A stretch of 58,930 bases of DNA from Verrucomicrobiia bacterium (GTDB lineage Bacteria > Verrucomicrobiota > Verrucomicrobiia > Limisphaerales > JAOAIM01). Position 1 is the first letter of the stretch, and each line of letters opens with the position of its first letter. The stretch is from contig JAOAIM010000002.1 of NCBI GenBank assembly GCA_026414705.1, forward strand, positions 16,817-75,746. The letters run 5' to 3'. Below the pieces are notes generated by a model, which was given only the letters and a program-made list of their open reading frames with translations, was not told the origin of the DNA and did not search any database. Shown here piece by piece: positions 1-58,930 of this stretch. The position numbers were made by a program, and so were the translations under genes.

Positions 1-114
1 GAAGCCGCAGGCTGTTCGCCCCTTCGAATCGGTCGGCGCGTTGAGGAGCTGCCCTGCCGTCGGAGAGATGCAGGCGACGACTGCTCGCCTCAACCCACGT
101 GTGCAACAGGCGAA

Positions 115-2661
115 CTACGGCTGGCGCACGACGCGGTAGAAGCGGTTGCTGAAGCCGCTGCCGGTGTCGCTGAAGGTGTGGGTCAGACCGTTGGCAAATT
201 GAAGCGCCCCCAGGTCGGTCCAGGTCGGGTCGGTCAACGCGCCCTTGAACTGGAGTTGATAGGCACCGCCAACGAGCGTCCGCCAGGTGAGCACAGCGCC
301 GGGCGCGGGGGCGTTGGTCAGGGCGATGCGCGTGAAGCGCAACTGCGGCTCGGCGGCGGCGGGATTCAGGCTCATCGCCAGGATGCCGTTGTTGGAGTCG
401 AGCGCGAAGAGGGTGTTGTTGGTGCCGAAAGCGACCGCAGCGGTCTGGTTGCCGTTGGGGTTGTCGGTCGGGAAAAATTCCTGATCGAGCAGCACGGGCG
501 GATTGGTCGTGGGGGGCAACCGGTAAAGTTGCAGGTTGTCGGGGTTGGCGACTTCAACCGCAGCGAGCAGGTTGAGGTTGGTTGCGACGCTGATGCCGGT
601 GGTCGGCACCAGGCGCGAAGGCAGGTCGTATTCGCCCAGCAACGTGAGCGTGCTGCTGGTGAAGGTGGGATCGTAGCTGAAGTGGCGCAGGCGGAATCCG
701 GCGGATTTCGTCCAGAAAGTGTTGGTATGGCCGAAGGCGATGCCCAGGCGGGCGAAATCATTGGGCACGCCGGGCGGCGCGACCAGCGGGTGCGAAACGA
801 AGTTGAAACCGTCGCTGGTGGTGAGCAGGGCGACGTACTGGCCGGGCGAACCGCCGCTGACGCCGGCCGAGCCGATGAGGATTTCGGTGGAGGTGCCGGC
901 GCCGCGCACGGCAATGGTGTCGCCCCAGCGCAGGTTCTGCCCGGGGGCCGGATTGTCGTTGAAGGCGTAGGCGGGCGTTGCCGTCGGGCTGACGCTGTCC
1001 CAGCGGTAGAGGATGTAATTGCCGTCGGCGTTGTTGACGGTGAGGTTGCCGGCATAGACGACGCCGTCGTCGGCGACGCCGATCATGTTCAGGCCGAAGG
1101 TGCCGCTGCCGCCGCCGGAGGTGATGCCGGCGGTGTTGAGTTGGAACAGGTCGGCCCCGTTGGTGGCGCTGACGACGTAGATGGCGTTGGTCGCCCCGGT
1201 GCGGCTGACGATCACGAGGGTGTCGGTGACCGGATCGTAGTCCATGCCGCGGGAGTTGTTGTCGTTTTGCAGGTAACTGCGGGTGCCGTTTGTGATGGCC
1301 CAGAGGCGCGTCATGAAGGCGGTTTGTTCGGGTTCAAGCACAACCAGCGCAGCGGGTGCGCTGGTGACGACGCCGCTGCTGTTGCTGACGATGACCGAAT
1401 AGTTGCCCGCGTCGGCGAGCGAGAACGGGCCGGTTTTGGTGTAGGCGCTGGCCGTGGCGCCCGGAATGGGCACGCCGTTGAACAACCATTGATAGGTTGG
1501 CGGCGGGCTGCCCACGGCGGTGACATTGAAGGTGAAGGCGGGGAAGTTGGTGTACACGGTGGCGCCCGTCGGCTGGCCGGTGATCGAGGGCGGAGCGGGG
1601 GGCGGCGCCCAGTTGATGGCGGCGGCTTTGATGCCGTTGTTCGACCAGAGCGCGTAAAGGCGATTGGTTTTGCCCGGACCGCCGAAAGCGACGGCCCCGG
1701 TGAGGTTGCCGTTGGCGTTGGCGACCAGGAAGTTCGTCTGCGCCAGGAGCGTGGGCGGCAGGGACGCGATGTTGAACAGGCGCAACTGACCGGGCGTGGT
1801 CGCCGAAATGCCGGCCAGCAGGTTGGCTTCCGGCACGCACGCCAACGGGCTGAGCGCGCTGCTGAAGCTGGCGATGACCTGGCCGGTGGCAGTGAGCGAA
1901 TCCACGAGACCGTAACGGATCAGGAAGAGCGGTCGGCCGACGCGCTGGGCCCAAAAGGTGTTGTTGGTGTAGAAGGCCAGGCCGTTGCGCACGTCGTTGT
2001 CGGCGATGCCGCTGATGTCAATGCGGATGGGCGAGAAATTCGTGCCGTCGGTGGTGCGGAAGAGGATGACGTTGGTGTTTTGGAACGAGCCAACGAGGAT
2101 TTCGGTGTTGACGCCCGCGCCGCGAATGGCCACGGCGTCGCCCCAACGCGCGCCGGGCAGGACCAACCCGTGGGCCGGGTCGCCCGGCCCGTAGGCGACA
2201 TAGGGCGCGAGGTTGGTGTCGGTGGCGGCCCAGCGGTAAATCGTGAAGTTCGTTGAGGCAACATTGAAGCCGTAGAGCACGCCATCATCAGCGCAGGCGA
2301 CAAGGTTCCAGGTAAAAACCGTGCCGCCGCTGACGCCGCTCATATTCATGTAACCTTGGATGGCCCCAGTGTCGGCGTCGTAAAGCACGCACTTGTTGCC
2401 GCCGGTGCGCGTGGCGAGGATGACCTGGTTGGAGAGCGCGTTGTAGGTCAGGCCTCGCGCCGAATTGTCCACGGCGATGTTGCCGTTCGGGTCGGGTGGA
2501 TTGATTTCCCAGAGGTTCTCGAGCGTTTGAGCGCGGCCGCCAAGCGGGCTGATGAACGCCCCGACCAGCAACAACACGGAGCAAAACGGTTTGAGCACTG
2601 GAGTTTTCATGGCTTGTGAAGGTTTGGGTTTGGCGATGTGAACCGGGTTGAAAGGCTTCAT
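115..2661 (-). CDS. Secreted two-repeat DUF4623-like protein with central Ig-like domain
   Basis: Large exported protein of unknown function. The N-terminus carries a signal peptide; Met18 (position 2610) gives a more compact one (hydrophobic SVLLLVGAFI, then GGRAQ), so the true start may be 2610 rather than 2661. Two homologous halves (about residues 45-350 and 445-770) share the pattern RGL.Y, a V-x-A/S-RTG strand, NG/GGTF and a DDGV-Y box, as in DUF4623-like verrucomicrobial proteins and as in the protein at 3582. An Ig-like domain (about 352-440, with YQW and DAGNYSV motifs) separates the halves. The C-terminus ends in a beta-rich FYRVVRQP tail of a kind common at the ends of secreted verrucomicrobial proteins. 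It lies 18 bases behind the prepilin-like gene on the same strand, so co-transcription is plausible. The family name is from memory; no enzymatic motif was seen. Confidence 0.85.
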   Translation of the reverse strand: MKPFNPVHIAKPKPSQAMKTPVLKPFCSVLLLVGAFISPLGGRAQTLENLWEINPPDPNGNIAVDNSARGLTYNALSNQVILATRTGGNKCVLYDADTGAIQGYMNMSGVSGGTVFTWNLVACADDGVLYGFNVASTNFTIYRWAATDTNLAPYVAYGPGDPAHGLVLPGARWGDAVAIRGAGVNTEILVGSFQNTNVILFRTTDGTNFSPIRIDISGIADNDVRNGLAFYTNNTFWAQRVGRPLFLIRYGLVDSLTATGQVIASFSSALSPLACVPEANLLAGISATTPGQLRLFNIASLPPTLLAQTNFLVANANGNLTGAVAFGGPGKTNRLYALWSNNGIKAAAINWAPPPAPPSITGQPTGATVYTNFPAFTFNVTAVGSPPPTYQWLFNGVPIPGATASAYTKTGPFSLADAGNYSVIVSNSSGVVTSAPAALVVLEPEQTAFMTRLWAITNGTRSYLQNDNNSRGMDYDPVTDTLVIVSRTGATNAIYVVSATNGADLFQLNTAGITSGGGSGTFGLNMIGVADDGVVYAGNLTVNNADGNYILYRWDSVSPTATPAYAFNDNPAPGQNLRWGDTIAVRGAGTSTEILIGSAGVSGGSPGQYVALLTTSDGFNFVSHPLVAPPGVPNDFARLGIAFGHTNTFWTKSAGFRLRHFSYDPTFTSSTLTLLGEYDLPSRLVPTTGISVATNLNLLAAVEVANPDNLQLYRLPPTTNPPVLLDQEFFPTDNPNGNQTAAVAFGTNNTLFALDSNNGILAMSLNPAAAEPQLRFTRIALTNAPAPGAVLTWRTLVGGAYQLQFKGALTDPTWTDLGALQFANGLTHTFSDTGSGFSNRFYRVVRQP

Positions 2662-2679
2662 GGGCGCAGCGGGCGGTGT

Positions 2680-3483
2680 TTAAGGAATGGGCGGCACGGT
2701 TTGGCGCAACCGTTCCAGGTCACGGTCGGTGGCCGGGGTGGTCGAGAACTGGGCGGCGTTGACGACGTAAGGGTCACGCCAGCGCCAGTATTCGGCGTGG
2801 CCGTCGGCGAATGAGAGCACGCAACCGCGGTCATGTCGGCTGGCGGGCACATTCCACCAGCGATAAACGCCGGAGTTGCGCCATTCGATGCCGATGGCGT
2901 TGTTGTCAATGCTGTCCTCTTTTTCGTCGAGGAACACGGAGGCCTGACTGGGCGCTGGGTCCACGATGCCACTGGTTCGGGTTGGGCCGATGGGGTTGCC
3001 GGGGGTGCCCTCGTCGAGCCAGTTGATGCCGGTGCTCATGGAATAACTGCGCCAGCGCAGGATGGTCGTGCCGTCCACAAACGAGCGGTCGGCGGGGCAG
3101 CGGTAGATGGCAACCGACTTGTTGTAGTCGAACAACGGCCCGTAAACGATGGCCCAATTGGTCGTGTCGGTGCGGGCGTGGCCGGTCCAACTGCCGACGC
3201 CCAGGACGGTGCCCGCGCGAATCCAGGCGCGGCTGCCGCAGGCGGCGTTGCCGCGGGTGTAGTTGTTGACCAGCAGCTCGTTGTTGTCGCCGGCATACAT
3301 CGCCCAGCAAAGCGTCAGTTGCTTGAGATTGCTCAGGCAGTTGGTGCGCGTGGCGCGCTCCTTGGCCTTGGAAAGCGCCGGCAGGAGCATCGCCGCCAAA
3401 ATGGCAATGATCGCGATCACAACCAGCAGCTCAATGAGCGTGAAGGCGACCGCGCGCGTGCGTGATTTCGAGACCCGGTTCAC
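2680..3483 (-). CDS. Prepilin-type N-terminal cleavage protein, H-x9-DG family
   Basis: 267-residue pseudopilin-like protein. A short basic leader ([10 protein letters not shown]) precedes [25 protein letters not shown], the type IV prepilin/type II pseudopilin signal recognised by a prepilin peptidase; the residue before Phe is Ala rather than the classical Gly. The globular part carries the verrucomicrobial/planctomycete features CPADRS and a C-terminal [10 protein letters not shown] (H-x9-DG type). Expected location is the inner membrane or periplasm, possibly in a pseudopilus-like export machine, but such proteins occur in very large families whose function is mostly unknown. It sits between two DUF4623-like exported proteins, so it may take part in their export or display; that is inference from position only. 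Confidence 0.9.
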
Positions 3484-3537
3484 AAAATTACCTTAAACCC
3501 GTGCGTTTTCGCGTCAACCCGTGCCCCGGAGACAACG

Positions 3538-3563
3538 AAGCCGGCCTCGATCGAGGCCGGCTT
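3538..3563 (-). terminator. Perfect 26-bp palindrome behind the PEP-CTERM gene
   Basis: The 26 bases form a perfect inverted repeat (AAGCCGGCCTCGA and its complement with no loop bases). It starts 19 bases beyond the stop codon of the minus-strand PEP-CTERM gene, so an intrinsic terminator-like hairpin is the simplest reading. The T-run after the stem is weak (CGTTGT), so termination may be inefficient or Rho-assisted. Confidence 0.5.
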
Positions 3564-3581
3564 GCGGTGAGAACCAAACGT

Positions 3582-4766
3582 TCATTGCGAAATGCGCCGG
3601 CGACCGAACAACGCCAGCAACGCCAGCCCGCCCAACGTCGCCAGCGTGATGCTGGACGGCTCGGGCACCGTGACGACGAACGCCTGAATGCCCTGATTGG
3701 AGCTGAGCGACCAAAGCTTCGCGGACCAGGTTTGCGTCACGCTGTCGTAGGTGATGTCGCCCCAGGCCATCTGGCCAGTGCCGTTACCATTGGACGTCAA
3801 GGTGCCGCTCGTGTTGTTGCCCCGCGCATAAAGAACCGGGTTGTTCGGATCGCTGATGTCCCAGATGCGAACGGTTGAGTCCCCAACGCTGTGGGTCGCC
3901 AGGAACGGAATTCCAGCAATTACCGCGTAATCCATGAGGACCTGCAGGTTGCTGCCGCTGAGAGCGATCGAATTGATGAGGGTGCCCGTGCCGCCTGAAT
4001 AGGAGGTGTTGCGTACGGTCGTTGGCGAGCCGGCGCCGGCTGACTGCGCCCCAAGGACATGGCTGCTGCTGCTGCCGAAGGTGATGCCGAGCCGGAAATC
4101 CCCGGGATTCGGGGGTGTCCCGAAGCTAATGTGCGTCCCCGTTCCCGCCGTCAGATCAATCACCGCATAACCGTTGTTGCCTCCAACCGACGGGGAGGAC
4201 CCGTAACCGGCCACCATCAACGTCGAGGAGCCGCTGCCGATAACGTCGGTGGAGTCCCCGATGCGTGCCCCGCTGAGAATCGTGCCGTTGAAGGCGACCG
4301 TCGGCGTGGCCGACTCGTTGGCCCACCGGTAAACCTTGAATGGCAACCCGGCGCCTTGTGAGGTCGTGAGGTTCGCAACGTAAATTGCGCCGTCTTCGCC
4401 GACGCGCACGGTGTTCACAACGAACGTGCCGCCGGAAACGATGCCGGAGCCCTTGTTCAAACCACCCAGGTCCGCACCCGTGTTCTTGTCCAGGATGCGG
4501 ATGTTGGCGGCGTCGCCGCCCACATTGGCCCGGCTGACCAGATACAAATGGTCGGTGAAAGGATTATAGGCCAAGCCCCGTTCGAGGTTGTTGGTGCCCA
4601 GATAGGCATAACCGCCTTCGCCGGGCGCGAGCCAGCCATCGTTATTGGGGCTGAAGGTGGTTAAGGGAGCGATTGGCCCAATCCAAAAGGGCGGGGTCTG
4701 CGCGCGCCCAATCGGCGCCGCAAAAAGGGCCACCGTTAGAACCGAGATGAAGAGTCGCTTTCGCAT
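3582..4766 (-). CDS. PEP-CTERM-anchored DUF4623-like exoprotein
   Basis: 394-residue exported protein starting at ATG 4766 (MRKRLFISVLTVALFAAPIGRAQ is a clean signal peptide); a TTG twelve bases upstream is the longer alternative. The body repeats the fold seen in the protein at 115: ERGLAYNPFTDHLYLVSR, a LDKNTGADLG box, GGTFVVN and EDGAIYVANL. The C-terminus is a textbook PEP-CTERM tail: VPEPSS, a hydrophobic stretch (ITLATLGGLALLALF) and RRR. Such proteins are processed by exosortase and tied to exopolysaccharide; no exosortase is present in the window. A strong promoter sits just upstream (4796-4824) and a palindromic terminator downstream, so it is probably a single-gene unit. Confidence 0.9.
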   Translation of the reverse strand: MRKRLFISVLTVALFAAPIGRAQTPPFWIGPIAPLTTFSPNNDGWLAPGEGGYAYLGTNNLERGLAYNPFTDHLYLVSRANVGGDAANIRILDKNTGADLGGLNKGSGIVSGGTFVVNTVRVGEDGAIYVANLTTSQGAGLPFKVYRWANESATPTVAFNGTILSGARIGDSTDVIGSGSSTLMVAGYGSSPSVGGNNGYAVIDLTAGTGTHISFGTPPNPGDFRLGITFGSSSSHVLGAQSAGAGSPTTVRNTSYSGGTGTLINSIALSGSNLQVLMDYAVIAGIPFLATHSVGDSTVRIWDISDPNNPVLYARGNNTSGTLTSNGNGTGQMAWGDITYDSVTQTWSAKLWSLSSNQGIQAFVVTVPEPSSITLATLGGLALLALFGRRRISQ

Positions 4767-4795
4767 GGCAGTGAACAACTTTTGGTTCGGGCCTA

Positions 4796-4824
4796 TTTAT
4801 GAATTGAAAGCCTTCGGTTGTCAA
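4796..4824 (-). promoter_or_regulatory. Sigma70-type promoter for the PEP-CTERM gene
   Basis: On the minus strand a perfect -35 box TTGACA (4819-4824) is followed after exactly 17 bases by CATAAA (4796-4801), a plausible -10. The predicted start of transcription would be about 20 bases before ATG 4766. Confidence 0.5.
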
Positions 4825-5166
4825 TCGGCGTCCCTCCCGCATTTTCATGTGTGCTTTTGTGTCGAAACCTCCCGTCGCTCAAGTTCTGCAGCGCGGGGGG
4901 CGTTTGCCCTGGAAGGGTTGTCCGAACCCAACCGGGAACAAGCCCTTTCCAAGACCGGCCTTTGGCCGGGCGACCACTGATGGACGCGGGCCGCGAGGGT
5001 CCGCTTGGAAACGGCAGTTGCCGTGCGGCCGCGTTGTCGAGCCACGGATGGAACACCGATTCAACACGGGTTTTCCCGGGAAACACCGTGCGCCCACCGG
5101 TGAACACCCGATGCGGGTCATCGTCTTAACATCGGAGTCAAACCAGACGCGGCTCAAGCCGGCCGG
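4825..5166. other. Intergenic, no gene seen; several short palindromes
   Basis: Between adk and the PEP-CTERM gene. No reading frame here resembles a protein. It contains small inverted repeats (CCGGCCTTTGGCCGG near 4953, ACGGCAGTTGCCGT near 5012, TTTCCCGGGAAA near 5073), any of which could act as the adk terminator. Confidence 0.5.
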
Positions 5167-5916
5167 TCACCGCCCGTCGAGAGCGGCTACGGTGCGTTGG
5201 AAGATTTCCTCGGGCGTGCCGGTGGCCGGGATGCGAATCAACAGGCCGCGTTGCTGGTAATAGTCGGTCAGCGGCTTGGTGCGTTCCTCATAGACCTGCA
5301 GGCGCAGCCGCACGGCTTCAGGTCGGTCATCTTCGCGTTGAATCAGGCGGCTGCCGCAGTGGTCGCAGACCTCGGGCACGCGCGGGGGCGAGGCGACGAC
5401 GTGAAACACGGCGCGGCAGTTCGGACAGGTGCGTCGTCCGCTGATGCGGGCCACGATTTCCTCCACGGCCAACTCGTAGTCCAGCACGGCGTTGAGCGGG
5501 ATGTTTTCCCCGGCCAGCAGGGCTTCGAGCGCCTGCGCCTGGGCGACGGTGCGCGGGAAGCCGTCCAGCAGAAATCCCGGCGGGCAACGCAGGCAATGCA
5601 TCCGCTCACGCAACAAATCCAGCACGATCTCGTCGGGCACCAGGTCGCCCCGGCGCATGTATTCGAGCGCGGCGTTGAGGGCGGGGGTGCGTTGTTCGGG
5701 CGGCAACTCGCGCGCGGCGCGGAAGATGTCGCCGGTCGAGAGGTGACATACGGAGCGGTGTCGGGCCAGCAGGGCGGCCTGAGTGCCCTTGCCGACGCCC
5801 GGCGGGCCCAACAACACCACCCGCCAAGGTTTGCCGGTTAGGAGCGGCGGCGCCGTGCAACAGGCCCCGCCCTGAATCCAGCCAGCCCCGCGACCTTGGG
5901 GATTGGATGTGCTCAT
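5167..5916 (-). CDS. adk: Adenylate kinase with zinc-type LID and long N-terminal extension
   Basis: Reversible AMP + ATP to 2 ADP phosphotransfer in the cytoplasm. P-loop GPPGVGKGT at residues 37-45 (V replaces the usual A), the AMP-site segments STGDIFR and LLDGFPRT, and a LID with CPNC and CDHC, i.e. the four-cysteine zinc version found in many Gram-positive and deep-branching enzymes. The core ends in the usual helical TPEEIF segment. At 249 residues it is about 30 longer than normal, all of it a low-complexity Gly/Cys/Pro stretch before the P-loop (residues 1-29). No ATG lies nearer the core; GTG codons at residues 33-34 would truncate it, so the ATG at 5916 is kept with reserve. It appears to be a stand-alone gene, not linked to secY or map. 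Confidence 0.95.
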   Translation of the reverse strand: MSTSNPQGRGAGWIQGGACCTAPPLLTGKPWRVVLLGPPGVGKGTQAALLARHRSVCHLSTGDIFRAARELPPEQRTPALNAALEYMRRGDLVPDEIVLDLLRERMHCLRCPPGFLLDGFPRTVAQAQALEALLAGENIPLNAVLDYELAVEEIVARISGRRTCPNCRAVFHVVASPPRVPEVCDHCGSRLIQREDDRPEAVRLRLQVYEERTKPLTDYYQQRGLLIRIPATGTPEEIFQRTVAALDGR

Positions 5917-6160
5917 GTGCGCCTTTGTGTTGAATCGGCGTTTGTCTATTTGACCAGGAACGCCCTGGAATCAAGGCGGAAGACGCTCCACGCCAATTCC
6001 GGTTTTTTCTTTGCCAAGATTGGCGAAAAGCCGCCGCCGTTTCCCGGCGTGCCTGCATTCCCGGACCGGTGAGCGCGCGAGCAAAGAGCACCGGGTGCGT
6101 TCCGCTTGACCGCCCTCGAGCGCGCCCACTAGCGTGCGCGCGACCAGAAGGTCTCGGATC

Positions 6161-8455
6161 ATGAACACACCGACCTTTGCCCGTCATCGCACGATACCCC
6201 TCGCGCTTTTGTTGGTGGCTCTGCTTCCGGCGGCGGACGCGTCCGATTTCAGACCCGCACCACAGGCGTTTCATCAGGAAGTCGCGCGGCGATGGCCGCC
6301 CCCGCCGCAGGCTGACGGCGCGGGCTTCACGTTGGTCGAGCTGGCGCCCGACGGCACGCCGCGCGTGAGCGACGGCACACGCTGGTTCGCACTCCGCGAC
6401 GGAAAACTCGAACCGGTTCCCCCGCCGCCGGGTCTGAAGGACGGTGCCGCCTGGATTCAGGTCGGTGAAACAGCGCTGCCCGTGCCGGTGTCGCTGGCAG
6501 AGGTGCGCCAGATGGCTCGCACCGGCAACGACGTCTGGCTGGCCACGAAAACGGGCGCGGTGCGCGCGCGACCGGGCGAGTCGGCGAGCACGGAATTGGC
6601 CGATCACGACGTGCGGCAGCTTGCCGTGGCTGCGGATGGTTCGTTGCTGGCAGCGACGGCACGCGGCTTGTGGCAACGCAGCTCGGTGGGCCGTTGGCAG
6701 CGGGTCCGCGTGGCCGACCCCGCAGGCCGGGCATGGGCCGAGCGCGACGTGCGCGGCGTGACCGTGGACGCGCAGGGCCGTTGGTGGATCGCCACCCCGG
6801 CGGGCGTGGTCTGTCGGCAGGGCGAGCGTTGGAATTTTTACACCGGCCGCGAGGGCCTGCCCTGGGCGGATTTCACCGGCGTAGCAGCGGGCGCCAACGG
6901 TGAGGTTTGGTTCGGCACACGGCGCGGCGCGGTGCGCTTTGATGGCCGGGACTGGGCTTACCGTGAAGGGCCGCGTTGGTTGCCGGGCAACGACGTGCGC
7001 ACTGTGGCCGTGGACGCCGCGGGCAACGCATGGTTTGCCACCGACAAGGGCCTGGGTTGCATCGAGCGCCGCGCCATGACCCTCGCCGAAAAGGCCGCCT
7101 TCTACGAAGACGAAATCGAGCGCTACATCAAACGCACGCCCTTCGGTTACACTTCCGAGGTCGGCTTGGGCGCGCCCGGCGACCGCTCGAAGATCATTTA
7201 CTCGGACAGCGACAACGACGGCCTGTGGACGGCGATGTATGGCGCGGGCCAGTGCTTTGCCTACGCCGCCACCAAACGCCCCGAGTTCAAGCGCCGCGCG
7301 CAACAGGCATTCGAGGCGTTGCGCTTCCTGCAAAAGGCCACTCAGGGCGGCTCGCACAGCCCGCCCAAAGGTTTCGTGGCCCGCACAATCCGCCCCGCCG
7401 ACTGGCCCGATCCGAACATCGGGCGGCTCGACTACGACCGCCAAGAGCAGAAGCGCGACCGGTTGTGGAAGCTCATTGACCCGCGCTGGCCGCGCAGCGC
7501 CGATGGCAAATGGTTTTGGAAATGCGACACCAGCTCCGACGAACTCGACGGCCATTTCTTTTTCTATCCCGCCTACTACGACCACGTGGCCGACACCGAG
7601 GCCGAACGCGAGCGCGTGCGCGAGGTGGTGCGCGACCTGACCGATCACCTGCTGGCGCACGATTTCTGCCTGGTGGACCACGACGGCAAGCCCACGCGCT
7701 GGGCCGTCTTCAGCCCGCGCGCCCTCAACCACGACCCGGACTGGATCATCGAGCGCGGCCTCAATTCGCTGAGCATCCTCTCCTACCTGGCCGTCGCCGA
7801 GCACATCACCGGCGACGCCAAATACGGTCGCGCCGCGCGCGAGCTGATCGAGCAGCACGCCTACGCGATGAACGTGATGAACCCCAAGCAGCAGTTGGGT
7901 GTCGGCTCCGGCAACCAGTCCGACGACGAAATGGCCTTCATGTGCTTTTACAACCTGCTGCGCTACACCAAAGACGAACGCTGGCGCGAGAAATGGCGCT
8001 TCGCGTTTCATCTTTACTGGCGACTGGAGCAACCGGAGATGAATCCGTTCTTCAACTTCGCCTACGCGGCGGTCGGACGCGGCCACACGTATGCCGATGC
8101 GTTTGGCCCGACTTCGGTGGACCCGTGGGACAACTGGCTGGACGATTCGCTCGCCACGCTGCGCGGGTTTCCCCTCGATCGCGTCAACTGGCCGCATCGC
8201 AACAGTCACCGGCTCGACCTCCAACCGCTGCGCCGACAGGAAGCCGTGGACCCGACCAACCCCGACGGCGCCCCGCGCGCCGGGCGCGTCAACGGCAAAG
8301 TCCTGCCCGTCGCCGAGCGCCACTTCAACCACTGGAACACCGACCCGTGGCGGTTGGATTATCCGGGCGACGGACGCGAACTGGCCAGCGGCACGGTGTT
8401 TTTGTTGCCCTACTACATGGGGCTGTATCACGGATTCATCGAAAAACCGCAGTGA
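6161..8455 (+). CDS. Secreted propeller-repeat protein with C-terminal alpha/alpha-toroid-like domain
   Basis: 764 residues from ATG 6161; a GTG nine codons upstream would spoil the signal peptide (RTIPLALLLVALLPAADA). Residues about 100-310 hold five or more two-component-regulator-propeller blades, each with a W-x-A/G-T-x-x-G motif (VWLATKTGAV, LLAATARGLW, WWIATPAGVV, VWFGTRRGAV, AWFATDKGLG). The second half (about 320-760) is helical and rich in aromatic and acidic residues (WTAMYGAGQCFAYAA, HFFFYPAYYDHVAD, DDEMAFMCFYNLLRY), like the (alpha/alpha)6 barrels of carbohydrate-active enzymes. No histidine kinase or DNA-binding domain follows the propeller, so it is not a hybrid two-component sensor. 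A periplasmic or extracellular glycan-processing role is inference. It is transcribed divergently from adk. Confidence 0.85.
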   Translation: MNTPTFARHRTIPLALLLVALLPAADASDFRPAPQAFHQEVARRWPPPPQADGAGFTLVELAPDGTPRVSDGTRWFALRDGKLEPVPPPPGLKDGAAWIQVGETALPVPVSLAEVRQMARTGNDVWLATKTGAVRARPGESASTELADHDVRQLAVAADGSLLAATARGLWQRSSVGRWQRVRVADPAGRAWAERDVRGVTVDAQGRWWIATPAGVVCRQGERWNFYTGREGLPWADFTGVAAGANGEVWFGTRRGAVRFDGRDWAYREGPRWLPGNDVRTVAVDAAGNAWFATDKGLGCIERRAMTLAEKAAFYEDEIERYIKRTPFGYTSEVGLGAPGDRSKIIYSDSDNDGLWTAMYGAGQCFAYAATKRPEFKRRAQQAFEALRFLQKATQGGSHSPPKGFVARTIRPADWPDPNIGRLDYDRQEQKRDRLWKLIDPRWPRSADGKWFWKCDTSSDELDGHFFFYPAYYDHVADTEAERERVREVVRDLTDHLLAHDFCLVDHDGKPTRWAVFSPRALNHDPDWIIERGLNSLSILSYLAVAEHITGDAKYGRAARELIEQHAYAMNVMNPKQQLGVGSGNQSDDEMAFMCFYNLLRYTKDERWREKWRFAFHLYWRLEQPEMNPFFNFAYAAVGRGHTYADAFGPTSVDPWDNWLDDSLATLRGFPLDRVNWPHRNSHRLDLQPLRRQEAVDPTNPDGAPRAGRVNGKVLPVAERHFNHWNTDPWRLDYPGDGRELASGTVFLLPYYMGLYHGFIEKPQ

Positions 8456-8542
8456 ACCGAACGCACGCGGCTGGTCGGCCCGGCCCGTTTGTTGACTCCG
8501 CCATTGCGCTTTGTGGGCCACGCGCCCAAGTTGGGTGTGCCG

Positions 8543-9331
8543 ATGCACGCGCTACGGGTCCAACTTCGGAGCGTCTGGTTTCTGGGCTGGCTGTGGCTCG
8601 CGGCCCTGGCCGCGCCCGCAGCCGAGCCGCTCCGCGCCCGGCATGTGGCCGAGCAACTCGACGCGCTCCGCGACACCATCGCCGCCGAATTGACCGCCGA
8701 GCTGCAACGCACCAACCCCGCCGCCAGTTACACCGTCGTCTGGCGCATCTACGAAGACCTCATCATCGCCGCCCTCGAACGCATCCTGCCCCGACACGTG
8801 CCGGGCCTGACGGCCACGAACTTCGACGCGGGCACGGCCGGGCGCGAAAAAAATCGGCTCGCCGACTTCGCCATCGTGTTGCCCGACGGCACGATTGAGA
8901 TTTCGATCAAGGCCTCCCGCAAATCCGCCAACCCGGAAAACGACATGGGCACCTTCCGCGATTATCCGCGTCGCAAACAAATCTTCGCCGCCGCCTTCAC
9001 CGCCTGGGTGCGCTACGACGACGCCAACCCGCGCGCGATCCGGTGTGACCGGGTGTTTTTTGACCGCACCTGGCGACTGGTGGGCCGCTCCACCGTCGTG
9101 GACGGCGTCAAATACCGCAAAAAAGACGGCAACATGCGGCCCAAACCCTGGGCGATGTTCGATTCGGGCGAATCCTACTGGGCCAGCGAGGCCGAATTCG
9201 AAGCCGCCGTCAAACGCGCCGAACTGCACCGGGCCAACGAACTCATCCGCGAATACCTCGACGACCTGAGCGAGAGCGATCAGCGGCTGCTTTACGAAAA
9301 GCTGCGCGAGAAATTCGTCGCGCCGAATTGA
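8543..9331 (+). CDS. Secreted hypothetical protein, possible PD-(D/E)xK-like fold
   Basis: 262 residues. ATG 8543 is chosen because it gives a good signal peptide (RSVWFLGWLWLAALAAPAAA-like); an upstream TTG at 8489 is less likely. Central block: ADFAIVLPDGTIEISIKAS, an acidic residue followed by a beta hairpin ending in E-x3-K, which resembles the core of restriction-endonuclease-like folds although the canonical (D/E)-x-K spacing is not met. The C-terminal part is helical and charged (ELIREYLDDLSESDQRLLYEKLREK). The family is not recognised. It follows the propeller protein on the same strand after 87 bases and could be co-transcribed. A secreted nuclease is only one reading; a non-enzymatic role is equally open. 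Confidence 0.7.
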   Translation: MHALRVQLRSVWFLGWLWLAALAAPAAEPLRARHVAEQLDALRDTIAAELTAELQRTNPAASYTVVWRIYEDLIIAALERILPRHVPGLTATNFDAGTAGREKNRLADFAIVLPDGTIEISIKASRKSANPENDMGTFRDYPRRKQIFAAAFTAWVRYDDANPRAIRCDRVFFDRTWRLVGRSTVVDGVKYRKKDGNMRPKPWAMFDSGESYWASEAEFEAAVKRAELHRANELIREYLDDLSESDQRLLYEKLREKFVAPN

Positions 9332-9657
9332 GCCATGGAGCGCGCCCCGTCGCCACAGCAGCGACCCGGGTTTCCTGCCCGGCAGCACCGCCGCTGACGC
9401 GGACGCCGCTTGCGGCAAAGACGGTTCCACCACGAGCCGGGCAGCCGCGGCCACGACGCGGCGATTTCAATCGCACTGTAGCCGGCGTGTGTTCACCAGC
9501 CGCGTTCGATGGCACGTGTTGAGGCGTGGCAGCCGGGCTCACGCGGCCACTGGCATCATGAGGTTGAGCGAGCCCTTCGGTCGTGCTGCCCGCCGCCCAA
9601 ATGAAACTGCCGATGGTCAGCGTGCAGACGCCCCCGCACTCCGCTCCGGCCGCTGAT
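9332..9657. other. Convergent intergenic, nothing recognised
   Basis: Lies between two genes that converge. No protein-like frame, repeat array or RNA signature was seen. Confidence 0.5.
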
Positions 9658-11679
9658 TCACTCCAGGCGATACCGCTGTTGGGTGTAGAGTTCGTCGGCC
9701 ACCTGAAAGAGCGCTGCCACATCGCGTTCCAGTTCGCGGTCGTCGGGCGTGATGACCGTCAGCGGCTTCAACGTGCCGGCCTTCGGATCGCCCTCGTAGA
9801 AATCCGAGTCGCGCAACATGCCCAGCACGACGAGCCGCCCTCGCGCGAACAGCCCGATGTCGCGGTTGTGTTGCACCGGCGCGCGACCGGCCTCCGGCGG
9901 ATCGTGCAGCAGGTCGCGCCCGAAAAACACCGTCTCGTAGGGCCGGCCAATCAACCCCAGAATCGTGGGCGCAACGTCGAGCGAACTGCCCAGCACGCCG
10001 AGGCGCGCCGGCTGTTTGACCACCGCCGGCCCCAGAATCACCAACGGGATTTCGTAAGAATGGATCGGGATCGTCTGGCTGCCATAGACGCGCGCACCGT
10101 GGTCGGCCACCACAACGAAAATCGTGTTCGTCCAGAACGCCTCCTGTTTGGCCGCACGAAAGAACCGGCCCAGTGCCCAATCCGCATACTTCACCGCGTG
10201 GGCGCGTTTGCGGCGATTCGGGTCTTCGGGAATTCGTCCGGGTGGATAGGTGTAGGGTTTGTGGTTGGACACGGTGAGCACCGTGCCGAAAAACGGTTTG
10301 CCCGTCCGCGCCAGCGCGCGGAACTCCGCGATCGCGCGGTCGAACACTTCCTCGTCGCACACGCCCCAGACAGTGGCAAAACCGGGATTCGGAAAATCAT
10401 CCTGAAATGGCGGATTATGCTCCAGAAAGCGGTCAAAGCCGTTTCGGAGCGCAAAAGATTTCATGCCGTCGAACATCCCGCGCCCTCCGTAGAGGAAAAT
10501 CGTGTTGTAACCGTCGCGCTGGAGCACGCGCGCCAGGGTTTCGACATGGTCGGAGAGGTCGCGCGCCACGATCGAATCCCCCGGCAAGGGCGGGAACGAC
10601 GCCAGCACGCCTTCCAAGCCGCGCACGGTGCGATTGCCGCAGGCGTAGATGTTCGTAAACAGCAGCCCCTCTTGGGTCGCCAGCCGGTCCATCTCCGGCG
10701 TGAGCGAGTTCGTCCGCCCCAAACATCCCCAGAATTGCGAACCCAGGCTTTCTTCGAGCACAACGACCACGTTCAGGCGGGGGCGGTTCGGATCACCGTG
10801 AACGCGCCGGCGCACCGAATCTTCGCCGCCGATGAATTCCACCCCGGGCGCGGCCAGCCAACGCCGCACCCGTTGCCACGCCTCGGCGCGGTCGAGCGTT
10901 TTGTAAAACGCGCCGTAATCCAGATGCCGGGTGAGCGCGGCGCTGGTCAGGGCCAGGCCACCGTTGTTGGCGATTTCGTTGAGCGTGCGGTCCGGGCCGA
11001 GCTTTGCGCCCTTGAGCGTCACCGTCCGGCTTAACGCCACGGCGGCCAACAGCGCGCCTCCGAACCAGGCAAACCTCCAGCGCGCCCGCACCGTTTGACG
11101 CCACATCTCCGCAAACCAGCGGCGCGCCCACCACACCCACGCCCCGGCCACCGCCGCGCAACCCGCCACCACCGGCACGACCGGATACGAGTCCCAGATG
11201 TTCACAAACACCTCGTGCGGGTAGAGCACATAATCCACCGCCACGGTGTTGAAGCGGGACCTGAACTCCTCAAAAAAGTAATACTCGACCGCCAGCAGAA
11301 ACACGCTCACGCCACACACCACGAAGTTCGCCCCCCAGAACAGCATCCGATGCCATCGCGCCGCAAACGCCCGCTCCGGCAACAACCAGAACCACAGCAA
11401 CCCCGGCAACGTGCAGAACAGCGCCACGACCGTGTCCCGTTGCAATCCTGTCAGCAACACTCGCGCCCGCAGTAACAGCGGTGCGTTCGCCGGCCCAAAC
11501 CGGGCCATCAACACCAGGCGCAACGCCGTCCAGGCAATCAACAACGTCAAAAACCAGTATGCCGCAAAACCGTAGCGCGTGGCGCGCCAGCCGGTTCGTC
11601 GCGGTACACCCGTCGCATCTCCGGTGCTTTCCGAGTCCCTCGCCCTCATCGTCATCGCTGGCCCCTTTCCTTGCGACAT
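9658..11679 (-). CDS. LtaS-type membrane sulfatase / phosphoglycerol transferase-like
   Basis: 673 residues: a membrane part with about five helices (residues 35-250), then a periplasmic alkaline-phosphatase-superfamily domain. The metal and nucleophile signatures are visible: LNVVVVLEESLG (first acidic metal ligands), ACGNRTVRGLE with the Thr expected to be the nucleophile, SNHKPY, and FVVVADHG. This is the architecture of lipoteichoic acid synthase and of the OpgB/MdoB and EptA-like transferases that add phosphoglycerol or phosphoethanolamine to periplasmic glycans. In a Gram-negative-type envelope, modification of osmoregulated glucans or LPS is more likely than lipoteichoic acid. It is divergent from the outer-membrane barrel at 11828, with a shared 150-base promoter region. 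Confidence 0.88.
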   Translation of the reverse strand: MSQGKGPAMTMRARDSESTGDATGVPRRTGWRATRYGFAAYWFLTLLIAWTALRLVLMARFGPANAPLLLRARVLLTGLQRDTVVALFCTLPGLLWFWLLPERAFAARWHRMLFWGANFVVCGVSVFLLAVEYYFFEEFRSRFNTVAVDYVLYPHEVFVNIWDSYPVVPVVAGCAAVAGAWVWWARRWFAEMWRQTVRARWRFAWFGGALLAAVALSRTVTLKGAKLGPDRTLNEIANNGGLALTSAALTRHLDYGAFYKTLDRAEAWQRVRRWLAAPGVEFIGGEDSVRRRVHGDPNRPRLNVVVVLEESLGSQFWGCLGRTNSLTPEMDRLATQEGLLFTNIYACGNRTVRGLEGVLASFPPLPGDSIVARDLSDHVETLARVLQRDGYNTIFLYGGRGMFDGMKSFALRNGFDRFLEHNPPFQDDFPNPGFATVWGVCDEEVFDRAIAEFRALARTGKPFFGTVLTVSNHKPYTYPPGRIPEDPNRRKRAHAVKYADWALGRFFRAAKQEAFWTNTIFVVVADHGARVYGSQTIPIHSYEIPLVILGPAVVKQPARLGVLGSSLDVAPTILGLIGRPYETVFFGRDLLHDPPEAGRAPVQHNRDIGLFARGRLVVLGMLRDSDFYEGDPKAGTLKPLTVITPDDRELERDVAALFQVADELYTQQRYRLE

Positions 11680-11827
11680 TTGACCCGGAACAGTTCAACC
11701 GGTTCAAGCGGAGGGGTATTTTTTTGGCTGGACGCCTGTCCGGCTTTTGCTAGCCAGAGCGCGGGAATCACGCCCCCGCAGCCGGCGGCGGGCATTAGCC
11801 CCGGTTGGAAACGACAGCGAAACCATC

Positions 11828-12811
11828 ATGAAGAATCCTGGCACTCGCAACTGCTCCGGTCGCCCCGCGCACCGGTTGCCGACGCTCGGTTGGTTCTGGC
11901 TGAGTTTTTGCCTCCTGAGCAGCGCCGGACGCGCCGGCGAAAACGTGCCGCACCGGCCCTTTGCCGAATGGGCGCAGTTGCCGCCTCGAGGTGTGCTGGA
12001 AGTCGGCGCACATTACCAGGAATCCGAAGCCTACTACTTTTGGACCGCCGACCGGCGGTACAAGGCCGACTTCAAGAAGGGCGGCGAACACTACGGCATT
12101 GATGTCAACCAGGGCTACGTCGCCCTGCAATACGGCATTACCGAACGCTGGGCTGCCGACTTGGCGGTGGGCGTAACGACGGCTGGCTGGCGCTTTTTCG
12201 CCAACGACGGCAACCTCAACGGCGGTTCGCGCTCCACCACCGGATTGATGGACGTGGCCTTCGGTGTGCGTTACCAGCTCTGTCGGGAAGAAACCGCCCC
12301 CGGCTCTTGCTGGAAACCCGACCTGGCTTTCCGGGCCGGCGCGGTGCTGCCCGGCAGCTACGACGAAAAATTTCCCTTTGCGCCCGGCGTCGGTTCCGCG
12401 GCCATCGAACCGGAACTGCTGGCACGAAAACATTTCGGCTGGCAGGGCCTGGGTGCGTATTTCGACGGCCTGTTCCGTTGGAACAAAACCTCGGCCAATG
12501 ATCAATACATCGTGGCTCTCGGCCTCTTTCAACAAATCAAGGGCTGGGAACTGCACGCCGGCTGGCGGCACCTGGGCAGCATCTCCGGTGACAGCATTGC
12601 GTTTGATCCGGCGACGCGTGTGGTGGACTACCCGCGCGCCGTCCGCGAGAACAGCGACGCCGTAGAGGCGGGCTTCAGCTACACCTTCCCGCGCCGGCAC
12701 ATCCGCCTGGAATTCTACTCGCGTACGGTGTTTGACGGCAGCAACACCGACAAAAAATTCTGGGTGGGCGGTGGCGTAACCGTGCCGTTGACCCTCGCCA
12801 AATCCCACTGA
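11828..12811 (+). CDS. Outer-membrane beta-barrel protein, unknown substrate
   Basis: 327 residues from ATG 11828. An N-terminal export signal (LPTLGWFWLSFCLLSSAGRA) is followed by alternating amphipathic strands with aromatic girdles typical of a 10-14 strand barrel (VALQYGITERWAADLAVG, LGAYFDGLFRWNK, WELHAGWRHLG, EAGFSYTFPRRHIRLEFYS, KFWVGGGVTV). It resembles the transporter-like or DUF3187-like outer-membrane proteins, but the family is not certain. No partner gene shares its strand; the LtaS-type sulfatase diverges from it. Confidence 0.75.
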   Translation: MKNPGTRNCSGRPAHRLPTLGWFWLSFCLLSSAGRAGENVPHRPFAEWAQLPPRGVLEVGAHYQESEAYYFWTADRRYKADFKKGGEHYGIDVNQGYVALQYGITERWAADLAVGVTTAGWRFFANDGNLNGGSRSTTGLMDVAFGVRYQLCREETAPGSCWKPDLAFRAGAVLPGSYDEKFPFAPGVGSAAIEPELLARKHFGWQGLGAYFDGLFRWNKTSANDQYIVALGLFQQIKGWELHAGWRHLGSISGDSIAFDPATRVVDYPRAVRENSDAVEAGFSYTFPRRHIRLEFYSRTVFDGSNTDKKFWVGGGVTVPLTLAKSH

Positions 12812-12921
12812 ACCCACCGTCGCTGCTGCCGACCCAGCCGCTCGTCCGTTGTCGCCCAGATCAACCGCCGACACCTCAGCACCGTCACCGGCTGCATGGG
12901 TGTGACCGGCGGGCGCAGTGT

Positions 12922-13536
12922 TCAACCCGGCCGGACGGAATCGCTCGAGCCGATCCGCACGCCGCGCTGGCGCAGCTCGGCGGCGATTTGTGCAAAGCCC
13001 GCGGCTGAAATCGGGCGCGTTGCATCCTCCAAAATCGCCACGCGAAAACCCAGTTCGGCCGCGTCGCGCGCCGTGTAAGCCACGCAGTAATCGGCCGCCA
13101 GCCCTGCCACGTGCACTTCGGTCACGCCCAGCCCGCGCAGCCATTCGGCCAGGCCGGTCTTGCGGCGCCGGCCGTTGTCGAAAAACCCCGAGTAGCTGTC
13201 CACGCGCCGGTCCATGCCCTTGCGGAAAATCGCCGCCGCCCGGCCCGTGTCGAGCGCGTCGGCCAGTGCCGCGCCCGGACTGTTCCAGACGCAGTGATCC
13301 GGCCAGAGCACCTGTTCCAGCCCGTCGAGTTCGATGCGTTCCAGCGGCCTTCGGCCCGGATGCTGCGAAGCAAAACTCAGGTGATCGGGCGGATGCCAGT
13401 CCTGCGTGAGCGCCACCAACGGGTAGCGCGTCTGAATGCGGTTGAGCACCGGGATCACCGCGTCGCCCTCCGGCACGGGCAACGCGCCGCCGGGCAGGAA
13501 GTCCCGTTGCACGTCCACGATAATCAACGCGGTCAT
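12922..13536 (-). CDS. pncA: Nicotinamidase
   Basis: Hydrolyses nicotinamide to nicotinate in NAD salvage (cytoplasm). The 204-residue isochorismatase-fold protein has the full catalytic triad Asp8 (IIVDVQRDF), Lys106 (FRKGMD) and Cys151 (AADYCV), and the metal ligands Asp46, His48 and His81 (DWH and PDHCVW). Length matches the family. It lies 182 bases downstream of pncB on the same strand; the product of this enzyme is the substrate of PncB, so an NAD-salvage unit is well supported. The gap between them holds an inverted repeat of CACGAAA-type units (13569-13700). Confidence 0.95.
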   Translation of the reverse strand: MTALIIVDVQRDFLPGGALPVPEGDAVIPVLNRIQTRYPLVALTQDWHPPDHLSFASQHPGRRPLERIELDGLEQVLWPDHCVWNSPGAALADALDTGRAAAIFRKGMDRRVDSYSGFFDNGRRRKTGLAEWLRGLGVTEVHVAGLAADYCVAYTARDAAELGFRVAILEDATRPISAAGFAQIAAELRQRGVRIGSSDSVRPG

Positions 13537-13568
13537 GGTTTCAGCCTAAAAACCGGCCCGGAAAAAAT

Positions 13569-13700
13569 CACGAAATACGCGAAAGCCACGAAACGCCACC
13601 GGCGCGCGCTGGTCCTCCATCAGGAGCATTGAGACGGGGCGAGACCGCCTGCCCGCTGAGAGGGTGGCTGGTTTTCGGGTCTTTCGTGTGTTTCGTGGTT
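13569..13700. repeat. Inverted pair of CACGAAA-iterated arms between pncA and pncB
   Basis: Left arm 13569-13594 reads CACGAAA-TACGCGAAAG-CCACGAAAC; right arm 13677-13700 is its approximate reverse complement (GGGTCTTTCGTGTGTTTCGTGG). About 80 bases separate them. The layout is that of a BIME/MITE-like dispersed palindromic element; the arms could fold in a pncB-pncA transcript. Confidence 0.6.
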
Positions 13701-13718
13701 CAAATGCTTTTCCCGGAT

Positions 13719-15146
13719 TCAGCTTTCCAACCACGGGCGCATCAGTTCCTCGCGCAACGCCGCCAAACTCGGGCTGATGCCCACCTTGTAAATGTGCGGG
13801 TTTTCAAACCGGTGATGCTCCGGCGGCAGCGCCGCCAGCCGCGCCCTCGCGTAAGCCGCTGCCCCGGCCACGTCCGACAACTCCGCCACCAGCCGGCCGT
13901 TCTGGATCACCGGACGCAACAACGCTTCGGGCCGCCACGCGCTCAACGCCAGCCGCCGACTCGGGTCGTGCGGGTGAATCATCCGCTCCGGTGGCGGCTC
14001 GTCGGCCAGATGAATCGCATCGGCGCAAAACCGGCCCTCGGCGTCCCGGTAGCGCGACACCGTTTTGCGTCCGGGCAGAGTTTGCTTGGCCAGGCCGTCG
14101 GCGCGTTTGAGGCACGGGCGACCCGCACACGCCGCCAGCTTGTAAACCCCGTCCAGCGCGGCGTCCGGCAGGCCGGCGGCCAGCGCCGTGCCCACGCCGA
14201 AGACGTCAATCGGCGCGCCCTGTTCGAGCAGGCTGCGGATGAGAAATTCGTCGAGCTGGTTGGACGCGACGATCTTCACGTCCGCAAAGCCCGCCGCGTC
14301 GAGCGCCTGGCGCACTGCGCGCGCCTGGTAGGCCAGGTCGCCGCTGTCAATGCGCACGCCGGCCAGCCGTTGGCCGCGCGCCGCCAGCTCGCGCGCCACG
14401 GTGAGCGCGTTCGGCAGCCCGGAACGCAGCGTGTCGTAGGTGTCCAGCAACAGCACCGTGTTCGAGCCGTGCACCGCGGCGAAGGCCCGGAACGCGGCCA
14501 GCTCATCGCCGTAACTTTGCACGAACGAATGCGCCATCGTGCCCGCGCTGCGCAGACCGTAACACCGGGCGGCGTCGAGATTCGATGTGCTGGCGCACCC
14601 GCCGATGCACGCCGCGCGGCTGGCCCAGCGCCCCGCCAGCCCCTGCGCGCGCCGCAGGCCGAACTCGCTCACCAACCGCCCGCGCGCCGCCGCCACGCAT
14701 CGCGCGGCCTTCGTGGCGATGAGCGTCTGGAAGTTCAACACATTCAGCAGCACCGTCTCGATGAGCTGTGTTTCCAGCAATCCGCCCTCCACCCGCGCCA
14801 CCGGCTCGAAGGGAAACACCACCTCGCCCTCCGGCGGCATCCAAATCGAGCCGCGAAACTCGAAACCGCGCAGCGCCTCCAAAAACGCCGGCTCAAACCC
14901 CTCGCGCCGGAGAAACTCCAGCTCCGCTTCGCCGAATCGGAACTGCGCGAGCGCCTCCACCAGCGTGGCCGCGCCGGCAAACACGGCGTAACCACCGCCA
15001 AATGGCAACGTGCGGAAGAAGTAATCGAAGACCGCCGGCACTTCCGCGCGCCCCTCGCGCCAGAAAGCCCACGCCATGCTCAGCTCGTAACGGTCGGTGT
15101 AAAGGCCGCTCAGCAGCGGAGGCGATTCGGTTCGCGGCGCGGTCAT
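13719..15146 (-). CDS. pncB: Nicotinate phosphoribosyltransferase
   Basis: Makes nicotinate mononucleotide from nicotinate, PRPP and ATP. 475 residues from ATG 15146; an in-frame upstream extension to 15236 lacks family similarity. Family landmarks in order: LYTDRYELSMAWAF near the N-terminus, YFFRTLPFGGGYAVFAG, VEGGLLETQLIETVLLNVLNFQTLIATKAAR, EFGLRRAQG, a STSN segment followed by GTMAHSFVQS, GVRIDSGDLAY, KIVASNQLDE, and DVFGVGTAL at the phosphate site. The following YKLA segment supports the longer NAPRTase (NadC/PncB type) class common outside gamma-proteobacteria. It forms a salvage pair with pncA downstream. Confidence 0.95.
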   Translation of the reverse strand: MTAPRTESPPLLSGLYTDRYELSMAWAFWREGRAEVPAVFDYFFRTLPFGGGYAVFAGAATLVEALAQFRFGEAELEFLRREGFEPAFLEALRGFEFRGSIWMPPEGEVVFPFEPVARVEGGLLETQLIETVLLNVLNFQTLIATKAARCVAAARGRLVSEFGLRRAQGLAGRWASRAACIGGCASTSNLDAARCYGLRSAGTMAHSFVQSYGDELAAFRAFAAVHGSNTVLLLDTYDTLRSGLPNALTVARELAARGQRLAGVRIDSGDLAYQARAVRQALDAAGFADVKIVASNQLDEFLIRSLLEQGAPIDVFGVGTALAAGLPDAALDGVYKLAACAGRPCLKRADGLAKQTLPGRKTVSRYRDAEGRFCADAIHLADEPPPERMIHPHDPSRRLALSAWRPEALLRPVIQNGRLVAELSDVAGAAAYARARLAALPPEHHRFENPHIYKVGISPSLAALREELMRPWLES

Positions 15147-15284
15147 GGTAGCGGTTGGCGTTTCTCCATTCTCATTCAAGCGAATTATCTTCTTTCGCCC
15201 TGGCGCCGGGCTCGGATGCGGCGCAAAACCGCCCACGCGCCGCCATGCGGCGCAGCTTAAGGGTCAGTTGTATGGCACTGCTCC

Positions 15285-18158
15285 TCAAAACCGTTGCACC
15301 GGTTGGGAGTAAACACGCGTTTGGCCTTCCGCGTCGGTGTGCGTGCGGATCGCGCCCTTGCCGCGGTGAAACTCCGGCAGTCCCCGGCCCGGATGACGCA
15401 CGTAATCGGCTTCCTGCCAGACGTAACTTTGCGACCTGCCACGGAACTCAACGGCCCAATCGCCAAACGGAACGATCTGCCCGGGCGGCCCGACCAGCCC
15501 GCCAGTGGTTTCCTCAAAGCCGGGATTTGGCAACAGGTTTCCCGTGAGCGGCACGGGCGGGGCGGAAACCGGTTTTGCTCCCTTGCCGCCGCGACCCGGC
15601 CCGATTTCCAGCGCCTGTAGGAACGCCTCGCCCCACACGACCTTGTCCCCGTCCGTGGTACGCTGGGCGGTGAATCGGATTTCAATGACACCGTTCGTGG
15701 GCGCGAGGTCGTTGAACACCAGGTCCACCGCGCGGTTTGGCCCGCCGGCAGTGGCCGCGACATCGAGGCGCTCGACCACGCGCCGGCCGTTGATCAGGAT
15801 GTCAAAGCAGTTCTTGCGCGTGTCCAGGCCGCGGGTGGCAGCGAATTTGAGTCGCGCGTAATAGCGGCCCGGCCCGACCGTGGCGTTCACCCAGAAATCC
15901 CGGTGATGCACGCCGTAGCGATACAACTCGGGGTCGCGCGTGCCGGTGATTTCGCCGGGCGCGGGATTTGTCCACCAGAACGCTGCCACTGTGTCCACGC
16001 CCGAGGCCGCCCGCATGACCAGTTCCGTGCCGGGCCGCCAGGTGTGGCCGGCCGAGTCGCGGTAGTCAGTCCGGCCGGTGTAACCGAAAATCATCCGTTG
16101 CGCGGTGCGCGGGCCGGTACCGCCGGGGAAATTCGCCACGCCCGACGCATCGGAATACTGGACGCTGTGAATGCGAACGAGCGCGCCTTGCGCGTAGGGA
16201 TTGCCCGCGCCGCGCGCGACCAGTTTGAGCGTGTGCGGCCCTGGCGACAGGCCGTTGCGGTAGTAAAGCACCTGTCGCTGGCGCGGCGAGGGATTCCAGC
16301 AGTCCACGTGAACGAGCTGTTTTTCGCCGTCCAGATACACGTCGGCCAGACCGCCGTCCGGACCGAAGCTGCCGATGACGCGGACCTGATTGCCCGTGAA
16401 CCGAGCAGTGACGGCGGCGTCAGCCAACCCGGTGACGCGCGCGGAATCTTTCGCGCCCGTTTCGCTTTGCCAGCCGCCGCTGAATTCCAATTGCTCTGCC
16501 GACAGAGTGCGCTGCGGGTCGTTGCCCGTGATGACGACGCGCTTCGCGCCATCGTGCCGGATGCTCACTATGGCATCGCCATTCGCCAGGCGTTTCACGG
16601 TGTAGCCGTTGGCGTCGAGGGCGCGGCGGCGTTGCAGGGGGCGACCGTCAGCGGTGATTTTGCGGGGCAAGAAAGCCAGGCGCAGCACCACCACTGTCGG
16701 CGCGGGTGCGTCGAAGGTGGTGTATTCGATTCTCCCGTCGTCATAGACGACCGAGTTCACGACCGCCGTGGCGCGGACGATGTGGTTTTCGCGATTCGTG
16801 CCCAGTTCTTCCGGCAGCCAGCCGATGGCCGCCAGAATGAACCGCAGGGCCAGCGGATGGGCGATGTTGAACCAGTTGTCGTTCACGATGATGCCGCCGT
16901 CAATGTTGTCCTCGCTGCGGCCGTTTTCGTGACCGTCGTAAGTAGCGAGCACCATCTGGCGGTAGGCCAGTTCGCGCATCCACGGGTCTTCGGCCAGCAT
17001 TGCGTAGTGCGCGAAGGTGGGCGCGACGCAGAACGGCGCATACCAGAGCGACCGTTCGCAGCAACTGCTGGACTCCGGGTAGGCCCACGCGCCGCTGTAA
17101 ACGTCGCCGCCGGAGTTGGGCGCGACGCTGGCGCGGTTCAGAAACAGCGTGAGGATGTTGCGCGCGTCGTGCCGCCAGTTGGGGAACACGTCCCGATGGT
17201 TGAGCATATACGTGACGGCGTCGGGTGTGGTCAGGCAGTTTTGGCAGTCGTTGACCCAATCCCAGAAGTAGCGCCCCCACGTGTCGTTCACCGCCCAGGC
17301 AGGCAGGAGTTTGTCGCGCAAATAGCGCCGGCCGGCGTCCCGGGCGGCAATGAGGCGATTGTCCCTGCCGGTGTGGCCGAGGCGGATCAGCTCATCGAGA
17401 AACGCGAGGATCATCGTCACGCCGCCGGTTTGCTTGTTGTTCTTCCACGGGACGGTTTCGGGATTGGCATAACGCGGCCAGGGGTCGGCGTTGGGATCGA
17501 GATTGCAACGTTCGGCCAGCAACTCGCCCCAGTGTTTGGCGGTGTCGAGCCAGCGGTTGTTGCCGGTGAGTTGGTAGGCGCGCAATAACCCCTGGCCGGT
17601 GGAAGCGACCAGATCGAGTTGAATCATTCCGTTGGTGTCCGCTTTGAAGAACGCCCTGCCCTTGACCGGCACGCTGATGAACAACCCCGGCCACGGATGC
17701 TCCGGCGGGGTCTGGCAGTGGTCCACGATGTAGTCGGCCATGTAAGTAACGTGCGCGATGGCCGCGGCGTCGCCGGTGTAGCGGTAGTAATCCACCAGAC
17801 CGTTGAGCACGCTGGTGGCGCGCTGGCTCAGATCGCCGTTGTCCCAGTCCTCCGGAACGCGCGGCGTGATGACGCCGTTGGTGGAAATCTGCCACAACCC
17901 GCTGAAGACATAGGCCGGATACTCGGCGATGGCGTTGGTGCGGGTGCTCCACGGGTAACGCTTGAGCGTCTCGGCGGCGATGCGCACGCGGAAGTCGCAC
18001 TGGCCGTTCAACCCGCGATACCACGGCGCAATGACGCCGTGTCGGTCATGCGCGGCCGGGTGGGCGTAGTAGCGCGCTTGCGTGGTGGCAGCGGGCAACG
18101 CAGCCGCGGGCAGAATGATGGCCAACGAAGCAAGGATGTTAATCGGCAGGAACCTCAT
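15285..18158 (-). CDS. Secreted glycoside-hydrolase-like toroid protein with malectin domain
   Basis: 957 residues from ATG 18158 (MRFLPINILASLAIILPAAALPAA signal). Residues about 30-480 are an alpha/alpha-toroid-type helical domain (SVLNGLVDYYRYTGDAA, LLRAYQLTGNNRWLDTAKHWGELL, DCQNCLTTPDAVTYML, SSCCERSLWYAP), reminiscent of GH127/GH88-like enzymes or uronate hydrolases. Two beta-sandwich modules follow, one CBM35/CBM6-like (RVIGSFGPDGGLADVYLDG) and a malectin domain (YYARLKFAATRG, DILINGRRVVE, DLAPTNGVIEIRFTAQ), then a LLPNPGFEE-type carbohydrate-binding tail. It is very likely a periplasmic or extracellular polysaccharide-degrading or -binding enzyme; the exact family and substrate are unresolved. 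It stands upstream of pncB on the same strand but shares no obvious function with it. Confidence 0.85.
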   Translation of the reverse strand: MRFLPINILASLAIILPAAALPAATTQARYYAHPAAHDRHGVIAPWYRGLNGQCDFRVRIAAETLKRYPWSTRTNAIAEYPAYVFSGLWQISTNGVITPRVPEDWDNGDLSQRATSVLNGLVDYYRYTGDAAAIAHVTYMADYIVDHCQTPPEHPWPGLFISVPVKGRAFFKADTNGMIQLDLVASTGQGLLRAYQLTGNNRWLDTAKHWGELLAERCNLDPNADPWPRYANPETVPWKNNKQTGGVTMILAFLDELIRLGHTGRDNRLIAARDAGRRYLRDKLLPAWAVNDTWGRYFWDWVNDCQNCLTTPDAVTYMLNHRDVFPNWRHDARNILTLFLNRASVAPNSGGDVYSGAWAYPESSSCCERSLWYAPFCVAPTFAHYAMLAEDPWMRELAYRQMVLATYDGHENGRSEDNIDGGIIVNDNWFNIAHPLALRFILAAIGWLPEELGTNRENHIVRATAVVNSVVYDDGRIEYTTFDAPAPTVVVLRLAFLPRKITADGRPLQRRRALDANGYTVKRLANGDAIVSIRHDGAKRVVITGNDPQRTLSAEQLEFSGGWQSETGAKDSARVTGLADAAVTARFTGNQVRVIGSFGPDGGLADVYLDGEKQLVHVDCWNPSPRQRQVLYYRNGLSPGPHTLKLVARGAGNPYAQGALVRIHSVQYSDASGVANFPGGTGPRTAQRMIFGYTGRTDYRDSAGHTWRPGTELVMRAASGVDTVAAFWWTNPAPGEITGTRDPELYRYGVHHRDFWVNATVGPGRYYARLKFAATRGLDTRKNCFDILINGRRVVERLDVAATAGGPNRAVDLVFNDLAPTNGVIEIRFTAQRTTDGDKVVWGEAFLQALEIGPGRGGKGAKPVSAPPVPLTGNLLPNPGFEETTGGLVGPPGQIVPFGDWAVEFRGRSQSYVWQEADYVRHPGRGLPEFHRGKGAIRTHTDAEGQTRVYSQPVQRF

Positions 18159-18292
18159 CCGATTTACGTTTGACGAATTGAGGTTAATGCGTGGCTCTGG
18201 CTCATCGCAACACCTGCTCCGCGTTCTCGACGCCTGGCCTGGTCGGCAGGGCGTTCCCAATCAACCCATGCCGTGGTTTTGCCCCGGGCAAA

Positions 18293-18403
18293 TCAGCGCG
18301 CCAGCGTGGTTTTGCCGCATTCACGCGGCCCAAGGAGCATGGCCACGGGGTTGCGCGCCAGCGCGGCCTTCAGCGCCGCCAACGCTCTCGCACGCTCAAT
18401 CAT
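18293..18403 (-). pseudogene. N-terminal remnant of a DUF4143/AAA_14-type ATPase
   Basis: 36 codons beginning at ATG 18403 read like the start of this ATPase family: MIERARALAALKAAL, then a Walker A box GPRECGKTTLAR. A stop codon (TGA) follows immediately, and the rest of the roughly 400-residue protein (Walker B, DUF4143) is absent in all frames of the neighbourhood. It is best read as debris of a lost gene. DUF4143 ATPases are typical accessory genes, so this marks a former insertion or an old deletion. Confidence 0.65.
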
Positions 18404-18555
18404 GCCGCAGACCGCATCCTTGCATTTCGGGAACCTCACTCCGGAAAGGCAAGGATGGCCTGCCGTGGCAACCCGGCTTTCAAGCCGTTTGAAAAAAAAC
18501 CGAGTGTGGCAGCACCGCCCATGCGTGCGTGTCAACCAGCCCGCACAATCCACCG

Positions 18556-18686
18556 ACCAAAAACCCCAAACGATCAAAAAAACCAACGGATCAAAACCAA
18601 CGGATGAAAAAACCAACGGATCAAAACCAGCGGATGAAAAATCCCAACGGATCAAAAGACCAACCGCTGAAAAAGGCCGACGGTGG
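18556..18686. repeat. Degenerate tandem array, unit CCAACGGATSAAAAA
   Basis: About eight units of 14-17 bases, each containing a form of CCAACGGAT followed by GAAAAA or CAAAA. Examples on the plus strand are AACCAACGGATCAAAA and AACCAACGGATGAAAA. The same unit forms a more regular array at 50776-50936, 32 kb away. Function unknown. Confidence 0.8.
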
Positions 18687-19041
18687 AACAAGTCGGAAGA
18701 GAGGCCCGATGGATAAACCGCTCACGGGTTGTGAGGCATCGGGAAAATCCGCTGGCTCATGATTTTCCGCAGGGGTGCGTTTCGGGCAACAGCATGCTGG
18801 GGAGGCGCTCTCCGGCCACGGGGTCAGGCGCGGTGCAATCTGCCGACAATCTTTTGCAACCCACCGAAAGCCGGGCGGTCGTGGGAAACCTACGTTGGCG
18901 GCGATGAAAACACCGAGCGTTGCGCTGGCACACGCGGGCAAGTTCAGAACATCAGCCTCCTGCGGCCCGCAGGCGTCTCAATGCCACGCCATTTTCGCGG
19001 TGAACCCCCGAGAAGTTTTCGTTGAACAACACCTGCTCCCG

Positions 19042-21297
19042 ATGGGTGGAACGGGTCGCCGACCCGTTCCACCCCTGCTGGCGGCGCTCAAAGATCGTTC
19101 GTTGCCGAGGCTGCGTTTGCGCTGGGCGCTTGGACCGCTGGGCGTGATTCGCCTGCTGCTGGCCTTTGGGCTGTGCGCGTTGCCGGGGCCGGGGCTGGGG
19201 CGCGACGGGCTGAGCACGAATCGTCCTGCGCCGCTGCCGGGTGTGGTGGTGCTGGGGCAACCGGGCGTGGCCGAGACTCTGGAAGGCCCGTTTCTGCCCG
19301 AGGTGCTCGGCACCCGAATCACCGCGGGCAAAAAGGCGACGGCCCTGGAGCTGGAAAAACTTCCCGTGATTCAGAACAACAACTACCGGCAGGCGCTGGC
19401 CCAGACGCCGGGTTTGTTGCTGAGCGAGGAAACCTCGCCCCTGCTGAGCATCGGCTATCGCGGCCTCAATCCCAATCGCGTGCAATTCACCCAGGTGCTC
19501 AAGGATGGCATTCCGATTCACGCCGATCAGTTCGGTTACCCGGAGGCGTATTACACGCCGCCGCTCGAAGCGGTGGAGCGGATCGAGTTCATCCGGGGCG
19601 GTGCGTCGCTGCTTTACGGCCCGCAGCCGGGTGGCGCGCTCAACTACGTCACGCGCCGTCCGCGCGGCGACGTGCCGTTTGCCGCCACGTCCCGACATGT
19701 CTTTGGCAGCGACGCGTTTTACTCCACGTTCAACGCCGTCGAGGGCACGGTGGACCGGCTCGGATATTACGGGTATTTCCACCATCGCCAAACCGACGGA
19801 TTCCGCGACGCCAACAGTGACGTGGAGCTGTTCAACGGCAGCGCCAGGCTCGTGCTCGACGCCACGCGGGAGAGCCGATGGGTGCTGAGCTTTGACGGAT
19901 ACGCCGAGGAACACGGCGAACCCGGTGGGCTGACCTTCACGCCCGGCCCGAACGCCGTGCTCTACAACGTGGATCGGAACGCGGCGTCCCGACGCTTCGA
20001 TCGCTTCCGGCTGGAGCGCCACTTTGCATCGCTGGCCTGGGAACGGGATTTCAGCGAGGACACGTTTCTGACCGCCGCGGCCTGGGGCGGCTACTACTCG
20101 CGGTTCAGCAAACGACAGCGCGGTGGGGGCTTCGGCACGCTGCCCAGCGGCCCGGCCAGCAACAGCAACACCATCGAGCACCAGCAGTTCTGGACCGAGG
20201 GCGTCGAGGCGCGGCTGCGTCACGACTGGGTTTGGGGGCAGAACCTCAACACACTCGCTGCCGGCGCGCAGTTCTACCACACCTGGTCGCCCCGCACCGA
20301 CCGGCGCGGCGCCAGCCCGGATGCCAACGACGGCCCGGTGCGCAATCGAAACGAACGCGAGGTGTACTACGCGCCGGTGTTTCTGGAAAACCGGTTTGTC
20401 TTCGGCAATTTTTCCCTCACGCCGGGCGTGCGCCTGGAGAACGTCTGGCAGAGTGTCCGCGAGAAGGTGAACCTGGACAAGGCGGCCGCCGGCACGCCGC
20501 TGGGCGATGAGCGGCAGCACGATTTTGTGCCGCTATTCGGCGTCGGGCTGGAATATGAACCGGCCGAACGCGTGTGGGTCTATGGGAACTTTTCGCAGGC
20601 GTACCGTCCGAAACTCTTTACCCAGGCCGTGCCCCTGGGGGCGAACACGTTCGTCAATCAAGACCTCGAACCGGCGGAGAGTTGGCAGGCTGACGTGGGG
20701 TTGCGCGGGCGTCCTGTGCCGTACGTGCACTGGGACGTGAGCGTGTTCTGGATGGAGTTCAACAATCAGATTGGCAGCGTGGCCGTGCCGGGTGGCACTT
20801 CTCTGGAGAATGTGGGCGACGCGGTGCATCGCGGCGTGGAGGCGGCGATGGAGGTCGAACTGCTGGGTCTGGCAGACGCCCTGCGCGGGCAATCGGGCAC
20901 CGCGCGCGAACACCAGCTCAGCCTCTACGGCAACCTGATGGCGTTGGACGCGGAGTTCGTGCGCGGCCCGCAGAAGGGCAACACCCCGCAATACGCGCCG
21001 CAGCTCCTCGCGCGCACCGGGGTCATTTACCGCTGGGGCGACCGCGCCAAGCTCGCCCTCACCGGGACGTTGGTGGACGACCATTTTGCCGACGACGCCA
21101 ACAGCGCGGCGTTTCGCGTGCCCGCCTACGCGGTTTGGGACCTGACGCTCGAACTCAAGCTCCACCGCCGTCACCTCAGCCTGGTCGGCGGCATCAACAA
21201 CCTCTTTGACGAAGATTACTACGCCCGCATCACCGGCACGGGCATTGATCCGGCGTATCGGCGCAACTTCTACGCGGGACTGACGCTGGCGTTTTGA
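19042..21297 (+). CDS. TonB-dependent outer-membrane receptor (FecA-like)
   Basis: Ligand-gated outer-membrane transporter for a siderophore or similar nutrient. The plug domain is clear: LEKLPVIQNNNYRQALAQTPGLLL, SIGYRGLNPNR, VLKDGIPIHADQFGYPEAYYTPPLEAVERIEFIRGGASLLYGPQPGGALNYVT. The barrel ends in an NLFDEDYYAR box and a terminal Phe (AGLTLAF), as outer-membrane insertion requires. The start is uncertain: ATG 19042 is followed at once by a perfect hairpin (19044-19074), and TTG 19102 (MPRLRLRWALGP, then a hydrophobic core) gives the best signal peptide; ATG 18904 would add a non-signal-like extension. The plug sequence resembles FecA-type ferric-citrate receptors, but the substrate cannot be read. 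No TonB/ExbBD or periplasmic binding protein lies nearby. Confidence 0.92.
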   Translation: MGGTGRRPVPPLLAALKDRSLPRLRLRWALGPLGVIRLLLAFGLCALPGPGLGRDGLSTNRPAPLPGVVVLGQPGVAETLEGPFLPEVLGTRITAGKKATALELEKLPVIQNNNYRQALAQTPGLLLSEETSPLLSIGYRGLNPNRVQFTQVLKDGIPIHADQFGYPEAYYTPPLEAVERIEFIRGGASLLYGPQPGGALNYVTRRPRGDVPFAATSRHVFGSDAFYSTFNAVEGTVDRLGYYGYFHHRQTDGFRDANSDVELFNGSARLVLDATRESRWVLSFDGYAEEHGEPGGLTFTPGPNAVLYNVDRNAASRRFDRFRLERHFASLAWERDFSEDTFLTAAAWGGYYSRFSKRQRGGGFGTLPSGPASNSNTIEHQQFWTEGVEARLRHDWVWGQNLNTLAAGAQFYHTWSPRTDRRGASPDANDGPVRNRNEREVYYAPVFLENRFVFGNFSLTPGVRLENVWQSVREKVNLDKAAAGTPLGDERQHDFVPLFGVGLEYEPAERVWVYGNFSQAYRPKLFTQAVPLGANTFVNQDLEPAESWQADVGLRGRPVPYVHWDVSVFWMEFNNQIGSVAVPGGTSLENVGDAVHRGVEAAMEVELLGLADALRGQSGTAREHQLSLYGNLMALDAEFVRGPQKGNTPQYAPQLLARTGVIYRWGDRAKLALTGTLVDDHFADDANSAAFRVPAYAVWDLTLELKLHRRHLSLVGGINNLFDEDYYARITGTGIDPAYRRNFYAGLTLAF
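19044..19074. repeat. Perfect 14-bp inverted repeat with 3-base loop
   Basis: Arms GGGTGGAACGGGTC and its exact complement flank the loop GCC. A hairpin this strong directly at the candidate ATG 19042 suggests either a dispersed palindromic element in the leader of the receptor gene or a structure controlling its translation. A shorter version of the core (GGGTC-N4-GACCC) occurs near 31194. Confidence 0.75.
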
Positions 21298-21355
21298 GCG
21301 CGGGTGGTCTTTCGACCGGCCGATTGCGCGCACCGGGCCCCGTACAATCACGCCG

Positions 21356-21673
21356 TCAAAGCGCACAGGCTCTGACCAGCGCGTGCTTGATGGCTCGTAA
21401 ATCGGCGTCCGAAACCGCTCCCAAACGTTTCACAAACCGAACCGCCGGGAGAGAGGTAACGGCTTGAACATTGGCCACCGACGCAGGGTCAAGGAACTGG
21501 AGATGACCCAACGGCACTTCCAGTTCGCTGCCGCGGTTTTGCCGGGTGATCGGAATGCAAATGACGAGCGAACGCGGCGCGTTGAGATGCTCGGCAATGA
21601 GCACCACGACCGGGCGCAACTTGGCCGCCAAGCCCATATCGGCCAGCCATACCTCGCCGTGTCGCGGATTCAT
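21356..21673 (-). CDS. MazF/PemK-type toxin
   Basis: 105-residue type II toxin, expected to be a sequence-specific endoribonuclease. Family landmarks: GEVWLADMG at the N-terminus, LRPVVVLI with the conserved Arg-Pro, CIPITRQNRGSELEVPL, then the VQAVTSLPAVRFVKRLG strand and a final helix. It overlaps the antitoxin gene by 4 bases (ATGA), the usual translational coupling of such pairs. A second, independent MazF domain occurs in the window at 44937-46031. Confidence 0.88.
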   Translation of the reverse strand: MNPRHGEVWLADMGLAAKLRPVVVLIAEHLNAPRSLVICIPITRQNRGSELEVPLGHLQFLDPASVANVQAVTSLPAVRFVKRLGAVSDADLRAIKHALVRACAL

Positions 21674-21882
21674 TGACCGTCGAGCAAATCCAACACCTCC
21701 TGCTCGACCTCGCGGCTCGGAAGCAGATCAGACCAGGCTGCCTCCTCTTGCTGTCGAACCAGGAACTTCAAATAGATCAACACCTCGCACAGCAGCGGCT
21801 CCGGCAAACGCTGGATTTCTTCAGCCAGGATTTCACGTGCGCTCACGCGGGTTACGGTAGTCGCACCGGTTTCGAGATTCAA
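21670..21882 (-). CDS. Antitoxin of the MazF-type pair
   Basis: 70 residues. The segment ILAEEIQRLPEPLLCEVLIYLKFLVRQQEE is a DUF2281-like amphipathic helix-turn segment common in antitoxins paired with MazF/PIN toxins; the acidic tail (REVEQEVLDLLDGQ) would bind the toxin. It is placed first, as usual for type II operons, and overlaps the toxin start by 4 bases. The family assignment rests on pattern and context. Confidence 0.8.
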   Translation of the reverse strand: MNLETGATTVTRVSAREILAEEIQRLPEPLLCEVLIYLKFLVRQQEEAAWSDLLPSREVEQEVLDLLDGQ

Positions 21883-21925
21883 GAATCGCCAGCCGGCGGA
21901 CCTGCGTTTCGGGTGACGGCGCGCA

Positions 21926-24547
21926 CTACCTCACATTGCTCCGGCGTTGGGAGCGACGCGGGGGCGATGAAGTATCAGCGCCCGGGTCGGGTTCGCCGAG
22001 CAACCGCCTGACCTCGGCCACGGAAAGATTCTTCACCGGCAGATCAAAGCCCAGGGTGTCGCCGTTGGGCGTGAAGCCGCCGCCGTCCACGTCCACGAAG
22101 ATTGGGTTGTGATACGCGCACGGTCGCCAGCGCGCCTGGCGGCTGGTGCCGTAGCCGATGGACAGATCGTGCTGCTCGCCAATCGCCACGACGATCAGAT
22201 GCGCGTCTTCGGTGAGCGTCACCGGGATCGTGCGGTCGAACTTTACGACGCCGTTGCCGAACCAGTCCGGATGGCTCGTGCGCGTGAAGTTCAAATCGGG
22301 TCGCTGCCGTCCGTTGACCAGCACCTGCACGCGGTCAATGTCGAGCCAGTCGGTGCATTGAACCTGGACGCGAAGGTTGAGGGTGCCGGTCACGCGGGTC
22401 GCGCCCCCGGGCAGGGTGCCGTCGTCGGTTTGCACCCGCAAAAACGGCCCGGTGGTCAGGATGATGCGGCCGGCCTTCGCGTGGCGGACATTTTCGCGCC
22501 AGTCAATTTCGGCGGGGTTGTCGGAACGGCTGGGCATATACATGCGCCAACCGCCCACGCCGCCGCCATGGACGTAATGAGCGTCGTTGACCGCCACGGC
22601 GGCATAGCGATGGCCGCGGTTGAGCAGTTGCAGCCAGATGAACTCGCGGACATAGGCGACGCGCTCGTTGCCACCGTCACGGGCGATGCGGAACGGTTGC
22701 CCGGCGAGAATCTCGCTCGCGTCGCTGTTCTGGGTTTCGATGCCGTCAATGAGTTGAGCCAGGCCGTGAAAGCCGCCGTCAGCGCGTCCGTCGCCGTCGC
22801 GGTCAATGAAGTCATGCACCAGGTCGGGATGATTGATCTGCACCCAGCGGTCGGGTTCGGCGCCCTGCCAGTCGCGCAAGGTGATGGCGCTGATGCGCGG
22901 GTCGGGATGCCAGAGCGGCGCGCCGTTGTCCTGGGTGAAGGGCACGACGCGGAAGGGAAAAGCGTTGAGATGCGGTCCGCTGCCGGTCAGTTCGATGCCG
23001 CAGACGGTTTGCACGTCGTTGGTCAGGCCGAGCTTCTCGATGTGCGGTCGCCAGTCGTAAAAGCGGTTGTGCTCGGTGGTCGGGGCAAATTCGATGTGCT
23101 CGGCGGCGAGGTTGATCACGCGGTCGTCGGTGCCGCAGACGTTGTCGCCGCTGAGCGTGGAGTGGTTGTGGTAATCGGCGCTGATCCAGCCGGTGGTGTC
23201 CACCAACCGTCGCAACACGCCCTTGAACGCAACGGTCTGCTCGGCTTGCAGCACGACGGTGTTGGAGAGGTGGCTGTATTCGATGCCGCGCGTGACGATG
23301 ATGGCGTATTGACCGGGTGGCAACGCGACGCGGAAGCGGCCCGTCTCGGAGTGATACTGATCCACCGAGCCGCGCGCGCGTGCGGAGGGCCCGAGCCACG
23401 GCGTGGGCGTGCCGCCGATTCCCCGGAATTGCGCCTTGCAGGGCAGGCTGCGGCCCGAGTCATCGCGGATGTCGAACTCCACAGCGGCCGCGACCGCCAG
23501 TGTCGCGTCGAGCGACGCCGTTTCGCCGGCCTTTACGGTGACGGAACGCGTGACGGCGGCGCGGCCCAGGTCGGTGATCTCAATTTCGTAATCACCCTCC
23601 GGCAGGGCGAAGCGCACCTGCCCGTGCGTGTCCGGGTGCGCGACGCAAAGGACGTTGGTGCTGCCGGCGGATCGTATGAGGAGGTCGCCGGTGGTCACGG
23701 GTGCGCCGTTGCGGTCCACCAGCCGGCCGGCGACCCGGCCCACGCGTCCCCGCCGCTCGGCAACCAGCCCGAGGGCTTCCGCGGGCGAGCGGCCCACGGC
23801 CAGAAATCGCGTGAACCGCACCGTCTGGCCGGGCTGCAACTCGACCGGTTCGCCGGGCTTGAGTGCCGCGTCGCTTTCCAGCACGGCGAATGAATAGCCG
23901 GTTTTGTCGTCCGGGTCCACCGCGTCGGCCCACGTGATGCCAAACGCCTGGCCGGTACGCAAAAACACCGTCCACCGGTCTTCCGTGCCGACTTTTTGGG
24001 CGCGCGCGGATTCGTTGCGCAGGGTGGTGACGATTTCAAGGCCCTGCCAGCCGTCGCGCAGGCGGTATTCGTGTCGGCGGAAAATGCCGCGATTGCTCGC
24101 GCCACTGACAACGGTCTCAACGCTGGCCTCGCCATCCGAGCCGTCCTTGAGCACGCGCACCCAGGAGACGGCCCCGCGTTGGCCGGCGGGCGCAAAGACC
24201 GTGATCTGGTCGTTGTTGATCTCGCGCAGTGTCAGGTCATACAGGCAGCCGGGCGTGATGCCATCCGGGCCGTAAAACGTGCCCATGTTGGCGCGGCGCT
24301 GCGGCAGATTGCCCGAAACGACCGCGACAATTTTGTCGTTCCGCAGGATGAAATCGCCCGCGATGCCGTCGGCCTCGCGTCCGCGCGGCAACTCGCCGGT
24401 GCGCTCCGGGGCGACCTCGAAGGCTTCCGGCGCAGCGAGTGCGCCAAGTGCGCATCCGAGCAGGAGAGTGGGCAGGAGTGGGAACCATTTGGCACGCGAC
24501 GCGTTGAACACGGCAGGAATGTGAGCGACACGCGGGTGCTCGCGCAA
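21926..24547 (-). CDS. Secreted CehA/McbA-type PHP metallohydrolase
   Basis: 873 residues with an N-terminal signal (FPLLPTLLLGCALGALAAP). The first half is beta-rich with carboxypeptidase-regulatory-like/Ig-like segments (RLVDRNGAPVTTGDLLIRS, LPEGDYEIEITDLGRA, LPPGQYAIIVTRG). A PHP-type metal-binding domain follows: ISADYHNHSTLSGDN, a TTEHNRFYDW box, QINHP, and later DAHYVHGGG. CehA/McbA family members include carbaryl hydrolase, but most are uncharacterised phosphoesterases, so the substrate is open. The C-terminal 25 residues are a basic low-complexity tail. The gene precedes the MazF-type pair on the same strand, 43 bases away, with no functional link apparent. Confidence 0.85.
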   Translation of the reverse strand: MREHPRVAHIPAVFNASRAKWFPLLPTLLLGCALGALAAPEAFEVAPERTGELPRGREADGIAGDFILRNDKIVAVVSGNLPQRRANMGTFYGPDGITPGCLYDLTLREINNDQITVFAPAGQRGAVSWVRVLKDGSDGEASVETVVSGASNRGIFRRHEYRLRDGWQGLEIVTTLRNESARAQKVGTEDRWTVFLRTGQAFGITWADAVDPDDKTGYSFAVLESDAALKPGEPVELQPGQTVRFTRFLAVGRSPAEALGLVAERRGRVGRVAGRLVDRNGAPVTTGDLLIRSAGSTNVLCVAHPDTHGQVRFALPEGDYEIEITDLGRAAVTRSVTVKAGETASLDATLAVAAAVEFDIRDDSGRSLPCKAQFRGIGGTPTPWLGPSARARGSVDQYHSETGRFRVALPPGQYAIIVTRGIEYSHLSNTVVLQAEQTVAFKGVLRRLVDTTGWISADYHNHSTLSGDNVCGTDDRVINLAAEHIEFAPTTEHNRFYDWRPHIEKLGLTNDVQTVCGIELTGSGPHLNAFPFRVVPFTQDNGAPLWHPDPRISAITLRDWQGAEPDRWVQINHPDLVHDFIDRDGDGRADGGFHGLAQLIDGIETQNSDASEILAGQPFRIARDGGNERVAYVREFIWLQLLNRGHRYAAVAVNDAHYVHGGGVGGWRMYMPSRSDNPAEIDWRENVRHAKAGRIILTTGPFLRVQTDDGTLPGGATRVTGTLNLRVQVQCTDWLDIDRVQVLVNGRQRPDLNFTRTSHPDWFGNGVVKFDRTIPVTLTEDAHLIVVAIGEQHDLSIGYGTSRQARWRPCAYHNPIFVDVDGGGFTPNGDTLGFDLPVKNLSVAEVRRLLGEPDPGADTSSPPRRSQRRSNVR

Positions 24548-24640
24548 GCGCGTTAAAAGGTGCGCAAGAAAAGGCCGGGGCAGATGCTGAGGCCGATTTT
24601 AGGCCGAATATTTCAGACTCGTTGAGCCTGATTTCATTAG

Positions 24641-24732
24641 CACCGGGCTTTAGCCCGGTGAACCGGGGCAACCCGCCTCGCAAGCCGTTTCAACGGCTTC
24701 GGGCACGCTGCGAAAAGCCGCTGAAGCGGCTT
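24641..24732. repeat. REP-like cluster of three perfect hairpins
   Basis: Three back-to-back palindromes: CACCGGGC-TTTA-GCCCGGTG (24641-24660), AAGCCGTTTCAACGGCTT (24682-24699) and AAGCCGCTGAAGCGGCTT (24715-24732). A decayed copy of the first lies near 37837. It fills the gap between the M16 pair and the metallohydrolase gene. Confidence 0.75.
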
Positions 24733-24788
24733 GGAGCGGTGGATCGGCGTTTGTTTCATTGGCTCCGGACTCCAGCCCGGGCTTTTTT

Positions 24789-26492
24789 TCATTTCGACAG
24801 CGGCAACGGATCGAGGGTGAGGGGATCGCGCAGCGGTAACTCCGTGAAACGACCGCCCGCCAAATCCACCAGTCGCACGGGATGATCCGGATGGCCCTTG
24901 AGGATTTCGTCCTTCTGGCCGACCACGACGATGACGAACCGATCCGGCTGAAGGTAGGTTTGCGCCACGCGCCGCACGTCCTCGCGCGTGACGGTCTGAA
25001 TTCGCGCGCGGTATTCCCTCCAGAAACGCGGGTCTTTGGCGTAGCGGCCGGTGAATTCGTCCTGGGCGAAGGTCAGCGCCGTCTGCGCCTTGGTGGCGAA
25101 GGTGCGCGGGAAGCGCTCAATGAACCCGCGCTTGGACTGCTCCAGTTCGGCCTCGCTGACCAGCTCGTTGCGAATGCGCTGAACTTCCTCCAGCACGATC
25201 GAAGCGGCGTAGGCGACGGTGCGTGACTTGGATTGAAACGCCGCGGTGAAGGTCAGCGGGTAATACACCCCGCCGGGGAACGCCGACCAGGCCGCATACG
25301 CCAGGCCCTCGTCGGAACGCACGCGGTTGACGATGCGCGAGGTGAACCCGCCGCCGCCCAGGATGTCGTTCATGACCATCACCGGGAAGTAGTCCGGATT
25401 GTCGCGCAGGATGCCCGGCAGGAGCATCGAGACGCGACCCTGGTTTACATCCTTGTTGACCAAATAGACGCCCGGCGGGGCGAAGACGGTGTTGGTGGGC
25501 ACCGGCGGCGGCGTCTCACCCGGAAACGGCCAGTCAGAGAACATCTTCTCCAGGCGCGCGATCATTTCGTCGCGATCAAAGTCGCCGCTCACGGCGAGCA
25601 CGAAGTTGCGGGGCGCGAACCAGCGCCGGTGAAACGCGACGATGTCCTCGCGCCGGATGGCTTCGACCGAGGGTTTGGTGGCAAGCCGATTGTTGAAGAA
25701 CCGTTCGCCGTAGGCCAGGCGGTTGGCTTCGCGCCCCTCGATGGCGGAGGAATCGTCGTTGCGCTGTTGCATGAACTGAATCATCTGCTGCTTGCGCAGG
25801 GCGATCTTGTCGTCCTGGAAACGCGGCTCGGCGAGCGCCTCGCGCAGGATGCCCAGGCCCTCGTCAAGGTCCTTGGACAACAGGTTCAGGCTCACGCTGC
25901 CGACGGTGTCGCGGATTTCGGAGTTCAATTCGGCGGCGAGGAAGGCGAGGCGTTCTTCGAGTTGCTCGGCGGTTTTGGAGCGCGTGCCGCCGCGTGCGAG
26001 CAACCAGCCGGTCAGGTTCGCCAGGCCGGCCTTGTCATCGGGATCGAGATAATCGCCCGTGCGCACGAGCACGACGATGTTGACCAGCGGCAGTTCGCGA
26101 TCGGGCACGACGTAGGCGACCGGCCCGGCGCGGAGTTGGACGCGAAAGTCTTCGGGCGCGGGCGGCTCATAGACCAGCGGCGGGAACGAAAGTTTTTCGG
26201 GCCGCTCCGGAATGGCGGCGGTCTGCGCGAGCAACGATGCGGCGCTACAAAGCGACAAGCCCAGCCCCGTGAGCCTGCGCCGCAGCCGAACCCTCGCCCG
26301 CCGGAAGAAGGAAAAGCCAGGGGGCGCGCAGACCTGTTTTGAGCCGTGAGGGGAAAACGCGGCATCTGGATTGGGGCGGGGGTTGGCGACGGATCGTTTT
26401 CTCTCCGAGGGACAGGGTCGTGTTGAAGGGGCGTGACGGGAGTTCATCGCGAGCAGGACACCGCGGTGAGCATCATCGAGCCGAAAACGCAT
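24789..26492 (-). CDS. M16 peptidase family protein, non-catalytic partner subunit
   Basis: 567 residues from ATG 26492, which overlaps the stop of the upstream M16 gene by one base (TGATG). It has the M16 fold (LPLVNIVVLVRTGDYLDPDDKAGLANLTGWLLARGG), but the HxxEH zinc box is replaced (LTGWLLARGG), so no metal site remains. The second-half Arg/Tyr signature is kept (GGGGFTSRIVNRVRSDEGLAYAAWSAF), the feature that non-catalytic subunits supply to the active site of the partner, as in MPP-alpha or the bacterial heterodimeric M16B enzymes. A signal-like hydrophobic stretch (LTGLGLSLCSAASLLAQ) sits about 75 residues in, after a basic leader, so a later start is possible. Probably periplasmic. Confidence 0.88.
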   Translation of the reverse strand: MRFRLDDAHRGVLLAMNSRHAPSTRPCPSERKRSVANPRPNPDAAFSPHGSKQVCAPPGFSFFRRARVRLRRRLTGLGLSLCSAASLLAQTAAIPERPEKLSFPPLVYEPPAPEDFRVQLRAGPVAYVVPDRELPLVNIVVLVRTGDYLDPDDKAGLANLTGWLLARGGTRSKTAEQLEERLAFLAAELNSEIRDTVGSVSLNLLSKDLDEGLGILREALAEPRFQDDKIALRKQQMIQFMQQRNDDSSAIEGREANRLAYGERFFNNRLATKPSVEAIRREDIVAFHRRWFAPRNFVLAVSGDFDRDEMIARLEKMFSDWPFPGETPPPVPTNTVFAPPGVYLVNKDVNQGRVSMLLPGILRDNPDYFPVMVMNDILGGGGFTSRIVNRVRSDEGLAYAAWSAFPGGVYYPLTFTAAFQSKSRTVAYAASIVLEEVQRIRNELVSEAELEQSKRGFIERFPRTFATKAQTALTFAQDEFTGRYAKDPRFWREYRARIQTVTREDVRRVAQTYLQPDRFVIVVVGQKDEILKGHPDHPVRLVDLAGGRFTELPLRDPLTLDPLPLSK

Positions 26493-28072
26493 CAGTTCTT
26501 TTCCTCCGGTTTGACGCTGCCCTCGACTTTTGCCGCCGCGGGTTTGCGCGTGTAAATGGCCACGGCGGGGTTTTCCCTGGTGAAGTATTTTTTGGCGACG
26601 CGCTGCACGTCTTCGGCGGTGACAGCCTGAAATTTCGGCCCGGCGGCGTTGATCTCCCGCCAGTCGCCCAGGCCCTCGTTGAAGATCAGTTGCATGAGGA
26701 TGGACATGTTCGAGGTCAGGCGACGGTATTCGGCGGCGGCGTAGTTGTTTTTGACCTTCTGGAGCTCTTCGGCGGGCACGAGTTCGTTTTGGAGTTTTTC
26801 GATCTCGGCATAAATGGCGGCCTCGACCTCCTGCGGGGTGCGACCTTCGCGCGCCTCGCCGCCGGCATTGAAGTAACCGGCCCATTTCTGCGAGCGTTGG
26901 GTGGCCCAGATTTCGGTGGCCAGTTGGCGCTCGAGCACGAGTTTTTTGTAGAGCCGACCGGTGCGCGTCGAAAGCACCTGTCCCAGAATGCCCAGCGCGT
27001 AGGAGTCCTTGTGGCCGAACGGCACGGTGTGCCAGAGGATGTCCACCTGCGGATTGGTCTCGGCCTCCGCATACATGCGTTTCTCGGCGACCTGCGGCAC
27101 TTCGAGCGTGACGACTTCGGGCGCGTCGTTCGAGCCGCGCGGGATGCGCTCAAAATACTGCTGCGCCAGCCGCAACGCGTGGGCCGGGTCGAAATCCCCC
27201 ACCAAAATGAGCGTGATGTTCTGCGGCGCGTAATAGGTCGCGTAAAACTCGTCAGCCTGCGCCTTGGAAATGGCGGTGATGTCCGAGGGCCAGCCGATGG
27301 TGGGCCAGCCGTAGGGATGCGATTCCCAGAACATCGCGTTGAACGATTCCTCGAACCGGCCCAGCGGCGTGGACTCGGTGCGCATCCGCCGCTCCTCAAA
27401 CACCACGTCGCGCTCGGCGTAAAACTCGCGGAAGACCGGACGCAGAATCCGCTCCGACTCCATCCACATCCACAACTCCAACTTGTTGGCGGGCACCTGA
27501 ACGAAGTAGGCGGTCAGATCGTCGGTCGTGAAGGCGTTCATGCCCGACGCGCCGTTGGAGCGGTAAATCCGGTCAAACTCGTTCTTGATGAGCAGCGCGC
27601 GCTGTTCGGCAACCAGTTCGTTGAAGCGCTTTTCCAGTTCGCGGTAACGGGGCGTTTTGTTTTCGGGCTTGAGCAGATCGTCAATTTCGCCGCGCCGCCA
27701 CGCCGCGCGCATTCTGGCCTCCTCGCGGCGCATCTCCTCGCGGATGCGCTCCTGCTCGGCGATGATTTCCAGGTCACGCCGGGCGTCCCGGGTGCCGATG
27801 GTCGGCGTGCCCTTGAACATCATGTGCTCGAAGAGGTGGGCGATGCCGGTGATGCCGGGCCGTTCGTTGGCGCTGCCGACGTGCGCGACCCAGCCGCCGG
27901 CAACCGACGGCTCATCGTGACGCTCGACCAGCAACACTTTCATGCCGTTGGCCAGGGTGTGTTCGACCACCGGCACGCGCTGCGCCGCCAGCGCCCAGGG
28001 CCAGAGCATCAGCCCCAGCGCCACGGGCCATCCCACCGCAGGAATTCCGGGCTTGAATCGCACGCGCATCAT
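26492..28072 (-). CDS. M16 zinc metallopeptidase, catalytic subunit
   Basis: 526 residues from ATG 28072 (alternative ATG 28069). Signal-like hydrophobic segment GWPVALGLMLWPWALAA, then VVEHTLANGMKVLLVE and the inverted zinc motif H79-LFE-H83 (HLFEHMMFKGT). Between the zinc box and the NAFTTDDLTAYF substrate strand lies an unusually long, highly charged helical insertion (about residues 95-165; IIAEQERIREEMRREEARMR), longer than in typical M16 enzymes. It forms a heterodimer-type pair with the inactive partner encoded directly downstream. Role inferred: periplasmic peptide degradation. Confidence 0.92.
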   Translation of the reverse strand: MMRVRFKPGIPAVGWPVALGLMLWPWALAAQRVPVVEHTLANGMKVLLVERHDEPSVAGGWVAHVGSANERPGITGIAHLFEHMMFKGTPTIGTRDARRDLEIIAEQERIREEMRREEARMRAAWRRGEIDDLLKPENKTPRYRELEKRFNELVAEQRALLIKNEFDRIYRSNGASGMNAFTTDDLTAYFVQVPANKLELWMWMESERILRPVFREFYAERDVVFEERRMRTESTPLGRFEESFNAMFWESHPYGWPTIGWPSDITAISKAQADEFYATYYAPQNITLILVGDFDPAHALRLAQQYFERIPRGSNDAPEVVTLEVPQVAEKRMYAEAETNPQVDILWHTVPFGHKDSYALGILGQVLSTRTGRLYKKLVLERQLATEIWATQRSQKWAGYFNAGGEAREGRTPQEVEAAIYAEIEKLQNELVPAEELQKVKNNYAAAEYRRLTSNMSILMQLIFNEGLGDWREINAAGPKFQAVTAEDVQRVAKKYFTRENPAVAIYTRKPAAAKVEGSVKPEEKN

Positions 28073-28297
28073 CGTTTGGTCGGACAAACCTAAGAACGCG
28101 GCGTTCAACCGCAACGGAAAAGCGACCGCCGTCACCCGGCCGGAACGACGAAATCAAAACCTGCCCACCAACCCTGAAGAACCCAAACGCGACAGACTGG
28201 CGGGCTGCCCGGTGACGTTCCTCTACACCGAAGAGGTCGGCCCGTTGGGGCGGGAATTTGCCCCGCTTCAAGCGGCCTCCGGACGCAATAAGGCCCG

Positions 28298-29938
28298 TCA
28301 CTTATCCACTACCGAAGCCGCCGCAGTCATACTGGAGGCGGCGCTCAGATACGGCCGTGCCACGGGAGCCCACGCCGCACCATTCCAAAACTCCCCCGCC
28401 CCCTGCGGCCCTAGCCGGGCGGGGATGCCCACCGACCGCAGCGCCGCCACCGAAAGCTTTGCAAAGCCTTGTTGATTCGCTAGCTGCCGCCGCCAGATGC
28501 TTTCGACCCCTGTGGGAATTTGCTCCGCATCCGCCACCGTCACCCGGGAACGAAGTTGCCATACGATAATCTCAGTTGCGGCATCTAATCTGGATTCGCG
28601 TCGGATGTGAGGAAACAAATTCTCCCAAAGGAGACGCCGCCAGTTGCGTTCGGGATCTGTCACCGCCGCAATCTGGGGAGACAACACATAAGGGCGATAT
28701 AGCGGGTCGTCCACCTTCCATTCGACCACTCGCCGGTTGTAAGCGGCCAGGGCCACGTGCTCTAAAATCGTTTTGATACGTTGTCCCTGCCAGTCAAGGT
28801 TGGTGGCAAGAAACTCCCAATCCGCCTGCTGGTCGTGCCGAACCACAAACCTCTTGGCGATCGGCAATGTCCGACCATTGGCAGGTAGGCGCAGCACGAT
28901 CCAGTGCAGCGCAGTGTAAGCGAAGGCAGCACCCGCCAGCAGCACAGCCAATCCCCACACGCAAATCTCAAGTCCAACGGGTGGACCGGCTCTGGGTGTG
29001 AGCCATCTGCGCCACCTCGACCATCTCAAGCCAATCGCCACCAGAGCCCAAATCAAGACAGGCGTCAGATAAAGCCCCAGCGGCTTGACCGTGGCTGGCC
29101 AGGCGGTCACGGAGCGATACCGACGCCACCACTCGGCCCCGGCAAAATGCACCAAGCACGCTTCCCCAATCAGCCGAAATAATGCCGCCCGGGCTGGCCC
29201 GAACCCGGGCTTTTCGGCGGCAACGATTTTCAATTCCACTCGGTGTCCCTTACTTCGGAGTAGCGTGGCAATGCGCTCCATGTGCGCCAACGGAACGCCG
29301 CCTTCTCGTTGGCCCTGCACCCAAACAATGGTTCGGGCGCGCTCTGCAAGAGGCCGGACTCTCGCCATGCCCGCCGCGCGCTCCGATTGGGGCTTGTCCC
29401 ATTCCGTTGGCCACGTTGGCCACAACAAGACCAGAAGTTCCGGGCACAATTCTGGATGCCGCAATGCAGATTCCAATAACCGTTGCGCCCCCTCGCCCCA
29501 ACCCACCCAGGCCACCGCATTTGTGACGGCCCACGGACGCGTTTGCAAGCTGCGCTGTAAAGCGGCTACCTGCGTGACACCGGCCACATCGTTCGTCGGA
29601 TCGTATTCGATGCCCACAGCCGCCAAACCCATCTCCGCCAATTGCCGCAACTCAAAACCGATGCTCAACAGGTCTTCACGCGCCGGGGGCGCACACACCA
29701 CCACCGGATACGGTCGGGCCGCTGCTTTGGGCAACACCGCCACGCATTTGGCTTTTGCTGCGGTGGCGGGCTTGACCGTGAACCACGCCCGTTCAAAAGG
29801 ATCGCGAGCTTTGGCCCAGAGCCCCACACCAAAACAAAGAAGCCCAACCCCAACCGGCCAGCTCATGAGCCACCAGCCTGGCGCGGGGCGCGTCCGGTGA
29901 CACGCCCGCCGGATCTTTTGACCGAGTTCGCTGCTCAT
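28298..29938 (-). CDS. Membrane protein: alpha/beta-hydrolase-like N-terminus, degenerate transglutaminase-like C-terminus
   Basis: 546 residues. One helix near residue 30, an alpha/beta-hydrolase-like region (about 70-270: PYPVVVCAPPAREDLLSIGFELRQLAEMGLAAVGIEYD, VAWVGWGEGAQRLLESAL, TIVWVQGQREGG), two membrane segments (about 285-350) and a C-terminal transglutaminase-like fold (LANQQGFAKLSVAALRSVGIPARLG, then EFWNGAAWAPV). Where active transglutaminase cores have Cys (G-x-C) and His (H-x-W), this protein shows Ala/Lys and Glu/Phe. The hydrolase part has GWGEGA where a GxSxG nucleophile would sit. Both halves therefore look catalytically dead. The start overlaps the stop of the DUF4015 gene by 4 bases (ATGA), so translation is coupled. 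Function unknown. Confidence 0.75.
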   Translation of the reverse strand: MSSELGQKIRRACHRTRPAPGWWLMSWPVGVGLLCFGVGLWAKARDPFERAWFTVKPATAAKAKCVAVLPKAAARPYPVVVCAPPAREDLLSIGFELRQLAEMGLAAVGIEYDPTNDVAGVTQVAALQRSLQTRPWAVTNAVAWVGWGEGAQRLLESALRHPELCPELLVLLWPTWPTEWDKPQSERAAGMARVRPLAERARTIVWVQGQREGGVPLAHMERIATLLRSKGHRVELKIVAAEKPGFGPARAALFRLIGEACLVHFAGAEWWRRYRSVTAWPATVKPLGLYLTPVLIWALVAIGLRWSRWRRWLTPRAGPPVGLEICVWGLAVLLAGAAFAYTALHWIVLRLPANGRTLPIAKRFVVRHDQQADWEFLATNLDWQGQRIKTILEHVALAAYNRRVVEWKVDDPLYRPYVLSPQIAAVTDPERNWRRLLWENLFPHIRRESRLDAATEIIVWQLRSRVTVADAEQIPTGVESIWRRQLANQQGFAKLSVAALRSVGIPARLGPQGAGEFWNGAAWAPVARPYLSAASSMTAAASVVDK

Positions 29939-31329
29939 TGAATCTGTGAGATCAGTTCCCGGAGCACGGCCAGAGAATCATCATAGCGGGCGCTGGGATC
30001 GTCCAACACCCAGCCGCCTATGCGCGCCGCCTCGCACGCGTTAATCAGTTCGGCCGTTCGGGCCAACCACAACCTGCTCGCCGGCAAATCCCCTTGGCCC
30101 CCGCACTCCAGCCAAACGCGCAGCCGCTTCTTACCTTCGCGGCCCGCCGCTTTCATTGCCGCCTCAAAATCCTCGACGCCGGACACGCGGGTCACAAGAC
30201 AATCCACCGGCGCACGCCATGACTCCGGAACACCGGCCATTTCCCCGGGTTTTCCCGCTGCGGCAAGATCCGGCATCCGAAGCGAAACGGACACGTTGAA
30301 AGGCAGCAGCTCCTTGCCGGCCCGGGCTAAAAACGCGGCCAAATGCCTTGTGCGATTGCTGTCCGTGTCACGCCGTGAATACGCCGCTTGAGGCAACTCC
30401 CTTTCATTGGGAAACCGCATGTGGTCAAACTGAATCTCGTCAAAGCCAATCGCCGCCGCCTCTCGAGCGACCGCGATGTTATAAGCCCAGACCTGCTTGC
30501 GAAACGGGTCCAGCCAGAACAGATTGCCCCGCCCTTTGCTCCGGGGGCGCCACTGCGGCTGGTGTTTGGCCAGCAACGCGTCCTGAAACACCGAAATCCG
30601 CCCGACCACGTAAATGTTCCTCCGATGCATGTCGCGCAAGAATGCCTGAATGTCGTCGAACCGCACGGTACCGAACGCGCCGATCCGTCCTGCCTCGGGC
30701 GCGCCGTTGTAAAACGTCATCCGGCCATGCTCATCCTTGATGTCCACCACCAGCGTGTTGAGCCGTTCGCCGTCCAGCCACCCCAGCACCCGTGCCCGCA
30801 CTTCAGCCAAACCCAGGGCTTTGTGCGACAGATAGATTCCCCGCAGTTCCAGCGGCTGCAACTCCAGCTTGAGCTGGCCCCGCTCCGTTGGCTTGGTCCA
30901 TGCCCGACGATAGCCGGCCGCGCGCGCAAGCACAGGTTTCGACGGATTGAAGTGCTTGAAACTGAACTCGCCGCGAAAGTCAGAGCGGGCCACTTTGCCG
31001 TCGTGATAGACCGTGGCGTTCGCAATCGTACGCTGCGTTTCCGCGTCCACAACCGTCCCCCGATACTCCTTGCAGCCTGCCCCGAGCAACGAAATCGCGA
31101 GCGTCAGACTCAGCAGACCGCACTGCAACGGCGGCAGCGGGAACTGCGCCTTGCCCGGTGAGGACACCGAGCCTATAAGTAGGCCGGGTCCCCCGACCCC
31201 GCGTCGGTTCCTGCCTGCGATGGGTCTTGCCGAAGACGCGAAGACCTCCCGCTGCCACAGACGAGGGAAAGGACGGAGACCGCGCAGTGGAAACCCTGCC
31301 CTTCCGCATGGCAACCAGGTCAAGTGCAC
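29935..31329 (-). CDS. DUF4015-type putative glycoside hydrolase, lipoprotein-like
   Basis: 464 residues as given; the real start is probably internal. The first 60 residues are Arg/Gly-rich and non-protein-like, while LQCGLLSLTLAISLLGAGCKEYRG resembles a lipoprotein signal (a GTG, valine in SVSSPG, or a TTG just before it are candidate starts). A short carboxypeptidase-regulatory-like domain (YRGTVVDAETQRTIANATVYHDG) leads into a TIM-barrel DUF4015 domain: RGIYLSHKALG, LNTLVVDIKDEHGRM, RNIYVVGRISVFQD, AAIGFDEIQFDHMRFP, NVSVSLRMPDLA and RLRVWLECGG. The family is a predicted glycoside hydrolase acting outside the cell. It overlaps the downstream gene by 4 bases. Confidence 0.82.
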   Translation of the reverse strand: MHLTWLPCGRAGFPLRGLRPFPRLWQREVFASSARPIAGRNRRGVGGPGLLIGSVSSPGKAQFPLPPLQCGLLSLTLAISLLGAGCKEYRGTVVDAETQRTIANATVYHDGKVARSDFRGEFSFKHFNPSKPVLARAAGYRRAWTKPTERGQLKLELQPLELRGIYLSHKALGLAEVRARVLGWLDGERLNTLVVDIKDEHGRMTFYNGAPEAGRIGAFGTVRFDDIQAFLRDMHRRNIYVVGRISVFQDALLAKHQPQWRPRSKGRGNLFWLDPFRKQVWAYNIAVAREAAAIGFDEIQFDHMRFPNERELPQAAYSRRDTDSNRTRHLAAFLARAGKELLPFNVSVSLRMPDLAAAGKPGEMAGVPESWRAPVDCLVTRVSGVEDFEAAMKAAGREGKKRLRVWLECGGQGDLPASRLWLARTAELINACEAARIGGWVLDDPSARYDDSLAVLRELISQIQ

Positions 31330-31370
31330 AGGGGTTGTTTAAGACACGAGCCCGTCCCCGACAACTTTTG

Positions 31371-31856
31371 TCAGCTCGCACGCTGAACTTGATCAGCGCG
31401 TGACGCGCCCGGGCCGCGCAACCACTCCAAAAGCAGGAAAAACAGGCTCCCGCCCAGCAGATACACGATCACCAGCTTGAGCAGCAAGTCCACCGTGTCC
31501 GGCGCGAGCGGCAAACGCTCCGTCAGCGTCCCCAAGCAAGGACACGGCTTGCCCGGGGCCACCCACCACAGCCCCACCCGATACACGATGAAATTCAAAC
31601 TCAGCCAGATGATCAACACGTGCTTGTTCCGCGTGTTCCGGCCAAAGATCAGATACCCCGCCGTGGCCAATTCGAGCAAGCCGACAGCCATTAAAACGCC
31701 TCGGTTGCTCAGCAGCAGCAGCACCGGATCACGCACCGCCAATATCCGTGCCTCCCCTGCCGCGCTGTAGAGTTTTGCCAAAGCCGTGAGCGCGAGCAAC
31801 ACACCGGCAAATTGCAGATAAACGTTCTCAGGGGAATTTCTGCCAAGCCCATCCAT
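31371..31856 (-). CDS. MauE/DoxX-like redox-associated membrane protein
   Basis: 161 residues from ATG 31856, with four predicted helices (ENVYLQFAGVLLALTALAKLY, LLLSNRGVLMAVGLLELATAGYLIF, HVLIIWLSLNFIVYRVGLWW, DLLLKLVIVYLLGGSLFFLLLEW). Between helices 3 and 4 is KPCPCLGTLT, a periplasm-side C-x-C-LG motif typical of MauE/DoxX-family proteins. MauE assists disulfide formation and maturation of the Cys-rich light chain of methylamine dehydrogenase. Here it lies 230 bases downstream of a gene for a secreted protein with 11 cysteines, on the same strand. A maturation partnership is inference. Confidence 0.8.
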   Translation of the reverse strand: MDGLGRNSPENVYLQFAGVLLALTALAKLYSAAGEARILAVRDPVLLLLSNRGVLMAVGLLELATAGYLIFGRNTRNKHVLIIWLSLNFIVYRVGLWWVAPGKPCPCLGTLTERLPLAPDTVDLLLKLVIVYLLGGSLFFLLLEWLRGPGASRADQVQRAS

Positions 31857-32086
31857 AAAAATGTGCCACCGCTCCGCGAGCGCACGCTGTCTTAGCATTC
31901 GCTTAGCGAAAAAAGGCACCTCGACCGCCGGTCTTATCGCTCTAACCCTTCTCAGTCGCCCCGATCCGGCATCGCTGCCGGTATCCACCCCGTCAACACG
32001 GCACCACAATTGCTCGGTGCTCTGGACGCTATCACCTGAACAACATTTGAACGTTCCCTATGTCAATACTAAGCGCCCCTTGCAAT

Positions 32087-32443
32087 TCAGCAGCCGTCCC
32101 CTCCAAGCTTTTTAACCTTCCGGCCACGGTTGTCACTGCTAATCGGCAGCCCAGTCATTGGGCACGTTCCCGTGCACTTATAGTAACAGTACGACTCGTC
32201 GTCCAAGCATGCTTTCTGTCCACCCCCTTCCACGGAGAAACACGCGTTTCCAGTTCCACGGTTTGATACCGTTCCGCCGTGCGTTTCAGAACAGTTGGGA
32301 CAGTGCACAATGCACGTCGCCCCGTTGGTCATCACCGTGCAGGGCGCGTTCGTCAGGTTATAGCAAGAATATCCCCCCCATACCTGCATCTCCATCCCAA
32401 GTAAACCGAGCGAGAAGAGCAGGATGCATGTAATACTCTTCAT
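32087..32443 (-). CDS. Secreted cysteine-rich mini-protein
   Basis: 118 residues with signal peptide MKSITCILLFSLGLLGMEMQVWG. The mature part has 11 cysteines in about 95 residues (27, 35, 44, 48, 51, 68, 79, 86, 90, 94 and 118), including H-CPNC (48-51) and CYYKCTGTC (86-94), with little else conserved-looking. The density suggests a disulfide-knotted or metal-binding exported protein. The basic stretch RGRKVKK precedes the last Cys. It sits 18 bases behind the gene at 32462 and upstream of a MauE-like gene. It resembles no family I can name; the combination recalls the small Cys-rich MauA/MauE pairing in size and context only. Confidence 0.75.
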   Translation of the reverse strand: MKSITCILLFSLGLLGMEMQVWGGYSCYNLTNAPCTVMTNGATCIVHCPNCSETHGGTVSNRGTGNACFSVEGGGQKACLDDESYCYYKCTGTCPMTGLPISSDNRGRKVKKLGGDGC

Positions 32444-32461
32444 AGTGTGTTCCTCGTTGTT

Positions 32462-33565
32462 TCAATGTTGTGCTGCGTTCTTTTCTCTCCTAGCCCATAA
32501 AAGGGCCAAGAGGATCGTTGAGGCCAGCAGCATGACCACAACGAAAACGCGGGCGCGGCGTGAAACCTGCATGGATGTTTCGAAAAGGCTGGGCTCAGGA
32601 ACCGGCCTCAACTGATTTCCATCAAACACGAATTCTGTGTCGTTTGTCGTTATCCATCGAACTACTTGATGGCCGCGTACAATCGGTTCAAATGCAAGTC
32701 GAGATTCAGGCAAAGGTTCTTCGGAAAACACAACCCTATAAAAGCGAATCCGCTCATTGAAGAAACGCGGCGCATCTTCCCGGAGCACGAACATGTCAAA
32801 ACCGGATGGAAAGTCCATTGAAAGTGCACAGAGGCCATCGTACGCGTAATCAATACGATGACGCCATGTTCTGATTTCGGTTTGGGTTCCAAGCTCAATG
32901 GGCCGGGAAAATGTATGAAACAGCGTTTTCACTCGCCCGGCGTCGTCACGGACCACATGACCGCTACCAATTGTTTTCTCCATCTGATTGGTATAGGAAA
33001 ACAAATTGCCCCGCCAAACGAGGCCAACACGCGGAGCGTAAGCGATTCCGAGCTTCAGCACATGATCCAAGTTAACGTAGCGAGCGGTGTTGACCGTCAT
33101 TACTACCGGGTTCCGCCGCGGATCCGAGGGTGTGGCCGTATCCCATACCCTGAGATGATACTCATTTGTCTGAAGAGCCTTTAGCTCCCACCAGCGTGCT
33201 TCGCTCGCGCTGTACCACGTCCTTGACGGCGTTACGCCGCTGGTATTGGTGAGATCGTCAAGCGATGAGGCAATGGTCATGACAAACCTGAGCGGAGATT
33301 GCCAGTGGACCAGGAAGAACTTTGTTGGTTGCCGATTTGTGCCGCCCGCCGAAAGTGGTGGTTTTTCGCTCGAAAAAAGCATCTCTTGAATCACAGGGGG
33401 ATTACTTATGAACGCCTGAAAATCAAACCGGCCACCCTCCGTATTCGTTTTGACCCCAGCCAAGTCCCCTCCGACGTCTTCGCAGAACGAAGCAAAGTAC
33501 GCCACCAAGAACAGTCCACATTTAGAAAAGGCCGTAAGCCCGACCCTTGATAGAGGTGTGCTCAT
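32462..33565 (-). CDS. Exported single-pass protein of unknown function
   Basis: 367 residues from ATG 33565 (MSTPLSRVGLTAFSKCGLFLVAYFASF signal or anchor). A long periplasmic beta-rich region (WSPLRFVMTIASSLDDL-like segment, EYHLRVWDTATP, RIDYAYDGLCALSMDFPSG, RIRFYRVVFSEEP) ends in one C-terminal membrane helix (RVFVVVMLLASTILLALLWARR). No known domain recognised. The base composition is visibly less GC-rich than in the rest of the window, and codon choice is more mixed, which could mean transfer. The gene starts an apparent transcription unit with the Cys-rich mini-protein (18-base gap) and the MauE-like protein. Confidence 0.75.
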   Translation of the reverse strand: MSTPLSRVGLTAFSKCGLFLVAYFASFCEDVGGDLAGVKTNTEGGRFDFQAFISNPPVIQEMLFSSEKPPLSAGGTNRQPTKFFLVHWQSPLRFVMTIASSLDDLTNTSGVTPSRTWYSASEARWWELKALQTNEYHLRVWDTATPSDPRRNPVVMTVNTARYVNLDHVLKLGIAYAPRVGLVWRGNLFSYTNQMEKTIGSGHVVRDDAGRVKTLFHTFSRPIELGTQTEIRTWRHRIDYAYDGLCALSMDFPSGFDMFVLREDAPRFFNERIRFYRVVFSEEPLPESRLAFEPIVRGHQVVRWITTNDTEFVFDGNQLRPVPEPSLFETSMQVSRRARVFVVVMLLASTILLALLWARREKNAAQH

Positions 33566-34022
33566 CGAGGTATTGGCTGCACGGCTGCAATTCATTCGAT
33601 TTTACTCGTCCCGTATGTCAAACCGGCGAGACTTCATGTTTCAAACGTCGGAACAGCAAACGGCCTGTTGGTTGGCAAAAAAATTCAGACAGGATGTCAG
33701 GATGCGCGCTGCGCGGCCAGTCGCGCCGCGACCGCGTTGCCAACCTGATCGGGAACAGTCCTGCCCTTACAGGGCGTTTTCAGCGCCACCCGCAGTGTTT
33801 CAGATGAAAGCCAATTTGCCATTGTTCCCTTTAATCATCGGGTTGCTCTGTCTCAACCCGCAATGCCCCCATCAGAACGCAACCAGTCTCAACCAAAAAA
33901 AAAAAAACTTTGTCAACTCCTTTTCTGAAAATGTTATAACCAATTGCTGCTAAGCGACTTGCGTCCCCATTTCGGGCTTTCTCTTGGGTGCTCCAGCCTC
34001 ATTTCCTCTCCTCCGCACGCGC
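33566..34022. other. AT-richer intergenic region, no gene seen
   Basis: Contains a 13-base A-run (about 33896-33908) and an A/T-rich tail up to 33955 (AAAATGTTATAACC). No protein-like frame. It presumably holds the promoter of the minus-strand unit starting at 33565; no clear -35/-10 pair was found. Confidence 0.45.
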
Positions 34023-34949
34023 TCACTCGCGCAAGCTGGTTGAGGCTGCTGCCAATCGCTGCCAGTCCGGATTAACCGGCTTGTTCGGGATGGGCAGTGC
34101 TGTCCAATGGATCGAGCGCGGGTCGCGCAGCTTCCACACCTCCACATGCCCATCGGCAAACGACAGCGCGTAGGCGTTGTTATGGCGCGTGGCCGGCGCG
34201 TCCAGCAACCCCCGATCCCCTTTCATGTCCACCGCGAACCAGCCATCGTTAATGCTGCGCTCGTGCTCATCAATGAACACCCACGCGCCCGATGGCGGCG
34301 GACGCACAATGTCCTGCTCGCGCCTGAACACGACATAATTGCTTTGGCCCTTGACCCACGTGCCGCCCATCCAGCCATTGAGCGAATAACTGCGCACCCG
34401 CGGCACGCCGTGAACCGTGCTCGGGTCCGCCGGACAACGATATACGCCCACCGACTTGTTGTACTGATAGAGACTGCCCAGCATGATCCCGTTCAAATTG
34501 GTCGAGTCCAATACGCCCGGCTCGACCGGCGGATAAATGCGAGTGTCATCGTCCATGCTCCCGCGCACCCAAGCCTGCGTGTTGACCTGGCCGCGGAAAA
34601 AGTAAAACACCGGCACCAGTTTGCCGCCGTGGTCGTCGGCGTACATTTGCCAGCTCAAGGTCAGTTGCTTGAAGTGGTTGATGCAGGCCACTTGCTGGGC
34701 GCGCCGCTTGCTCTTGCCCAGCGTCGGCAACAACAGCCCCGCGAGAATCGCAATGATGGCGATGACGACGAGCAGCTCAATCAGCGTAAAAGCGATCTTT
34801 GGTGTCCGGCGCTCTGGCGGCAAAAGCCGGGACGCGCAGACTTCCCGGTCTGCCGTCTCACCGACTTCCCCGCCGCCAGGACGGGGATCGGTCGGTGGCT
34901 GGCCGGGCTGTCCCGTAATGCGGGATGCGCCACTTTTCAGCCCATTCAT
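34023..34949 (-). CDS. Prepilin-type protein, H-x9-DG family, coupled to mtgA
   Basis: 308 residues from ATG 34949, which overlaps the mtgA stop by 4 bases (ATGA). The prepilin signal is [31 protein letters not shown], again with Ala instead of Gly before Phe; unusually, a hydrophilic Pro/Gly-rich leader of about 57 residues precedes it. A nearer start was sought, but none is in frame after ATG 34949. The globular part shows CPADPSTVHG, SYSLNGWMGG, WVFIDEHE and the terminal SFADGHVEVW. It is the same family as the protein at 2680. Its position directly behind mtgA and the O-antigen-ligase-like gene suggests shared expression rather than shared function. Confidence 0.85.
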   Translation of the reverse strand: MNGLKSGASRITGQPGQPPTDPRPGGGEVGETADREVCASRLLPPERRTPKIAFTLIELLVVIAIIAILAGLLLPTLGKSKRRAQQVACINHFKQLTLSWQMYADDHGGKLVPVFYFFRGQVNTQAWVRGSMDDDTRIYPPVEPGVLDSTNLNGIMLGSLYQYNKSVGVYRCPADPSTVHGVPRVRSYSLNGWMGGTWVKGQSNYVVFRREQDIVRPPPSGAWVFIDEHERSINDGWFAVDMKGDRGLLDAPATRHNNAYALSFADGHVEVWKLRDPRSIHWTALPIPNKPVNPDWQRLAAASTSLRE

Positions 34950-35650
34950 TCTGTTTGTTCCAAGGGCAGCCATGCCGTTTCGGCACGTTTCAATATAATC
35001 GCCTGCCGTTTCAGCACGCGCTCGTTTGGCTGTTTCGGGTTCCAATCTCGCGGATTGGGCAAAATGGCCGCCAACATCGCCGCCTGTTCCCGGCTCAGTT
35101 GCTCGGCCGGAATGCCGTAGTGATGCCGCGCCCCGGCTTCTACTCCAAACACGCCATCGCCCAACTCGATCACGTTCACATACAACTCCAAAATCCGCCG
35201 TTTGGAAAGCAGCAATTCCATCCAGACCGTGTAATACGCCTCCAAGCCCTTGCGAATCCAAGAGCGCCCCTGCCAGAGGAACAGCGACCGGGCGCATTGC
35301 TGAGTGATGGTGGAGGCCCCTCGCGCGGGCTGACCTCTCGCCCTGGCCTCTGCGCGCGCAATCCGGATTTCCTCCCAATCAAAGCCCCAATGCTCAAAGA
35401 AGCGATGGTCCTCGGACACCAAAATACACTTCAGAAAATCATTGGGCACGCCCCGCAAATCCAGCCAGCAATAACGATTGCGCTGTTGTTCTCCGGCGGT
35501 GAACTTGCCTTTCAACCATCGCAACGCCATCGGTCCGGTCGTGGGTGGATTGACCAAGCCGACGCAGCCCACCTGCAACACGGGCACCAGCAGCACCACA
35601 TACGCTGTCAGCACCGCCCTCTTCAGCCGCCTGTTGGTTTTGGGACGCAT
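34946..35650 (-). CDS. mtgA: Monofunctional biosynthetic peptidoglycan transglycosylase
   Basis: Polymerises lipid II into glycan strands at the outer face of the inner membrane (GT51 family). 234 residues from ATG 35650; one N-terminal membrane helix (AVLTAYVVLLVPVLQVGCVGL). GT51 motifs in order: VSEDHRFFEHWGFDW with the catalytic Glu of EDHRFFEH, GASTITQQCARSLFL (usual Q-x-x-K/N-N altered to QQCARS), RKGLEAYYTVWMELLLSKRRILELYVN and FGVEAGARHHYGI, then AAMLAAILPNPRDWNP. Length fits MtgA, with no transpeptidase domain. It lies between an O-antigen-ligase-like gene and a prepilin-like gene. Confidence 0.93.
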   Translation of the reverse strand: MRPKTNRRLKRAVLTAYVVLLVPVLQVGCVGLVNPPTTGPMALRWLKGKFTAGEQQRNRYCWLDLRGVPNDFLKCILVSEDHRFFEHWGFDWEEIRIARAEARARGQPARGASTITQQCARSLFLWQGRSWIRKGLEAYYTVWMELLLSKRRILELYVNVIELGDGVFGVEAGARHHYGIPAEQLSREQAAMLAAILPNPRDWNPKQPNERVLKRQAIILKRAETAWLPLEQTE

Positions 35651-35748
35651 GTCAGGAGCCACCGACAGGAAGGTTGCTGGACAGGAGGATTTGCGCGCCA
35701 GCCTTTTTCCTGCCACCGACATCTGTGTTGATCAGCATTCTTCGCCGG

Positions 35749-37275
35749 TCAGCGTTCTCTCCCCAATTCCAGCAGTATCCAAAACGTCGCGCCGGTAGCC
35801 AGTGTGAAGAGGCCACCATTAGGCCCGCCGTCGAACCAGAAACCCACCAACGAAGCGAGCGCGCCGCCACGGCAAATCACGCCCAACGAGATACTTGCTC
35901 GGCTTGGCCAAAGGGGGTCAGTGGGTTTTGGCGGTGTCCCGGTCAGCGACAGCGCCACGTATCCCACAAAACACGCCAACGCGGGCAAGCCCAAGGTCAT
36001 GCCAAGCATCAAAAAATCATTGGACCAGAGCGCCCGGCCGTCCGGCAGCCGGCCGGGCTTGTAAAAAGCCTCGTAATAGCGCAGGGGCTGCTCCCATCCC
36101 ACTCCGCACCATGGATGATCGGCGATTATTTGGAGGGCACCTTCCCAAGTGGTGACCCGGTTGCGCCATGAGAAATCATTTGGGTTGAATGAGGAGAAAA
36201 CGCGTCGCATGAGCGGCTGCTCCGTATCCCGCCACTGCCAGTATGCGAACGTCAGCAGGGCTACAACCACAAGCGCTGCCGGTCGCCAAAACCTTCGGGT
36301 TATCCAAGGCGACGGTGGCGCACTCCGTTTGTCCGGAGGCGTCGCTCGGCGCTTACCGACCGGCTCTGTGGCACACGAACCGCTGATTCGGTGCGCGCGA
36401 ATTTGCCAAACCAGAAAACCCACCCCTACAACTGCAGCCAACCACGCCCCCCGGCTATAACTTTTGAGCATTCCAAACCCGATGAGTCCGGCGGCTATTG
36501 CCCATGTGCCTGCGAGCAAGCCGGCAACCAAGGGTCGGGTTGGGCGTTCGATCTTCGGGTCATTGTTGTTCTCGCACTCTAAGGCGCACTTTTCGGGCTG
36601 ACCGCCCGGTTGCGTCTCGGGTGGCGCGGGATTCCGGGTTTTGCGACTTTGAAGGGCGGGCTGTGCATTGCGAAAGGCCAACCCCAGCGCCAAAACCAAC
36701 CCCACGGCCATCAGCATGCCATAAACGTTTGGATTGTCCCAGAGGCCTTTCCACCGGACTTCGGTCCAGTAGCGGTGGCTGCGTGCCGTCTCGGGCTGCC
36801 ACAGAGCACCGAGGGCCAACAAAAGAACCAGTGCGCTCACTACTTGTGGCGCAATTCCCTGGCCGTCGCCCTTGCGCTGCCTCCATTGCTGCCAGAACGC
36901 GACGCCCTGCCCCAGCATCATCCCGCCGATTAGCACGGGCACCTGGGCTGAAGCGGCCTGTCGGTATTCCAATCCATACCACACCAGCGCCGTGCCGACA
37001 AAAACGATCAAGCAAACCAACCGGAGCCTCTCCCGTTTGCCGCTCGACACCTGGCGCTTCGCACTTTGAGAAAGATACACAAACCCAAACAGGTAAACCG
37101 TCAAGCACGTGACGGCCATCCATTGCGTGTCCGCCGCGCGGAAGGTGGCCACGATCGCATCCCGGACCGATGCAAGCAGTCCGAACCGAATCGGCGCGCT
37201 GTCCCAATACTCCGCCCCTATGACCACGGCCAAACCGCAGAGAATCAGAACAAATCTGACAATCCGCCGCCACAC
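35749..37275 (-). CDS. O-antigen ligase / Wzy-like polytopic membrane protein
   Basis: 508 residues and about ten to twelve membrane helices. The Wzy_C/WaaL-type signature is visible: GLWDNPNVYGMLMAVGLVLALGLAF, then MLKSYSRGAWLAAVVGVGFLVW, a long periplasmic loop with SWRNRVTTWEGALQIIADHPWCGVGWE and a later NDFLMLGMTLGLPALACFVGYVALSL. Such proteins attach or polymerise polysaccharides at the periplasmic face. A hydrophilic loop (about 210-245, Pro/Asn/Glu-rich) splits the helices. It is the first gene of an apparent unit with mtgA (98-base gap) and the prepilin-like gene. Which glycan it handles cannot be read. Confidence 0.85.
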   Translation of the reverse strand: MWRRIVRFVLILCGLAVVIGAEYWDSAPIRFGLLASVRDAIVATFRAADTQWMAVTCLTVYLFGFVYLSQSAKRQVSSGKRERLRLVCLIVFVGTALVWYGLEYRQAASAQVPVLIGGMMLGQGVAFWQQWRQRKGDGQGIAPQVVSALVLLLALGALWQPETARSHRYWTEVRWKGLWDNPNVYGMLMAVGLVLALGLAFRNAQPALQSRKTRNPAPPETQPGGQPEKCALECENNNDPKIERPTRPLVAGLLAGTWAIAAGLIGFGMLKSYSRGAWLAAVVGVGFLVWQIRAHRISGSCATEPVGKRRATPPDKRSAPPSPWITRRFWRPAALVVVALLTFAYWQWRDTEQPLMRRVFSSFNPNDFSWRNRVTTWEGALQIIADHPWCGVGWEQPLRYYEAFYKPGRLPDGRALWSNDFLMLGMTLGLPALACFVGYVALSLTGTPPKPTDPLWPSRASISLGVICRGGALASLVGFWFDGGPNGGLFTLATGATFWILLELGRER

Positions 37276-38642
37276 GTTGGAATGGTCTCAAAATCGGGCT
37301 GCGCCGGGCAAGTTTTCGCGGTCACCCCCTCCCGTATTTAAAGCTCCCAGTGCGGCAGCCCTATCGCACAACCATGCTTCAAAACCAGAACCTTAACTGG
37401 ATCGGCCTTCGACCTGCGCCTACGGAGTTTGCGTGAGCGACCGCACAAGCATGATTTGCGCTGAAAAAAAAATGCTGCCAAGACCTGGTTCGATGCGGAG
37501 GTAAAACAAATCCTCGTACCAAAGGGGGTTTTACCCAACCGAGGAGCCACGTTATAAGCAAAATGGCCAACCAGAAGTTTCGACCCGGCACGACACGGAT
37601 GCGCCCCCATGGGGGCGGGACCAGAGGGAAAAAACCCCTTCCTGCAACCAGACCGCTGCCGCCCTGCTGAACAAACTGCTCGGCTTGGATGGGAAACCTC
37701 AACTGGGCCTCTCGACCTGCGCCACCGCGCGCTCGTTGGCCCGCGCCTTGGTCGAGAAACGCGGCAACCAACTTCCCCAGATCGAGGGCAATTCACCAAC
37801 TGCCCAAGCGCGCGCAAAAGCTCGACGCTTAATTGCACCGGGCTTTAGCCAAGTGAAACGTGGCAAAATCAAGGGGAGCCGCCTCAGCAGCTTCCACCCC
37901 CTGTGCGAAGCGTTAAACGGCTTTTGGCTTGATGGCACGAGAGCACCGGGCTGAGCCACACTGCCACTGGCTGGGTGCCTGGACTCGTTTGTTTTGAAGA
38001 CCATCGCCGTCCATCGAGCGAGCGGGTGGAGTGCCTCTGGCGTCCTTTGGCGCCCCCCGACCTCGCAAGGGCACACGGATCGGGCCAAAAAGGAACTGGC
38101 GGCCGGCTCGCGCCAGCCGCCAGTGAACCAAACCCAGTAGAGAAGCGCGTCAGGCGCTGGACCCGACGCTTTCCAGCGGAGTCAAGGGGGACTTGGTGCC
38201 TTCGAAAGACGCCGAAGGCGGCGGGAAAATCTGTGTCGTGCGTGCATCACCTTGTTTCACACCTCGCCTCCAAACCGGAGCACAGCCGATACCAAACGCC
38301 CGAAGCGATCGCGCAACGGATTCTTGTCAAAACCGCCCGGCGGCGAACCTGTCGCAGGCGTTGCCCCAGCGCCCGGAAAGGGGGCGCGAATTCAACGATT
38401 TAGAGGGTTCGACGCCACGCGGCTCGATTCGCCGCGCCGGACACCAAAGTCCGGGGGCGGGCGCGTCCGGCCCGTGGCCGCTGGGCGACGCATTTCCGAG
38501 CGTGTCCAGAAACAAGCCAGGTGTCCGGCTTGGTGGTTTGGCGGACCGTGAGTGTCAGAGCGGACTTTGGCCAGAGGGACGGGCGGAGACGCCACGCGCA
38601 TTGCGCTTGCCCAAGCGGCGCAACGCGGATTACAAGGGGCGC
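37276..38642. other. 1.37-kb stretch without a convincing gene
   Basis: Translations in all frames look like noise, except a short plus-strand segment around 37650-37810 (LLNKLLGLDGKPQLGLSTCA, then ARSLARALVEKRGNQLPQIE) that resembles the remains of a coding sequence. The stretch also holds a perfect palindrome CGCCCCCATGGGGGCG (37602-37617) and a decayed copy of the REP-like hairpin seen at 24641 (37837 onward). It includes the promoter of the HtrA-like gene, which was not pinned down. Confidence 0.5.
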
Positions 38643-40757
38643 ATGGCCACGCTTGCTCGCGCCGGAGTCGGGCGACGCGCTTTTTGGTGCGTTGTCGCCC
38701 TCGGCGTTCCACTGTTGTTCCCAACCGGCTGTGCCACGACCGGCGGGCGCACCGCCCTTTCGCAGGCCGAACTTGATCGCGTCATTGCCAAGGTTCGGCC
38801 CGCGTTGGTGCGCATCCGGGTCGTCACCACGGACTATTTCGAGGGCCGCGAGGTCAAGATGCAGGCCGTGGGCAGCGGCGCCATCATCACCCGCGACGGT
38901 TACCTCATCACCAACCATCACGTCGCCGGCCATGCCGTGCGCGTGTTTTGCACGCTCTGGAATCGGGAGGAAATCGAGGCCGAGGTGGTCGGCACGGACG
39001 CGCTGACCGACATCACCGTGCTGCGGCTCAAGCCCGACAAGCCCATGGAATTCACACCCGTGCCGTTTGGCGATTCGGCCCGACTGCGCGTGGGCGATCC
39101 GGTGCTGGCAATGGGCAGTCCCATGGCGCTGTCGCAATCGGTCACCCTCGGCATCATCAGCAACACCGAAATGATCATGCCGCGCTTCTGGGGGCCTTTC
39201 GCCCAACTGCGGCTCGACGGCGAGGACGTGGGCTCGCTGGTCAAATGGATCGGGCACGACGCGCCCATCTACGGCGGCAACTCCGGAGGCCCGCTCGTGA
39301 ACCTGCGCGGTGAAATCGTCGGCATCAACGAAATCAAATTCGGCCTCGGCGGTGCCATCCCCAGCAACCTGGCAAAGGCCGTGGCCGAGGAACTCATCGC
39401 CCGCGGCAAGGTGCGCCGCAGTTGGCTGGGCGTGGACGTGCAACCCCGGTTCAAACGCGCCGGCCCGAGCGCCCCGGGTGCAGTTGGGGTTGCTGCCAAT
39501 GCCGCTTCCGGTTCGGCGGCCGAAGCCGGTGTGCTCATCGGGGGCGTGCTGCCCGACTCACCGGCCGAGCGCGCCGGCCTCAAAGCCGGCGACCTGCTTC
39601 TGTCGCTGGCCGGCCAGCCGGTGGATGTGCGTTACGACGAGCAGATGCCCGATTTCATGCGCCTGGCGTCGGGCCTGCCCATCGGCCAACCCGTTCCGTT
39701 GCGTGTGCTTCGGGACGGACGCGAGTTGGCCCTGCAGATCACCCCGGCCGAGCGCGAGGATCGCCTGCCCAAGCCAAAGGAAATCAAACCCTGGGGCCTC
39801 ACTGCGCGCAACCTCTCGTCCCTCCTGGCCCGCGAGATGAAACGTCCCCATACCAACGGCGTGGTCATCACTTCGGTGCGTCCGGGCGGGCCGTCGGGCG
39901 ACGCCAAACCGCCGTTGAGTGAGCGCGACGTGCTGGTTGCCGTCAACGACACCCCCGTGCGCAACGTCGAGGAACTTCTGGCGCTGACGCAAAAGCTCAC
40001 CGCCGGGCAGCACGAGCCGGTGCCGGTCGTCGCCACCTTTGAACGCAAGGACAAGCGTTACCTCACCATCGTGCGCGTCGGCATCGAGGAACTCAAAGAC
40101 CCCGGCCTGGAGGTCACCAAGGCGTGGTTGCCCGTTGAAACGCAGGTGATCACGCGCCCGATCGCCCGCCAGCTCGGCCAGCCGGATTTGAAGGGCTTTT
40201 ACCTCACGCGCGTTTACCCCAACAGCACCGCCGAGAAAGCCGGCCTGCGCGTCGGCGACTTCATCGTCGCCGTGGACGGCGAAAAGCTCACCGCCTCCGG
40301 CGCCGAACACGAGGACGAACTCTCCTCCCTCATCCGGCAATACGACGTGGGGCGAACCGTGGAACTGACCGTGCTCCGCGGCAACGCCACCCTCAAAATT
40401 CCGGTTGAACTGGTGCGCTCGCCCCGCCTGCCGCGCGAGATGAAATCCTACCGCAATGAGGACTTCGAGTTCACCGCGCGCGACATTTCCTTCTTCGACC
40501 GCGCCGAGCAGCAATGGCCGGAAACCCAAACCGGCGCTCTGGTCACTGACGTCAAACGCGGCAGTTGGGCCGAACTGGGCGCGCTTTATGTGGACGACCT
40601 CATCGTGGAAGTGGACGGACGGCCCGTGGCCGACGTGGACGCGTTGCGCCGCGAAATGGAGCGCGTCACCACCGCCCGCCAGTCGCCCGTCATCATGAAG
40701 GTCCTGCGCGGCATCCACACCAAATACCTCGAACTCGAACCAAACTGGAAAAACTGA
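38643..40757 (+). CDS. HtrA/Deg-like lipoprotein serine protease with four PDZ domains
   Basis: 704 residues from ATG 38643; the reading frame stays open 150 codons further upstream but without protein-like sequence. Lipobox FPTGC (Cys30), then a trypsin-like domain with full triad His93 (TNHHVAG), Asp123 (ALTDITVL) and Ser214 (GGNSGGPLV). Four PDZ-like modules follow: VLIGGVLPDSPAERAGLKAGD, VVITSVRPGG, FYLTRVYPNSTAEKAGLRVGD and ALVTDVKRGSWAELGALYVDD. Ordinary DegP/DegQ has two PDZ domains and a soluble periplasmic form, so four PDZs and a lipid anchor are notable. The likely role is envelope protein quality control. It is followed after 21 bases by a pseudo-protease gene with a good Shine-Dalgarno (AAAGGAAA). 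Confidence 0.93.
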   Translation: MATLARAGVGRRAFWCVVALGVPLLFPTGCATTGGRTALSQAELDRVIAKVRPALVRIRVVTTDYFEGREVKMQAVGSGAIITRDGYLITNHHVAGHAVRVFCTLWNREEIEAEVVGTDALTDITVLRLKPDKPMEFTPVPFGDSARLRVGDPVLAMGSPMALSQSVTLGIISNTEMIMPRFWGPFAQLRLDGEDVGSLVKWIGHDAPIYGGNSGGPLVNLRGEIVGINEIKFGLGGAIPSNLAKAVAEELIARGKVRRSWLGVDVQPRFKRAGPSAPGAVGVAANAASGSAAEAGVLIGGVLPDSPAERAGLKAGDLLLSLAGQPVDVRYDEQMPDFMRLASGLPIGQPVPLRVLRDGRELALQITPAEREDRLPKPKEIKPWGLTARNLSSLLAREMKRPHTNGVVITSVRPGGPSGDAKPPLSERDVLVAVNDTPVRNVEELLALTQKLTAGQHEPVPVVATFERKDKRYLTIVRVGIEELKDPGLEVTKAWLPVETQVITRPIARQLGQPDLKGFYLTRVYPNSTAEKAGLRVGDFIVAVDGEKLTASGAEHEDELSSLIRQYDVGRTVELTVLRGNATLKIPVELVRSPRLPREMKSYRNEDFEFTARDISFFDRAEQQWPETQTGALVTDVKRGSWAELGALYVDDLIVEVDGRPVADVDALRREMERVTTARQSPVIMKVLRGIHTKYLELEPNWKN

Positions 40758-40778
40758 ACCCTCAACGAAAGGAAACCC

Positions 40779-41657
40779 ATGCGTCCGGTCATCATTCAGT
40801 GGCTCGCCGCCGCGCTGGCGCTGAGCCTGCCCGCGGGGGCGGCCCGCGCCGATGAACTCGCCGAAAAAGGCCGCGCCATCTTCAAGCAACATCAGCGCGC
40901 CGTCGTCACCGTCCAGGTCGTCATGAAATCCAAGATGTCCTTCGGCGGCCTGGGCAGCGACAGCGGCGAACTCAAACAAGACCTGACCGGCACGGTCATT
41001 GACCCCTCGGGCCTGACCGTGCTCGCGCTCTCGGCCACCGATCCGATGAGCATGATCCGCAACGTCCTTGGCGGCATGGGCGACGAGGAAAGCCGCCTCA
41101 AGCTCGACACTGAATTGACGGACGTAAAAATCCTCCTCGAAGACGGCACCGAACTGCCCGCCGAAGTGGTGCTGCGGGACAAGGACCTGGACCTGGCGTT
41201 CATCCGGCCCAAGACCAAACCCGCCCAGCCGATGGCCGCGGTGGACCTGACCCGCGCCGGGCAGGCTGACGTGCTCGATCAGGTCATCGCCCTGAACCGG
41301 CTCGGCACGGTCGCCGGACGCGCCTACGCCGCCAGCGTCGAGCGCATCAGCGCCGTCGTGCAGAAACCGCGCCTGTTCTACGTGCCCGAAAGCACCCTCA
41401 CCACCACCACACTGGGCTCGCCGGCATTTCTGCTCGACGGCAAAATCCTCGGCATTTGTGTGCTGCGCACCGTGCGCGCCGACCGCGCCGCCATGAGCCT
41501 CTTCAGCCTTCAGCCCGAAGGCTTGACCGCCATCATCCTGCCCGCCGCCGAGGTCCTCAAAGTCGCCAAACAGGCCCCCGAAGCCAAAGGCGACACGACC
41601 AAGCCCGACGCGAAAAAAGACGACAGCGGCGACACCAAACCGGCCAACCCGCAGTAG
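40779..41657 (+). CDS. Periplasmic trypsin-like pseudo-protease
   Basis: 292 residues with signal peptide (IIQWLAAALALSLPAGAARA). The trypsin-like fold can be followed strand by strand against HtrA: LTGTVIDPSGLTVLALSATD aligns where TNxHV should be (no His), LRDKDLDLAFIRPK keeps the Asp, and TTTLGSPAFLLDGKILGICV aligns where GNSGGP should be but lacks the GNSGG oxyanion loop. It should therefore be inactive. The tail is a charged Lys/Asp/Pro linker (KPDAKKDDSGDTKPANPQ). Being directly downstream of the active HtrA-like protease, it may be a regulator, adaptor or substrate receptor; that is inference. Confidence 0.85.
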   Translation: MRPVIIQWLAAALALSLPAGAARADELAEKGRAIFKQHQRAVVTVQVVMKSKMSFGGLGSDSGELKQDLTGTVIDPSGLTVLALSATDPMSMIRNVLGGMGDEESRLKLDTELTDVKILLEDGTELPAEVVLRDKDLDLAFIRPKTKPAQPMAAVDLTRAGQADVLDQVIALNRLGTVAGRAYAASVERISAVVQKPRLFYVPESTLTTTTLGSPAFLLDGKILGICVLRTVRADRAAMSLFSLQPEGLTAIILPAAEVLKVAKQAPEAKGDTTKPDAKKDDSGDTKPANPQ

Positions 41658-41833
41658 GCCCGCGCCCGAACTCAACGACAACGGGCCGCGTGCGCGCGCG
41701 CAGTTGCCGGTTCGGCCGGTGTGTCAAACTCCCCGCAGTCGGGTTTCGAGGTCTCCTCCGAGCCGCTGTTTCGGCGCGATGGGGTTGACGGCGTTTCTTG
41801 CGTTGCGCGTCCGAAGGCCTATCCTGCACGGCC

Positions 41834-41998
41834 ATGAAACTCCTACTGGCGATTGTCGTGTATTTGCTCATTTCGCTGGTGCTGGGCTGGGGCATTCTGC
41901 TGGCGGTCAAGGGCAACTGGTGGTTGCTGGCCGTCGGCACCCTCGCCTACCTCATCCTGTTTGCGAAAATCGGCTGCCTGCCCAAATCCCATCACTGA
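41834..41998 (+). CDS. Mini membrane protein upstream of dtd
   Basis: 54 residues, almost entirely two hydrophobic helices (LLLAIVVYLLISLVLGWGILLAV and WWLLAVGTLAYLILFAKIG), ending CLPKSHH. It starts at ATG 41834 and ends 6 bases before dtd. Codon use and the coupling to dtd argue for a real gene. Function unknown. Confidence 0.65.
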   Translation: MKLLLAIVVYLLISLVLGWGILLAVKGNWWLLAVGTLAYLILFAKIGCLPKSHH

Positions 41999-42004
41999 CG
42001 CGCC

Positions 42005-42457
42005 ATGCGCGCGGTCATCCAACGCGTCAGCGACGCGCGCGTGAGCATCGGCGGCGCGCTCAAAGCCGCCATCGGCCCCGGCCTGCTCGTGCTGCTGGCC
42101 GTTGAAGAGACCGACTCGGAAGAAGACATCGCCTGGCTGTCGGGCAAGATCGTGCGACTGCGGATTTTTGACGACGCCGAGGGCGTGATGAACCGCTCGG
42201 TGCTCGAGGTGGGGGGCGACATCCTCGTGGTGAGCCAGTTCACCCTCTACGCCAGCACCCGCAAGGGCAATCGCCCCTCCTGGAGTCGCGCCGCCCGACC
42301 GGAAGTGGCCGTGCCGCTGTATGAGAAATTCGTTGCGCGCCTGTCCGAGGCACTCGGGAAACCGGTTCAAACCGGCGAATTCGGCGCGCACATGGCGGTG
42401 AGCCTGACCAACGACGGGCCCGTCACGATTCTCGTGGACACAAAGCTCCGGGAGTGA
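42005..42457 (+). CDS. dtd: D-aminoacyl-tRNA deacylase
   Basis: Removes D-amino acids (and Gly from tRNA-Ala) from mischarged tRNA; cytoplasmic homodimer. 150 residues, normal length. Signatures: MRAVIQRVSDARVSI, GLLVLLAVEETDSEED, LRIFDDAEGVMNRSV, the S-Q-F-T-L-Y-A motif (VVSQFTLYASTRKGNRPSW) and the GP-type motif TNDGPVTILVDT. The downstream hairpin at 42481-42501 would end the transcript. Confidence 0.96.
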   Translation: MRAVIQRVSDARVSIGGALKAAIGPGLLVLLAVEETDSEEDIAWLSGKIVRLRIFDDAEGVMNRSVLEVGGDILVVSQFTLYASTRKGNRPSWSRAARPEVAVPLYEKFVARLSEALGKPVQTGEFGAHMAVSLTNDGPVTILVDTKLRE

Positions 42458-42480
42458 GGCAATCGTTCTGACAAACGGGT

Positions 42481-42501
42481 CGGCAACCCCGAGGGCTGCC
42501 G
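42481..42501. terminator. Convergent hairpin between dtd and the minus-strand operon
   Basis: CGGCAACCC-CGA-GGGCTGCCG forms a stem with one mismatch, placed between two converging genes. There is no T-run, so it is a candidate bidirectional terminator only. Confidence 0.4.
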
Positions 42502-42502
42502 G

Positions 42503-42712
42503 TCACCGGAGCACAAATTCCACCGTGCATTTTTCGGGACGCTGCTCCCGCCACCGCTTCGCCTGTTCGGGAAACCACTTCGCATAAGCCTCGCAGAGGC
42601 GGAACGCCGTTTCCACGCTGATGGGCCGGGGCGAGTCGTCCATGCCGCTCCAGTCCGGCAACTCCAGGTCCAGAGGGTCAGTCTTCGGCGCAGAGGCGTC
42701 GGAGGCTTTCAT
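42503..42712 (-). CDS. Small partner of the nucleotidyltransferase
   Basis: 69 residues: a flexible acidic N-terminus ([19 protein letters not shown]), then an amphipathic helix (VETAFRLCEAYAKWFPEQAKRWREQR) and a beta-like end (KCTVEFVLR). It overlaps the 3' end of the nucleotidyltransferase gene by 35 bases, so the two are translated together. Not a family I recognise; small partners of this kind accompany MNT/AbiEii-type nucleotidyltransferases. An antitoxin or chaperone role would be speculation. Confidence 0.6.
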   Translation of the reverse strand: MKASDASAPKTDPLDLELPDWSGMDDSPRPISVETAFRLCEAYAKWFPEQAKRWREQRPEKCTVEFVLR

Positions 42713-43214
42713 ACAATTCCTCGGTACCGTACTTCAGGAACAGTTCCCGGAGGTCGTCGCGGTTGACATCCAGCCGATGCACCTGAACCAAACGTATCAC
42801 ATCATCGGCATCTTTCACAATGCGGCCTCGATGGCCGTAACGGATAGCGTGGCATTTGAGGGCCAACAGATGAAGCAGCGAAACGATTTTTACGCCGCTC
42901 ACTTCGGGCTGTCCCGGAATCGCATCGGCCGCGAGTTTGGCGAAGGTCTCGTCGTTGACCAGCATAAGGTCGAGAGGCAGCATGTCGTTGCTCGGCGGAT
43001 CGAATTGCAAAAAGGTCGGCCCCTCACTGCGGAAGCGAAACCCCATCTCAGCGGCCATTTCCACCCAGGCCGCTCGCTCGCTGCGCCGAATCACCAAATC
43101 AATGTCGAAGGTGGCCCTCGGATGGCCGTGGGCGATAACAGCGTGCCCACCGGCCAAAAGAAATGGAAGGTTGCGTTCGGCAGCACGAGCGGCAATGGCA
43201 GCCAAGGTGTTCAC
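42678..43214 (-). CDS. MNT/AbiEii-type nucleotidyltransferase
   Basis: 178 residues. The nucleotidyltransferase core is plain: [27 protein letters not shown] has the G-G-x-A box and the D-x-D metal ligands; [12 protein letters not shown] supplies the third acidic residue (LDLML). A helical bundle follows ([32 protein letters not shown]). Related proteins act as toxins or in abortive infection by nucleotidylating tRNA or proteins; others are solitary and harmless. It starts inside the last codons of pyrG (4-base ATGA overlap) and overlaps a small gene at its own end. Confidence 0.8.
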
Positions 43215-44884
43215 GATGACTGTTTGCGTCCCCGCTCCAGCGCCGCCGCAATGAACCCGCGGAAAAGCGGGTGCGCCTGATGCGGTTTGCTCAGAAATTC
43301 GGGATGAAACTGGCAGGCCAGGAAAAACGGATGCTCGGCCAGCTCGATCAACTCCACCAACTGCCCGTCGGGCGAAAGTCCGCTGAAGACCACCCCCGCC
43401 CGCTCAAACGCCGCGCGGTAGGCGTTGTTGAACTCGTAGCGGTGGCGATGCCGCTCGTTGGCCATGAACGAGCCGTAAAGTTGCGCCGCGCGCGTGCCGA
43501 GCTTCAACTGGCAGGGTTGCGCGCCCAGGCGCATCGTCCCGCCCTTGCGCGTGATTTTTTTCTGCTCGTCCAGCAACACGATCACCGGATGCGGCGTGTC
43601 CGGGGCAAACTCCGTCGAATGCGCGCCCTCCAGCCCGAGCACGTGACGGGCAAACTCGATCGAGGCGACCTGCATGCCCAGGCACAGGCCCAGGTAGGGC
43701 ACTTTGTGTTCGCGGGCGAACTGCGCCGCGCGAATTTTGCCCTCCACGCCGCGCTCGCCAAACCCGCCGGGCACCAGCACGCCGTCCAGCCCATGCAGGT
43801 GTTTGTCCGCGCCGTCGCGCTCAATCTGCTCGGCGTCCACGCGCACGATCTCCACCCCGCAATCGTTGGCCACGCCCCCGTGCAACAGCGCCTCATACAC
43901 CGATTTGTAGGCGTCCTGCAGCCCGATGTATTTGCCCACCACGCCGATGCGCACGTGATGCCGCGGGGCGATGATTTTGCGCAGCATTTCCTGCCAGTGG
44001 CGCATGTCCGCCGGCGGCAGATCCAGCCGCAACAGCCCGCAAATCAGATCATCGGCCCGCTCGCGCTGAAGCATCAGCGGCACTTCGTAAATCGTGTGCT
44101 CCACGTCCTGCTCCTCGATCACCGCCTCCACCGGCACGTTGCAGAAGAGGGAAATTTTCTGGCGCACCTCGCGGTTGATCGCCCGCTCGCATCGGCACAC
44201 GATCAGGTGCGGGGTGATGCCGATTTCCCGCAGTTTGGCGACCGATTGCTGGGTGGGTTTGGTCTTGAGTTCGCCGGCGGCCTTGATGAAGGGCACGAAG
44301 GTGACGTGAACGAACGCGACGTTGCCCGGCCCGGCTTCGAGCGCAAACTCGCGGATCGCCTCCAGAAACGGCAACCCCTCGATGTCGCCGGTCGTGCCAC
44401 CAACCTCCGTGATGAGCACATCCGCGCCGGACTGTTCGGCCAGCGTGCGGATGCGGTTTTTGATCTCATCGGTGACGTGCGGGATGACCTGAACGGTTTT
44501 GCCGAGGTATTTGCCCTGGCGCTCGTTGTTGAGCACGGTCTGATACACCTGGCCGCTGGTGAGATTGTTCAGCCGTGTGAGCTTGCAACTGGTGAAGCGT
44601 TCGTAGTGGCCCAGGTCCAGATCGGTCTCCGCTCCGTCGTCGAGCACATACACCTCGCCGTGTTGGAACGGCGACATCGTGCCGGGGTCCACGTTCAGGT
44701 AGGGATCGAACTTTTGAAGCGTGACCTTGAGCCCGCGGTTCTCCAGCAGCGTGCCCAGCGAGGCGGCGGTCAATCCCTTGCCCAGGGAACTGATCACGCC
44801 GCCGGTGACAAAGATGAATTTCACCTCCGAAAAGTCCGTTTTCGCGGGCTGCGCTGGCGCACGGGAGCGGAGGCAACCGGCCAA
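43211..44884 (-). CDS. pyrG: CTP synthase
   Basis: Glutamine- and ATP-dependent conversion of UTP to CTP. 557 residues from ATG 44884; the conserved sequence begins at [21 protein letters not shown], so GTG 44824 (537 residues) is the likely true start. Synthetase domain: [32 protein letters not shown]; glutaminase domain: [22 protein letters not shown] with the nucleophile Cys, and the C-terminal ACQFHPEF histidine/glutamate. Located 52 bases behind the kdsB fusion gene, whose enzyme consumes CTP. Its stop overlaps the start of the nucleotidyltransferase gene by 4 bases. Confidence 0.97.
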
Positions 44885-44936
44885 GCAGGGGCATCCACCC
44901 CCTCGGTCCCTTTTTCGCTCTCCCGTCGGCCGTTCA

Positions 44937-46031
44937 TCACGCCGGTTTCTGATTCATCGCGCGTTCCACCCGCGCCACGTCCTCCGGCACGTCCACGCCC
45001 ACGCTCTCGTGTTCGACCGTCACGACCGCGATGGGAATTTCGTGTTCCAGCGCCCGCAACTGCTCCAGCCGCTCGGCCCGTTCCAACGGCGTCACCGGCA
45101 ACTGCACCAGCCGCAACAGCGTCTCGCGCCGGTAACCGTAAATGCCCAAATGCTTCAAAAACGCAAACGCCGCCAACCGTTCGGCCTCCGAACCACTGGC
45201 GGCGTCCCGCAAATACGGAATCGTGCGCCGTGAAAAATATAGGGCGCGCCCGCGACGGCTGACAACGACTTTGACAACGTTGGGATTGTCGAGCTCGTCC
45301 GGGCGGCGCAGCGGCGTTGCTGCCGTGGACATTTCGTGGTGCGTCAACGCGCCCGCCACCGCGTCAATCACCGACGGCTCGATCAGCGGCTCATCCCCTT
45401 GAATGTTCACCACCGCGTCGCATTCGCACCGCGCCGCCACCTCCGCCACGCGATCCGTGCCGCTAGGATGATCCGCCCGCGTCATCTCCACGCGCGCAAA
45501 ACGCGACGCGACCTCGGCAATCCGCGCATCGTCGGTGGCCACGACGACCTCGCTCAGCGCGCGCGCGGCGCGAGCGCGCTCGACGACGTGTTGCACGAGC
45601 GGTTTGCCCGCGATGAGCGCCAGCGGTTTGCCCGGAAAGCGCGTCGAACCGTAGCGCGCCGGAATGATGCCGAGGATGCGATCGGGCGGACGCCAAGGCT
45701 GTTGAAACCATGCGCTCAGCCGCTCGCGCAACCGCAGCAATCGCGCTTCACTGATCCGGCCGGCGTAACCGCGAACGTCCGTTGGCGGAATGGTTCCGAG
45801 AAAACCCAAACGAATCAGCGATGCCTGCTCCAGGCCGCTTTCAGCGAAATCCGGATCGCCCGGACGGATGATTTCATCCAAACCCGGCACCAGCCTGTCC
45901 AGTCGAGTGCTGATGCCGCAGGCCAGAAGATCGCCAAAGGGCTGCCAGACCTGGAGAATCAGAACCGGGCGGCGTTTGACCTGTCCGTCCGCCTGCCGAA
46001 GCGGGGCGATAACTATTTGGCCGGCCTTCAT
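44937..46031 (-). CDS. kdsB: MazF-type toxin domain fused to KDO cytidylyltransferase
   Basis: 364 residues in one frame. Residues 1-112 form a complete MazF/PemK domain ([21 protein letters not shown] with the conserved Arg-Pro, LLACGISTR, the [17 protein letters not shown] strand and a last helix [17 protein letters not shown]). Residues 119-364 are a full-length Kds[76 protein letters not shown] and [12 protein letters not shown]. KdsB activates KDO with CTP for LPS core synthesis. No ATG or GTG lies at the junction; TTG codons at residues 98 and 101 could allow internal initiation. The first codons overlap the antitoxin stop by 4 bases. No other kdsB was seen in the window. Confidence 0.9.
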
Positions 46032-46252
46032 TCCGGCGGAATTCTCCCGACGTGCTTCGGGAAGTCGGGTTCGTCCTCATCGCACGCCCGTGCGAGCGAT
46101 TGGCGGCCCAGCTCATACAACTCCTCCAGTTCCCGCTCCTGGCCCGGCTGCGCCACGACCACCCACACCGGCGTGTTGGGCGGCAAATCCACCGGCTCGT
46201 CCAGGCACACGTGCTTGCCGTCGTAATGACCTCTGACCGTGACCACGCTCAT
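46028..46252 (-). CDS. DUF104/AF2212-like antitoxin
   Basis: 74 residues from ATG 46252. SVVTVRGHYDGKHVCLDEPVDLPPNTPVWVVVAQ matches the short beta-strand domain of DUF104 (AF2212-like) antitoxins: a T-V-x-x-H/A-x-Y/F-D-G-K-x-x-x-L-D-E-P start and a PNT box. The C-terminal half is acidic and helical (ERELEELYELGRQSLARA, CDEDEPDFPKHVG), as expected for toxin binding. The stop overlaps the start of the MazF-KdsB fusion by 4 bases. It lies 44 bases behind glmS on the same strand. Confidence 0.82.
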   Translation of the reverse strand: MSVVTVRGHYDGKHVCLDEPVDLPPNTPVWVVVAQPGQERELEELYELGRQSLARACDEDEPDFPKHVGRIPPE

Positions 46253-46296
46253 GCTCGATTCTACGCCGAACCCCGCCGGGCCAGCAAGCCGCCCGC

Positions 46297-48156
46297 TCAC
46301 TCCACCGTCACGCTCTTGGCCAGATTCCGCGGCTTGTCCACGTCGCACCCCCGCAACACTGCCACGTGATACGCAAACAGTTGCAGCGGCACGACCGTCA
46401 GCAGCGGATAAAACCAGTCCACCGTGCGCGGAATGTAAATCACCTCGTCCGCCTGCCGCGCCACCTCGCGGTCGCCCGCCGTCGCCACGGCAATGATCGG
46501 CCCCTTGCGCGCCTTGATCTCTTCCATGTTGCTGACGTTCTTCTCATACATCGCGTCGCGCGGCACGATGAAGATGCTCGGAAAATCCGGCGCAATCATC
46601 GCAATCGGCCCGTGCTTCATCTCCGCCGACGGATAGCCCTCGGCATGAATGTAGGACAATTCCTTGAGCTTGAGCGCGCCCTCCAGCGCCACCGGATAAT
46701 TGCACTGCCGCCCCAGGTAGAGAAAATCCTGATAGTGCTGATACTGCTTCGCGAGCCGCAGAATCGCCGCGTCGCCGTCAATGATCCGCTGAATCTTCGG
46801 CGGCAGGGTTTGCAACTCGCGCACCAGCTGGCGGCCCTCGGACAACGCCAGCCGCCCTCGCAACCGCCCCAGCGCAATCCCCAGCAGCGTCAGCAACAAC
46901 ACCTGCATCTCGAAGGCCTTCGTGGAGGCGACGCCAATCTCCGGCCCGGCACGCATGTAAATCGCCGCGTCCGACTCGCGCGCGATTGTTGAACCGGCCA
47001 CGTTGACGATCGCCAGCGTGCGAATGCCCTGCGCCCGCGCGCCCCGCACCGCCGCCAGCGTGTCCGCCGTTTCGCCCGACTGCGAAATCGAGACCACCAG
47101 CGTGCCGCGCTCCAGCGGGCGATTGCGATAACGCATCTCGCTGGCGCACTCGACCTCCACCGGCACGCCGGCGAGGTTTTCAATCAGGTATTCGCCCACC
47201 AGCGCCGCGTGCCAGCTCGTGCCGCATGCCACCAGCACCAGTCGCTGAATTCGCTCCAGTTCGCGCCGGCTCAGCGCCATTTCCTCAAACTCCACCGTGC
47301 CCCGCGCGGGCCGGAGCGTGCGCGCCAGTTCATCCGCCACGCGCTGCGGCTGCTCGTGAATCTCCTTGAGCATGTAATGCGGAAACCGTCCGCGCTCGGC
47401 CTCCGCCGCCGACCAATCCACGGTACTGACCGGACGGCGAACCGGTTTGCCCCCGGCGAAAAGTTCCGCGCCCGCGCGCGTCAGCCGCACCAAATCCCCG
47501 TCGTGCAGGTAAATGACCTTGCGCGTGTGCGCGATGATGGGCGAGACGTCGCTCGCCAGGAATTGCTCGCCCTCGCCCAGGCCGACCACGAGCGGCGAGC
47601 CGCGTCGCGCGCCAAACAGATGTTCGGGCAGGTCCGCGTGGATGACCGCAATCGCATACGTGCCCTCGGCCTCCTGAGTCGCGCGGTGGATCGCCTGCGT
47701 GAGCGCCTCCGGCGTCGCGCGGCCGGAACGTCCGAGGATTTTTTCGAGGTGATGACCGATCAGATGCGCGAGCACCTCGGTGTCGGTTTGCGAGCGGAAT
47801 CGGTGACCGCGCGCCGTCAGTCGCCGCCGCAATTCGGCGTAGTTTTCGATGATGCCGTTGTGCACCATGGCGAGCCGGCCGCTCTGGTCCAGGTGCGGAT
47901 GCGCGTTGGCGTCACTGGGCGGGCCGTGCGTGGCCCAGCGCGTGTGGCTGATGCCCAGGGTGCCGTCCACCGGTTGAGCGCGCAGTCGCTCGGCCAGCGC
48001 GGCGACGCGCCCGACGCACTTGCACAGGTGCAGGCCGTTGCCGTCGAGCGTGCACAAGCCCGCCGAGTCGTAGCCGCGATATTCCAGCCGGCGCAGGCCG
48101 TCCAGAAGGATTGGCATCGCCGGTTTGCCCCCGATGTATCCCACTATGCCGCACAT
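46297..48156 (-). CDS. glmS: Glutamine-fructose-6-phosphate aminotransferase (isomerizing)
   Basis: Makes glucosamine-6-phosphate for peptidoglycan and lipid A. 619 residues, normal length. The N-terminal nucleophile Cys2 (MCGIVGYIGG), RRLEYRGYDSAG, HTRWATHGPPSDANAHPH and NGIIENYAELR define the glutaminase domain; two SIS domains follow (ACGTSWHAALVGEYLIE, SQSGETADTLAAV, IGVASTKAFEMQV, YLGRQCNYPVALEGALKLKELSYIHAEGYPSAEMKHGP) and the end is PRNLAKSVTVE. No glmS ribozyme core was recognised upstream; instead the leader contains octamer repeats (48169-48232). Confidence 0.97.
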   Translation of the reverse strand: MCGIVGYIGGKPAMPILLDGLRRLEYRGYDSAGLCTLDGNGLHLCKCVGRVAALAERLRAQPVDGTLGISHTRWATHGPPSDANAHPHLDQSGRLAMVHNGIIENYAELRRRLTARGHRFRSQTDTEVLAHLIGHHLEKILGRSGRATPEALTQAIHRATQEAEGTYAIAVIHADLPEHLFGARRGSPLVVGLGEGEQFLASDVSPIIAHTRKVIYLHDGDLVRLTRAGAELFAGGKPVRRPVSTVDWSAAEAERGRFPHYMLKEIHEQPQRVADELARTLRPARGTVEFEEMALSRRELERIQRLVLVACGTSWHAALVGEYLIENLAGVPVEVECASEMRYRNRPLERGTLVVSISQSGETADTLAAVRGARAQGIRTLAIVNVAGSTIARESDAAIYMRAGPEIGVASTKAFEMQVLLLTLLGIALGRLRGRLALSEGRQLVRELQTLPPKIQRIIDGDAAILRLAKQYQHYQDFLYLGRQCNYPVALEGALKLKELSYIHAEGYPSAEMKHGPIAMIAPDFPSIFIVPRDAMYEKNVSNMEEIKARKGPIIAVATAGDREVARQADEVIYIPRTVDWFYPLLTVVPLQLFAYHVAVLRGCDVDKPRNLAKSVTVE

Positions 48157-48168
48157 GGTTTGTGTGTT

Positions 48169-48350
48169 CGTTAAAAGGTTGAGCCGTTAAACCGTTAAAT
48201 CGTCAAAGCGTTCGTGCGTTGAAGCGCCGAAGCCTTGGCGGCCGGGAAACATTGCCCCCCGGCCCACCACACATCGAACCAAAACCCCTCAACAAATCCC
48301 CCACTTAACCAATCCCCATTTAACCAACCCCCATCCAACCCATCACCGCT
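48169..48350. repeat. Short tandem repeats upstream of glmS
   Basis: First block (48169-48232): octamers of the form GTTAAACC (GTTAAAAGG, GTTAAACC, GTTAAATC, GTCAAAGC, GTTGAAGC). Second block (about 48277-48345): 15-16-base units like TTAACCAATCCCCAT. They are imperfect, fill the glmS-gmhB gap and have no recognised function. Confidence 0.6.
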
Positions 48351-48894
48351 TCGGCGCATTCAAAATCCATTCCGCCGCCGCTGCAAGGTCGTCCACCACC
48401 ACCGCTTGGTCGGCCCGCCCCGCCAACAGCCGCTCGTGCTCGGCCCCGTAGCCGGTGCGCACCAGGATCGCCCGCTCGACGCCCGCGTTCCAGCCGCACT
48501 CCAGGTCAATGAGCTTGTCCCCGATCATGAAACTGCGGCTCAGGTCCACGCCGAACTCGTCGCGGGCGTCGAACAGAAACTGCGGCGAGGGTTTGCGCCC
48601 GCGACTGGGCTGGTCGGGCGCTTCGGGCGCCACGTAGATTTTTTGAAACCGGACGCCGTGCCGCGCGCACTCGGCGGTGATGTGCGCGTGCACCTTCTCC
48701 ACGTCGGCCAGCGTGAAATAGCCGCGTCCGACGCCGGACTGGTTGGTCACGATGAAGAGCAGAAACCCCGCGTCCTGCAACCGCTTGAGCGCGCGCATGG
48801 CGCCGGGGATGAACGCCACGTCCTCAACGCGATGAAGGTAGTTGCGCTCCTCGATGAGCACGCCGTCACGATCCAGAAAAACGGCCCGATGCAT
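48343..48894 (-). CDS. gmhB: D-glycero-manno-heptose bisphosphate phosphatase-like HAD hydrolase
   Basis: 183 residues from ATG 48894 (ATG 48912 also possible). HAD motifs: [16 protein letters not shown] (catalytic DxD), [15 protein letters not shown] (Thr-Asn-Gln-Ser), [11 protein letters not shown] (Lys) and [13 protein letters not shown] (GDxxxD). This order and length fit GmhB/HisB-N phosphatases, acting in ADP-heptose synthesis for the LPS core. The zinc loop normally present (C-x-H...C-x-C) is missing: the segment reads [15 protein letters not shown] with no cysteine. Substrate is therefore assigned by family and by its LPS-related neighbours glmS and kdsB. Confidence 0.88.
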
Positions 48895-49048
48895 GGCCTT
48901 TGCTGGCCGCATCTTGCGTGGGCGCACCCCGGCGCGAAACAAAAAACATCCGACCTGCGCCAAAGCCGCCGAACGGGCGGGTCTGGCGGCCAGGGCGGCG
49001 CGACGCGCGTTTGCCAAGCCCGCCGGTTTGGCCTATTCCATCAGGCGC

Positions 49049-49744
49049 ATGGCTGATGGCCGCCACAACGGACCGATTGTCGTCATCCGCAACCTGACGA
49101 AGGTTTACGAGCAGGGCGAAATCCGCGTCACGGCGCTGGACAACATTTCGCTCGAGATCGCGGAGGGCGAGTTTCTCACGCTGATGGGCCCGTCGGGTTC
49201 GGGCAAATCCACGCTCCTGCACATCATTGCCGGGATTGACCGGCCCACCCGCGGCGAGTGCATCGTGCAGGGCGTCGACGTGGCGCGGCTCAACGAATCC
49301 GAACTGGCCGACTGGCGCAACCGCAACGTCGGCTTCGTCTTCCAGACCTTCAATCTCATCCCTGTGCTCACCGCCTACGAGAACGTCGAACTGCCCTTGC
49401 TGCTGACGCGCCTGAGCGCGCGCGAGCGACGCCGTCAGGTGGAAACCGCCTTGGAACTGGTCGGCCTTGCCGACCGGGCGCGGCATCTGCCCCGGCAATT
49501 GAGCGGCGGTCAGGAACAGCGCGTGGCCATCGCCCGGGCGCTGGTCACCGACCCGGCGCTGATCGTCGCCGACGAGCCGACCGGCAACCTCGACTCGCAC
49601 TCCGCACACGAGGTGCTCAGTGTGTTGCAATCGCTCAGCCGCGACGCGGGCAAGACCGTCATCATGGTCACGCACGATCCGAAAGCGGCGGCATTCGGCA
49701 CCCGCACCGTGCATTTGGAGAAGGGCGAACTGCTCCGGGATTGA
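49049..49744 (+). CDS. ABC transporter ATPase, LolD/MacB type
   Basis: 231 residues from ATG 49049. Walker [11 protein letters not shown]-loop [19 protein letters not shown], signature [15 protein letters not shown], Walker [15 protein letters not shown] and H-loop VMVTHDP are all intact. The [19 protein letters not shown] start and the TGNLDS Walker B are typical of the LolD/MacB/FtsE-like class that works with FtsX-type permeases. No permease gene is adjacent: uppP converges from downstream, and the upstream gene is divergent. It is therefore an orphan ATPase, at least in this window. Confidence 0.92.
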
Positions 49745-49844
49745 TGGCCCGAAGCGCTCACCCGGCCTGGTGAGCTGTCGCATCCGCAACCGGCCGGCGT
49801 CGCCCCGGGTGCAGCCAGTCCGCTCTGCCCCGGGGTTGGAACGC

Positions 49845-49863
49845 GAGGGCCTCTACGGCCCTC
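49845..49863. terminator. Convergent hairpin between ABC ATPase and uppP
   Basis: GAGGGCC-TCTAC-GGCCCTC is a perfect 7-base stem midway between two converging genes. A second stem (GCTCACC...GGTGAGC) lies at 49756-49775. Neither has a T-run. Confidence 0.4.
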
Positions 49864-49915
49864 GGTCTGGCACTCCCTCCCGACTCGTCACCGCCGGGCA
49901 CTCGACATCGGGCCG

Positions 49916-50698
49916 CTACAGGAAAGCCAGCAGCACGACGCCCAGAACGATGCGATACCACCCGAACAGGACAAAGGTATGCGTCTGGACGTAACGGAGC
50001 AGCCACCGCACAGCCACAAACGACACCGCCGCCGCCACCACCGTGCCGAGCACCAGCAGTCCCCAATCCTCCGACGGGCCGGCCCCTTCATGTCGCAGCG
50101 CCTTGAAAATTTTCCAACCCCCGGCACTGAGCATCGTCGGGATGCCGACCAGAAATGAAAATTCCGTCGCCGCCGGTCGCGCCACGCCCAGCATCAACGC
50201 CAGCAGAATGGTCGCGCCGGAGCGGGACGTGCCCGGGAACACCCCGGCAATCAACTGCCCCGCCGCCACGGCCACAACCACCGACCAGGAAATTTCGGAG
50301 CGCAGCGGCCGCCCGCGCAACCACGCTTCCACGACCAGAAACAACACCCCGCCGAGCACCAGCGCCAGCGCCACCGGAAACACCGTTTCGGGCAGCTTGA
50401 AACCGAGCCGGTCGAGCACCAGACCCGGCGCCGCCGTCAGCGCGAACGCGACGGCGATTTTGAGCAGATAATCGCGCGTGGCCGGATCGCGTCCCAACGC
50501 GACAAACTGCCGCAGCCGTTCGGGAAACAGCGGCAGCACCGCCAGCACCGCGCCGCATTGAATCACGATGTTGAACAGGTCGCTTTGCCGGGGCAACCAA
50601 CGCTCCGCCAACAACAGATGGCCCGTGGAGGAAACAGGGATGAACTCGGTCAAACCTTCGATGATGCCGAGCAAAACAACCGCGAGCCAATCGGGCAT
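49916..50698 (-). CDS. uppP: Undecaprenyl-diphosphatase
   Basis: Recycles undecaprenyl pyrophosphate to the monophosphate carrier; also known as BacA. 260 residues and eight membrane helices. Both family signatures are present: GIIEGLTEFIPVSSTGHLLL near the N-terminus and GVFPGTSRSGATILLALMLG in the middle, with the later EFSFLVGIPTMLSAGGWKI. Length normal. An array of 17-base repeats (50776-50936) lies directly upstream, so its promoter must be inside or next to that array. Confidence 0.96.
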   Translation of the reverse strand: MPDWLAVVLLGIIEGLTEFIPVSSTGHLLLAERWLPRQSDLFNIVIQCGAVLAVLPLFPERLRQFVALGRDPATRDYLLKIAVAFALTAAPGLVLDRLGFKLPETVFPVALALVLGGVLFLVVEAWLRGRPLRSEISWSVVVAVAAGQLIAGVFPGTSRSGATILLALMLGVARPAATEFSFLVGIPTMLSAGGWKIFKALRHEGAGPSEDWGLLVLGTVVAAAVSFVAVRWLLRYVQTHTFVLFGWYRIVLGVVLLAFL

Positions 50699-50775
50699 GG
50701 CGTGGTTAGACGCGAAGCGCTCCGGGAAGGCAAGCGGGAAAATGACCCCGTTGGCGTTCGCACGTCATCAAACCG

Positions 50776-50936
50776 GCCCAACCGATGAAATGACACCAAC
50801 GGATGAAAAAGACCCACCGATGAAAAACACCAACGGATCAAAAAGACCAACGGATGAAAAAGACCAACGGATCAAAAACACCAACGGATGAAAAAGACCA
50901 ACGGATGAAAAACAACAACGGATGAAAAATGCCAAG
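50776..50936. repeat. 17-bp tandem array, unit GAAAAAGACCAACGGAT
   Basis: About nine head-to-tail units, most exactly 17 bases. Variants are GAAAAACACCAACGGAT, CAAAAAGACCAACGGAT and GAAAAACAACAACGGAT; the central ACCAACGGAT is the constant part. It lies in the gap between uppP and the PATAN regulator operon. A looser array of the same unit occurs at 18556-18686, in the same orientation. Confidence 0.9.
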
Positions 50937-51018
50937 GGGGGGATGAAGGGCTGATGGGTGAGTAGGCGAATCGAGTGCGCGAGCGTTTGGGCGGCGGGCG
51001 TGTCGAGGCAGTGCGGTT

Positions 51019-51426
51019 CTACTTCCGCGATTTGGCGAACAAACCGCCGAGCGGGGATTTGTCGCCTTCGGTTTGTTGGCGCACCTTGAGCTGGCCGAGG
51101 ATGGCGTGCCAGCCGATGTAAATCTTGTGCCACTGGTTTTCGAGGTTGCGGAGGGCGGCGTCGTTGAGTTCCGAGAGATAGCGCAGGGAAGGGGCGCTGC
51201 CGATGAGGGCGTGAATCTCCTCCTTGGTTGGGGAGGAAATTTCCATGGCGGCCAGGATCAGTTCCAGTTCCTGAATGAGAACGCTTTTGACTTCGAGAAA
51301 CTGGTTTTCGTCCTCGGCGCTGAATTTTTTGGAGCGCGCGAGGTTGACGAACCCGTTGAACTGTTTCCAGCACTCCAGGTAGTTCTCCAGTTGGCGGATG
51401 AGAGCGTCGAGTTTTCGCGGTTTCAT
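51019..51426 (-). CDS. Helical protein of unknown function in the MglA locus
   Basis: 135 residues, nearly all alpha-helical and charged (KLDALIRQLENYLECWKQF, SAEDENQFLEVKSVLIQELELILAAMEI, LNDAALRNLENQWHKIYIGWHAIL), with a short Gly/Ser tail. No domain recognised. It overlaps the upstream roadblock gene by 4 bases (ATGA) and is the last gene of a three-gene unit with the PATAN response regulator. A scaffold or adaptor role for the GTPase switch is a guess from position. Confidence 0.75.
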   Translation of the reverse strand: MKPRKLDALIRQLENYLECWKQFNGFVNLARSKKFSAEDENQFLEVKSVLIQELELILAAMEISSPTKEEIHALIGSAPSLRYLSELNDAALRNLENQWHKIYIGWHAILGQLKVRQQTEGDKSPLGGLFAKSRK

Positions 51427-51746
51427 GGGATGCGGTCGCCGGCGCTTCGGGCCGGGCTGATGAGGGTCACGGGCGAGAGGAACACCAGCGCGCCACCGCG
51501 CAACTCCCGCGCGACGATTTTCAGGCCGCCGTAGTGGACAATGAGTTCATGGAGCGGCAACTGAGCGGCGCGCGCCTCCGCAAAGGTTTCCCGGACGTGT
51601 CGCCCGATCTCCCGAACAAACGCCTCGGGAAAATCCGAGGGCAGCGTGCTGACGACAATCGCGCCGTCGCGGTCCACGGTGAAGCAGCCGCTGGGCATTC
51701 GCAGCGGCGGCGGCGCGGCGCGGGAGAAAAGTTTTTTCAGGACCAT
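51423..51746 (-). CDS. Roadblock/LC7-like small protein
   Basis: 107 residues from ATG 51746; the frame is open further upstream but only as the shadow of the regulator gene. The pattern GCFTVDRDGAIVVSTL, a helix (EAFVREIGRHVRETFAEARAAQL), IVHYGGLKIVARELRGGALVFL is the roadblock fold (beta-beta-alpha-beta-beta), the MglB-type dimerisation and GTPase-binding module. It overlaps the regulator stop by 10 bases and the next gene by 4 bases. Confidence 0.75.
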   Translation of the reverse strand: MVLKKLFSRAAPPPLRMPSGCFTVDRDGAIVVSTLPSDFPEAFVREIGRHVRETFAEARAAQLPLHELIVHYGGLKIVARELRGGALVFLSPVTLISPARSAGDRIP

Positions 51747-52804
51747 GTGGCCAGCACCTTTTTCATGCGCTCGCGCACCTCGGCGGCGCCCAGGGAATGT
51801 CGCCACCCGATGCACAGGCGCGCATCGCCACAGGCGGCCAGCGCCACGTGGCGTTGAAGCCCCAGCCCGATGATTTGTTCCAGCGGCCCGGCCCGGAGTT
51901 GCTCGCCCAGCGTGCTGAAACGTCCCAGGGTGCGTTCCAACCATTGGGCCAGCCGTTCGGGATTTTCCAGGCCCAGCGCCTCAAACCGCCCACCGCCCGC
52001 AGCCTCGCCGAACGCCAGCACGAATTCGACCTCCTCACCCTGCGCAATCGTCGCCAGGCGCGAGGCCGGGCGCGGCGCAGATTCGCCCGGGGTCGGCTCG
52101 GCCCCGGCCGACTCATCAAGCGCCTGCGCTGTTTCCAGGAGCAGCGCATTGCAGGATTTGAGAATGCGACGGGGATGTTCCGGTTCGGGCGGCAGGATTT
52201 CGAAGCTGCCCGCTTTCCATGCGAGGATTTTGCGGAACGCCTCCTCGCCGGTAACCCCCTCGGTCTCGGCGTCCACCAGTTCGCCGTGAAGGATCCAGAT
52301 GCGTCCGGTGAGCGGGCCGTTGATGATGCGGAGCGTGGAGGAACTTTGCGAAAGGCACTCCAACTGGATCAGGTCCACCAGGCTCTTGCTCTGGACGCCG
52401 CGGAAACCGGCCTCCTCGGTCTCGCGGCCCAGGAGCGACTCGATGCACTCCAGGAACATGCGGGTTTCCTGATCGGAGGAGGGCTTTTGCCAGTAGAGGT
52501 CCACGCCCAACGCATAGACGCGCGAGCGGAATTGCTCGTCGGAAACCGACGTGAGCACCACGGTCCGCAGGGCCGGATACTTGCGGCGCACAATCGAAAG
52601 CACCTGCAAACCGTCCATCTTGGGCAGCTTCAGGTCGCAGATGAACAAGCGGAACGGATGCGCTTCGAGCAACGCCATGGCGCGCGGGCCACTGGTGGCG
52701 GTGAAAATTTCCGGCCGACTCGGCAGTTGCCCGAGCATTTCGCGGTAGAGCTCGAGCAGGTCCGGCTCGTCATCCAGCAACAAAATTTTGTGGCGCGTTT
52801 CCAT
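51737..52804 (-). CDS. Response regulator: REC + PATAN (DUF4388) + roadblock-like domain
   Basis: 355 residues from ATG 52804. REC domain residues 1-120: acidic pocket DD (11-12), phospho-acceptor Asp57 (FICDLKLP), Thr/Ser of VVLTSVS and Lys of WQKP. A DUF4388/PATAN domain follows (about 130-235: KSLVDLIQLECLSQSSSTLRI, GRIWILHGELVDAETEG, GEEAFRKILAWKAGSFEI). The C-terminal 100 residues (EEVEFVLAFGEAAGGG, LEQIIGLGLQRHVALAACGDARLCIG) are roadblock-like. PATAN regulators work in surface motility and polarity systems of other bacteria. The partner kinase is not in the window. Divergent from the mglA operon, with a 464-base shared upstream region. Confidence 0.9.
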   Translation of the reverse strand: METRHKILLLDDEPDLLELYREMLGQLPSRPEIFTATSGPRAMALLEAHPFRLFICDLKLPKMDGLQVLSIVRRKYPALRTVVLTSVSDEQFRSRVYALGVDLYWQKPSSDQETRMFLECIESLLGRETEEAGFRGVQSKSLVDLIQLECLSQSSSTLRIINGPLTGRIWILHGELVDAETEGVTGEEAFRKILAWKAGSFEILPPEPEHPRRILKSCNALLLETAQALDESAGAEPTPGESAPRPASRLATIAQGEEVEFVLAFGEAAGGGRFEALGLENPERLAQWLERTLGRFSTLGEQLRAGPLEQIIGLGLQRHVALAACGDARLCIGWRHSLGAAEVRERMKKVLATWS

Positions 52805-53268
52805 GCGCGTCGGTGATGGCCCGGAATCCAGCCGCAAAAGCAGGCTTGGAACGGCCCGGTTGAAAAGCAAGTGATATTCCGCGCCGCTCCGCAGCAACCC
52901 TCCGCTCCGGGTTTCACCCGCAAAAATCGCCCGCGCCCACCGGCCCCCCGACCCGGCTCGGTCGCCCGCCGAATCATTCCGGGGCAAAGAGTGGGACAAC
53001 CCAGTCTTTCGATGAGACAGCGCGTCGGTGGCGAAACCCGCGCGAAAAACCGCGTCCCCGTGGCGGCTGGGCAACGGGTTGACCGGTCCGGGCTTCGGGC
53101 GCGCCCGGCGCGTGGTGCGGTGGCATGTTTTCTGCCCCTTGAACCGCAGAAATCGTAACGCATTCCGAACCAGCACATGCACAGCGCAAAAGCAGACGGT
53201 CGTGGCCGGGTGCGGACACGTTGTTGGCCCGCTGCGGCAGCCCCTGCCCGGAGACGGTGGTTGGAGTC
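52805..53268. other. Divergent regulatory region of the MglA locus
   Basis: 464 bases between the PATAN regulator and the roadblock/mglA operon. No gene-like frame. It should hold both promoters; one -24/-12 type match is listed separately. Confidence 0.5.
53121..53135 (+). promoter_or_regulatory. Candidate sigma54 (-24/-12) promoter
   Basis: TGGCATGTTTTCTGC has GG and GC dinucleotides in the correct register for a sigma54 promoter (consensus TGGCACG-N4-TTGC). It would start transcription about 120 bases before the roadblock gene. A single match; no enhancer-binding protein gene lies in the window. Confidence 0.3.
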
Positions 53269-55284
53269 ATGAGCGCCATTGCCGAGAGCGTGAAATTCCG
53301 ATTTGTCGGCCTGTGGAAACAGCTACGGCGACGCCTTAACGGCACGCCGCTTGACCCGGCCGCCCCGCCCGCAGTGCCCCCGGCCGCACCCGCTCCAGCC
53401 ACGCGCACGACCGCCACGCCGGCCAGGGCGGTAAGCCCCGTGCCGACAACGGTCGGCCCCAAGCCCGCCGTGGGCAACCAGATTTGCATCCCGCTGTGCA
53501 CCATCGTCAGCACCTTGCCTCTGGAATTGCGCGCGCGGGTCAAAGCGGCCGACACCACCGGACTGTTATTCCCCGTGGCCGTCGAAGACATTCTCCCGCA
53601 ACTGGCCGGCGGGGTGGTCAAAGTGACCTTTGGTCAACTGCGCCAGGCGCTCCCCCAAGCCTTCACTCCGGGCAACAGTTGCGACGAGGTCCAGGTCGTT
53701 TTACCGCTGAGCGAAATTCTGCCACGCCTCAATCCGGCTTTGCTCCCGCGCCGCACGCACCAAAAACAGCTCACCGTTCCGAGTCATGTCACCGGGCCGT
53801 TCGAGCACGGCGCCCGTGGCGTGACTTTTTCGGTGGGGAAACCCCAACCGGAGCCGGCGACCGCGCAACCCGCCGGTGCGCCGGCTCCGGTGGCATCCGC
53901 CTTTGCGCCCGGCGCCACCGCGCCAGCCGCTCGCCCCGCGCCCACGCCGTCCACGGCGCCGCCCGCCACATCTCGAATCGCTCACCCCGTGTCGCCAGCA
54001 GCCTCGCCTTCGACGCCGAAAGTCGCGCCGCGACCGGGCGTGCAGGTGTCGGAGGACGTGCCCGCCGAAATTTTCCGGCGCGCGCCCGCTGTGGAACAGC
54101 CAGCGTCGCCCCAGCCGGCTTCACCCCGGCCAGCGTCGCCCGCGTTGTCTCCGGCCCCGTCACCGCTGGCCGCCAAGCCGTCGGCTGGATCGCCCGCCCC
54201 AGCCCGCCCGCTCGAACCGGTGCGTCCGGCCGTTTCCACCCCAATCGCCGGCCGCTCCGCGCCGAGTGCCAGACCGCACGATGCCCCCGCCGCGACGCAG
54301 AACGGGTTGCATCCGGCGGCCGCAAAACCGCCGGCGCCCGCAACGTCTCCGAGCGTGGACGAACCCACGTTGTTGGTGGACCTCTCGGCGGTGCTGGGGA
54401 ACTGGCCCGAAGGGCTGCGCCAGGAAATCGTGACGCTCAATCTGGCAACCGCCCGACTCGCCCTGCCGCTGGCGCTGGTGGAGACCGGGCTCCGACAGGG
54501 CCGCGCTGTGTTCAGTTGGAAGGTGCTGCGCTCGTATTTGCAGCCCGCGCCGCCGCCCAGCCCTTCGGCGTTTGAGGCAGCCGAACTGGAATTGCCGCTC
54601 AATGTCCTGGCGCCGCTGTTCATCGCCCACAAGAAGGCCCAGGCCGCCCCCAAGCGGCGGCTCACGGTGGACGAGACCATTCCGAATCTCTTTTCAGCGG
54701 CGCCGACGCACGAGTCGCCGCCGGCTTCATCGCCCCAGATTAGCGAACCGATTGCCGAGCGCGTCGCTGAGGCCGCACCCGCACCGCCCGCAACGCCCCC
54801 GCCGCCCGCCCCGCGCGAAAACAAGGTCGTGGACACCAACTACTACGTGTGGGACGACGTCAACGAGACGGCGCGGGTGGACGAGACCGAGTTCAAGCGG
54901 CGGCCGGCTTCCGGCGGCACGGATTTCATCGTCAAATACGCCACCCCCAACGAGATCGTCTCGCGCGCGGCGGCGCTCGAGGGGGTGGCCGGGGCGCTGA
55001 TCGCGCTGCCGGACGGGTTGATGGTGGCCAGCCGGATTCCATCGGATTTGAACGGCGACACGCTGGCGGCGTTTCTGCCGCAGATTTTCGCCAAGGTGAG
55101 CCAGTGCACCAGGGAGCTGCGCATGGGCGAGTTGAACAACCTCGCTTTCACCGTGGGCAACGTGCCCTGGAAGATTTTCCGCGTGAACGCGATTTTCTTT
55201 GCGGCCTTTGGGCGACAGGGCGAGGCGCTGCCGACCGCACCGCTGGCGGCGCTGGCCGCGGAACTGGACCGACGACAACGCTAA
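53269..55284 (+). CDS. Roadblock/LC7 protein with duplicated N-terminal domain and Pro/Ala linker
   Basis: 671 residues from ATG 53269 (Shine-Dalgarno GGAG 5 bases before). A basic amphipathic start (VKFRFVGLWKQLRRRL), a first domain (about 72-190), a Pro/Ala-rich linker of some 170 residues, a second copy of the same domain (about 364-485) and a C-terminal roadblock/LC7 domain (about 555-670: ATPNEIVSRAAALEGVAGALIALPDGLMVASRIP, MGELNNLAFTVGNVPWKIFRVNAIFFAAFG). The two copies share LPLSEILPRL/LPLNVLAPLF and RRTHQKQLTV/PKRRLTVDE type strands. The unit fits a membrane- or scaffold-attached partner of the GTPase encoded 6 bases downstream. Confidence 0.85.
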   Translation: MSAIAESVKFRFVGLWKQLRRRLNGTPLDPAAPPAVPPAAPAPATRTTATPARAVSPVPTTVGPKPAVGNQICIPLCTIVSTLPLELRARVKAADTTGLLFPVAVEDILPQLAGGVVKVTFGQLRQALPQAFTPGNSCDEVQVVLPLSEILPRLNPALLPRRTHQKQLTVPSHVTGPFEHGARGVTFSVGKPQPEPATAQPAGAPAPVASAFAPGATAPAARPAPTPSTAPPATSRIAHPVSPAASPSTPKVAPRPGVQVSEDVPAEIFRRAPAVEQPASPQPASPRPASPALSPAPSPLAAKPSAGSPAPARPLEPVRPAVSTPIAGRSAPSARPHDAPAATQNGLHPAAAKPPAPATSPSVDEPTLLVDLSAVLGNWPEGLRQEIVTLNLATARLALPLALVETGLRQGRAVFSWKVLRSYLQPAPPPSPSAFEAAELELPLNVLAPLFIAHKKAQAAPKRRLTVDETIPNLFSAAPTHESPPASSPQISEPIAERVAEAAPAPPATPPPPAPRENKVVDTNYYVWDDVNETARVDETEFKRRPASGGTDFIVKYATPNEIVSRAAALEGVAGALIALPDGLMVASRIPSDLNGDTLAAFLPQIFAKVSQCTRELRMGELNNLAFTVGNVPWKIFRVNAIFFAAFGRQGEALPTAPLAALAAELDRRQR

Positions 55285-55290
55285 GACGCC

Positions 55291-55905
55291 ATGGCCATCA
55301 TCAATCAAGCCACCCGGGAACTGCAGGTCAAAATCGTCTATTACGGCCCGGCGATGGGCGGCAAAACCACCAACCTGGTGCAAGTGCACGACCACGTGCA
55401 GACCGCCGCCGGCCAAAAAGGCAAGCTCGTCTCCCTGGCGACGAGTTCCGACCGCACGCTGTTTTTCGATTTCCTCCCCATCGAGGCCGTTTCGATCAAG
55501 GGCTTTCGCACCAAGTTCCAGCTCTACACCGTGCCGGGCCAGGTCATTTACAACACCACCCGCCAACTGGTGCTGCGCGGGGTGGACGGCATCGTGTTCG
55601 TGGCCGATTCGCAATACGAAAAAATGGCCGAAAACGTCGAGAGCTTCCAAAACCTCCTGGACAACCTCCGCAGCCTCAAGCTCAACCTCGACGACATCCC
55701 CTACGTGCTCCAATACAACAAGCGCGACCTGCCCAACGCCGCGCCGATCGAATACATGGAATTTTTGCTCAACAACCGCGAGGTGCAGGTGCCCGCCTTC
55801 CCCTCGGTCGCCCACCGCTGCGAGGGCGTGTTCGAAACCTTGAACATGATCACGCGCCTGCTGCTGAACAAGTTCATCAACCAGCGCGAACCGCAATACG
55901 CATGA
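55291..55905 (+). CDS. mglA: MglA-type small GTPase
   Basis: 204-residue Ras-like GTPase. P-loop GPAMGGKTT (19-27), switch I DRTLFFDFLP, switch II YTVPGQVIYN (the usual DxxG Asp replaced by Thr as in MglA), QYNKRDL for guanine specificity, and VFVADSQYEKM. Close in pattern to Myxococcus MglA, which sets cell polarity for gliding and twitching motility and is controlled by the roadblock GAP MglB. Here one roadblock gene lies 6 bases upstream and one begins 1 base after the stop, so all three are translated together. Confidence 0.95.
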   Translation: MAIINQATRELQVKIVYYGPAMGGKTTNLVQVHDHVQTAAGQKGKLVSLATSSDRTLFFDFLPIEAVSIKGFRTKFQLYTVPGQVIYNTTRQLVLRGVDGIVFVADSQYEKMAENVESFQNLLDNLRSLKLNLDDIPYVLQYNKRDLPNAAPIEYMEFLLNNREVQVPAFPSVAHRCEGVFETLNMITRLLLNKFINQREPQYA

Positions 55906-55906
55906 C

Positions 55907-56386
55907 ATGGCCGGCCTGCCCCAACTCTTCGAGGAGGACATCCGCCAGCTCGACGCGGTCCTGCGCGAATTCCTGGAGCGCACCGAGGCGACGACAGCGG
56001 TGCTGGTGGATCAGGGCGGCTTTCTGATCACGCATCAGGGCGACGGGCGGCGATTTGATCTGACCACGCTGGGCGCGCTGGCTTCCGGCGCGTTCATGGC
56101 CACTCAAACGCTCGCCCAACTGCTCCACGAGGACACCTTCGAGAGCGTTTATCAGGCCGGTCAGGAACACAGCCTTTTCATCACGCACGTCAACGAGCAA
56201 TGCCTCCTGGCGGTGGTGTTCCGCGCGCAGGTCGGCGTCGGCGTGGTCAAATACTTCGTCGGCCCCGCGCGCGAGCGCATCGCCCGCCAACTGGAACTGG
56301 CTCACCTGCGGGATCCAAGCGTGACGCTGGACTTGTCGGTGCTCAACGTGGCCGACACCAGCAACGTGTTCAAACGCAGGGCTTGA
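55907..56386 (+). CDS. Roadblock/LC7 (MglB-like) protein
   Basis: 159 residues. LRQLDAVL-type first helix (IRQLDAVLREFLERTEATTAVLVDQGGFLITHQGD), LGALASGAFMATQTLAQLL, FESVYQAGQEHSLFITHVNEQCLLAVVFRAQVGVGVV: the canonical roadblock fold in the same order as MglB. A C-terminal tail of about 40 residues (ARERIARQLELAHLRD, then a Leu/Asp/Val stretch) extends past the fold. It begins one base after mglA and is the likely GTPase-activating or localising partner; the catalytic GAP arginine finger was not identified. Confidence 0.88.
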   Translation: MAGLPQLFEEDIRQLDAVLREFLERTEATTAVLVDQGGFLITHQGDGRRFDLTTLGALASGAFMATQTLAQLLHEDTFESVYQAGQEHSLFITHVNEQCLLAVVFRAQVGVGVVKYFVGPARERIARQLELAHLRDPSVTLDLSVLNVADTSNVFKRRA

Positions 56387-56401
56387 ACCGCCCCGCCGGC
56401 C

Positions 56402-56641
56402 TTACGCCAGGTTGCGATGCGTGCCGTCGCAGAACGCGCCGTTGCCGGAATGTTTGCAGCCGCACCAGGCCACGGTCTTCTCCTCGCGCAAGTCCACCTT
56501 GAGCGGGGACAACCCCGTGCCCTTGTGCGAGCCGTCGCAGAACGGCTGCGTTTTTGAGGCGCCGCACGCGCACCACCAATACGTCCCCGGCGCGGTCTTC
56601 TGCACGTAGGGCGATTTTTGAGCGATTCGAGGTTCGGGCAT
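56402..56641 (-). CDS. Tandem CDGSH iron-sulfur protein
   Basis: 79 residues carrying two CDGSH-type [2Fe-2S] motifs: CACGASKTQPFCDGSH and CGCKHSGNGAFCDGTH. Each has the three Cys and one His ligand pattern C-x-C-x(n)-C-D-G-(S/T)-H. Small bacterial members act in redox or iron-sulfur homeostasis. It is convergent with the mglA operon, ending 15 bases after the roadblock stop codon. Confidence 0.92.
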   Translation of the reverse strand: MPEPRIAQKSPYVQKTAPGTYWWCACGASKTQPFCDGSHKGTGLSPLKVDLREEKTVAWCGCKHSGNGAFCDGTHRNLA

Positions 56642-56701
56642 AAAACAGGTTCACATCGGCACGCCGGTTCCGGGCCGGCCTTGCCGGCGGATGCGGATCG
56701 T

Positions 56702-56827
56702 TCAGGGCGCGCCGGATTTGTCGTTGCCGGAGGAGCGATTGCGCGTGAGCCACCACACGAGCATCGCCGGGCCGAAACACAGCAACACGCCCAACGGCAT
56801 GGTCATGATGCTCCAAAACTTGTCCAT
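56702..56827 (-). CDS. Mini membrane protein
   Basis: 41 residues from ATG 56827: one helix (SIMTMPLGVLLCFGPAMLVWWL) and a basic/Ser tail (TRNRSSGNDKSGAP). Small size and lack of relatives in memory keep confidence low, but the composition is typical of genuine single-pass mini-proteins. Confidence 0.5.
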   Translation of the reverse strand: MDKFWSIMTMPLGVLLCFGPAMLVWWLTRNRSSGNDKSGAP

Positions 56828-56961
56828 AGGCTGCGCGCAGCTTGCCGGAGGCCGGCGGCGGTGTAAAGACACGGGGTGCTTCGCGCGACGCCGGGGCGCG
56901 CACCGCCGGCAAGCGCCAATAAAGCGTTGCGAAGGAGGCCTCACGCCCTATATTCGCCGCA

Positions 56962-57159
56962 ATGACCTGGTTCTGGAAAGCGTGCCGGAGTGGTGCGGTG
57001 CCGATTTTGTTGTGTCTGGCCACCGGCTGCAGCGGCATCAACATGCAGCAGGGCGTCTCGCCCGCGTCATTGATCGTGCCGGGCTTGATGCGCGCCGAGC
57101 CGCCCGCCACGCCGCCCGAAGCTGCCCACTCGCCCTTCCAGGTCGCCCAAACCCCTTGA
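56962..57159 (+). CDS. Small lipoprotein upstream of the HpnH-like gene
   Basis: 65 residues with a hydrophobic signal and lipobox (GAVPILLCLATGCSG), then a short Pro/Ala-rich tail. It ends 5 bases before the HpnH-like ATG, so the two are probably co-transcribed. Function unknown. Confidence 0.7.
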   Translation: MTWFWKACRSGAVPILLCLATGCSGINMQQGVSPASLIVPGLMRAEPPATPPEAAHSPFQVAQTP

Positions 57160-57164
57160 CGCTT

Positions 57165-58589
57165 ATGCGCTTTCCCCTGGCCCTGTCGCTCAAAATCGCC
57201 GGCCACATCCTCAAGCACAAACTGCGCAAGACCCCGAAGTTTGCGCTGGTGCTGCAACTCGAACCGCTCCACACCTGCAACCTCACCTGCACCGGCTGCG
57301 GGCGCATCCGCGAATACTCCACCAGCCTCAAGGACATGGTGCCGCTGGAGCGATGCCTGGCGGCGGCGGCCGAGTGCGACGCGCCGATGGTCTCGATCTG
57401 CGGCGGCGAGCCCCTCATTTACCCGAAAATTGAGGAACTCGTTCAGGGCCTGCTTGCCCAGGGCCGCATCGTTTACATCTGCACCAACGGCGTGTTCATG
57501 CGCAAAAAAATGCGCGAGTATTTCGCGGCCGTGTTTGACCCGTCGGTTCCGTCGCATCAGGCGACACTCCAGCGTCTGCTGACCGAGAACCTCATCACCG
57601 AAAAGGAAGCCGACGCCATCCGCCACGCCGACGCCGCGGCCAAAAGCCGCGTGGTCATCCGCCCCACGCAGTGGCTCTACTGGAACGTGCACATTGACGG
57701 TCTGGAATACACGCATGACCTGATCGTCGAGCGTGAGGGGGTTTTCCGCGAATGCGTCGCGGCGGTGCGCATGGCCAAAATCCTCGGCTACCAGGTCGCC
57801 ACCAACACCACCGTCTATCGCGAGACCGACGTCCAGGAAATCGAGGACATGTTCCGCTACTTCAGCGCCCTGGGCGTGGATGGCCACACCATTTCGCCCG
57901 GCTACGATTACGACGCCGCCAAAAAAGACATGGTCAAGCGCCTGGGCAAGGACCCGAAAGACTTTTTCCTGACGCGCGAGATGACGCGGCAGAAGTTTGC
58001 CAAAATTCTCGACTGGGGACGCCAGTTCACGATCTTCGGCACGCCGGTGTATCAGGAATTTCTGGCCGGCAAGCGCGAGCTGACCTGCACCGCCTGGGCC
58101 ATCCCCACCTACAACATCCGCGGCTGGAAAGCGCCCTGTTACCTGATGACCGACGCGCACTACCCCACCTACGCCGAGATGCTCGAGAAGGTGGACTGGG
58201 ACAAATACGGCGTGGTCAACGGTGTGGCCCGCGACCCGCGCTGCGAAAACTGCATGGTGCACTGCGGCTACGATCCCAGCGGGGCGCTCGGCACCAACTA
58301 CCAGCGCGGCGATCACTGGAAAAACTTCAAATACAACTTCGGCCCGCGACCCAAACCCCACCCGTGGTCGCCGGAACTGGAACGGCGCGCGTTCAACGGC
58401 GTTTCGGTCGGTCGGGGCCATCTGGCCCAGGCGCGCGCGGCGGTGGCGGCGGCGTCTGTCGTTGCGGGCGCACCCGCCGGCGTGCCCTCGCACAACGGCG
58501 AGTTGCATCCTCATGTGGGCACCTTTTGCGGGACGGGGGAGGGGGCCCGCCTGCCCGCGCGCCAGCCACAGACCGGCCACGGAGAATAA
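57165..58589 (+). CDS. hpnH: Hopanoid biosynthesis radical SAM protein, HpnH-like
   Basis: 474 residues from ATG 57165. Radical SAM CxxxCxxC at Cys38-Cys42-Cys45 (HTCNLTCTGCGRIREY), then ICGGEPLIYP, IVYICTNGVF, YWNVHIDGLEYTHD, VATNTTVYRETD, HTISPGYDYDAA and the C-terminal NCMVHCGYDPSG of HpnH. HpnH adds adenosine to diploptene (adenosylhopane) in C35 hopanoid synthesis. Compared with the usual 330-380 residues it has an insertion of about 45 residues (about 120-165, with SHQATLQRLLTENLITEKEAD) and a roughly 60-residue Gly/Ala/His tail. No squalene-hopene cyclase or other hpn gene is in the window, so the substrate is inferred by family. Confidence 0.88.
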   Translation: MRFPLALSLKIAGHILKHKLRKTPKFALVLQLEPLHTCNLTCTGCGRIREYSTSLKDMVPLERCLAAAAECDAPMVSICGGEPLIYPKIEELVQGLLAQGRIVYICTNGVFMRKKMREYFAAVFDPSVPSHQATLQRLLTENLITEKEADAIRHADAAAKSRVVIRPTQWLYWNVHIDGLEYTHDLIVEREGVFRECVAAVRMAKILGYQVATNTTVYRETDVQEIEDMFRYFSALGVDGHTISPGYDYDAAKKDMVKRLGKDPKDFFLTREMTRQKFAKILDWGRQFTIFGTPVYQEFLAGKRELTCTAWAIPTYNIRGWKAPCYLMTDAHYPTYAEMLEKVDWDKYGVVNGVARDPRCENCMVHCGYDPSGALGTNYQRGDHWKNFKYNFGPRPKPHPWSPELERRAFNGVSVGRGHLAQARAAVAAASVVAGAPAGVPSHNGELHPHVGTFCGTGEGARLPARQPQTGHGE

Positions 58590-58818
58590 AGTCGCACGTC
58601 GCTTGTTCGAGATCCCCTCTCCGATCAGTCGGATCGGTCAGATTGGGTTGAAACCATCTACGCAGTTTTTTTCTCGCGGTGTCTGGCCCCAACCGCTCCC
58701 GGATCGTCTCGCACCGCGCCTCCGCCGCGTCCAGCTCGCCGCTCAGTCGCACGGCCGCGCGGTGCATCCACGGTGGATCGCCCGCGAAAGGGTTCCGGCC
58801 ACCTGCCGATGCGCGCCG

Positions 58819-58930
58819 TCAGACCCTGGCGACAATCCGGTCGGGTGGCTTCGGCTTTCGGAATCGCTGCCGCGCTGCATCCCATTCGGCTTCCACCCGC
58901 AGCACCGGGCGCAATACCGGCAGCAGCAGA
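58819..58930 (-). CDS. 3' end of a gene entering from the right edge
   Basis: The minus strand shows a protein-like end: LLLPVLRPVLRVEAEWDAAR, then RKPKPPDRIVARV and TGA at 58819. Only about 36 codons are inside the window, so no family can be named. The same frame continues protein-like after the stop (MHRAAVRLSGELDAAEARCE), which could be a second gene or a read-through; see the findings. Confidence 0.4.
   Translation of the reverse strand, partial: LLLPVLRPVLRVEAEWDAARQRFRKPKPPDRIVARV

Follow-up and report, generated by a model that had tools for sequence, protein, structure and literature searches.

Whether chromosomal toxin-antitoxin modules are selfish addiction elements or useful regulators has been disputed for a long time, and a case in which the toxin of such a module has become physically part of an enzyme for making KDO, an outer-membrane sugar whose synthesis requires KdsB (an enzyme normally needed for LPS), bears on this dispute. 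Toxins lying inside a larger polypeptide, i.e., elongated or multidomain toxins as well as toxin-antitoxin fusions, are described in passages of PMC4826407 and, for the RelE/ParE superfamily, of PMC11980606, while passages of PMC2701414 deal with MazF accompanied by XF1863, a partner family predicted to be RHH-like. In the window analyzed here (the whole stretch of DNA, 58,930 nucleotides long), the part that seems to be of a known kind is the type II toxin-antitoxin arrangement, and the part that seems to be new is the fusion of the toxin to KdsB. No description of a MazF-KdsB fusion was found in the open-access literature, the papers containing both names mentioning them, judging by title and abstract, in passing.

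The fused gene and its surroundings

The features of the window on which the following is built are all encoded on the minus strand:

44937..46031, minus strand: mazF::kdsB fusion gene, 364 aa (ATG at 46031, stop ending at 44937), with six full-length relatives
45696..46031, minus strand: MazF/PemK toxin domain, residues 1-112 (Pfam PF02452 and a separate AlphaFold model)
45678..45695, minus strand: linker, residues 113-118, of equal length in 7/7 fusions
45681-45683, minus strand: codon GAT of residue 117, the site of the ATG/GTG start in unfused KdsB
44940..45677, minus strand: KdsB (CMP-KDO synthetase) domain, residues 119-364 (KdsB models and Foldseek matches)
46028..46252, minus strand: antitoxin gene, 74 aa, with a homologue showing an equal 4-base overlap in 7/7 fused loci
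43211..44884, minus strand: pyrG (CTP synthase), the next gene downstream and a conserved kdsB neighbor
46297..48156, minus strand: glmS, the next gene upstream of the antitoxin in the window
48343..49017, minus strand: gmhB-like phosphatase (named by eye from the sequence), a frequent upstream neighbor of kdsB in the order

The initial annotation had described a single unbroken 364-codon frame joining MazF/PemK to KdsB, and both the reading of the frame and the profile matches bear this out: PemK_toxin (Pfam PF02452; cut-off 23.1 bits) matches residues 2-108 with 27.2 bits for the whole protein and with 30.1 bits when the MazF domain is searched alone, and residues 118-362 match the KdsB models NF003952 and TIGR00466 far over their cut-offs (232 bits for the latter, whose cut-off is 155.2). 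As sequence-only PDB searches with the MazF domain returned either nothing or chance-level matches, a structure-based route was taken for it, and the half modeled alone with AlphaFold (pLDDT 95) found MazF-family toxins in all 50 of the 50 PDB matches listed (E 2e-6 to 7e-5; TM 0.72-0.78 by query length). The model of the whole fusion, built from 70 aligned sequences (pLDDT 92.4, pTM 0.80), contains a KdsB half that Foldseek matches to the E. coli CMP-KDO synthetases 3k8d and 1gqc (TM up to 0.92 by target length), and the predicted folds of both halves are thus confirmed as intact MazF and KdsB.

The fusion is genuine and conserved, well past anything that chance would produce. When it was sought in relatives, as the initial annotation had proposed, six more genomes turned out to carry the full-length, stop-free frame, bringing the count to 7/320 genomes of the order, spread over five families (G000, which is the genome of the window, G024, G046, G101, G102, G111, and G141); the six relatives are 65-69% identical to the window's protein over the whole length, with 0 gaps in 364 columns, linker included. 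The genomes examined were mostly draft MAGs of uncultured Verrucomicrobiota, and the fusion was not found in a sample of 384 genomes of the class or in one of 388 genomes of the phylum, both of which are samples rather than censuses. Draft metagenome assemblies do invite the suspicion that an assembly or sequencing error has joined two genes, but the same frame and linker length recur in seven separate assemblies at the identities given above, by which an artefact of this kind, including the frameshift error once named as a possible refutation, is excluded for practical purposes.

The junction of the window's fusion contains neither ATG nor GTG, the nearest candidate starts being the TTG codons at residues 98 and 101, exactly as had been claimed, and a scan of the window sequence found no promoter or terminator signal there, its single promoter-like match sitting inside kdsB. 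Most unfused kdsB genes of the order have an ATG/GTG start at the position equivalent to fusion residue 117, followed by the KdsB core, with a minority starting up to about a dozen codons further upstream; in 7/7 fusions this position is Arg or Asp and the start codon is absent. The preceding codon is ATT or GTT in five of the seven, a single base away from a start codon; this is a hint, though no proof, that a kdsB start was lost. Separate synthesis of KdsB from an internal start, with the toxin half being an upstream gene that happens to share its frame, is very improbable: G111 has a GTG two codons past the junction, behind a GGAGG stretch, and G102 has an ATG two codons before it, but the window, G024, G046, and G141 offer only TTG, 8-19 codons upstream, and none of the seven fusions has a stop codon between the halves.

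The antitoxin gene had been placed directly upstream with a 4-base overlap, which was confirmed both for the window, where its stop overlaps the toxin-KdsB start (ATGA) and the two genes are co-directional and adjacent, and for the six relatives, all of which have a homologous gene in the same arrangement. Its description as “DUF104-like”, on the other hand, was not supported, as none of the 13 antitoxin homologues searched matches DUF104 (PF01954) at E up to 1; neither does any Pfam antitoxin family match among these 13, and the NCBIfam RelN antitoxin is weakly matched by three of them (best E 0.0014). In a free module, L103 (2795-3004), the N-terminal half of the antitoxin differs and the C-terminal part is similar (AWLAASQAGFARAYGDDEPDYS), which suggests a swap of the N-terminal domain. 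As for the wider neighborhood, kdsB adjoins pyrG at the loci with readable flanks, often with a gmhB-like gene upstream, and at the fused loci the antitoxin and the toxin sit between the gmhB-like gene and kdsB; the window also has glmS there, and several fused relatives have the gmhB-like gene directly upstream in place of glmS.

Probable addiction by fusion, toxin-less relatives and selection

The most likely explanation (with a probability of roughly 0.6) seems to be addiction by fusion, that is, the capture of a type II module upstream of kdsB and its subsequent fusion to this gene. A mobile module consisting of an antitoxin and a MazF-family endoribonuclease would have settled directly upstream of kdsB, and the loss of the toxin stop and of the kdsB start would have led to KdsB being made as the C-terminal part of MazF-KdsB, with translation beginning at the start codon of mazF; the antitoxin, whose own translation immediately precedes this by way of the 4-base overlap, would bind and silence the toxin half, leaving the KdsB half to work. 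Most nonsense and frameshift mutations disarming the toxin would also destroy KdsB, a loss that would count because KdsB is normally needed for LPS. In-frame deletion would then be the one way left to shed the toxin, and once this had happened, the antitoxin would be free to decay. The RNase activity, its neutralization, the KdsB activity, and addiction as the reason for persistence are all inferred. The presence of the fusion in just 7/320 genomes, together with the existence of congeners of the fused genomes that do not have it, speaks against addiction to the extent that the fusion, if addictive, would have to be often lost or never gained.

Since the fusion is the sole KdsB match in G000, G046, and G111 (as it also is in G101) and kdsA (KDO-8-P synthase) is present in these three genomes (as well as in G141), KdsB should matter in at least these three hosts. 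No kdsA above the TIGR01362 cut-off was found in G024, G101, and G102, though the fusion is present, and KdsB may therefore be non-essential there; a second KdsB-like gene is seen in G024, and G102 and G141 each have a second match to the fusion query.

It had originally been argued that loss of the toxin would necessarily cost the cell its KdsB, and, while addiction by fusion does fit best, the claim was too strong as worded, as three relatives appear to have lost the toxin and kept kdsB, by deletions leaving the frame open. In place of a MazF core, G003 and G082 have just a short frame leading into KdsB, with an antitoxin ORF still ahead of kdsB. In G112, which belongs to the genus of the fused G111, KdsB begins with MKEEDTSLVP, alike in 7/10 residues to the MazF start of G111 (MKERDVILVP), and upstream of it lies an antitoxin-like stretch that is apparently a frameshifted relic; as, among 89 upstream regions, this DNA relic comes only fourth when ranked on best score and third on mean score, G112 is a good but not certain case of a toxin-loss derivative with a decayed antitoxin. 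Separately from these three, unfused kdsB genes starting 4-12 codons upstream of the usual place were seen at L127, L128, L141, L147, and L148, and the leaders of the first two (MKEN and MKEG, respectively) resemble a mazF start, so that they are possibly older toxin excisions. Upstream of kdsB in L066 and L067, congeners of G141, there is a GKQICL stretch as in the antitoxin, out of the kdsB frame, which may be a matter of chance.

In the closest fused pair, G111-G101 (the other pairs being too saturated for firm ratios, and the selection argument being one of few pairs), dN and dS are 0.11 and 0.92 for the MazF domain (dN/dS about 0.12), 0.09 and 0.88 for KdsB, and 0.17 and 0.87 for the antitoxin. 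Judging by these ratios, the toxin domain and the antitoxin are under purifying selection in this pair, and the equal dS of MazF and KdsB suggests that the two halves have travelled together since G111 and G101 split. Between the toxin-less G003 and G082, the dN of the antitoxin (0.45) is about equal to the dS of KdsB (0.44), as would be expected of an antitoxin drifting close to neutrally, and this relaxation of constraint after toxin loss is the strongest indication of a functional toxin half.

These data bear on a further option, in which a toxin domain devoid of catalytic activity would act as a leader of KdsB, as also raised by the initial annotation, or as its dimerization arm. The Cys that G046 has for the conserved Ser at position 41 would fit such a role, but it is improbable given that the fused MazF domains retain the residues invariant in their free relatives, that the dN/dS of MazF is much like that of KdsB, that constraint on the antitoxin is confined to cases with the toxin present, and that the toxin-less KdsB of the relatives needs no leader. 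R21 is found in 7/7 fused copies and S41 in 6/7, both being conserved in nearly all free relatives, and they may correspond to the catalytic Arg and Thr/Ser pair of characterized MazF.

One capture or several

Free antitoxin-mazF pairs related to the fused module were found in Verrucomicrobiota, Acidobacteriota, Chloroflexota, Planctomycetota, Nitrospirota, Geobacteraceae, and a Gracilimonas isolate. In a quick tree with many weak branches, the KdsB domains of the fusions cluster with those of unfused congeners, and the fused MazF domains fall in about three places of their tree. A strict single clade of fused MazF was rejected (AU p 0.0001; p 0.009 in a smaller set), as was, given this and the grouping of fused KdsB with unfused congeners, a single origin followed by plain vertical inheritance of the entire gene; a wider clade that adds the free L103, L071, L072, L168, and L081, chosen after seeing the tree, was acceptable (p 0.139), so that one origin from which free copies later escaped is not rejected. 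In the congeners G101 and G102, KdsB is 87% identical, whereas MazF and the antitoxin are only 45% identical, so that whole modules were exchanged or captured separately. Across the seven fusions, antitoxin distances correlate with those of MazF (r 0.46, p 0.035), while no correlation is seen between MazF and KdsB distances (r 0.05, p 0.40). These patterns would follow from repeated capture at a single site or, alternatively, from one old fusion with later module exchange and escape.

It is also here that regulatory coupling has to be weighed, in which the toxin domain and the antitoxin would have been recruited to control KDO activation and tie LPS synthesis to stress, e.g., by the antitoxin-fusion complex repressing its own operon or tuning KdsB. 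The linkage of the antitoxin and purifying selection on the toxin would be expected from a beneficial regulator just as well; the patchy presence, the apparent loss within a genus (G111/G112), and the different MazF types of the congeners G101/G102, however, better suit a selfish or exchangeable module, and the window has no conspicuous long palindromic operator ahead of the antitoxin, all of which makes such coupling an unlikely explanation.

A possible view of the fusion step is offered by the free L103 (genome G077), where the TGA that ends the mazF copy overlaps a GTG opening 20 bases identical to the start of G077's own kdsB, and where one extra base at this overlap would give exactly the fused register; on either side of the antitoxin-mazF-kdsB-start cassette lies a copy of the final bases of a glmS coding sequence (2677-2722 and 3375-3423), and, with these odd glmS-tail repeats and a contig that ends soon after, the locus is supporting evidence only. 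A tentative extension is that mobile MazF modules repeatedly dock at the 5' end of kdsB: different toxin-antitoxin pairs would have been captured there, joined to the gene in one and the same register, exchanged among congeners, and removed again; if true, a core biosynthetic gene would be a repeatedly used hostage for selfish toxins. At other free loci (L102 3327, L084 3339, L199 1495, and L178 1495), the mazF TGA overlaps the ATG of an unrelated downstream gene (a methyltransferase, a hexapeptide transferase, a DUF2905 gene, and one without a Pfam match among them), and, because four-base overlaps are common in operons, these may be ordinary. In L113, a shortened MazF frame from 3001 stays open for >1,000 codons.

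Relation to described systems

A fused toxin alongside relatives from which the toxin has apparently been excised, with the antitoxin decaying, amounts to a natural experiment on the choice between addiction and regulation, and one that offers predictions: which mutations should be lethal and which tolerated, and what should become of the antitoxin after toxin loss. The cell apparently must keep neutralizing the toxin for as long as KdsB is made, and, on the practical side, genes annotated as kdsB in this order may have a toxin domain upstream that goes unnoticed.

Compared with the multidomain toxins and toxin-antitoxin fusions of PMC4826407 and PMC11980606, the locus differs in its partner, as none in the passages concerned is a core biosynthetic enzyme; with the MazF toxins of PMC2701414 it shares a non-MazE antitoxin partner, the corresponding passages of that survey containing no KdsB fusion. 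Like the MazF/PemK type II modules (MazEF, Kid/Kis), it has the antitoxin first, a 4-base overlap, and a MazF-fold toxin, and the free relatives of the fused module are ordinary two-gene loci in many phyla; unlike in MazEF and Kid/Kis, a biosynthetic enzyme has the toxin as its N-terminal half, and the antitoxin matches no Pfam antitoxin family. Like KdsB elsewhere (TIGR00466), the enzyme half has a full-length catalytic domain in its usual place beside pyrG, but, unlike unfused KdsB, it comes without a start codon of its own and with 116 codons of toxin and linker ahead of it.

Follow-up and report, generated by a model that had tools for sequence, protein, structure and literature searches.

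A conserved six-gene MglA locus with a predicted REC-PATAN-roadblock response regulator in the order Limisphaerales

Introduction

MglA-type Ras-like switches set the direction of surface movement in other bacteria and are normally controlled by domains of the roadblock type. To our knowledge, the way in which a two-component signal reaches a bacterial Ras-like GTPase has been worked out in detail mainly in Myxococcus, where the genes are scattered. The module of M. xanthus contains an MglA of the Group 1 type, a homologue of MglB and the partners RomR, RomX, RomY and MglC; at least two roadblock proteins and a regulator with a receiver accompany its GTPase. According to the accessible parts of PMC4316618, mglA of M. 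xanthus does not lie near the genes of these partners.

Regulators of the PATAN-REC type, which combine a receiver with a PATAN domain, act in cyanobacterial phototaxis (PixG, PixE and relatives). In these proteins PATAN stands at the N-terminus, and binding to PilB, the pilus motor, has been reported; PMC10519157, PMC12288463 and PMC10329633 cover this contact together with the RomR/MglC/MglB complex. Actinobacterial conservons are fixed gene sets linked to two-component signalling; they encode a small GTPase of the Group 2 MglA type, a roadblock protein, a histidine kinase and CvnC.

The survey of Wuichet and Sogaard-Andersen (2014; PMC4316618), which cites Makarova 2006 and places Verrucomicrobia in Group 5 only, records that a PATAN domain occasionally lies near MglA/MglB in Groups 1 and 5. 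Beyond this one survey, we found no work on MglA of this phylum in the literature searched: the search returned no paper joining MglA with Verrucomicrobiota, none joining DUF4388 with a response regulator, and neither a REC-PATAN-roadblock fusion nor an order-wide six-gene module (Makarova 2006 was outside its scope).

Here we describe a locus in a stretch of 58,930 nucleotides (the window) from a Verrucomicrobiia bacterium of the order Limisphaerales, a large group with members in soil and water.

Results

Organization of the locus

The six genes span 5.4 kb and form two divergent sets, and translation confirmed the gene set, strands, gaps and overlaps exactly as given in the preliminary description. 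On the minus strand lie P0003, a helical protein (51019..51426, 135 aa), P0002, a probable roadblock core (51423..51746, 107 aa), and P0001, the REC-PATAN-roadblock response regulator (51737..52804, 355 aa), with overlaps of 10 bases (P0001/P0002) and 4 bases (P0002/P0003). Relatives mostly show a longer P0001/P0002 overlap, with 13 bases in 59 of 61 loci. An intergenic region, delimited by the gene coordinates (52805..53268), separates this set from the plus-strand genes for P0004 (53269..55284, 671 aa), MglA (55291..55905, 204 aa) and P0006 (55907..56386, 159 aa), where the gaps are 6 bases (P0004/MglA) and 1 base (MglA/P0006).

The core: MglA, an MglB relative and P0004

MglA matched MglA in a phmmer search of the PDB (7.9e-64). 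Judged by its motifs, it is a Ras-like GTPase of Group 1 as defined in PMC4316618: the G3 motif TVPGQ and, in the G2 motif SDRT, the Arg with the adjoining Thr are present in all 81 sequences (window and 80 loci). The sequence of P0006 identifies it as an MglB relative with a roadblock domain, with matches to MglB in the PDB (phmmer, 1.1e-13) and to Pfam Robl_LC7 (2.9e-12); its NCBIfam MglB match (8.8e-19) stays under the equivalog cut-off, with 68 of 200 bits. The position agrees as well, since the gene adjoins mglA in 55/55 fully flanked loci.

P0004 is built from two copies of an unnamed domain (REP), a Pro/Ala/Ser-rich linker and a C-terminal roadblock. The REP copies (53473..53811 and 54370..54705, plus strand) matched each other by hhalign with an E of 9.7e-15; they are the only ones in their genome, and Pfam has no name for the domain. 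The C-terminus (54952..55284, plus strand) is clearly assigned to the roadblock domains by its Robl_LC7 matches, found in 25/25 aligned orthologues (best 2.5e-9); that of the window's own P0004 (3.2e-4) is below the curated cut-off. The Asp of its conserved Asp-Gly pair is present in 76/78 sequences and the Gly in 78/78.

The regulator P0001

P0001 begins with a receiver (52466..52786, minus strand; Pfam Response_reg, 2.1e-18) whose phosphorylation residues are intact, followed by a PATAN domain (52109..52384, minus strand; Pfam DUF4388, 1.6e-13), the single DUF4388 match in its genome. Receiver and DUF4388 stand in one chain in all 25 aligned orthologues, as in PATAN-REC regulators. Of 64 rows, 63 keep the phosphorylation Asp and the Lys of the receiver; the remaining one is a non-orthologous protein (L092). 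Because these residues are kept, control of P0001 by phosphorylation is plausible.

For the C-terminus (51737..52075, minus strand), predicted topology and profile matching give good support to a roadblock-type domain. The predicted order is helix-strand-strand-helix-strand-strand-strand-helix with a pLDDT of about 90, and the top PDB match of the profile was a Robl_LC7 protein (E 0.0024). This profile was made from alignment A6, which omits L092 (PATAN match on the opposite strand) and L107 (match ending at residue 323). Robl_LC7 was also the commonest Pfam match among the C-termini, found in 4 of 63 (best 0.0013). Pfam did not call it in P0001 or P0002 of the window itself, and hhalign detected no relation of P0001 to MglB or to P0002. 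The hits of a fold search with the complete P0001 chain were all receiver domains, so this search says nothing about the roadblock part.

The small proteins P0002 and P0003

The sole PDB match of the P0002 profile was a roadblock protein, a weak hit with an E of 0.035 over about 40 residues, and 0/64 members matched Robl_LC7 in Pfam. From the four roadblocks proposed in the preliminary description, those of the MglB relative and P0004 are therefore clear and that of the P0001 C-terminus is well supported, and the fourth, P0002, is only a probable roadblock core. Hhalign found nothing between MglB and either P0002 or P0004. Among 21 pairs of cut domains, compared with length filters, the best value (P = 0.0036, P0001 C-terminus vs P0004 roadblock) was not significant after 21 tests. 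This comparison failed even on the P0004 roadblock vs MglB; its power is therefore low and it is no evidence for or against a relation.

P0003 is as conserved as the regulator P0001, with a mean column identity of 67% (alignment A3; alignments A1-A5 comprise the window and 24 loci picked by hand from the 80). Its AlphaFold2 model predicts a helical bundle (all helical, mean pLDDT 90.6). It has no family in Pfam or NCBIfam. DUF1539 was rejected, as the Pfam match was below threshold and present in 2/25 members only. Foldseek returned generic helical bundles only (best E 0.052), hence no family is claimed, and the best VIA-align score (Z 12.8) did not reach the value from which matches between helical bundles are said to carry meaning.

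Conservation and co-occurrence within the order

All six genes are present in 51 of the 55 loci with sufficient flank, and their orientation is identical in all 61 loci that have the six. P0004, MglA and MglB are found in 55/55 fully flanked loci; in the other four (L046, L092, L096, L100) P0001-P0003 do not lie beside this core. Because the complete set recurs in 51/55 loci, the locus is not a chance arrangement, and gene content supports the view that the six genes act as a single module in the order. By the same evidence, the core of P0004, MglA and MglB is extended in this order by the divergent P0001, P0002 (a probable small roadblock) and P0003.

The presence of genes across 58 genomes of the order points the same way. 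MglA and P0001 are both found in 32, MglA only in 2, P0001 only in 4 and neither in 20 (Fisher 1e-9; the P0001 counts omit one match of 197.6 bits in G052). The unnamed domain of P0004 is present in 34/34 MglA genomes and in only two others (G027, G035), whose contigs end inside P0004, and Robl_LC7 is matched in 34/34 MglA genomes vs 1/24 without MglA. P0003 is also missing from 19 of the 22 genomes without P0001, and one genome (G011) retains both gene sets though they are on different contigs. The proposal that the six genes are one system is thus borne out by neighbourhood and co-occurrence; a lack of conservation in relatives, which had been named as evidence against it, was not observed.

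One genome that is 97% complete (G055) has MglA and no P0001 or P0003 matches. Seven genomes appear to have P0003 without MglA: G027 and G035 are explained by the contig ends inside P0004, G054 has a short contig beginning inside P0002, G009, G051 and G053 carry stops in genes of the locus (G053 has P0001-P0003, with the stop in its P0001), and G029 has P0003 on its own. Gene distances, calculated for 52 loci with six complete genes (L094 was omitted for its duplicated genes), correlate as predicted by shared vertical descent, a pattern that does not in itself show interaction.

The PilT family was found in 58/58 genomes, with and without MglA alike; it was therefore rejected as a discriminating output, and a pilus output is not singled out by it. 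CheW was counted by hand in 22/34 MglA genomes vs 8/24 others. Missing from 12/34 MglA genomes, it was rejected together with a chemosensory kinase as a fixed input. Among the conserved neighbours of the 80 loci we saw no kinase gene and just one further conserved gene, matched in 32/80 loci, which we take from its sequence to resemble undecaprenyl-diphosphate phosphatase.

MglA loci elsewhere in the phylum

Outside the order, 20 loci were examined from the 26 MglA genomes besides the one that contains the window (G247, G256, G251, G237, G330 and G279 were left out). A PATAN protein adjoins MglA in 8 of the 20, where about 0.09 are expected (P ~3e-15, with genomes treated as independent, relatedness ignored and genome sizes rounded); one of the eight (G278) is under the Pfam cut-off. 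The N-termini of these proteins differ, being PAS, a weak REC or MshEN-REC. The MshEN domain is found in the PATAN protein beside MglA at L180, which the protein at L184 resembles in this part (1.8e-18). The core of P0004, MglA and MglB is distributed more widely than the six-gene form.

Discussion

As in M. xanthus, the locus combines MglA of the Group 1 type with a homologue of MglB, and its remaining proteins may be likened to RomR, RomX, RomY and MglC by role only. In contrast to M. xanthus, the genes are clustered, the regulator has a REC-PATAN-roadblock layout, and P0003 and the P0004 repeat domain are without a named counterpart. Compared with the cyanobacterial PATAN-REC regulators, the receiver comes first, a roadblock is added and an MglA GTPase is encoded alongside. 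Conservons differ by their kinase and Group 2 motifs; the present locus encodes a response regulator, its GTPase has the Group 1 motif TVPGQ instead of GTPGQ, and no kinase was seen among the conserved neighbours. The assignment of Verrucomicrobia to Group 5 only, as it stands in the accessible text of PMC4316618, contrasts with the Group 1 motifs, the fixed six-gene locus and the roadblock fusion described here. The architecture had been thought undescribed. Judged by the papers searched, the fusion looks new and so does the fixed form with six genes; PATAN domains near MglA/MglB had already been published in that survey.

As the best explanation, to which we give an even chance, we propose a dedicated switch built around a small GTPase, of the MglA/MglB type, with the PATAN regulator as its input. 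Some histidine kinase would phosphorylate the receiver of P0001, which would alter the docking of its C-terminal roadblock on the roadblock layer of MglB and P0004 and so shift how MglA hydrolyses GTP or is loaded with it. Through the PATAN domain the complex would reach its output machinery; the likeliest candidate is PilB, the extension motor of type IV pili, by analogy with the PATAN proteins of Synechocystis. P0004 may serve as an obligate scaffold of MglA and P0003 as a partner of the PATAN protein. The PATAN protein is best read as an adaptor from a sensor to the roadblock layer of MglA, and perhaps also to the pilus motor.

The direction may be the reverse: P0001 would be an effector that MglA-GTP recruits through the roadblock, the receiver would only tune the action on the pilus motor, and nothing would feed the GTPase. 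We find this possible, if on the unlikely side. It fits the recruitment of PilB by MglA-GTP through SgmX in M. xanthus (accessible parts of PMC11580455), the binding of PilB by PATAN domains, and the 4/55 loci where the core lacks P0001-P0003 beside it, as expected of an add-on output. The exchange of the N-terminus for other sensory modules (PAS, REC) elsewhere and the frequent presence of roadblock proteins in GEF or GAP complexes (PMC9481161, in the parts available) speak for an input, yet both are still compatible with an effector.

We likewise regard it as rather unlikely that the module governs a process other than motility, such as envelope growth, the division site or polysaccharide export. 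The presumed phosphatase relative as sole other conserved neighbour and the failure of PilT to track MglA would suit such a role, as would PatA, the namesake of PATAN, which functions in heterocyst formation (PMC4316618, accessible text). However, the characterised Group 1 MglA proteins in the literature available to us serve motility or predation, the cyanobacterial PATAN regulators studied there target type IV pili, and MshEN occurs on the MglA-adjacent PATAN protein of L180, with a similar protein at L184.

That P0002 and the P0001 C-terminus are other small alpha/beta domains of like layout appears improbable. The missing Pfam calls in the window and the negative profile comparisons would agree with it, but for P0001 the topology, the profile match and the Robl_LC7 matches argue for a roadblock; for P0002 the counterweight is one weak profile match. 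Finally, that the two sets are unrelated neighbours held together by slow rearrangement is very improbable: membership in one order and distances fitting vertical descent would allow it, but the sets are present or absent together across 58 genomes and are both kept in G011, where they are unlinked, and elsewhere in the phylum PATAN proteins likewise adjoin MglA.

Returning to the switch with a PATAN input, a bolder version, which we hold as doubtful, is that the response regulator's own roadblock plugs into a stacked assembly of P0001, P0002, P0004 and MglB around MglA, comparable to the stacking of roadblocks around Rag GTPases by Ragulator. PATAN would hold the pilus motor, and the PATAN protein would be a socket for exchanged sensors (receiver, PAS, MshEN) across Verrucomicrobiota. 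If true, one protein would unite phospho-signalling, GTPase state and motor.

Overall, the order has kept a single locus of 5.4 kb for the GTPase, MglB, a receiver-roadblock regulator and an obligate partner that has no name, and the link from signal to GTPase could therefore be reconstituted from one short stretch of DNA. The receiver-roadblock fusion makes the connection between sensing and polarity directly testable. Moreover, the P0004 repeat domain and P0003, both of them uncharacterised families, are flagged as MglA-linked components, and several lineages of the phylum have PATAN proteins with exchangeable sensors alongside MglA.

Results

Translation placed all six genes exactly at the positions claimed in the preliminary description. 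The regulator P0001 (receiver, PATAN and roadblock domains, 355 aa; window 51737-52804), the small protein P0002 (107 aa; 51423-51746) and the helical protein P0003 (135 aa; 51019-51426) are encoded on the minus strand. Divergent from them, on the plus strand, are the long roadblock protein P0004 (671 aa; 53269-55284), MglA (204 aa; 55291-55905) and the MglB-like P0006 (159 aa; 55907-56386). The overlaps of 10 and 4 bases and the gaps of 6 and 1 bases are likewise borne out by the coordinates. The source genome, a 3.94-Mb draft assembly of 390 contigs, has a single MglA match. A gene downstream of P0003 on the same strand (49916-50698) resembles undecaprenyl-diphosphate phosphatase. Matches to the window's copy adjoin the locus in 32 of the best 80 of 334 loci, and this was the only further recurrent neighbour seen across several reference loci. 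Just past the MglB gene, on the opposite strand (56402-56641, minus), lies a gene for a small protein with two CDGSH-like cysteine motifs.

Scanning a genome collection of 84,980 species for MglA gave 334 related places, of which the best 80 loci were kept and searched by tblastn for each protein. These loci are labelled as Verrucomicrobiota-type or MAGs, many as Limisphaerales, Pedosphaera or 'subdivision 3'; labels on single MAG contigs such as Akkermansia or Methylacidimicrobium look doubtful. The neighbourhood proved to be conserved: among these best 80 of 334, 55 loci have flanks of at least 4.7 kb on the upstream and 550 bases on the downstream side, and 51 of them hold all six genes, while P0004, MglA and P0006 are present in all 55. 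All six were also found in 10 of the 25 loci with shorter flanks, and the orientation is identical in the 61 six-gene loci of this set. In 59 of these 61 the overlap of P0001 with P0002 is 13 bases, in 30 that of P0002 with P0003 is 4 bases, and in 37 the gap between MglA and P0006 is one base. Since the overlaps are fixed, the sequences suggest translational coupling of the overlapping genes; the overlaps may also partly explain why the final residues of P0001 and the initial ones of P0002 are conserved. The core P0004-MglA-P0006 occurs without P0001-P0003 alongside in L046, L092, L096 and L100. L092 and L052 are contigs of one MAG (Centralia_MAG_180), L052 with the full six-gene form and L092 with the core only plus a PATAN match on the opposite strand.

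Among 58 genomes of the order Limisphaerales, MglA is present in 34, P0003 in 39 and P0001 in 36 (at least 340 bits, one further weak match left out). MglA and P0001 occur together in 32 genomes, MglA only in 2, P0001 only in 4 and neither in 20 (Fisher 1e-9), and the corresponding numbers for MglA and P0003 are 32, 2, 7 and 17 (Fisher 2e-7), both tests ignoring kinship. P0001 and P0003 share 36 genomes; P0003 is alone in 3, P0001 in 0, and both are missing from 19. The P0004 repeat was found in 36 genomes, namely all 34 with MglA and G027 and G035, whose contigs stop inside P0004. The Pfam roadblock family Robl_LC7 is present in 34 of 34 MglA genomes vs 1 of the 24 without MglA. In G011 the two divergent sets sit on separate contigs, thus the pairing outlives linkage. 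Counterexamples, besides the four loci with the core alone, are G055 (97% complete), where MglA is present and P0001 and P0003 gave no match at the thresholds applied, and G053, which lacks MglA and carries P0001-P0003, with a stop in P0001. The G053 set (L113, 2463-4622) and a lone P0003 of G029 (L116, 7911-8961) adjoin genes that resemble TonB/ExbB/ExbD types.

Sequence searches of the PDB link the window MglA to solved MglA structures (7.9e-64) and P0006 to solved MglB (1.1e-13). Motifs retained in 81 of 81 MglA sequences (window and best 80 of 334) are the G.GKTTN core of the P-loop, Asp-Arg-Thr at G2, TVPGQ and NK.D. Group 1 MglA is defined by TVPGQ and an arginine adjoining the G2 threonine (PMC4316618), and by motif the window-type MglA is Group 1; that paper places Verrucomicrobia under Group 5 only. 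For MglB it also connects an adjacent Asp-Gly pair with Groups 2-5, and an Asp placed two positions away with Group 1. P0006 has Asp-x-x-Gly in 74 of 74 sequences, whereas the P0004 roadblock has the adjacent pair at this site (Asp in 76 of 78, Gly in 78 of 78).

Four roadblock domains had been counted at the locus. Two are recognised by Pfam: Robl_LC7 matches P0006 at 2.9e-12 and the P0004 roadblock in 25 of 25 aligned members, the window P0004 itself scoring 3.2e-4, below the Pfam cut-off. The third, the P0001 C-terminus, is well supported by its predicted topology and a profile match. In the AlphaFold2 model of P0001 (mean pLDDT 87.1) its last 110 residues form helix-strand-strand-helix-strand-strand-strand-helix, which corresponds to the roadblock layout. 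When a profile built from 63 such C-termini was compared with the whole PDB set, a Robl_LC7 protein came first (E 0.0024; second 0.12), and Robl_LC7 is the commonest Pfam family among them (4 of 63, best 0.0013). Pfam gave no roadblock match for the window C-terminus, and a profile comparison of the C-terminus with MglB was negative, a test that also misses the accepted roadblock of P0004. P0002 is only a probable roadblock: its sequence pattern would fit a roadblock core and its one PDB profile match is a roadblock protein (E 0.035, some 40 residues), with Robl_LC7 in 0 of 64 members.

The remainder of P0001 matches the Pfam receiver (2.1e-18) and DUF4388, the PATAN domain (1.6e-13), both found in 25 of 25 aligned sequences. 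In the receiver, 63 of 64 rows keep the phosphorylation Asp, the Lys and the first of the two acidic residues; the second is kept in 62 and the switch-position Thr/Ser in 63. The odd row, L092, is not the orthologue. Upstream of mglA, L094 has a tandem duplication of the regulator and small protein genes. Further REC-PATAN paralogues, a second set scoring about 100-200 bits, were seen at G005:C161:8575-9600, about 2.5 kb from MglA, G028:C77:4395-5459 and G041:C61:63269-64240. These may end in a roadblock too, because some matches reach profile position 328-341.

In P0004 a domain of about 105 residues occurs twice (mutual profile match E 9.7e-15), and a linker consists of 61% Pro, Ala or Ser. 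The repeat in the window protein has no significant match in Pfam or NCBIfam, a search of the PDB gave no significant relative either (best E 0.86), and within the source genome it is absent outside P0004. P0003, a helical bundle by high-confidence prediction, gave only generic fold-search matches, and no family name fits; its mean column identity is 67% (window and 24 of 80 loci) vs 57% for P0001.

In a wider sample of 288 genomes of the phylum, P0003 was present in 2 (the source genome and G223) and MglA in 27. We examined 20 of the 26 MglA loci outside the source genome with local profiles. MglB-type P0006 is present in 16 of the 20 and the P0004 repeat and/or its roadblock in 13 (weak or single in L181, L183 and L185). 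A PATAN protein adjoins MglA in 8 of the 20, vs about 0.09 expected by chance at a median of one DUF4388 gene per genome (20 genomes). These proteins carry a PAS domain (L171, L173, L177), a weak receiver (L172), an MshEN domain followed by receiver and PATAN (L180, 2446-4296), a region similar to that MshEN part followed by receiver and PATAN (L184, 9056-11008), or no other named domain (L178, L181). G223 has MglA, P0004 and MglB on one contig (L170) and a PATAN protein overlapping a P0003 relative on another (L120), hence P0003 there also accompanies a PATAN protein in an MglA genome.

Discussion

The presence of PATAN in the vicinity of MglA or MglB has already been described as an occasional finding (PMC4316618, which cites Makarova 2006). 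For PATAN with roadblock in the bacterial-signalling sense, our literature search found only PMC4316618 and PMC11580455, and it found no paper joining MglA with Verrucomicrobiota or DUF4388 with a response regulator.

In Myxococcus, the roadblock protein MglC links the response regulator RomR to MglB, and the contact between the roadblocks is broken by MglA-GTP (PMC10329633). Roadblock proteins often work in heteromeric GEF or GAP complexes (PMC9481161), and the PATAN regulators of Synechocystis bind PilB (PMC10519157, PMC9090330, PMC12288463). Joining the Myxococcus and Synechocystis precedents, P0001 would be RomR-like and MglC-like in one chain and might also touch the pilus motor. PilT-family genes are present in 58 of 58 genomes of the order, which permits pili as the output and does not single them out. 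CheW occurs in 22 of the 34 genomes that have MglA and in 8 of the 24 that lack it, so the kinase does not have to be a chemosensory one.

Overall, the P0004-MglA-MglB core is the wider unit, which a PATAN protein with changeable sensors repeatedly accompanies. In Limisphaerales this protein takes the REC-PATAN-roadblock form, together with P0002 and P0003.
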